IMG/VR virus record: IMGVR_UViG_3300025286_000163
Coordinates: 1-21,973 of that record
Origin: a virus
Length of the DNA stretch: 21,973 nt
Direction: 5' to 3' (one strand)
Shown here: positions 1 through 21,973 of the stretch, in pieces
How positions within the stretch are numbered: position 1 is the stretch's first letter
Layout: each line of letters begins with the position of its first letter
The notes under the pieces: model-generated
Databases searched by the model: none
Told to the model about the DNA's origin: nothing
Seen by the model: the letters and a program-made list of their open reading frames with translations, nothing else
Program-made: the position numbers and the translations under genes

Positions 1-640
1 GTCTAATACCACTGGCATCAATGACTGCCTTGTTGTCAACAGCAAACGCAGAAAGTCGCGAGAGATAACCATCTTGAACCAATTGTGGGATGGAAATTTG
101 ATAGGCTACCTCTCTAAAGAAATGATCTAGTTTGTCACCATAGATATACCCTTGTCCCATGCGATAAGGCGTGGCGGTTACCCCCATGACTCTACAAGGT
201 TTCTTTTCATTCATTGCGTTTAATATTTTTCTATAGCGAGTGGTTGGTCCCGGAGCTATATGATGAGCCTCATCAATAATAATATAGTCAACTCCAGGAA
301 TCGCATCCAGTCGCTTTTCGGACGCTAGGGTGTCCCTGGATGCGATCAATACTGGGGCGTCGGTGTCATAGCTTTTTAGTGAGGCGGCTAGAACACCGAC
401 AGGTGCGGTAGGCCACACCTTTAATAGTTTGTCTTTGGCTTGTGAAACCAACTCTTGTCGGTGCGCCAGAATTAAGAACCGATTATTGCTAGAGCTGAGT
501 TCTTTAATCAGATGTGAAAACACAATGGTTTTCCCGGCAGCAGTGGGTAAAACGAGGAGTGGGTTGTGATCAATGGGTTTTGCCTGGAAGTAATCCAGTA
601 GTGATCCAAGCGCCTCTTCTTGGTAGTATCTGAGTTGCAT
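1..640 (-). CDS. Superfamily II DEAD/DEAH-box helicase, N-terminal part (cut by window edge)
   Basis: Nucleic-acid-dependent ATPase that probably unwinds or remodels DNA during phage replication or recombination. I translated it by hand: about 213 residues from an ATG at 640. It starts with a Q-motif-like stretch (MQLRYYQEEAL), then Walker A PTAAGKT (about residues 32-38), the Walker B/DEAH box IIIDEAHH (about 120-127) and motif III-like VTATPYR (about 154-160). This is the RecA1 domain of an SF2 helicase of the Res/DEAD family (UvsW/RecG/RapA-like). The C-terminal RecA2 domain lies outside the window. Its ATG shares one base with the stop of the upstream gene (TGATG), so the two are probably translationally coupled. 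It is last in the operon after the recombinase and ssDNA-binding genes, which fits a recombination/replication role. The helicase call is firm; the exact subfamily is not. Confidence 0.9.
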   Translation of the reverse strand, partial: MQLRYYQEEALGSLLDYFQAKPIDHNPLLVLPTAAGKTIVFSHLIKELSSSNNRFLILAHRQELVSQAKDKLLKVWPTAPVGVLAASLKSYDTDAPVLIASRDTLASEKRLDAIPGVDYIIIDEAHHIAPGPTTRYRKILNAMNEKKPCRVMGVTATPYRMGQGYIYGDKLDHFFREVAYQISIPQLVQDGYLSRLSAFAVDNKAVIDASGIR

Positions 641-918
641 CAGTGCACCGTTTCTCCGTTGTCCGAGTTTTCGTCTTCGTTAAGAGCCTCGGCAATTTTA
701 CTTATAGATATGTTTAATAAATTATAAGCATTTTGTTTGCTGGGCGCAGTAGATAATATGATGTCGGGATGTATGAAGACCAGGACTCTGGCAATGTTCT
801 CTTCTGAAATGCCGCGTTTCTTCCACTCTTCAATTAAATTGTAAAGGTCGTTGATCATAGCTTCCCCGGCTTTGATGCCGTCCTTAACCGACTGGCTTAA
901 TTCGTCGTCGTCTTTCAT
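640..918 (-). CDS. Hypothetical small helical protein in the recombination operon
   Basis: Protein of 92 residues that I do not recognise. The sequence is predicted mostly helical, acidic at both ends (MKDDDEL at the start, EDENSDNGE near the end) and has no cysteines, membrane segment or signal peptide. The middle (about residues 25-75) is amphipathic. A weak Shine-Dalgarno (AGGGA) lies upstream of ATG 918, and the stop overlaps the helicase start by one base. It sits between the ssDNA-binding protein and the helicase, so it may be an accessory factor of the same complex. That is inference from position only. Confidence 0.7.
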   Translation of the reverse strand: MKDDDELSQSVKDGIKAGEAMINDLYNLIEEWKKRGISEENIARVLVFIHPDIILSTAPSKQNAYNLLNISISKIAEALNEDENSDNGETVH

Positions 919-989
919 TGTAATTCCCTAGATAAGTGTGGCCTTTTGATAAACGAGTAGCCATCAAACTCGTGATCGGAGGTGATCTA

Positions 990-1487
990 TTACTCGTCCC
1001 AATTGCCGATGGCATTACCCGTGGCAGTGGACACCTGTTGTGTCGTGGTCTCAACCACTGGTTCTTTTTTTGCTGGCATCGCTTCGGTCATCTTAGGTCT
1101 AAGAAAAGAAATGATTTTGTTGGAATCTCCATACTGATCATTTTTCTCAATACCAATTTTAGCCATAAAATTTTCCATCATCAGGTTGTTTACAGCATCT
1201 CGATTAAGCTCAGTAGCGTTGCTACCTGTCGCAATCATCCATTGCTTTAAACGACTGATGCCAACCGTTGGGTTCGCACCAGAGATGGTAAAGTTTTCCC
1301 AAATCACACGGTTTGCATAGTTTTCACCTTGCACCCGGTATGTGACTTTGAGATATTTGTTTCCGGCTTTTGAAATTTTTTGCTCCCAGTCCTCGGCCAT
1401 TAATTCATAAGTGCCTTCCGGTATGGGTTCAAAACTTCCGCCAGTGTCCTCGACCGTACTAAGGTCTATATGAAAATCTTCAGACAT
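990..1487 (-). CDS. DUF669-family phage ssDNA-binding-like protein
   Basis: Protein of 165 residues. The pattern PEGTYELMAEDWEQK, then a KxxKAGNKYLKVTYRV block, a GENYANRVIWENFTI block and ISRLKQW matches the DUF669 family as I know it. DUF669 members are found beside phage annealing proteins and recombinases and are thought to act as single-stranded DNA-binding proteins. The C-terminus is Thr/Ala-rich and ends in acidic NWDE, like the acidic tip of SSB proteins that recruits partners. I chose ATG 1487 over an upstream ATG at 1514 because GGAGG lies at the right distance before it. The start overlaps the recombinase stop by 8 bases. Context (Sak4-like gene immediately upstream) supports the role; family assignment is from memory. 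Confidence 0.8.
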   Translation of the reverse strand: MSEDFHIDLSTVEDTGGSFEPIPEGTYELMAEDWEQKISKAGNKYLKVTYRVQGENYANRVIWENFTISGANPTVGISRLKQWMIATGSNATELNRDAVNNLMMENFMAKIGIEKNDQYGDSNKIISFLRPKMTEAMPAKKEPVVETTTQQVSTATGNAIGNWDE

Positions 1488-2262
1488 TTTGTCCTCCTTT
1501 GTTTTTGGTTTCATTAGGTATAACCGTCGCTTTACAGGCGTCTGTAAAAGCAGACCAGTTAAAATCTATTCTTTCAGGGAGTTGAAGTCTTGATTTGGCA
1601 TCAAAAGCAGCGGTTCTCTTCGTGAATAAATAACGTTTATCGCTAAAGGTTTTGCCACGAGCTTTCTCATTGAAGCCCTGCCCGGACTTCACGGTGGTAA
1701 ACAAATGATTAGCGAAAAAATTAAAGTCGACCCAGGAACGAATCAGACTGGACACTTTTTTATGCGTGTTCAGCTCATAGCGGTCGTAGGGTTCGTGTTC
1801 CGGATCAGAAAAGGTTCGTATTTGTACATGTGATAGTAGTATGACGTTCATCTTCTTGGCAACAGAAAGCGCTTCCAGGTTTCTTAAGATTCTTGCGAAC
1901 AGCTCGTAGCTCTCCGTGAACCCCTTACCAAAACCCAAAGCTTCAATGGTTTTTATATTGTGGTTTTCCTTAACCTGTTCCTGACACAGTCTTTCGGCAA
2001 AGTCGGTGGTGTCCAGAATAACCGTTTTAAAATTATGCTCTTCAGTGCTCAGAGTTTTAACCTGTTCCATGATGTCGTTATAGGTTTCACAAACCGGGAA
2101 GTGAGGGGTGTCAATAAAACGTAAGCCGTCCTCTGCACAAATAAAGATAGGTTTGGGGGCGCCCGCGCCAAAGGTGCTTTTACCAATGCCGTCGGTGCCG
2201 GTTATATTCATTCTCACTTGCGTGTATGCGGCTTGATTATTGATTTTATCCATTAGACTCAT
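1480..2262 (-). CDS. Sak4-like / AAA_24 RecA-fold phage recombinase ATPase
   Basis: P-loop ATPase of 260 residues. Walker A is GTDGIGKST (residues 22-30) and Walker B is TVILDTTD (80-87, with D84). The layout (short N-terminus, Walker A near residue 25, then ICAEDGLRFID, then KTVILDTTD, then a VILLSHVQ strand) matches the phage nucleotide-binding protein family (AAA_24). It includes the Rad51-like Sak4 single-strand annealing proteins. Known Sak4 proteins work with a cognate SSB encoded nearby, and a DUF669 SSB-like gene follows directly here. I chose ATG 2262 (MSLMDK) over the upstream possibility at 2283 because AAGGAGG precedes it by 6 bases. The start overlaps the upstream gene by 17 bases. 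ATPase is certain; annealing activity is inferred from family and neighbours. Confidence 0.82.
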   Translation of the reverse strand: MSLMDKINNQAAYTQVRMNITGTDGIGKSTFGAGAPKPIFICAEDGLRFIDTPHFPVCETYNDIMEQVKTLSTEEHNFKTVILDTTDFAERLCQEQVKENHNIKTIEALGFGKGFTESYELFARILRNLEALSVAKKMNVILLSHVQIRTFSDPEHEPYDRYELNTHKKVSSLIRSWVDFNFFANHLFTTVKSGQGFNEKARGKTFSDKRYLFTKRTAAFDAKSRLQLPERIDFNWSAFTDACKATVIPNETKNKGGQNV

Positions 2263-2656
2263 GCAGACCCTCCTTTTCCACAATTCGTGGAGACTTTGAT
2301 ATTTTAGTTATTGCGCCTTTTTGTAAAGTTTTTCCGTGATCCGGATAATCCATACAGTAGTTTTGAAAACCTTTTAAGCCTAAAACTTCTTTGGTTTTAA
2401 ACGGCCATGCGCTGGCAGGTATGCTGTCTTTAATAGTACGCAGGTATTCCTGATCCCAATCTATGGTTCGTGAAAAGGATATATTAAATCCGTTCTGTGT
2501 TGACGAACCCCCTTTGTTTGAAAGGCTTTCAACATCTATCCCTAGATCGGGATGGTTTAATATCTCATTGGTGTTTGCTTTAATTTGTCGATCAAGATCA
2601 GCTTTGAGGGCTAATAATTCTCTGCGCTTTGATCGCAGCGCTGTGATGTCTTGCAT
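2246..2656 (-). CDS. Hypothetical protein with N-terminal coiled coil, first gene of recombination operon
   Basis: Protein of 136 residues, function not recognised. Residues 1-35 are rich in Arg, Lys, Leu and Ala in a heptad-like pattern (ITALRSKRRELLALKADLD), suggesting a coiled coil. The C-terminal part (about 70-130) has aromatic and basic residues, including KTKEVLGLKGFQNYC, and could bind nucleic acid. It is the promoter-proximal gene of the minus-strand operon, and its stop overlaps the recombinase start by 17 bases, so it is made together with the recombinase. A role as a recombination or nuclease-modulating accessory factor is possible but rests only on position. ATG 2656 is preceded by GGGAGAAG. 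Confidence 0.72.
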   Translation of the reverse strand: MQDITALRSKRRELLALKADLDRQIKANTNEILNHPDLGIDVESLSNKGGSSTQNGFNISFSRTIDWDQEYLRTIKDSIPASAWPFKTKEVLGLKGFQNYCMDYPDHGKTLQKGAITKISKSPRIVEKEGLHESNG

Positions 2657-2704
2657 GATTCTTCTCCCAAAGAATAAAACTAACTTTAACTAACTACGGC
2701 ACTA

Positions 2705-2733
2705 AGAATAATCTCTTGCAATTTAGATGTCAA
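2705..2733 (-). promoter_or_regulatory. Promoter of the leftward recombination operon
   Basis: On the minus strand a perfect TTGACA (2733-2728) is followed after 17 bases by TATTCT (2710-2705), a near-consensus sigma70 pair at ideal spacing, about 50 bases before the first gene's ATG at 2656. It interleaves with the opposing promoter at 2716-2744. Confidence 0.75.
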
Positions 2734-2744
2734 GGAATTATTAT
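2716..2744 (+). promoter_or_regulatory. Promoter of the rightward Cro-like/PrimPol operon
   Basis: TTGCAA (2716-2721), a 17-base spacer and TATTAT (2739-2744) form a good sigma70-like promoter upstream of the HTH gene at 2788. Its -35 lies inside the spacer of the leftward promoter, so RNA polymerase probably cannot occupy both at once. Confidence 0.68.
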
Positions 2745-2787
2745 TCTATTTTTCAAGAAAAATTTTATACATATATGGGAGAATCAA

Positions 2788-3036
2788 ATGGCTAGTATTA
2801 GAATTACACTATCCGAATATATACAAGACGTAGGAATCGAGGCCGTGGCTAAAGACCTGGGCACCTCCGAGTCCACCGTTAAGGCATGGAGATATTATGC
2901 GCGAGCACCGCGTGTTAAGCAAGCCAAACAGCTTATGAAACATTCAAAGGGGATCCTTAACTGGGATTCCATTTACGGATCACCTGAAGATTTAGATTCA
3001 GATCGAGCCGTTCGTCAAAAAGCAGATGTTGCTTAA
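2788..3036 (+). CDS. Cro/YdaS-like helix-turn-helix regulator
   Basis: Small DNA-binding protein of 82 residues. The core SEYIQDVGIEAVAKDLG-TSESTVKAWR (about residues 8-34) reads as a helix-turn-helix of the Cro/YdaS type: a helix, a turn at LGTS, then a recognition helix with TVKAW. The charged C-terminal tail (about 60-82) has no recognisable motif. I chose ATG 2788, preceded by GGGAGA, and not the longer upstream frame, whose extra residues overlap the promoter. The gene lies at the divergence point between the recombination and replication operons, next to an inverted repeat covering both promoters, so it probably autoregulates and sets the balance between them. It could also be an accessory activator. 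Confidence 0.83.
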   Translation: MASIRITLSEYIQDVGIEAVAKDLGTSESTVKAWRYYARAPRVKQAKQLMKHSKGILNWDSIYGSPEDLDSDRAVRQKADVA

Positions 3037-3047
3037 AGGAAGTCTTT

Positions 3048-5060
3048 ATGAGTTTGATTCTGAATGCGAATCAGACGTGGGAGAAAATCAGTAAGGACGT
3101 TAAAAATGAAATGCTCGACAGTTATTGGGAGCATGGATTCCATTTAATACCTTGCGGATCGAAAGACGAATACATACCAGAGTATTTTCGTAAACGCCAC
3201 ACGTTTGACACCGAAGAAGAGATAAAGGCACGCTGGGCTAAAGCGCCCAGAGTGAAGTGGGAGCCGTTTCAGCGCACCCAGCCCACCCGTCGACAGATGA
3301 ACGAGTGGCTACAAAAGTTTCCGCTCTCCAATTGGGCAGCACTCACCGGGATTAACTTTGTGGTCCTCGATGCTGATTCACAAGAGGCGGTTGAGTTTAT
3401 CGAAAGTAAAAAAATTACCGGTACTCCATTAAAGCAGATGACTCCCAGAGGTGGGATGCACTTCTTTTATAGTATTAATCCAGGTTTGGAGGTTCGTAAT
3501 TCGGCAGGCCAGAATAAGCTCGACATCCGAGGCACTGGCGGCTATGTCATGTTGTGTCCCTCTCACGATTACTTTTTTATAAACGACAGTCACACCTCAA
3601 TTAGTGACATCGATGAACTGCCGTGCTTACAACCCGAAGACCTACAAAGAATCGCCGAGTTTAACAATGTTGGTCACACCCAGAATGTTGTCTCCGGAAA
3701 GCTTGATAGCGTCGGCACCGACATTGGTACTCGTAACGACAAGTTGGCACGACTGGTCGGGAAGTGGATCAAGGAAGGGTGGGGTCAACGAGACATATTA
3801 ATTAAAGCCCAGGATTGGAATCAAACCAATATTCCGCCGATGTCACCGATGGAGGTGACCACGACCACGATGTCGATTGTGAACGGCCATATAAAAAGAC
3901 ACCCCGAAGACGTGGAGATGGGAATGCTCCGATGGGAAACCAGTAAATGGGAAGTGCATTTGGAGGACGAGCAAAAGGAAATATTAAAACAGGAAGACCC
4001 GATTGAGAACCTGGCTGTTGAGAAACCCGAACGAGGTCCTCTGGGGTTGTTGCCATGGAAGGACTTTAGCGCACTGGACATTGAAACCCCGACCGAGTAT
4101 TGGGGGGATAAGTTTATCTTTCAACAGGCCAGAGTGTTAATGATTGGTAAACCCAAGATTGGTAAGTCGCATTGGCTGGGCGCGTTCGCGACAGCAGCAT
4201 CAACGGGTACCGAGTTTATGGGCAAGTCTTTTCCTAGACCATTAAAGGTGATGTGGTTACAAGCCGAGATCATTGAAGCCTACATCACCGAGCGGGTGAA
4301 CTTGTACCTCACGCCCTATGAAGAACAATCCGAATACGTTGAGTCGTTGGGCGAGAACCTCATTGTCAGCGGGCGCTTGCGTAAAAACCTACTGAAAGAC
4401 AGCGACATTGATATGGTCAGTGAAGAAATCGCCTTTCATCAACCCGACATTGTAATGTTGGATCCGTTCATTAACTTCTTTGATGGTGAAGAGAACTCCA
4501 ACGCGGACATTCATAAGCTCCTAGGTCGAGTGGATCGACTCATTGAGTTGCACAACGTGTGCTTCATCATTGCCCATCACACCGGCAAGGATCGACAGGA
4601 CGACATGAGTTTCATGTCAGCTCGTGGGGGCAGTGTGTTCGCCGGGTGGTTTGACTCAGGCATTAAGTTACTCGGTGATAAGCCGAACGTGACGCTGTTC
4701 TATGAAGCTCGGAATGCGAGGGAGCCGGAAAGTCATGGTGCCTACTTTAACTTTGACACAGGCCTTTGGAACATCGTTGATTTCGATGCGGAAAAACAGG
4801 TCGATGAGGTCGATATCGCGCACACGGTGGCAAACTCAATGGACAAAACAAAATTTTATACACGCGCAGAACTGGAATTACAGGCACGCAAAGGCTTAAA
4901 AGACCGAGGGCTACCCAGTGGGGTGGGCAAGGGCAAAGCAGCTGTGAGTTATGTGCAAAAATATTTGGGTGGGCGCGTGCTAACCCATGCAATTCCGGGC
5001 AAGCAAACATGGCATTGGCTGGTTAGTAACGAGGGGGTAAAACCCTGGGAAGAAGAATAA
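3048..5060 (+). CDS. PrimPol-helicase replication protein (bifunctional primase/polymerase + RecA-like ATPase)
   Basis: Replication initiator of 670 residues, probably synthesising primers and unwinding the phage origin. The N-terminal half is a PrimPol (prim-pol, PF09250-like) domain: metal-binding VLDAD (D108, D110), TPRGGMHFFY with H138, and LDIRGTGGYVMLCPS (158-172). The C-terminal half is a RecA-like hexameric helicase domain: Walker A GKPKIGKS (367-374), VMWLQAEI (sensor-like strand), Walker B DIVMLDPF with D472, and a histidine motif AHHTGKD (H510, H511), as in RepA/AAA_25-type proteins. The last 100 residues look like a winged-helix or DNA-binding tail. AAAGGAAG precedes the ATG. It follows the HTH gene by 11 bases in one operon. 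Both domains look intact. Confidence 0.9.
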   Translation: MSLILNANQTWEKISKDVKNEMLDSYWEHGFHLIPCGSKDEYIPEYFRKRHTFDTEEEIKARWAKAPRVKWEPFQRTQPTRRQMNEWLQKFPLSNWAALTGINFVVLDADSQEAVEFIESKKITGTPLKQMTPRGGMHFFYSINPGLEVRNSAGQNKLDIRGTGGYVMLCPSHDYFFINDSHTSISDIDELPCLQPEDLQRIAEFNNVGHTQNVVSGKLDSVGTDIGTRNDKLARLVGKWIKEGWGQRDILIKAQDWNQTNIPPMSPMEVTTTTMSIVNGHIKRHPEDVEMGMLRWETSKWEVHLEDEQKEILKQEDPIENLAVEKPERGPLGLLPWKDFSALDIETPTEYWGDKFIFQQARVLMIGKPKIGKSHWLGAFATAASTGTEFMGKSFPRPLKVMWLQAEIIEAYITERVNLYLTPYEEQSEYVESLGENLIVSGRLRKNLLKDSDIDMVSEEIAFHQPDIVMLDPFINFFDGEENSNADIHKLLGRVDRLIELHNVCFIIAHHTGKDRQDDMSFMSARGGSVFAGWFDSGIKLLGDKPNVTLFYEARNAREPESHGAYFNFDTGLWNIVDFDAEKQVDEVDIAHTVANSMDKTKFYTRAELELQARKGLKDRGLPSGVGKGKAAVSYVQKYLGGRVLTHAIPGKQTWHWLVSNEGVKPWEEE

Positions 5061-5080
5061 AACAAATGAGCCGAGGAGAA

Positions 5081-5161
5081 ATGTTTGCGCGTTTAGGAAC
5101 GGCTCGTTTTGAGCCGGGGGAAATAACTCCCCCGGTTTCATTAGGGGAGAAAAAAAGATGA
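5081..5161 (+). CDS. Small ORF / leader peptide (26 aa) before the membrane protein
   Basis: ATG at 5081 follows CCGAGGAG at good spacing and opens a 26-codon frame (begins MFARLGTARF, ends GEKKR) whose TGA overlaps the next gene's ATG (ATGA). Both a good ribosome site and the exact coupling suggest that it is translated. The coding region contains two overlapping hairpins, so its translation could control expression of the downstream genes. No homologue is recognised; it may also have no function of its own. Confidence 0.5.
   Translation: MFARLGTARFEPGEITPPVSLGEKKR
5100..5135 (+). promoter_or_regulatory. Two mutually exclusive hairpins (attenuator-like) in the leader ORF
   Basis: Hairpin 1 is CGGCTC (5100-5105), loop gtttt, GAGCCG (5111-5116). 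Hairpin 2 is CCGGGGGA (5114-5121), loop aataac, TCCCCCGG (5128-5135), followed by TTTCATT. They share 5114-5116 and cannot form together. Hairpin 2 resembles a terminator with a poor U-tract. A translating ribosome on the 26-codon ORF would disrupt both. Confidence 0.4.
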
Positions 5162-5568
5162 AACTTTTAGGATTAATGGTGTTTTTAGCAGGTATGGTCA
5201 TGGTTGCCAGTGGTTTAGTGTTTATAGACCTGGCATCAATGGTGCTCAAGGGCGACCTCTACACACTCAGCGTGTTAGGGTTCTTTAATAACATGTTCTC
5301 ACTGAACCCGTCAACGGCTACCGTACAAACGGTACTCAGCGGGTTGTTTATACTGATGGGGTGCTTTATTTGTTTTGGCGGGGCGGTCATGATACGAGTT
5401 AAAAGAATTGGGGGAACGATTGATCCCGACCTCATACCGAACTACGAGAGAGTCGGTAAGGGTAGGGTGTTCGGTAATTTCATCGCGTTTCCCACCCAGA
5501 TGGCGCGAGCGACTTACAATAAAGCAGTGAAGTTGGGTATTGTGAATGGCAAGGTATGGAAAAATTAA
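5158..5568 (+). CDS. Hypothetical inner-membrane protein, two predicted transmembrane segments
   Basis: Protein of 136 residues, not recognised. It opens with a hydrophobic segment (about residues 3-25, LGLMVFLAGMVMVASGLVFI), has a second (about 58-80, VLSGLFILMGCFICFGGAVM), and then a basic, soluble C-terminal region of about 55 residues. The topology is probably two membrane helices with the tail in the cytoplasm. Its start overlaps the 26-codon ORF by four bases and its stop overlaps the methyltransferase start by 13 bases. It might be a superinfection or host-interaction factor; nothing in the sequence decides this. Confidence 0.72.
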   Translation: MKLLGLMVFLAGMVMVASGLVFIDLASMVLKGDLYTLSVLGFFNNMFSLNPSTATVQTVLSGLFILMGCFICFGGAVMIRVKRIGGTIDPDLIPNYERVGKGRVFGNFIAFPTQMARATYNKAVKLGIVNGKVWKN

Positions 5569-6815
5569 GAACATTGGACTTATTCAGCGGGATAGGAGGG
5601 TTCACCCTTGGTCTAGACTCAACGGGCTACTTTGAAACGGTGGCTTTTTGTGAGATCGAGGCGTTTCCGTGTAAGGTATTAAATAAACATTGGCCGGAAG
5701 TGCCGATATATAACGACGTAAAGGAGTTAAGTTATGAAAAATTACAGGCAGACGGAATTATTTCAAGACGACGAGGCATTGACGTTATCTGTGGAGGATA
5801 CCCGTGTCAGCCGTTTTCAGTTGCAGGACGTCAAGGAGGCGAAGACGATCCAAGACATCTCTGGCCGGAATATTTTAGACTCGTTAGAGAATTGCGTCCG
5901 CATTACGCGATTGGAGAGAACGTGGGCGGACATCTTCGACTCGGTTTGGATACCGTACTCGAAGACCTGGACAGTGAGAACTACACCGTCAGGTGCTTTA
6001 GTGTTGAAGCATCGAGCCTCGGTGCCCCGCACCGACGTGAAAGAATCTTCTGGATCGCAGACAATATGGCCGACCGTCACCCAGGATTCGGCGAGCTCAC
6101 GGACGAAGAAATACAAACAGGGCGGTACGCCCTTAACGGTAGCGGTGCAACCCCTATGGCTGACTCCGTCAGCGACGAACATCGATTCGAGATCGGAGAA
6201 AGCTCTGGAGTATCGGAAAGCCTATCGAGAAAGCATCGGCAGGAAAACAGTGCCTCCGGGGAACCTATCGGAACAGGTGCAATACGGCGAACCGACAACG
6301 GACATGAAACTGATGTTCCCGACACCCAGAGCGAGCGACGTGGAGGGCGGAATCGTGGAGGACGTGGAGCTGAACAACGGGAGCTTCTCAAGACGGAACA
6401 AGAAGGGCGAGCGTTGGGGCGTGAAGCTGAGAGATGCAGCGAACTATCTGGAACAGAATATGTTCCCGACACCCACAGCGAGGGATTGGAAGGGGCCGAG
6501 AAAGCCCGAAACTCTGAAGAAGAACGGACGCTTGCCGAGCAATTCACTGCCCGACAAGGTGCGAAGCGAAGTGAAGAAGAGCGACGAAAAACTACATTTG
6601 AATCCTACCTGGGTGGAGGGAATGATGGGATTTCCGCATGGCTGGACGGATCTTGGGAACGAGGAATCCCTAGAGTAGCGCCGAGTAATAAATTGCGAGT
6701 GCCTCGATTAAAAGCCTTGGGAAATGCGGTGCTTCCGCAGTTGGTTTATATGGTGGGCATGACGATTGTTTTGTCTACAAATAGTAGTGAGAATGAGGAA
6801 GAATCGGGTGGTTAA
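5556..6815 (+). CDS. DNA (cytosine-5)-methyltransferase
   Basis: Methylates cytosine at C5 in a specific site using S-adenosylmethionine, probably protecting phage DNA from host restriction; no partner endonuclease is seen. It has 419 residues. Motif I is DLFSGIGGF (8-16), motif IV GGYPCQPFSVAG (80-91) with catalytic C84, motif VI ENV (121-123), motif VIII GAPHRRERIFWIA (156-168) and a late IX/X-type motif VPRLKALGNAVLPQL (about 382-396). All core motifs are present, so it looks active. The target-recognition region (about 170-375) is unusually charged and low in complexity, rich in Arg, Glu and Gly. That stretch coincides with a second gene in another frame (5734-6678), which probably explains its composition. 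The start overlaps the previous gene and has AAGG upstream. Confidence 0.92.
   Translation: MEKLRTLDLFSGIGGFTLGLDSTGYFETVAFCEIEAFPCKVLNKHWPEVPIYNDVKELSYEKLQADGIISRRRGIDVICGGYPCQPFSVAGRQGGEDDPRHLWPEYFRLVRELRPHYAIGENVGGHLRLGLDTVLEDLDSENYTVRCFSVEASSLGAPHRRERIFWIADNMADRHPGFGELTDEEIQTGRYALNGSGATPMADSVSDEHRFEIGESSGVSESLSRKHRQENSASGEPIGTGAIRRTDNGHETDVPDTQSERRGGRNRGGRGAEQRELLKTEQEGRALGREAERCSELSGTEYVPDTHSEGLEGAEKARNSEEERTLAEQFTARQGAKRSEEERRKTTFESYLGGGNDGISAWLDGSWERGIPRVAPSNKLRVPRLKALGNAVLPQLVYMVGMTIVLSTNSSENEEESGG
5734..6678 (+). CDS. Nested gene inside the methyltransferase, +1 frame; PTPxASD / NPxWVExMMGFP protein
   Basis: A 314-codon frame lying entirely inside the methyltransferase gene on the same strand. 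It has its own strong ribosome site, AAGGAG (5721-5726), seven bases before ATG 5734. Four copies of a short motif are visible: IWPTVTQDSAS (residue 111), LWLTPSATN (141), MFPTPRASD (194), MFPTPTARDWKGP (243), and a C-terminal LNPTWVEGMMGFPHGWTDLG. The stretch TWTVRTTPSGALVLKHRAS..PRTD is also familiar. From memory, unchecked, this combination occurs in phage proteins annotated next to cytosine methylases, some of which may be separate genes. No enzymatic function is known to me. The alternative is a chance ORF forced by conserved methylase codons, but the ribosome site and motifs argue against that. Confidence 0.65.
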   Translation: MKNYRQTELFQDDEALTLSVEDTRVSRFQLQDVKEAKTIQDISGRNILDSLENCVRITRLERTWADIFDSVWIPYSKTWTVRTTPSGALVLKHRASVPRTDVKESSGSQTIWPTVTQDSASSRTKKYKQGGTPLTVAVQPLWLTPSATNIDSRSEKALEYRKAYRESIGRKTVPPGNLSEQVQYGEPTTDMKLMFPTPRASDVEGGIVEDVELNNGSFSRRNKKGERWGVKLRDAANYLEQNMFPTPTARDWKGPRKPETLKKNGRLPSNSLPDKVRSEVKKSDEKLHLNPTWVEGMMGFPHGWTDLGNEESLE

Positions 6816-6841
6816 AATAGGGTCAAAATGGGGCAAAACAC

Positions 6842-7006
6842 ATGGTATGGCTACTTTGCGTGACTCGTACCATGTGCCTCTGAAACCCCTATATAATAAG
6901 GAAAGTATACATGGTACGGGGGTATGATTGTACTATGCCATACCACCGTACTGCCACCTCTACAGCCCCCGTGGAATATAGATGGTACGGCGGTACGGTG
7001 GTACGC
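6842..7006. repeat. GGTACGG repeat cluster and inverted repeat: candidate packaging (cos/pac) or TerS-binding site
   Basis: The 305-base gap before the small terminase has no convincing gene. It holds iterated GGTACGG-like words on both strands: ATGGTATGG (6842), TACCATG (6868-6874), ATGGTACGG (6911), and ATGGTACGG/CGGTACGG/GGTACG (6982-7005). Positions 6938-6955 and 6989-7006 form an 18-bp imperfect inverted repeat (15 matches) around a 33-base spacer. Small terminases bind repeated sites near their own gene, so a packaging site is plausible. An 11-nt box (CTACTTTGCGT, 6851-6861) and a 16-nt box (CTCTGAAACCCCTATA, 6878-6893) recur before the large terminase. A short hairpin (CTCTCCTaaAGGAGAG) follows at 7006-7022. 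Confidence 0.5.
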
Positions 7007-7120
7007 TCTCCTAAAGGAGAGAGGAAAGAGTTGTATAACACAATCTCCCCTCTACCGCTCTGCCTTGGACAGCGTTAAAAAAAAGAAGGAGATACGAAAA
7101 GTATAATGGAAGGAGAGTTA

Positions 7121-7606
7121 ATGAAGAAGAAAATTACAAAGAAGCAAAGAGCGTTTATTGATTTGTATGTGTTTGAAGATTTGGGTCAGGGCGATTGTGC
7201 ACATCGAGCCGGGTATAAGAACCCGGATATCATTGCGCACCGGTTATTGAATGATCCACAATATGAGCATGTGCAGAATAAGATTGATGAATTACAGGCC
7301 AGACAAAGACAGCGGTATGAGATTACGTTTGAGAAGGTGGCTGAAGATTTGAAGAAGATCAGGGATGCGGCTATGGATGACGGTGTGTTCGGAGCTGCGG
7401 TGGCGGCTGAGTTGGGCCGAGCGAAGTTGGGTGGATTGATGGTGGACAGGAAAGAAGTTAAGTACGGGAAGATCGATCAGATGGATCGGGAGCAGGTGGA
7501 GGCCAGGCTAGCGAACCTGATGAAACAGAACAAGCTGGCGAATGTGGTGAAGGACGTGACTCCGAAACCGGAAGTGATTGAGGTATTGGAGGATGATGAA
7601 GATTAG
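7121..7606 (+). CDS. terS: Terminase small subunit (Terminase_2-like)
   Basis: DNA-packaging recognition subunit that binds the packaging site and delivers DNA to the large terminase. It has 161 residues and begins MKKKITKKQRAFIDLYV. This N-terminal KQRAFIxxY pattern followed by DCAHRAGYKNPD...HRLLND matches the helix-turn-helix of Terminase_2-type subunits. The middle is helical (about 55-110), and the C-terminus is acidic (EVLEDDED), typical for interaction with the large subunit. I chose ATG 7121, with AAGGAG five to six bases upstream, over ATG 7106, whose nearest AGGAG is too far. A repeat-rich region lies directly upstream. The large terminase is about 7 kb away, which is unusual. Confidence 0.85.
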   Translation: MKKKITKKQRAFIDLYVFEDLGQGDCAHRAGYKNPDIIAHRLLNDPQYEHVQNKIDELQARQRQRYEITFEKVAEDLKKIRDAAMDDGVFGAAVAAELGRAKLGGLMVDRKEVKYGKIDQMDREQVEARLANLMKQNKLANVVKDVTPKPEVIEVLEDDED

Positions 7607-7854
7607 TGAAGCTTGGACTTATCGATCCAGTCTGCACGCTCTGAAGAGAGTGCCTTAAGGTATTCGTCATGGAAGTGGCAATCCGGGCAATCGCCCTCAG
7701 GGATTGAATCAATTTTACTGTGCTTGAATTGGCCATGAACCTTACAATCAACCTCAATGGTGACATCTTTTTGAAGCTGATCTAGAAAGTAATCGGTTAT
7801 TAGCTCAGCGATTTTGCGGTCGTCATTTCTTTGTGTCATACGATTTGTTGGCAT
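7603..7854 (-). CDS. Hypothetical small zinc-ribbon-like protein
   Basis: Protein of up to 83 residues, not recognised. It contains CKVH (C37, H40) and CPDCH (C56, C59), so two metal-ligand pairs 16 residues apart, which suggests a small zinc-binding fold. The N-terminal 35 residues look helical. No clear Shine-Dalgarno is present at ATG 7854 or the next ATG (7839), so the start is uncertain. It overlaps the upstream gene by 32 bases. Its TAA overlaps the TAG of the convergent small-terminase gene, with no terminator between them. It ends a long minus-strand operon. Confidence 0.68.
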   Translation of the reverse strand: MPTNRMTQRNDDRKIAELITDYFLDQLQKDVTIEVDCKVHGQFKHSKIDSIPEGDCPDCHFHDEYLKALSSERADWIDKSKLH

Positions 7855-8104
7855 CCAGGTCTTGATGAAGAATACAGTCTCCTAGTGCTTTTCCTCTGTC
7901 ATTGTATACACTTATTATGACTGAATCTGCATCCGTTTCAATGCGAATAGCTAAATCATTGTGCATAAACCACTGAGTGCTGTCAGCTGTGAGCTGATAA
8001 TCTGCGGGTTCCAGGATGGAATCGTAGTCTGTTTCGGGCTGCTCCGGTGCTTCAAACCAATGGAGCTTACCCTGGCTGTCTACTATAGCGTCTATTTTAT
8101 TCAT
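7823..8104 (-). CDS. Hypothetical acidic protein (93 aa; alternative start at 8176)
   Basis: Protein of unknown function. From MNKIDAIVDSQGKLHWFEAPEQ it runs 93 residues and is acidic, with aromatic residues (W, F, Y) and beta-like alternation near SVIISVYNDRG. I chose ATG 8104 because AAGGAG lies nine bases before it. A longer frame begins at ATG 8176, whose A overlaps the upstream stop (TAATG) but which lacks a good ribosome site. That would add 24 residues, so both starts are possible. It overlaps the next gene by 32 bases. No motif known to me is present. Confidence 0.65.
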   Translation of the reverse strand: MNKIDAIVDSQGKLHWFEAPEQPETDYDSILEPADYQLTADSTQWFMHNDLAIRIETDADSVIISVYNDRGKALGDCILHQDLDANKSYDTKK

Positions 8105-8175
8105 TGATAAACTCTCCTTTTTCTTTCCGGCAACAATACTTGTGTCCGTTATCGCCATCATTTCTTCGTCTAACA

Positions 8176-8610
8176 TTAGTTTCTATCATCCCCTATAACC
8201 CAAGCACCATCTTGGGCTGTCCAACCCTTTTCCAGTATTCTTTCGTGAACTTTGGCAATTTCACTGTCTACTTCTTTTGTTAGTTTCGCCAACTCTTTCT
8301 GGCGATCAAATAGTTCCTTTTCTCTTCTCATTAAGTCAACACTCAAGACTGCATCTTGTTCGTCTTTCATTAGGTTTTCTTTCTTTTTAGCCATTGGTTT
8401 TTCTCCTTTATTAGCTGTTATTATTTTTGGTTTGCCTTTAAAAACATTGTATGCACCATAAAGGAACATGACTGCTCCCAAAGTTATACTCATGGAAACT
8501 GCTATAGCTAGTGCTGTTGAACTAATACCGCCAAGATCAAAGTTCATTGTTCCATAGATCATTCCGCTTGCACCGAGTGCACAGCATATAATTGCTGTTT
8601 TTTTATTCAT
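8176..8610 (-). CDS. Membrane protein with two TM segments and cytoplasmic helical tail; internal start
   Basis: Protein of 144 residues. Two hydrophobic segments (about 4-25 and 30-57) are followed by a charged helical region from about 60 to 130 that looks like a coiled coil (MRREKELFDRQKELAKLTK). AAGGAG sits seven bases before ATG 8610. A second strong ribosome site (AAAGGAG) precedes an in-frame ATG at 8394, which would make a soluble 72-residue form lacking the membrane part. Function unknown. The layout could suit a phage membrane anchor or a lysis regulator, but nothing proves it. The stop abuts the next gene (TAATG). Confidence 0.7.
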   Translation of the reverse strand: MNKKTAIICCALGASGMIYGTMNFDLGGISSTALAIAVSMSITLGAVMFLYGAYNVFKGKPKIITANKGEKPMAKKKENLMKDEQDAVLSVDLMRREKELFDRQKELAKLTKEVDSEIAKVHERILEKGWTAQDGAWVIGDDRN

Positions 8611-8621
8611 CAATCTTCTCC

Positions 8622-8726
8622 TTACGTTTCCGGATCATCCGGATATTTAAACATTATATAAGCCGGGGCCGCGAAACAGGCAATAACCCCAAGCAGTCTT
8701 AAAAAATCAAATAGTGTTTCGTTCAT
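8622..8726 (-). CDS. 34-aa single-pass membrane microprotein
   Basis: A short frame with GGGAGA correctly placed before ATG 8726. The peptide starts MNETLFDFLRLL, has one hydrophobic segment (about residues 6-26) and ends in charged YPDDPET. It overlaps the upstream gene by 20 bases and its TAA lies 11 bases before the next ATG, with the next gene's ribosome site right after it. Tight packing plus a good ribosome site support a real gene. It resembles in size the small membrane peptides of phages (holin-like or toxin-like), but no homologue is recognised. Confidence 0.6.
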   Translation of the reverse strand: MNETLFDFLRLLGVIACFAAPAYIMFKYPDDPET

Positions 8727-8922
8727 TGTTTTTCTCCCATGACCAGTTTTTGTTGTTGTCAAGATGCCACCCCCTGGACTGAAGCTCTTTTTCTATAGCC
8801 CTTACTAGACCCAGGCTAGGGTCTGGGTTCTTTTTCAGATCATCATAACGTCTTAAAAGAAAGACATCAGAATCTTGATCGTTAAGGATGCTTTCCCATT
8901 GTTTTTGTATAGCTAGGTTCAT
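8707..8922 (-). CDS. Hypothetical 71-aa protein
   Basis: Soluble, mainly charged protein, not recognised. It has helical N-terminal residues (MNLAIQKQWESIL), a central DVFLLRRYDDLKKNP region and a Trp-rich C-terminus (SRGWHLDNNKNWSWEK). I chose ATG 8922, which begins one base after the upstream stop (TAAGATG), over a TTG at 8952 inside the previous gene; GGTGG eight bases upstream may act as ribosome site. It overlaps the 34-residue microprotein by 20 bases. Confidence 0.65.
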   Translation of the reverse strand: MNLAIQKQWESILNDQDSDVFLLRRYDDLKKNPDPSLGLVRAIEKELQSRGWHLDNNKNWSWEKNNERNTI

Positions 8923-8923
8923 C

Positions 8924-9202
8924 TTATTTGCCACCGTTCCTCCGGGTTTCAATTATTGGTATTAGTATTAACGGTATCAAACACCCTAATATAATTCCAA
9001 TGATCATGTGGCTCATGGTGGGATCAATAGCTGCTCCTAGACCGTCTGATACGGTGTTTCCCACACCCGCGCCCAGAATTGCACCTACCTGTCCATTGCC
9101 TTTAAAAAATCGATCTACCTCTAATCCTGTGTACGCGCCCAGAATGAGAACCCCGTTATCAACCATGCCAAAGATTAGGCCAGGCATTAGAAAGTCAGTC
9201 AT
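8924..9202 (-). CDS. Small multi-pass membrane protein with Gly-rich centre
   Basis: Protein of 92 residues with a hydrophobic segment near residues 5-25, a glycine-rich middle (about 38-58, LGAGVGNTVSDGLGAAID) and a strong C-terminal segment (about 64-84). It ends in a basic TRRNGGK tail. Two to three membrane passes fit a holin-like or channel-like protein, but no endolysin is in the window, so I leave the function open. The GNTVSDGLGA pattern seems familiar from T4-like marine phages; this is recollection only. GAGAGG precedes the ATG. Its ATG overlaps the small 35-residue gene's stop (ATGA). Confidence 0.72.
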   Translation of the reverse strand: MTDFLMPGLIFGMVDNGVLILGAYTGLEVDRFFKGNGQVGAILGAGVGNTVSDGLGAAIDPTMSHMIIGIILGCLIPLILIPIIETRRNGGK

Positions 9203-9306
9203 TGTTTGCCTCTCTTGACCTTTTGTATAGGCCGTCTTTTGATTTTGATTATTGCCTGGTTGATCCAGTCGTAAAGATTTAGCATGATGTCTAGTAATTT
9301 AGTCAT
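9199..9306 (-). CDS. 35-aa basic microprotein linked by ATGA overlaps on both sides
   Basis: A short frame beginning MTKLLDIMLNLYDWINQ and ending in basic KVKRGKQ. The first half is amphipathic or weakly membrane-active, and the second half has many Lys and Arg residues. Its ATG overlaps the upstream gene's TGA (ATGA), and its TGA overlaps the downstream gene's ATG (ATGA). A chance frame would rarely fit both joints, so I believe that it is translated. Function unknown. Confidence 0.62.
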   Translation of the reverse strand: MTKLLDIMLNLYDWINQAIIKIKRRPIQKVKRGKQ

Positions 9307-9785
9307 GTCCACCACTCCGGTTTTTCTCTGCCTTTTTCCCATTTCGCATAGTGTTTCTCGTTGATACAGTAATCACGATATGCTTTGATAGGATCGTCAT
9401 TCTTGTATTGATCTGGCATAGCTTGTGCTATTGGCGTCATACCACCTACCTTTATATTTCTAGGCCTTCTACATAAAGGTCTTTCAAGTTTTACAAAACT
9501 AGCGTGTTCTCTACCATACCTGTATTTATATTCCTCACTTAATGCCAAGAAATGGTCTAACAACCACCAGTAATTAGCACTTGATTCTCTAGCCCATATA
9601 GTACAAGGATGATTCAAATATGCTCGCTTGTATAAACCTACCTTGTCTGTATACTCGTCACCATCTAATTCTCTGTGTGCTGTGCATAACATCTGTGCTG
9701 TTTCTAATGGCATCTTCACTAGCATCTTGTCAGGTTGTGCTTCTGCTGATTTAACAGGGCAATCATAAAAATAAAATATGTTCAT
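9303..9785 (-). CDS. Conserved phage protein, MNIFY...YRYG...QAMPDxYK type
   Basis: Protein of 160 residues. I recall, unchecked, this pattern as common in marine phages: an MNIFY start, KMxLETAQMLCTAH (about residues 24-37), NHPCTIWARES..NYWWL (58-75), EYKYRYG (about 84-90), QAMPDQYK (120-127) and a KWEK...PEWW end. It has been annotated as a hypothetical protein or, loosely, as related to pyrimidine-dimer glycosylases; I would not assign the activity. Conserved His, Glu and Tyr residues could form an active site. The start overlaps the upstream stop (ATGA) and the stop overlaps the microprotein start. Confidence 0.78.
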   Translation of the reverse strand: MNIFYFYDCPVKSAEAQPDKMLVKMPLETAQMLCTAHRELDGDEYTDKVGLYKRAYLNHPCTIWARESSANYWWLLDHFLALSEEYKYRYGREHASFVKLERPLCRRPRNIKVGGMTPIAQAMPDQYKNDDPIKAYRDYCINEKHYAKWEKGREKPEWWT

Positions 9786-10099
9786 TCAGAAACCTCCATT
9801 CCTTCTTGGAATAAGTCCTGAGTCATTTCTTCATATTCTTTTGAGTATTCATCATAGATCGGTGTTGCCAATCGGAATTGAATGAGATCAATCATAGCTG
9901 TTACTTGATTAGCACCGTACCTGGTGAACATGATAATTTTGTTATCATGATCATAGAATCGCATACAATCTTCTTCAAGTTGCATGACCTCTCCCCACTT
10001 GTTTTGTGCGTTTTTGGTTTTAACAAAGTTTATTTCCGGGCATAGTTTCTTGATCTTTTCGTATGAAAGGGCATTAACTGGCATATAATCGGTACTCAT
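9782..10099 (-). CDS. Hypothetical 105-aa protein
   Basis: Soluble acidic protein, not recognised. It begins MSTDYMPVNALSYEKIKKLC and contains KNKIIMFTRYGANQVTAMIDLIQF-like hydrophobic stretches in the middle and a very acidic end (YEEMTQDLFQEGMEVSE). I chose ATG 10099, preceded by AGAGG, over a longer frame running into the promoter. Its start overlaps the 14-codon leader's stop (ATGA), and its own stop overlaps the next gene's start. It is first main gene of the operon that runs to 7603. Confidence 0.66.
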   Translation of the reverse strand: MSTDYMPVNALSYEKIKKLCPEINFVKTKNAQNKWGEVMQLEEDCMRFYDHDNKIIMFTRYGANQVTAMIDLIQFRLATPIYDEYSKEYEEMTQDLFQEGMEVSE

Positions 10100-10140
10100 G
10101 ATTGGCCTCTGATTTTGGTTAACGTGTTGTTCTCGTTCAT
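10096..10140 (-). CDS. 14-aa leader peptide at the head of the operon
   Basis: ATG 10140 has a strong ribosome site (AAGGAG eight bases upstream) and opens MNENNTLTKIRGQS, ending in ATGA that overlaps the start of the next gene. This looks like a translational-coupling leader that feeds ribosomes to the next gene, whose own site is weaker. The peptide itself probably has no separate function. Confidence 0.5.
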   Translation of the reverse strand: MNENNTLTKIRGQS

Positions 10141-10170
10141 TATTTTTTCTCCTTAGTAGTCTGAAAATAA

Positions 10171-10225
10171 ACAGTAGTTTTTCTACTGTATGTATATTAT
10201 GGCACAGGAAGGCTATATATATCAA
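10171..10225 (-). promoter_or_regulatory. Promoter with hairpin at the transcript 5' end
   Basis: On the minus strand TTGATA (10225-10220), an 18-base spacer and CATAAT (10201-10196) give a sigma70-like promoter. Its expected start (about 10189) coincides with a perfect hairpin, ACAGTAG/CTACTGT with a 5-base loop (10171-10189). The hairpin would cap the mRNA 5' end or serve as an operator. Confidence 0.55.
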
Positions 10226-10570
10226 GGAGTATATTGAGGTTAAGAAAAAAAACTGTAACTATGTTTTATACAATAGTTTAATCAAATTCCCCCCTTCGTA
10301 GACACTTGCTGCGATTTGAAATGGCGGTTTGAAATGGGAATCAGCTCTGAGCTGGACGCGACATCTGCGCCCGGTGAAATAATCTGCGGTCGTCTGTGTG
10401 CTTTGGAAATCTGCGAACGCCCGGAGTCATTTTAACTACTTTGGAGAAATAGAGATATCTCCAGGCGCTGCTTTTAGGATAAATTATCGAATCATCCTCT
10501 GGGAGAGCTTGTAGACTAGCAGAAATCTGCGTGTTATACAATCTGCACCCCCCCCTATGATAGTACCCAA
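10226..10570. repeat. Intergenic region with ATCTGC iterons and dispersed repeat copy A
   Basis: About 345 bases without a convincing gene. ATCTGC occurs five times (10363, 10382, 10409, 10525, 10541), often followed by Gs or Cs and with nearby CGCCCGG words. The last is followed by a C-run and TATGATAGTA (10556-10565). The same ordered elements occur at 11627-11666 and 13055-13105. A hairpin-like GGAGA...TCTCC lies near 10443-10463. The role is unknown: possible protein-binding iterons or a recombination boundary. Confidence 0.6.
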
Positions 10571-10595
10571 CAAAAGAAAACATCAGCTGATGTTT
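10571..10595 (-). terminator. Candidate terminator overlapping the DUF7227-like gene's stop codon
   Basis: A perfect 18-bp palindrome (10578-10595, AAACATCAG/CTGATGTTT) is followed on the minus strand by a T-rich stretch. The TGA of the gene ending at 10583 lies inside it, so translation would reach into the hairpin. The stem is short once a loop is allowed, so efficiency is uncertain. Confidence 0.5.
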
Positions 10596-11242
10596 CCCTT
10601 GCCGGTCCCATGAGCTGGAAAGCCCACCATATTGGACCGCCCGGCATGTTGGCACAGCTGGCAGCTTTTACAGGTCACATTATCCTGGTAAGTGGCCGGG
10701 CAAATATTAACCTTGTTGCCGGCTTTCGTGGTGATCGTGTGATTGTATGCTTGATCCGCCGGGACAATCACCACCACCGGGCCAATTCCCAGGGCTTTGA
10801 GTTCGTCCGCATGGTCCAGACTGTCAGCTGAAAGGTTCACGGTAAACCCGTTATCGTTGGCGTGTTTAATCTTGGCGTGGTTCTTTTTGATTTTGTGCTT
10901 ATGAGTATAAGTAAAGCCGCGTTTGTTTTTGTTAGCATTTACCAGGCTTTTAAGCTTCCGCCCGTCGATCCAGTCGCCTGATCCGGCCAGGTCACCGGCT
11001 TGATTGTGACGCCAAAAAGTCCCGGCTGCCATTGTTTCCACTTCCTGGATAAATTGCTTGAAGCTCTCGCCCCGGAGCTTTTCAGATACTTTTTTCCAAT
11101 GCATGGCCAAGTGGCCATGTTTGGCGTAACAGGTCCCGTCATTCAATGGACAGCTGGGCGGGCAGCTTTTGTCTTCAGTAGTGGATACCGGGATAGGCCC
11201 GGTTTTAGGATTCGATGATTTTTTAGTCAAGTGAGTGTGCAT
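10583..11242 (-). CDS. DUF7227/gp88-like cysteine-rich phage protein
   Basis: Protein of 219 residues. It begins MHTHLTKKSSNPKTGPIPVSTT and has a cysteine cluster CPPSCPLNDGTCYA (C27, C31, C38). It ends with a second cluster ICPATYQDNVTCKSCQLC (C181, C191, C194, C197). The middle is alternating helical and strand-like, with FTVNLSADS and GPVVVIVP. The N-terminal GPIPVSTT..CPPSCP pattern matches, from memory, phage proteins of the DUF7227/Gp88 type, whose role is unknown; the cysteines probably bind metal or an Fe-S cluster. GGGGGTG precedes the ATG. It is downstream of the 69-residue gene in the same short unit. Confidence 0.75.
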   Translation of the reverse strand: MHTHLTKKSSNPKTGPIPVSTTEDKSCPPSCPLNDGTCYAKHGHLAMHWKKVSEKLRGESFKQFIQEVETMAAGTFWRHNQAGDLAGSGDWIDGRKLKSLVNANKNKRGFTYTHKHKIKKNHAKIKHANDNGFTVNLSADSLDHADELKALGIGPVVVIVPADQAYNHTITTKAGNKVNICPATYQDNVTCKSCQLCQHAGRSNMVGFPAHGTGKGNIS

Positions 11243-11253
11243 TATTCACCCCC

Positions 11254-11463
11254 TTATAAAATTGGTGTTTCATCTATATAGATGATCACATCATCAAGAG
11301 TTATTCCAAAACGTTTAGCTAACCCCCTTTTAACGGCTATTAATTCCGGTGTTGTTGGTGTTGGTGTATAGTCCAACTCAAAGACTTTACAAATATTGGA
11401 CCAGGTTGTCATGACTGGCGGCTTATCTTTAAAGTTTGATATTTTGATTTTATAGTTAAACAT
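11254..11463 (-). CDS. Hypothetical 69-aa protein
   Basis: Protein starting MFNYKIKISNFKDKPPV, not recognised. It has a Thr/Pro segment (TPTPTTPEL) and ends in a strand-like DDVIIYIDETPIL. ATG 11463 has GGAG six bases upstream; an upstream frame extension was rejected because it runs into the promoter. It precedes the cysteine-rich gene by 11 bases, so both are probably co-transcribed. Confidence 0.65.
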   Translation of the reverse strand: MFNYKIKISNFKDKPPVMTTWSNICKVFELDYTPTPTTPELIAVKRGLAKRFGITLDDVIIYIDETPIL

Positions 11464-11494
11464 TATTATCTCCAAATAATTAAAATGTAAGATC

Positions 11495-11524
11495 ATTATA
11501 CTACGGTTTTATACTTAAAGTAAA
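11495..11524 (-). promoter_or_regulatory. Promoter of the 69-aa/DUF7227-like unit
   Basis: Minus strand: TTTACT (11524-11519), an 18-base spacer and a perfect TATAAT (11500-11495), about 32 bases before the ATG at 11463. The -10 is strong and the -35 matches four of six positions. Confidence 0.6.
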
Positions 11525-11626
11525 CAACAAAAGCAGCTATTTTCCGGGTACCTGGGCTATTGCCCGGCCTTTGAAAACGCTTTAAACGCGACCTGGTGCG
11601 CCCGGTTCTGTCTGCGCCCGGCTAAA

Positions 11627-11666
11627 ATCTGCAATCTGCCCCCTATGATAGTATTAATGATAGTAA
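11627..11666. repeat. Dispersed repeat copy B (ATCTGC iterons + TATGATAGTA)
   Basis: ATCTGC at 11627-11632 and 11634-11639, then CCCCC, TATGATAGTA (11644-11653) and AATGATAGTAA (11656-11666). This is the best-preserved partner of copy C. It lies about 20 bases beyond the terminator of the gene that follows on the plus map. Nearby 11581-11620 holds GCGCCCGG words like those in copy A; otherwise 11525-11686 shows nothing coding. Confidence 0.65.
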
Positions 11667-11685
11667 TCCCCCAGAAACAAGGCCA

Positions 11686-11714
11686 TAAAAAAAGGGGAGC
11701 TGACGCCCCCCTTT
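11686..11714 (-). terminator. Rho-independent terminator of the 11733-12520 unit
   Basis: Minus strand: AAAGGGG (11714-11708), a 10-base loop, CCCCTTT (11697-11691) and a T-run continuing to about 11687. It lies 19 bases past the stop at 11733. The stem and T-tract are clear. Confidence 0.75.
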
Positions 11715-11732
11715 CCCTTTGGAGTGATTATC

Positions 11733-12008
11733 CTAAATCACCATTATAAATTCATCTTTCAATAATCGGTCATGTTCTTTATCAAGAACCCAACTATAAT
11801 CATCAACCAACTCTTGATCTGAGGATTGCTCATAGTAAGAACCTATTCCATCATCTCCCAATATTCTTAGAATTTGACACCGCCTTAAAATTTCCTTTCG
11901 GGTTTTTTCATCTAAGGGGATTGGATATTGTTTTCTTCTTTTTTTAATCTCCAAGTCCCTTTCTTTTTTTGCTTCGACTGGATCGTATTCTCTTACTGTT
12001 AGTTTCAT
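11733..12008 (-). CDS. Hypothetical charged 91-aa protein
   Basis: Highly charged helical protein, not recognised. The N-terminal half is rich in Lys, Arg and Glu (KKERDLEIKKRRKQYP), and the second half is acidic (SDQELVDDYSWVLDKEHDRLL). The mix could suit RNA or DNA binding, but no motif is known to me. GAGGGG lies upstream of ATG 12008, which overlaps the upstream gene's TGA by four bases (ATGA). Confidence 0.65.
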   Translation of the reverse strand: MKLTVREYDPVEAKKERDLEIKKRRKQYPIPLDEKTRKEILRRCQILRILGDDGIGSYYEQSSDQELVDDYSWVLDKEHDRLLKDEFIMVI

Positions 12009-12520
12009 GACTCATCCCCTCTACGAACCAAGATCTCATCGCCATCTTTTAAGTTGTAATGCTCTGAGCCATTGCAATGCCACCAATGTTTTATTGCTTC
12101 TTCAATTGCTATGTCAAATTTGTGATGCTCCCAAGGATCGAAATCTCCACTTTCTGCTAGTGGCATATGTTTTCTTGCTACTGTTTCCCAAAACTTAGAG
12201 CGAGAATCACGAGATATTTTTTTCAAATTTAATGTTTCTTTCTTATTTTCCAACAGTCTTGCTTTTTCGAGATATGAGTAATGTGTTCCATGTTCACAAT
12301 CTTCATTTAGATCGAAGTAAATTTCGTTATCCCAATACTTAAAATCATCATGGTGTTTATCTAAACGAACCACGATAACTTCATCATCATTTACGGTGAC
12401 TTCTGTTATTGTTCCTTTGAGTCCAGACACATCAACTTCATAGTTAGTGCATTGTGCAAATGTGTCTTTGCCAAACTGTATGCGATCTCCATCTTTTAGT
12501 TTTTTAATATCTAGTTTCAT
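12005..12520 (-). CDS. Hypothetical 171-aa protein with an SH3-like N-terminus
   Basis: Protein not recognised. The N-terminal half (about 1-75) is strand-rich (LKDGDRIQFGKDTF..VSGLKGTITEVTVNDDEVIVVRLDK), in the pattern of small beta-barrel domains such as KOW/SH3-like folds. The end again has KDGDEILVRRGDES. The middle is helical and rich in Trp, His and Glu (DPWEHHKFDIAIEEAIKHWWH). GGAG precedes ATG 12520. It is first of a two-gene unit with an extended -10 promoter upstream. The fold remark is inference. Confidence 0.68.
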   Translation of the reverse strand: MKLDIKKLKDGDRIQFGKDTFAQCTNYEVDVSGLKGTITEVTVNDDEVIVVRLDKHHDDFKYWDNEIYFDLNEDCEHGTHYSYLEKARLLENKKETLNLKKISRDSRSKFWETVARKHMPLAESGDFDPWEHHKFDIAIEEAIKHWWHCNGSEHYNLKDGDEILVRRGDES

Positions 12521-12555
12521 TTTTTTACTCCAAATAATAGTTTAAATGAATCTTT

Positions 12556-12564
12556 ATTATACCA
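12556..12564 (-). promoter_or_regulatory. Extended -10 promoter for the 12520 gene
   Basis: Minus strand TGGTATAAT is a perfect extended -10 (TGnTATAAT), 36 bases before ATG 12520. No good -35 is visible, which extended -10 promoters do not need. Confidence 0.55.
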
Positions 12565-12592
12565 AAATAATACACACAAAGTATAATGAATT

Positions 12593-12601
12593 TGATATAA
12601 T
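12593..12601 (+). promoter_or_regulatory. Extended -10 promoter for the 12636 gene
   Basis: TGATATAAT, again TGnTATAAT, 35 bases before ATG 12636. It mirrors the divergent promoter at 12556-12564. A second TATAAT lies at 12582-12587. Confidence 0.55.
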
Positions 12602-12635
12602 TAAGGGGTAAATTAATTAACTTTGGAGTAACGAA

Positions 12636-12977
12636 ATGGAAAAAGATATACCTCATGACATTTGGTCACATATGGTTCTTGATGATATTAGTTTGGCAAT
12701 TGATTTTTCTAAATCAAAATTTAACGATCTTGAAATTGAGAGGATGGTAACTTTTCACAGTGGTGGTGGTTGTTTGCATCTTATGTTTCATTTATCAGAT
12801 AAGAAAGTATTAATCTTTCATCACACAGATGAAGCAGAAATTTCTTATGATAAATGGGAAAGTATTGAAGATTATTTTAATGCGTCTGATGATGGGGAAT
12901 TTGGTTTTGGTTGGGAAAATATGAGTCCTAATTATGATGACCGTTGTTATAAATTTGATTTTGAGAAATTAAGGTAA
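12636..12977 (+). CDS. Hypothetical acidic 113-aa protein (lone plus-strand gene)
   Basis: Strongly acidic protein, not recognised. It has aromatic and His residues in VTFHSGGGCLHLMFHLS (about 37-54) and IFHHTDEAEISYDKW (about 60-75). It ends in a Glu/Phe/Asn-rich stretch (GEFGFGWENMSPNYDD). Acidic DNA-mimic proteins of phages have this size and charge, so an anti-host or anti-defence role is possible but unproven. It has its own promoter, ribosome site (GGAG) and strong terminator, and is the only plus-strand gene in a minus-strand region. The codon use is very AT-rich compared with the virion genes. Confidence 0.7.
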   Translation: MEKDIPHDIWSHMVLDDISLAIDFSKSKFNDLEIERMVTFHSGGGCLHLMFHLSDKKVLIFHHTDEAEISYDKWESIEDYFNASDDGEFGFGWENMSPNYDDRCYKFDFEKLR

Positions 12978-13005
12978 ATTAAACAATAGGGTTGGGAGCC
13001 TATGG

Positions 13006-13038
13006 AAAGAGAGAGCAGATTGCTCTCTCTTTTTTTTT
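13006..13038 (+). terminator. Strong rho-independent terminator
   Basis: A perfect 12-bp stem (AAAGAGAGAGCA 13006-13017, loop gat, complement 13021-13032) with Ts continuing to 13038. It closes the 12636 gene. Confidence 0.88.
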
Positions 13039-13054
13039 GCCCAGGGTTTTGGCC

Positions 13055-13105
13055 ATCTGCCCCCCATCTGCAATCTGCTCTCTATGATAGTAATAATGAT
13101 AGTAA
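13055..13105. repeat. Dispersed repeat copy C
   Basis: ATCTGC at 13055, 13066 and 13073, then CTCTCTATGATAGTA with TATGATAGTA at 13083-13092 and AATGATAGTAA at 13095-13105. The order and spacing match copy B. It lies between a plus-strand terminator and a minus-strand terminator. Confidence 0.65.
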
Positions 13106-13111
13106 AAAAAG

Positions 13112-13145
13112 AAAAACCCCCACAGCTGACAGCTGTGAGGGTTTT
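13112..13145 (-). terminator. Terminator of the 13156-14267 operon
   Basis: A stem of AAAACCC, one mismatch, and CACAGCT pairing with AGCTGTG and GGGTTTT around loop gac (13112-13145). On the minus strand a T-run follows (TTTTTCTTTTTTT). It lies 11 bases past the TAG at 13156. Confidence 0.8.
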
Positions 13146-13155
13146 GATCTGGGTT

Positions 13156-13326
13156 CTAATTTTTTAACTCAAGCAATTCTTCATCTGAATATTTGCCATC
13201 ACAAGAAATGCAAATATTAAGACCACATTGTTCTTGCATTGCTCTTTCATCGACTATCTTTCCACAAAGATTGCATTGGTTGGGAGAGTGGCTTTCGCCA
13301 CTCTCTTTATTTGCTAGATCGTTCAT
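13156..13326 (-). CDS. 56-aa zinc-ribbon microprotein
   Basis: Small protein with two CxxC pairs, CNLC (C18, C21) and CISC (C39, C42), plus C34, a typical zinc-ribbon or treble-clef layout. It begins MNDLANKESGESHSP and ends in an acidic helix (SDEELLELKN). GGGGGG lies upstream of ATG 13326, which overlaps the upstream TGA (ATGA). Codons 8-14 (ESGESHS) are encoded by a hairpin repeated in the adjacent gene (13694-13720). Zinc microproteins often bind nucleic acids or modify host RNA polymerase; this is family inference only. Confidence 0.75.
   Translation of the reverse strand: MNDLANKESGESHSPNQCNLCGKIVDERAMQEQCGLNICISCDGKYSDEELLELKN
13281..13307 (-). repeat. 27-nt GAAA-tetraloop hairpin repeat, copy 1
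   Basis: Identical to 13694-13720. In minus-strand RNA it folds as GAGAGTGGC-GAAA-GCCACTCTC, a 9-bp stem with a GNRA tetraloop, inside codons 8-14 of the zinc-ribbon gene. Confidence 0.75.
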
Positions 13327-13754
13327 GATTTCCCCCCTTTAGCATAGTTAACCAACTTCATTACTTCATCAAAGTCAGAAGTCATTAGTATTGGATCTGA
13401 AGTATCCCAACCATATTCTTCGGACAAGGTAACCATGAATTGCCAATCGATGAAATTATTGAGATCGGTATAACCGAATTCAAAATGTTTCTCGTGTCTT
13501 ATCGCTAGAATTGGCGAATTAAACCAAATGTGATAACCATTGAATTCAAAGCTAGGATGCATATCATTACCATAAGAAACATTTAACCAATCGTTTGGAA
13601 TATCCACATTTCTATAGTAATTCTTCCATTTCCTCTCTTGCTCAAGGTCGAAGTGAGAAAAATTCTCTCCACTATCCATTGGGTTAATCTCGGTGGGAGA
13701 GTGGCTTTCGCCACTCTCTTGTCTTTCGATAAATAAATCTCCAGTTTTACTCAT
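13323..13754 (-). CDS. Hypothetical 143-aa protein
   Basis: Protein not recognised. It begins MSKTGDLFIERQ followed by ESGESHS (residues 13-19), which comes from the hairpin repeat also present in the next gene. The rest is aromatic-rich (WKNYYRNVDIPNDWLN, SFEFNGYHIWFNSP, FEFGYTDLNNFIDWQF), consistent with a folded globular domain. No catalytic motif is visible. AGGTG precedes ATG 13754, whose ATGA overlaps the upstream stop. The stop overlaps the zinc-ribbon start by ATGA. Confidence 0.68.
   Translation of the reverse strand: MSKTGDLFIERQESGESHSPTEINPMDSGENFSHFDLEQERKWKNYYRNVDIPNDWLNVSYGNDMHPSFEFNGYHIWFNSPILAIRHEKHFEFGYTDLNNFIDWQFMVTLSEEYGWDTSDPILMTSDFDEVMKLVNYAKGGKS
13694..13720 (-). repeat. 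27-nt GAAA-tetraloop hairpin repeat, copy 2
   Basis: Exact copy of 13281-13307, inside codons 13-19 of the 143-residue gene and in the same reading phase (ESGESHS). Confidence 0.75.
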
Positions 13755-14113
13755 GATTGCACCTTTCTAACAAAGTTATTAAGATTCAACCTCATTGCCC
13801 ATGTAGCATCTACTTTTTTAACATGCGTAGGTTTATAATCTATATTAATTGGTAGCATAAGTTTCGATCCGACAAGATTGAATTCGTTGTTGCCAACATC
13901 AATCAACATCTCCCTATCGTATTTCTTAAACGCTACATGACCATCACGAACAATAACGAAGTTAGAGAAGATGTCCTTAACAAACTTTCTAAATGTGCTT
14001 TCTTTCTTTTTACACAGTAGATATTCTGCTACATCTTTCTTCTTCTCCAACTCTTTCATGCGTTGTCGATTCGTTGCCATTTGATCTATTCCAATCTTGG
14101 TATACTTATTCAT
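13751..14113 (-). CDS. Hypothetical basic 120-aa protein
   Basis: Basic protein, not recognised, beginning MNKYTKIGIDQMATNRQRMKE. It has a Lys-rich helix (KELEKKKDVAEYLLCKKKE), then a more mixed region ending NLNNFVRKVQS. The charge pattern suggests nucleic-acid binding. I chose ATG 14113 because GGAG lies six to seven bases upstream; an extended frame from 14161 was rejected because it lies wholly within the upstream gene. The start overlaps the upstream stop by eight bases. Confidence 0.66.
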   Translation of the reverse strand: MNKYTKIGIDQMATNRQRMKELEKKKDVAEYLLCKKKESTFRKFVKDIFSNFVIVRDGHVAFKKYDREMLIDVGNNEFNLVGSKLMLPINIDYKPTHVKKVDATWAMRLNLNNFVRKVQS

Positions 14114-14267
14114 TTCGTTCTCCGTCCATTGATTCGGATTTAACTTCGTATACATCAACATGCTTTTTCAATTCTTCCAATGAATCAAAAGTCATATCTC
14201 CATCAGTTAAGCTACCGTCATCTTGTAGATCGAAAACATATCCGTCTTCAGTTTTATATTGTTTCAT
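14106..14267 (-). CDS. 53-aa hypothetical protein, first gene of the operon
   Basis: Small acidic protein: MKQYKTEDGYVFDLQDDG, then TFDSLEELKKHVDVYEV and a DGERNE end. It looks like a short beta-hairpin plus a helix. I chose ATG 14267, with AGGAG eight bases upstream, over an earlier in-frame ATG at 14315. Function unknown. Confidence 0.62.
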   Translation of the reverse strand: MKQYKTEDGYVFDLQDDGSLTDGDMTFDSLEELKKHVDVYEVKSESMDGERNE

Positions 14268-14290
14268 TTCACTTTCTCCTTTATTTGTAG

Positions 14291-14329
14291 TTAATGTTGA
14301 AATGTTATTCAACATTAATCTATTTTATA
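14291..14329 (-). promoter_or_regulatory. 11-bp inverted repeat at the 5' end of the 14267 operon, with a -10-like box
   Basis: TTAATGTTGAA (14291-14301) pairs with TTCAACATTAA (14308-14318) around six bases. A TATAAA box (14329-14324, minus strand) would start transcription near 14317, at the repeat's edge. The -35 is poor. The repeat could be an mRNA 5' hairpin or an operator. Confidence 0.45.
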
Positions 14330-14512
14330 CGATAAGTATATTTATTTTTGTTATGATGCTCTGAAACCCCTATAAACAAAGGGATTTATTTTTGTCCTTA
14401 GTCTACTTTGCGTATCAATATGCGCAGTTGCTCTCACGCTAGGATTCTTTTCCATTTGATGTCGAAAATCCGAGATTTTCATATCTCGACCCCTAACCCC
14501 CCCTTATAGTAT
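14330..14512. repeat. Intergenic region before the large terminase: boxes shared with the TerS upstream region
   Basis: No gene seen. CTCTGAAACCCCTATA (14359-14374) and CTACTTTGCGT (14403-14413) repeat those at 6878-6893 and 6851-6861 in reversed order. Two exclusive hairpins occur: GAAAATC/GATTTTC (14464-14480) and CGAGAT/ATCTCG (14471-14488). CCCCCCCTTATAGTAT (14497-14512) resembles the tail of the ATCTGC repeats. Confidence 0.55.
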
Positions 14513-14542
14513 TTGGGACTCCTATGCTTTGGTATATATAAT
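14513..14542 (+). promoter_or_regulatory. Promoter of the late (large terminase) operon
   Basis: TTGGGA (14513-14518), an 18-base spacer and TATAAT (14537-14542). The -10 is perfect and the -35 has four matches. It lies 55 bases before the preferred start at 14597. Confidence 0.5.
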
Positions 14543-14596
14543 AACGTTCAACACAAATAATTGAATGAAAAAACAAAACACATTATAGTGACTCCT

Positions 14597-16060
14597 ATGT
14601 CGAACTTGAGACATGTACCTGTAGATGCAATGCGAGAGATCCTCTTGCTGCAAGAGCGATTGGAAAACCTGGACAAACAAGGGGAGGTACAAGAATCCTT
14701 TTTGGATTACATAAAATACATATGGCCGGAGTTTATCCAGGGCGATCACCACAAAATTTTTGCCGATAAGCTCACGCAAATCGCCAAAGGCGAGATCAAG
14801 AGACTCATTATCAATATGCCGCCACGGCACACCAAATCCGAATTCGCTTCCGTGTACTTTCCCTCCTGGGTGATGGGACTCAAACCCAACATGAAGATCA
14901 TGCAAACCACCCATACCTCCGAATTATCTGTGCGTTTCGGGCGTAAAGTCAGGAATCTTATGGATTCCGAGGAGTACAAAGCCATTTTTCCCAAAGTCAC
15001 GCTCAGTGCCGACTCGAAATCGGCGGGGCGTTGGGAAACCAACAGGGGTGGCGAGTATTTCGCGGCTGGTGTTGGCGGAGCCATTACCGGTCGTGGCGCC
15101 GATCTGCTCATCATTGACGATCCGCACTCCGAACAAGATGCGCTCAGTCCCTCGGCATTGGATTCAGCTTATGAATGGTACACCTCTGGTCCTCGTCAGC
15201 GGCTTCAACCGGGCGGTTCGATTGTGATTGTGATGACGCGCTGGTCGACCATTGATTTAACGGCGCAATTGCTGAAACGACAGACCGAGGTGCATGCGGA
15301 TCAGTGGGATATTGTTGAACTACCGGCGATTTTTGAGGATTCGGGCAATCCGTTATGGCCTGAGTATTGGAAATTGGAGGAACTCGAAGCGGTGAAAGCT
15401 TCACTGCCGGTGACCAAGTGGAATGCCCAGTACATGCAGAACCCGACTTCGGAAGAAGGCGCGATTATCAAACGGGATTGGTGGCAGCCTTGGGAAAAGG
15501 AGAAGATACCGCCGGTGGAGTACATTATTCAGAGCTATGATACGGCGTTTTCCAAGAAGGAAACGGCTGACTTTTCAGCCATTACCACTTGGGGCATTTT
15601 TAAGCCGAGTGATGACAGCGGCGATGCGATTATACTGCTCGATGCCAAACGCGGACGCTGGGATTTTCCCGAGCTGAAAGCGGTGGCCAATGAGGAGTAT
15701 AAGTATTGGGAGCCGGAAATGGTGCTAGTTGAGTCCCAGGCGTCAGGAACGCCGTTGACCCACGAACTACGCAATATGGGGATACCGGTGGTCAACTACC
15801 GCCCGTCGAGAGGTAATGATAAGGTCACTAGGGTGCACGCGGTCAGTCCGGTGTTTGAGTCGGGGATGGTCTGGGCGCCACAGAAGAAATTTGCCGAGGA
15901 TGTTATTGAGGAGTGTGCTGCTTTTCCGTTTGGCGAGCACGACGATTATGTGGATTCGATGACGCAAGCGATACTGAGATTTAGACAAGGTAACTTTGTT
16001 CGTCTATACTCGGATGAAGAGGATGAGGAGTTTGTGCCGCAACAGCACATTTATTATTGA
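14597..16060 (+). CDS. terL: Terminase large subunit
   Basis: Motor that uses ATP to pump phage DNA into the capsid and then cuts it. It has 487 residues from ATG 14597. Walker A-type MPPRHTKSE (74-82), Walker B LLIIDDP with D174-D175 and a coupling-motif region MTRW (about 214-217) mark the ATPase domain. The C-terminal nuclease shows SYDTAFS (D315) with KETADFSA, VLVESQASG (E near 378) and HDDYVDSM (D449, D450, D453), as in RNase H-fold nucleases. Both active centres appear intact. An in-frame TTG at 14561 and a GTG at 14588 could add residues, and no candidate has a clear ribosome site; 14597 fits family length best. Start is the main uncertainty. Confidence 0.92.
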   Translation: MSNLRHVPVDAMREILLLQERLENLDKQGEVQESFLDYIKYIWPEFIQGDHHKIFADKLTQIAKGEIKRLIINMPPRHTKSEFASVYFPSWVMGLKPNMKIMQTTHTSELSVRFGRKVRNLMDSEEYKAIFPKVTLSADSKSAGRWETNRGGEYFAAGVGGAITGRGADLLIIDDPHSEQDALSPSALDSAYEWYTSGPRQRLQPGGSIVIVMTRWSTIDLTAQLLKRQTEVHADQWDIVELPAIFEDSGNPLWPEYWKLEELEAVKASLPVTKWNAQYMQNPTSEEGAIIKRDWWQPWEKEKIPPVEYIIQSYDTAFSKKETADFSAITTWGIFKPSDDSGDAIILLDAKRGRWDFPELKAVANEEYKYWEPEMVLVESQASGTPLTHELRNMGIPVVNYRPSRGNDKVTRVHAVSPVFESGMVWAPQKKFAEDVIEECAAFPFGEHDDYVDSMTQAILRFRQGNFVRLYSDEEDEEFVPQQHIYY

Positions 16061-16092
16061 TGAATAATATTTACAACGGAAAAAAGGATTTA

Positions 16093-16221
16093 ATGAAAAT
16101 TATTAAATTCAAGTATAGAATGAACAACACAGTAATAAGTCCACTGACCCAATATCGAAATTGGATTAGTGCGCTTATGTTTACATTAGCACAAGGGCGA
16201 TACTATGGCGGACGTCGATAA
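16093..16221 (+). CDS. 42-aa basic microprotein between terminase and portal
   Basis: ATG 16093 is preceded by AAAAGGA and opens a frame beginning MKIIKFKYRM, ending in TLAQGRYYGGRR. It is basic with a hydrophobic second half (WISALMFTLA). It overlaps the portal start by 17 bases. A small gene in this position is plausible in a tightly packed late operon, but no homologue is recognised and it may be only a coupling leader. Confidence 0.5.
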   Translation: MKIIKFKYRMNNTVISPLTQYRNWISALMFTLAQGRYYGGRR

Positions 16222-18679
16222 ACGAATATACCCGGCTCAAGAAGAGCCATTGGAGGTTATCGATGATTCCAAAACAATTGAACTAGAGGATCCCACACTC
16301 GCCGAGTTGAATGGAGAAGACGTCCCCATTACCGCCTTGGATAATGGAAACATTGTTGTTGGGGCGGGCGAGATGCTGCCCCAGCAAGTTGAATTTGGCG
16401 CTAACTTGGCTGAAGAACTGGACGATTCCGAACTACACGGTATATTTAACCAATGCGTTGCCGATGTCGAAGCCGATATTAACTCTCGTTCTGAATGGGA
16501 GAAACAATATCGTGACGGCTTGGAATTTCTCGGCATGCGTTACGAAGAACGAAGTCAACCATTTGAAGGCGCATCCGGCATAACTCATCCCCTGTTAGCC
16601 GAATCCGTCACGCAATTCCAGGCACAAGCCTATGGCGAAATACTGCCAGCTCAAGGTCCTGTAAAGACTCAGATCGTTGGCGCCATCACTCCTGACTCCG
16701 AGGGACAAGCAGCCAGGGTCAAGGAGTACATGAATTATCAAATCATGCACGTCATGGAAGAATACGATCCGGAAACAGATATGCTGCTATTTTATCTACC
16801 GTTGTCCGGTTCGGCGTTTCGTAAGGTTTATTATGATCAGAATTTAGGTCGGGCAGTGTCGAAATTTATACCGTCCGAGAATTTAGTCGTGCCTTATGAC
16901 ACCAGCGATTTGCAAACTGCCGTACGGATTACCAACATCGTCTCGATGCCGATGAACGATGTCGTCAAATTGCAAAACAGCGGGTTCTATCGTGACGTGC
17001 CTCTGAAATCGATGGGCGCCGAGTACGATAGCGAGGACATTCAGGAGGAAATTGACAAGCTCCAAGGCATGGAGCCGTCGTATAACACTGACAGCGATTG
17101 TGAATTGTATGAAATTCATACCGATTTGGATATTGACGGGTTTGAAGACATGGACGAGACCGGTGAACCCACCGGGGTTAAGTTGCCCTACATTGTGACG
17201 TTGTCCAAACGTAACAATGCGGTGCTTTCCATTCGTCGCAACTGGAATGAAACCGACCCGTTAAAGAAAAAGATTCAGTATTTTGTTCATTACAAGTTCC
17301 TACCCGGACTTGGATTTTACGGTTTTGGCCTAACGCACATGATTGGCGGACTCTCCAGAGCGTCCACCTCGATTTTGCGTCAGCTGATCGACGCGGGCAC
17401 GCTCGCCAACCTGCCGGCCGGATTTAAAGCGCGAGGTATTCGCATCCGGAACGACGATCAGCCCTTACAACCGGGTGAATTTCGCGACATGGACGCCCCA
17501 GGGGGCAGTCTTCGAGATTCGTTTGTACCATTGCCGTTTAAAGAGCCGTCACAAACCCTGTTAGCCTTAATGGGCTTAATGGTCGATGCCGGTAAGCGGT
17601 TTGCTTCCATTGCTGATATTCAAGTGGGCGATTCCAATCAGGAAATGCCGGTGGGCACCACCGTGGCGTTACTGGAGCGTGGCACCAAGGTGATGTCGGC
17701 GATTCATAAGCGCTTACATTACGCGCAAAAGATAGAATTTAACTTATTGGCGAGAATTTTCGCCCAATTCCTACCGCCGTCCTACCCGTACATGACCAAA
17801 AACGGCGACCAGAACATTAAACAGGCTGATTTTGATGATCGTGTGGATATTATTCCGGTATCGGACCCGAACATCTTCTCGATGAGCCAACGGGTGATGC
17901 TGGCGCAGCAAATGCTGCAAATGGCGCAATCGAACCCTGAGATTCACGGTCAAGCGGGCATTTACGAGGCGTATCGCCGAATGTATCAAGCCCTTAATGT
18001 GGAGAACATCGAGGCGCTCTTGCCGCCACCCCCGCAACCGCAACCGGTGGATCCGGCGCACGAGAACGCGGGATTATTGATGGGACAAGCGGCCAAAGCC
18101 TTTCCCGGACAGGATCACGACGCTCATATTGCTTCGCACATGAGCCTGTATCAGACCGCCATTGTGCAACAAAATCCGCAAGCGCTGTCATTAATTCAAG
18201 CGCATGTGTATGATCATATTGCACTCAAAGCCGAGGAAATCGTACAGCAACAAATGTCACAAGATCCGCAAATGATGCAGATGCAACAGCAATTAATGCA
18301 GATGCCGCCGGAACAGCAACAACAGATGCAACAGCAAATGATGCAACAGCAACAAGCACAAGTGGCACAAGTGATTGCCGAGCTGACACAACAAATTAAT
18401 GAGCAGTTTGCACCGCCGCCACCGCAAGAAGATCCGTTGGTGGAATTAAGGCGCCAGGAGTTGGATATTAAGGCCGGTGATTTACAACGCAAACAACAAG
18501 AATTTGGAGAAAGGCAAAATTTAGATATAATGAAAATAGACCAACAGGATGATTTAGCTAAAGAACGAATTGATTCATCCGAGGAAATTGCCGTAATGAA
18601 GAACGAAACAGCGCAGGACAGATTAGAACAGGCAGAACGATTTAAGGCAGCAGATTTACAACAGGAGAGCAAACAATGA
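16205..18679 (+). CDS. Portal protein (P22-like)
   Basis: Forms the dodecameric ring at the capsid vertex through which DNA enters. It has 824 residues, near the upper end for P22-type portals. The core (about 75-560) contains SEWEKQYRDGLEFLG, SGITHPLLAESVTQFQAQAYGEILPAQGPVKTQ (in parts), GSAFRKVYYD, PSENLVVPYDT and a long helical stem region, recognised by overall pattern. The C-terminus (about 610-720) is an extreme Gln/Met-rich segment (QQMQQQMMQQQQ) followed by a charged coiled coil, a feature seen in P22-like portals that reach into the capsid as a barrel. AAGGG precedes the ATG. Its stop overlaps the next gene (ATGA). Confidence 0.88.
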   Translation: MADVDKRIYPAQEEPLEVIDDSKTIELEDPTLAELNGEDVPITALDNGNIVVGAGEMLPQQVEFGANLAEELDDSELHGIFNQCVADVEADINSRSEWEKQYRDGLEFLGMRYEERSQPFEGASGITHPLLAESVTQFQAQAYGEILPAQGPVKTQIVGAITPDSEGQAARVKEYMNYQIMHVMEEYDPETDMLLFYLPLSGSAFRKVYYDQNLGRAVSKFIPSENLVVPYDTSDLQTAVRITNIVSMPMNDVVKLQNSGFYRDVPLKSMGAEYDSEDIQEEIDKLQGMEPSYNTDSDCELYEIHTDLDIDGFEDMDETGEPTGVKLPYIVTLSKRNNAVLSIRRNWNETDPLKKKIQYFVHYKFLPGLGFYGFGLTHMIGGLSRASTSILRQLIDAGTLANLPAGFKARGIRIRNDDQPLQPGEFRDMDAPGGSLRDSFVPLPFKEPSQTLLALMGLMVDAGKRFASIADIQVGDSNQEMPVGTTVALLERGTKVMSAIHKRLHYAQKIEFNLLARIFAQFLPPSYPYMTKNGDQNIKQADFDDRVDIIPVSDPNIFSMSQRVMLAQQMLQMAQSNPEIHGQAGIYEAYRRMYQALNVENIEALLPPPPQPQPVDPAHENAGLLMGQAAKAFPGQDHDAHIASHMSLYQTAIVQQNPQALSLIQAHVYDHIALKAEEIVQQQMSQDPQMMQMQQQLMQMPPEQQQQMQQQMMQQQQAQVAQVIAELTQQINEQFAPPPPQEDPLVELRRQELDIKAGDLQRKQQEFGERQNLDIMKIDQQDDLAKERIDSSEEIAVMKNETAQDRLEQAERFKAADLQQESKQ

Positions 18680-18942
18680 GTTCAGTGATGAAAGCCATGC
18701 AGGCTGCTCATAAGGCACAAAAACTTGAAGAACGAGCCGCAGAAGAAAAACGATTAGCAGCACATCAGGCTGAGAGAGACTGGCGCGGCGATCCTAAACG
18801 AAAAGAACAGCTTATTAAATCGAGAGAAGATGAGAAAAAAGCAACGCCAAAGAAAAAAGCAGCGGCTAAAAAGACAACGGCTAAAAAGAAAGCACCAAAG
18901 AAAAAAGCAGTAAAGAAAAAAAGTGCCGCTAAAAAAGGGTAG
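18676..18942 (+). CDS. Lys/Ala-rich histone-like basic protein (88 aa)
   Basis: Protein with a helical N-terminal half ([27 protein letters not shown]) and a very basic C-terminal half (about 55-88) made of [10 protein letters not shown] and PKKKA repeats, like histone H1 tails. It probably binds and neutralises DNA in the virion or associates with the portal. GGAG precedes ATG 18676, which overlaps the portal stop. It ends at AAA AAA GGG TAG, and a related basic frame continues directly in the +1 frame (18923-19120). A longer frameshifted product is therefore possible. Confidence 0.75.
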
Positions 18943-19120
18943 CGCTAAGAAAACAGTTTCTGCTAACATAAGGAAACTGAGAAAAGAGGGCTACAAGAAG
19001 AAACAATCAGTTGCCATTGCACTGAGCAAGGCGGGAAAGTCTAAAAAAAAGAGGAAGACCAATGCAAAGACCAAGAAAGTTCAGAGGCGCCGTACCAAAA
19101 AATCCAGGTACCGCAAGTAA
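18923..19120 (+). CDS. Basic DUF6496-like protein, possibly reached by +1 frameshift
   Basis: Frame of about 65 codons with the pattern [31 protein letters not shown], which I recall from phage proteins of the DUF6496 type. It has no ATG. The only start is a GTG at 18923 without a ribosome site, and a TAA lies just upstream in frame. It joins smoothly to the preceding gene if ribosomes shift +1 at GGG-TAG (18937-18942), giving ...KKGSAKKTV. The end is extremely Lys/Arg-rich ([11 protein letters not shown]). Either a coupled short gene or the C-terminal half of a fusion. Confidence 0.6.
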
Positions 19121-19271
19121 ATCCATGAAAATTAAAGACCAGGGCACCGTGCCTATGGCACAACCTAAAAAAGAAGCCAATGGCGGACCCCCTAAACCGG
19201 GTTCCGGCGCCGGCAAGTGCAGAGGCGGAGGGGCAGCCATTCGCGGCACTAAGTTTGAAGGCGTGTTTTAA
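19062..19271 (+). CDS. Small basic protein with [17 protein letters not shown] tail
   Basis: Protein of 69 residues beginning [16 protein letters not shown] and ending [19 protein letters not shown]. The C-terminal RGxGAAxRGxKFxG pattern recurs in small structural or DNA-binding proteins of marine phages in my memory. It is Gly/Lys/Pro-rich and probably disordered. GAGGAAG precedes ATG 19062, and it overlaps the basic frame before it by 59 bases; a later ATG at 19125 is another possible start. Function unknown; a DNA-condensing or capsid role is plausible. Confidence 0.66.
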
Positions 19272-19297
19272 TGTCCAGCTCTAGACGATTCTCATGA
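19271..19297 (+). other. 8-codon relay ORF between two late genes
   Basis: ATG 19271 shares its A with the preceding stop (TAATG), and the frame MSSSRRFS ends in TGA overlapping the next ATG (ATGA, 19294-19297). No ribosome site precedes the next gene, so ribosomes may reach it by terminating and restarting through this tiny frame. Confidence 0.35.
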
Positions 19298-19794
19298 AGA
19301 AAAAGAAACCAATGTATTACAACATGGGTGGTATGCCGACAAGACCCACTGCGCCTCCCGTTTTAGGATCAGGTTATGGTCCTTACCTTAGAATGCCCGG
19401 AGTCAGAGGGTTTGCAGAGGGTGACCTGGCTGAAAAGAAAAGATTTAGAGATTATCAACCTGAAGGTATGCTTAAAGGCACTATTTTTGATTTTATTCCC
19501 GACCCTGTTCAAACATCTGCTTATTTGCAAGATCGTTTTGGCGGTCAACAAGAACCAGAGCCAGTCGATGACAGTTTTGACATGCTCAAAATGTTTATGG
19601 AGTTAACACCTGAAGAAAAAATGATGGTGGCAGGTCCGAACTTTAATGAAATGAGCGAAGACGAAGTGGCAATGGCCATGTATGATTTCATCTCAGAAGG
19701 AAGAGCCTTGAGTGGCGGTCGAGAAGTTGATTACATGGATCCCGAAAAACAAGGTCTAGCTAACGGCGGGATTGTCTCGCTGATGGGGGGTTAA
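19294..19794 (+). CDS. Late structural protein, GGIVSLMGG type
   Basis: Protein of 166 residues, not assigned. It begins with [17 protein letters not shown], has Gly/Pro-rich N-terminal residues (about 1-45), an acidic helical middle ([24 protein letters not shown] and [13 protein letters not shown]) and ends [11 protein letters not shown] short Gly-rich end of this kind is common at the C-terminus of marine-phage late proteins (recollection). Its GGGGGG also serves as the ribosome site of the next gene. A tail or internal virion role fits the position. No Shine-Dalgarno is visible before the ATG. Confidence 0.7.
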
Positions 19795-19796
19795 TA

Positions 19797-21973
19797 ATGT
19801 CGTCGTATGAGCCAGGTTCTCCGATGCCGTTAATTCCAGATATGAATTCCCGTTCTAGTAATTTTTCACTTAAAGATTATATTCAGAGACTGAACTCGAC
19901 GAGGGGAGGCACACAACAAATGATACCTTATGACCCGAACAAATCTGCTTCTGAAAATGAATCTATAGCTAATAGAATCCATGCGAATGATCAAAGGATA
20001 GGAAATACACCAGGTGGCGGAATGCCTCCTGGTTATAATCCTGCTTCTGATATGGCAAGGTATATTAGTAGACCCCCACGAGAAACAAGCAACACCTTTA
20101 GACCTGGAGGTATCAGACCCCCGCAGGATACGGGTCCTTTTTATCGACCCCCTCCACCAAGGAACCCTTTTATGAGGCCACCTCCTCAGAACCCGTTTAG
20201 TTCAATGCTAGGCTTGGGTTCTGGACCCAATTTATTCTCAGGCGGAATGCCGTTTTACTCGCCCCCACCTAGAATGCCAATGTTTGGCGGAGGAATGGGC
20301 GGCTTCGGCGGTATGGGTGGCATGGGTGGCAGATTCGGAGGCATGGGCGGAGGCTTTAACCCGTTCGGAGGTATGGGCGGAGGCTACGGCGGCATGGGTG
20401 GAGGTTTTAACCCATTTGGCGGTCAATTTGGCGGCATGGGCAGAAGTTTTAATCCGTTCGGTGGCCAGTTTGGCGGCATGGGCGGTGGATTTGGAGGTAT
20501 GGGCGGAAGGTTTAACCCATTTGGTGGCGGATTTGGTGGCCAATTCGGCGGCATGGGTGGGGGCTATACGCCTGCATTCGGCGGCGGAAGAGGCGGATTC
20601 GGAGGCGGATTCGATCCAAACATAATGATTCCACCTAGACCAGTTGGTACACCACCACCGCAAAGTACCAGACCACCACAGTTAATGCCAACGAGAGATC
20701 CATACGGAAATATAGTCGATCCAAAGAACCTACCAGATAATATGGTTTTTGAATCGACCCCTAGAGGTGACAGAGTTGTATTTGCACCAGATTATAGATT
20801 GCAACCAGGAGATCCTGGTTATCAGCAGGGACCACAGCCAATGCCAATATCACCCACGCCAAGCTGGGACTCTCCTAATCGTCCAGTTGGACCACAAACT
20901 CCAGGAGGAACAACTGGCGGTGCGCCTGCCGGATTCATACCTCCACCAGCAGATAGCATGAACACGATGGCAATGGTGCCCTACCATAATCCTACAACAG
21001 GGGAAACTTGGACAGCGACAAGTGGCGGTTGGAAAGCACCATCTGGGTGGGTAGCAGGAGCTGCTCCTGGCGGTTTTAAAACCAGCTTTGATCCAAATGT
21101 AGGACAACCTCCACCAACACCACCGACGCCAAGCATAGGCGCAACAGGAGCGACAGGCGCTACTGGAGCACAAGGCTTACAAGGAGCGACGGGAGCGACA
21201 GGTGCTACTGGCGCAATAGGCGCTACTGGGGCACAAGGATTACAAGGGTTACAAGGATTACAGGGTATGCAAGGACTAACAGGAGCTGCTGGTGCAACCG
21301 GCGCACAAGGTTTACAAGGCATGCAGGGACTAACAGGTGCCACAGGTGCCGCAGGCGCAACTGGTGCACAAGGTTTACAGGGTATGCAAGGCTTAACAGG
21401 TGCCGCAGGTGCTCAAGGACTCCAAGGCATTCAAGGAGAGCAAGGCTTAACAGGTGCTATGGGAGCCACAGGTTTAACTGGAGCTACCGGCGCACAAGGT
21501 TTACAAGGCATGCAAGGATTAACCGGAGCTGCTGGAGCGACAGGTGCTATGGGAGCCACGGGTTTAACCGGCGCCGCAGGCGCACAAGGTTTACAAGGGC
21601 TTCAAGGATTACAAGGACTCCAAGGGCTAACGGGAGCCACAGGCGCTATGGGTGCTACCGGAGCACAGGGACTTCAAGGAATGCAGGGACTCCAAGGTAT
21701 GCAAGGACTCCAAGGAATGCAAGGACTAAGAGGCGAAGCAGGTCTAGGAATGCCAACAGCGGCTGATTATGAGGGCTTAACGTCTGCTGACGATATTCTA
21801 AAAATGACAGTATCTGGCGAACAACTAACACCTGAACAAATACAAGCCGGAGACCTGAACAAAGACGGTCGAGTTACTGTACAAGATGCCGCATACAGAC
21901 AACAAATGGGGTTAGGTTGGAGAGATCCAAGAACAGGTGAAGCAATAAATCCGTTCTTGCAACAATATCAGCG
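19797..21973 (+). CDS. Large modular protein: Pro-rich, Gly-rich, collagen-like, EF-hand (runs off window)
   Basis: At least 725 residues, open at the window end. ATG 19797 follows GGGGGG. Modules in order: Pro-rich N-terminus (about 1-160); Gly/Met/Phe-rich region (about 163-272) with four (G/R/S)FNPFGG repeats; a Pro-rich linker (about 273-447); a collagen-like tract of about 67 Gly-X-Y triplets (about 448-649) built from [17 protein letters not shown]-type units; then a canonical EF-hand loop [12 protein letters not shown] (686-697) like a dockerin repeat. Collagen-like tracts form trimeric triple helices in phage fibres, so a tail fibre or virion-surface fibre is likely. The Ca2+ loop may stabilise it or bind a partner. 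The frame was walked codon by codon with no stop. Confidence 0.8.
20286..20612 (+). repeat. Gly/Met/Phe-rich repeat region in the fibre-like gene
   Basis: Degenerate DNA repeats encode [12 protein letters not shown]-type units; FNPFGG occurs four times. Low-complexity glycine region similar to adhesive or cross-linking proteins. Confidence 0.7.
21138..21743 (+). repeat. Collagen-like Gly-X-Y repeat region
   Basis: About 200 residues of uninterrupted Gly-X-Y, with X mostly Ala, Leu or Met and Y mostly Thr or Gln. The codons vary, so it is an old or selected tract, not recent tandem duplication alone. Confidence 0.85.

Follow-up and report, generated by a model that had tools for sequence, protein, structure and literature searches.

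A phage C5-cytosine DNA methyltransferase probably composed of two polypeptides encoded in overlapping frames

The window examined here (the whole stretch of DNA analysed, a virus record of 21,973 bases with primase/helicase, terminase and portal genes) carries a cytosine methyltransferase gene that holds a second long reading frame within it, which raises the question of whether the inner frame is a gene at all and, if so, what it has to do with the enzyme encoded around it. Judged from sequence, the nested +1 frame is a real gene, which supplies the half that the methylase lacks and is not an unrelated second gene. The locus very probably encodes a single C5-cytosine DNA methyltransferase in two chains, alpha from the outer frame and beta from the nested frame (Table 1).

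The 314-codon +1 frame reported by the first-pass annotation, with its AAGGAG ribosome-binding site and 7-base spacer, was recovered as described; it starts at an ATG and lies wholly inside alpha, so that all of its 945 bases are overlap. Recovered as well were the methylase motifs I, IV, VI and VIII and the late GNAV motif, all present in the outer frame, and the four PTPxASD-like units of the nested frame together with the motif that follows them. The surroundings of the gene show three further features. A small ORF of 136 aa with a hydrophobic start and no Pfam match (5158-5568) overlaps the start of alpha by 13 bases; the intergenic stretch that separates alpha from the gene of the terminase small subunit (6830-7010) contains repeated GGTACGG/CCATAC-like words, which may be regulatory; and a strong match to DUF7227 (2.1e-87) is found on the minus strand at 10583-11242.

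Table 1. Features of the methyltransferase locus, in window coordinates
Feature	Positions	Strand	Basis
Alpha subunit ORF (419 aa) with C5-methyltransferase motifs I-VIII and X and without motif IX	5556..6815	+	Pfam DNA_methylase; motif IX score equal to shuffled
Alpha motif I (DLFSGIGGF)	5577..5603	+	sequence
Ribosome-binding site of beta (AAGGAG), 7-base spacer to ATG 5734	5721..5726	+	sequence; enrichment in relatives
Beta subunit ORF, 314 aa, +1 frame within alpha: N-terminal domain, four TRD-like cassettes, motif IX	5734..6678	+	PHROG 1008 match; +1 in 248/248 analysed loci
Alpha motif IV with catalytic Cys (GGYPCQPFS)	5793..5819	+	sequence
Beta N-terminal domain, ~residues 40-100, overprinted on alpha motifs IV-VIII	5851..6033	+	pLDDT ~80; conservation excess z=27
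Alpha motif VI (GENVGG)	5913..5930	+	sequence
Alpha motif VIII (GAPHRRERIFWIA; includes GAPHRRER)	6021..6059	+	sequence
TRD-like cassette 1 (WPTVTQDSAS...)	6067..6159	+	83% identity with cassettes in L055 and L041, two divergent betas
Alpha bridge linking motifs VIII and X, mostly disordered by prediction, out-of-frame reading of the TRD cassettes	6081..6695	+	pLDDT; stop counts
TRD-like cassette 2 (LTPSATNIDS...)	6160..6315	+	sequence, cassette comparison
TRD-like cassette 3 (FPTPRASDVEGG...; unit FPTPRASDVE)	6316..6462	+	sequence, cassette comparison
TRD-like cassette 4 (FPTPTARDWKG...)	6463..6597	+	sequence, cassette comparison; type aligns with single-chain TRD element
Beta motif IX (LNPTWVEGMMGFPHGWTDL)	6598..6654	+	aligned by profile to canonical motif IX; window score of 18.6 on the matrix
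Alpha motif X (RVPRLKALGNAVLPQL; includes LKALGNAVLPQ)	6696..6743	+	sequence; confident helix in model

Division of the methyltransferase motifs between the two frames

Residues 5-208 of alpha match Pfam DNA_methylase (7.5e-38), the subunit matches PHROG 363 (labelled 'DNA methyltransferase', 9.8e-70), and its match to solved C5-methyltransferases such as M.HhaI is confined to residues 4-168. The predicted structure, which has M.HaeIII, the prophage enzyme 3g7u and M.HhaI among its best structural matches, shows residues 1-175 as a confident large domain and the motif X helix as the other confident element; between them, at residues ~176-389, pLDDT is mostly below 50. This predicted disordered bridge of ~210 residues occupies the place where the TRD would be expected. 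No motif IX was detected in the alphas, on which a matrix built from canonical motif IX sequences scored 6.6, against 6.9 on shuffled alphas.

The same matrix scored 19.2 on the betas as against 6.8 on their shuffled versions, with the best position falling on the LNPxW motif in 230/234 betas. In the window, LNPTWVEGMMGFPHGW of beta corresponds to LTPRECARLMGF of E. coli Dcm. The profile comparison of beta with six single-chain enzymes, Dcm included, gave a short match (E=5.8e-4, probability 29%), in which LNPxWVExLMGFP is paired with LTPRECxRLxGFP and, upstream of it, PTPTAxDxK with the TRD element TLxAxYxKDG. One beta, that of L219, matches the Dcm-type PHROG 116 across motifs IX-X (2.5e-5). 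In the single-chain enzymes that served as controls, motif IX is read in frame and the +1 frame has 8-25 stops. Of the elements of PF00145, the large-domain motifs I-VIII and the catalytic Cys are thus all found in alpha, and the TRD, motif IX and motif X are found only in the pair (TRD and IX in beta, X in alpha). The first-pass annotation had missed both the lack of motif IX in the methylase frame and the identity of the nested 'MGFP' motif as that very motif.

Upstream of the cassettes, beta has an N-terminal domain whose sole family match is PHROG 1008 (labelled 'DNA methyltransferase', 4.3e-28 for beta) and which is probably the part that docks onto alpha. Fold comparison of the weak beta model (mean pLDDT 64) with solved structures gave no structural match, and nothing useful came from searching PDB sequences, whether by the beta profile or by the L219 beta.

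The strongest sign that recognition resides in beta is the book-keeping of motif X: 224 loci have it in alpha, 2 have it in beta and no locus has it in both; in 22 it was not found (several of these being contig ends). The two exceptional loci (L219:2790-4089 and L186:2802-4116) have a beta holding both motifs IX and X, and an alpha that stops right after motif VIII. Alpha therefore seems to cross the TRD only to reach motif X, recognition being left to beta. Two further loci are apparently broken copies: stops interrupt alpha in L165:2110-3226, and in L244:2682-3691 a single indel shifts all frames, which is why the motif IX found there in the alpha frame was rejected as the mark of a fused enzyme.

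We also considered that beta might be a separate protein with a role of its own (a regulator or an anti-restriction factor, for example), merely overlapping a methylase active as a monomer. The N-terminal domain without assigned function is compatible with this, as is the extra C-terminal domain of some betas. A monomeric alpha would, however, have neither motif IX nor a folded TRD, both of which elements are in beta, and motif X moves between the two chains without ever being doubled; we consider a separate role for beta very unlikely. The extra domain lies after the alpha stop, contains ...HWFRKDxCFSYPSxxDW... and has no Pfam match (L011:2614-3063, with similar ends in L010, L015-L019, L026 and L031-L033); it is possibly DNA-binding.

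Constraint on both frames and breadth of the arrangement

Loci were collected in three ways: 1) from viral contigs with beta as the query; 2) from viral contigs with the N-terminal part of alpha alone; and 3) from bacterial genomes with the beta alignment. The frame relation was the same throughout, beta lying in the +1 frame of alpha in 248/248 analysed viral, plasmid and bacterial copies from 13 phyla. Beta-selected sets are biased towards open betas, and in the viral one beta was in +1 wherever alpha was found; the alpha-selected set is free of this bias and gave 80/80, these being the best 80 of 451 and hence close to the alpha type of the window. Plasmid and genome loci gave 85/85.

Stops in +1 were compared with permutations of synonymous alpha codons. 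In the window none is present, against a mean of ~6 under permutation; across the 70 usable loci from the best 80 of the 451 alpha-selected ones, counted from ~10 codons past the beta start to 25 codons before motif X, 6 were observed where 203 were expected. The +1 frame is fully open in 67 of these 70, and in the other three beta ends earlier. Conservation of the +1 frame (16 representatives below 65% identity) exceeds that of the permutations with z=27 across alpha motifs IV-VIII, as against -0.5 in the alpha-only part upstream. The +2 frame is also raised over motifs IV-VIII (z=13), as expected when synonymous sites are fixed. With beta held fixed in the TRD, the alphas of the representatives have 0 stops where 104 were expected, and their extra conservation is weaker (z=13.8); mean BLOSUM per column in this region is 1.57 for beta and 0.41 for alpha. 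Among the close relatives of the window, rough arithmetic puts alpha-silent divergence in the overlap at about half of that upstream. A ribosome-binding site of at least 5 bases with a start was found in 54% of representatives, against 18% in synonymous permutations, a good site not being present in every relative. In 26 loci beta runs 379 to 892 bases beyond the alpha stop and is therefore read as a protein in its own right. Every available computational test shows a real overlap with selection acting on both frames, in line with the first-pass annotation, to which both frames looked meaningful.

Programmed frameshifting could produce a single fused protein, if the ribosome moved into +1 downstream of motif VIII and returned ahead of motif X, and the motifs do indeed follow one another along the DNA as in a single-chain enzyme whose frame changes twice. 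The ribosome would nevertheless have to shift once in each direction, and neither the conservation of +1 for ~110 codons upstream of the TRD nor the start and ribosome site that beta has for itself would be needed, which makes frameshifting very unlikely beside two separately translated chains. Less likely still, and hardly credible after the stop and constraint tests, is the reading of the nested frame as a mere shadow of a conserved methylase with similar codon use: single-chain controls do have open +1 stretches of up to 167 codons and beta homologues occur exclusively as +1 partners of methylases, but the deficit of stops, the conservation excess found within the overlap and not upstream of it, the presence of motif IX in the beta frame only and the betas that outrun alpha all speak against it.

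Exclusive pairing with methylases was one of the signs by which the first-pass annotation would have recognised a shadow; the others, random stops in relatives and a lack of constraint beyond that of the methylase frame, were not observed, and obligate pairing is in any case what two subunits of one enzyme predict. The proposal that the second gene was born in, or shaped, the TRD of the methylase proved half right. Overprinting is likely only for the first ~110 residues of beta, which lie over alpha motifs IV-VIII. In the 3' half it is beta to which single-chain enzymes show homology, through their TRD and motif IX, and the methylase frame there is consequently the derived one, a disordered read-through.

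The phyla represented are Bacillota, Bacteroidota, Pseudomonadota, Desulfobacterota, Chlorobiota, Actinomycetota, Elusimicrobiota, Acidobacteriota, Verrucomicrobiota, Chloroflexota, Nitrospirota, Spirochaetota and Planctomycetota, as counted from record titles and a Leptospira plasmid, some entries being metagenome bins. The bacterial loci are probably mostly prophages. Genes that annotation presents as stand-alone betas (R9.1 and 'hypothetical proteins' encoded on Bacteroides plasmid DNA) were rejected as such, since all overlap an alpha in +1. A +1 ORF annotated 'DNA methyltransferase' in Streptococcus phage P0095 (L259:652-1071) lies inside an ordinary single-chain enzyme and is without motif IX; it may be an annotation artefact.

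A proposed two-chain enzyme with exchangeable recognition cassettes

In the DNA that encodes the enzyme proposed here, the single-chain order of motifs I-VIII, TRD, IX and X is preserved, but the reading passes into +1 downstream of motif VIII and returns ahead of motif X. Alpha must in consequence cross the TRD as a stop-free disordered bridge. Both chains would come from one message, beta being translated in the +1 frame from an internal start at its own ribosome site. Alpha would bind AdoMet and contribute the catalytic Cys (motifs I-VIII) and the motif X helix, beta would supply the small domain with its TRD cassettes and motif IX, and the two would dock as catalytic and recognition halves to give a complete, active heterodimer. 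Protection from restriction is the usual role of orphan phage methylases, and this enzyme would probably likewise protect the phage DNA from that of the host.

Betas carry 1-6 cassettes (90 representatives) of ~30-55 residues each. The window has four, which is why its enzyme would probably recognise several targets. Sharing of cassettes between otherwise dissimilar betas was measured directly: a cassette at 65% identity or more is common to 273/2,821 beta pairs whose N-terminal identity is below 50% (values under ~0.2, as for L218, may be understated through imperfect trimming), and in 202 of the 273 it stands at another position. The window itself provides an example, as its beta N-terminus is only 23-24% identical to those of L055 and L041 despite the close similarity of their cassettes to its first one. 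Cassettes thus appear to be exchangeable as units, and an exchange would change the sequence that is methylated.

We lean towards a wider reading, held less firmly than that of the two-chain enzyme itself: the C5-methyltransferases of phages and prophages would include a large class, spread over at least 13 bacterial phyla, with the DNA-recognition half in the +1 frame of the catalytic half; cassettes that are stop-free in both frames would be shuffled between viruses, so that a swap alters the specificity of one protein and, in the other, no more than a disordered bridge; and the docking domain of beta would be a new fold overprinted on catalytic motifs.

Relation to known methyltransferases

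Both frames are annotated in some records, such as those of Paenibacillus phages and phage K1G, under 'DNA methyltransferase' or 'hypothetical protein', and many records annotate the outer frame only; one half of these enzymes is therefore usually lost. The entries of PHROG 1008 and PHROG 363, to which beta and alpha belong, make no mention of an overlap or of the two as halves of a single enzyme. In the literature searched, mostly papers free of subscription, no account of the arrangement as general among phages was found. Should the split prove general, the outer gene cloned or annotated by itself would yield an enzyme without activity, a possible explanation of 'silent' phage methylases, and there would be here a natural case of DNA specificity exchanged in one protein while another must stay readable. 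We judge that bacteria and phages would also have here a long same-strand overlap of very wide conservation, in which both frames are kept for a clear reason. Targeted methylation has already made use of a naturally split methylase (PMC3439449).

The ShiLan type (PMC11855218) likewise has a protein hidden out of frame within a phage methylase gene, but there it is a mobile HNH endonuclease inserted in some genes, whereas the nested frame of the window is a constant half of the enzyme. An HNH or other hidden gene was rejected for the window, the nested frame having no domain match of that kind in Pfam, NCBIfam, PHROGs or PADLOC.

The phage C5-methyltransferases SPR, SP beta and phi3T (references in PMC8936443) recognise their targets through several domains placed one after another. 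The four TRD-like cassettes may be serial units of this sort, although SPR, SP beta and phi3T are single chains read in one frame and the multispecificity of the window enzyme is a prediction. In M.AquI (CYCGRG) two polypeptides do divide the motifs of one C5-methyltransferase, but the split falls inside the variable region, with motifs IX-X together in the second subunit; it is the variants L219 and L186 that resemble it.

The closest likeness is to M.EcoHK31I (YGGCCR), whose small subunit is reportedly encoded, like beta, in another frame inside the gene of the large one. As described for that enzyme (PMC3404938, on the work of Lee, Kam and Shaw 1995), the large subunit has motifs I-VIII and X and the small subunit motif IX, which is the motif split computed for the window; its predicted TRD is, however, placed in the large subunit, whereas that of the window is in the nested subunit, as four cassettes. 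The kind of enzyme is thus already known, a split C5-methyltransferase of the M.EcoHK31I kind, and unusual in form and breadth; what is new is that breadth, the assignment of the TRD to beta, and the shuffling of cassettes in DNA that is read in two frames.
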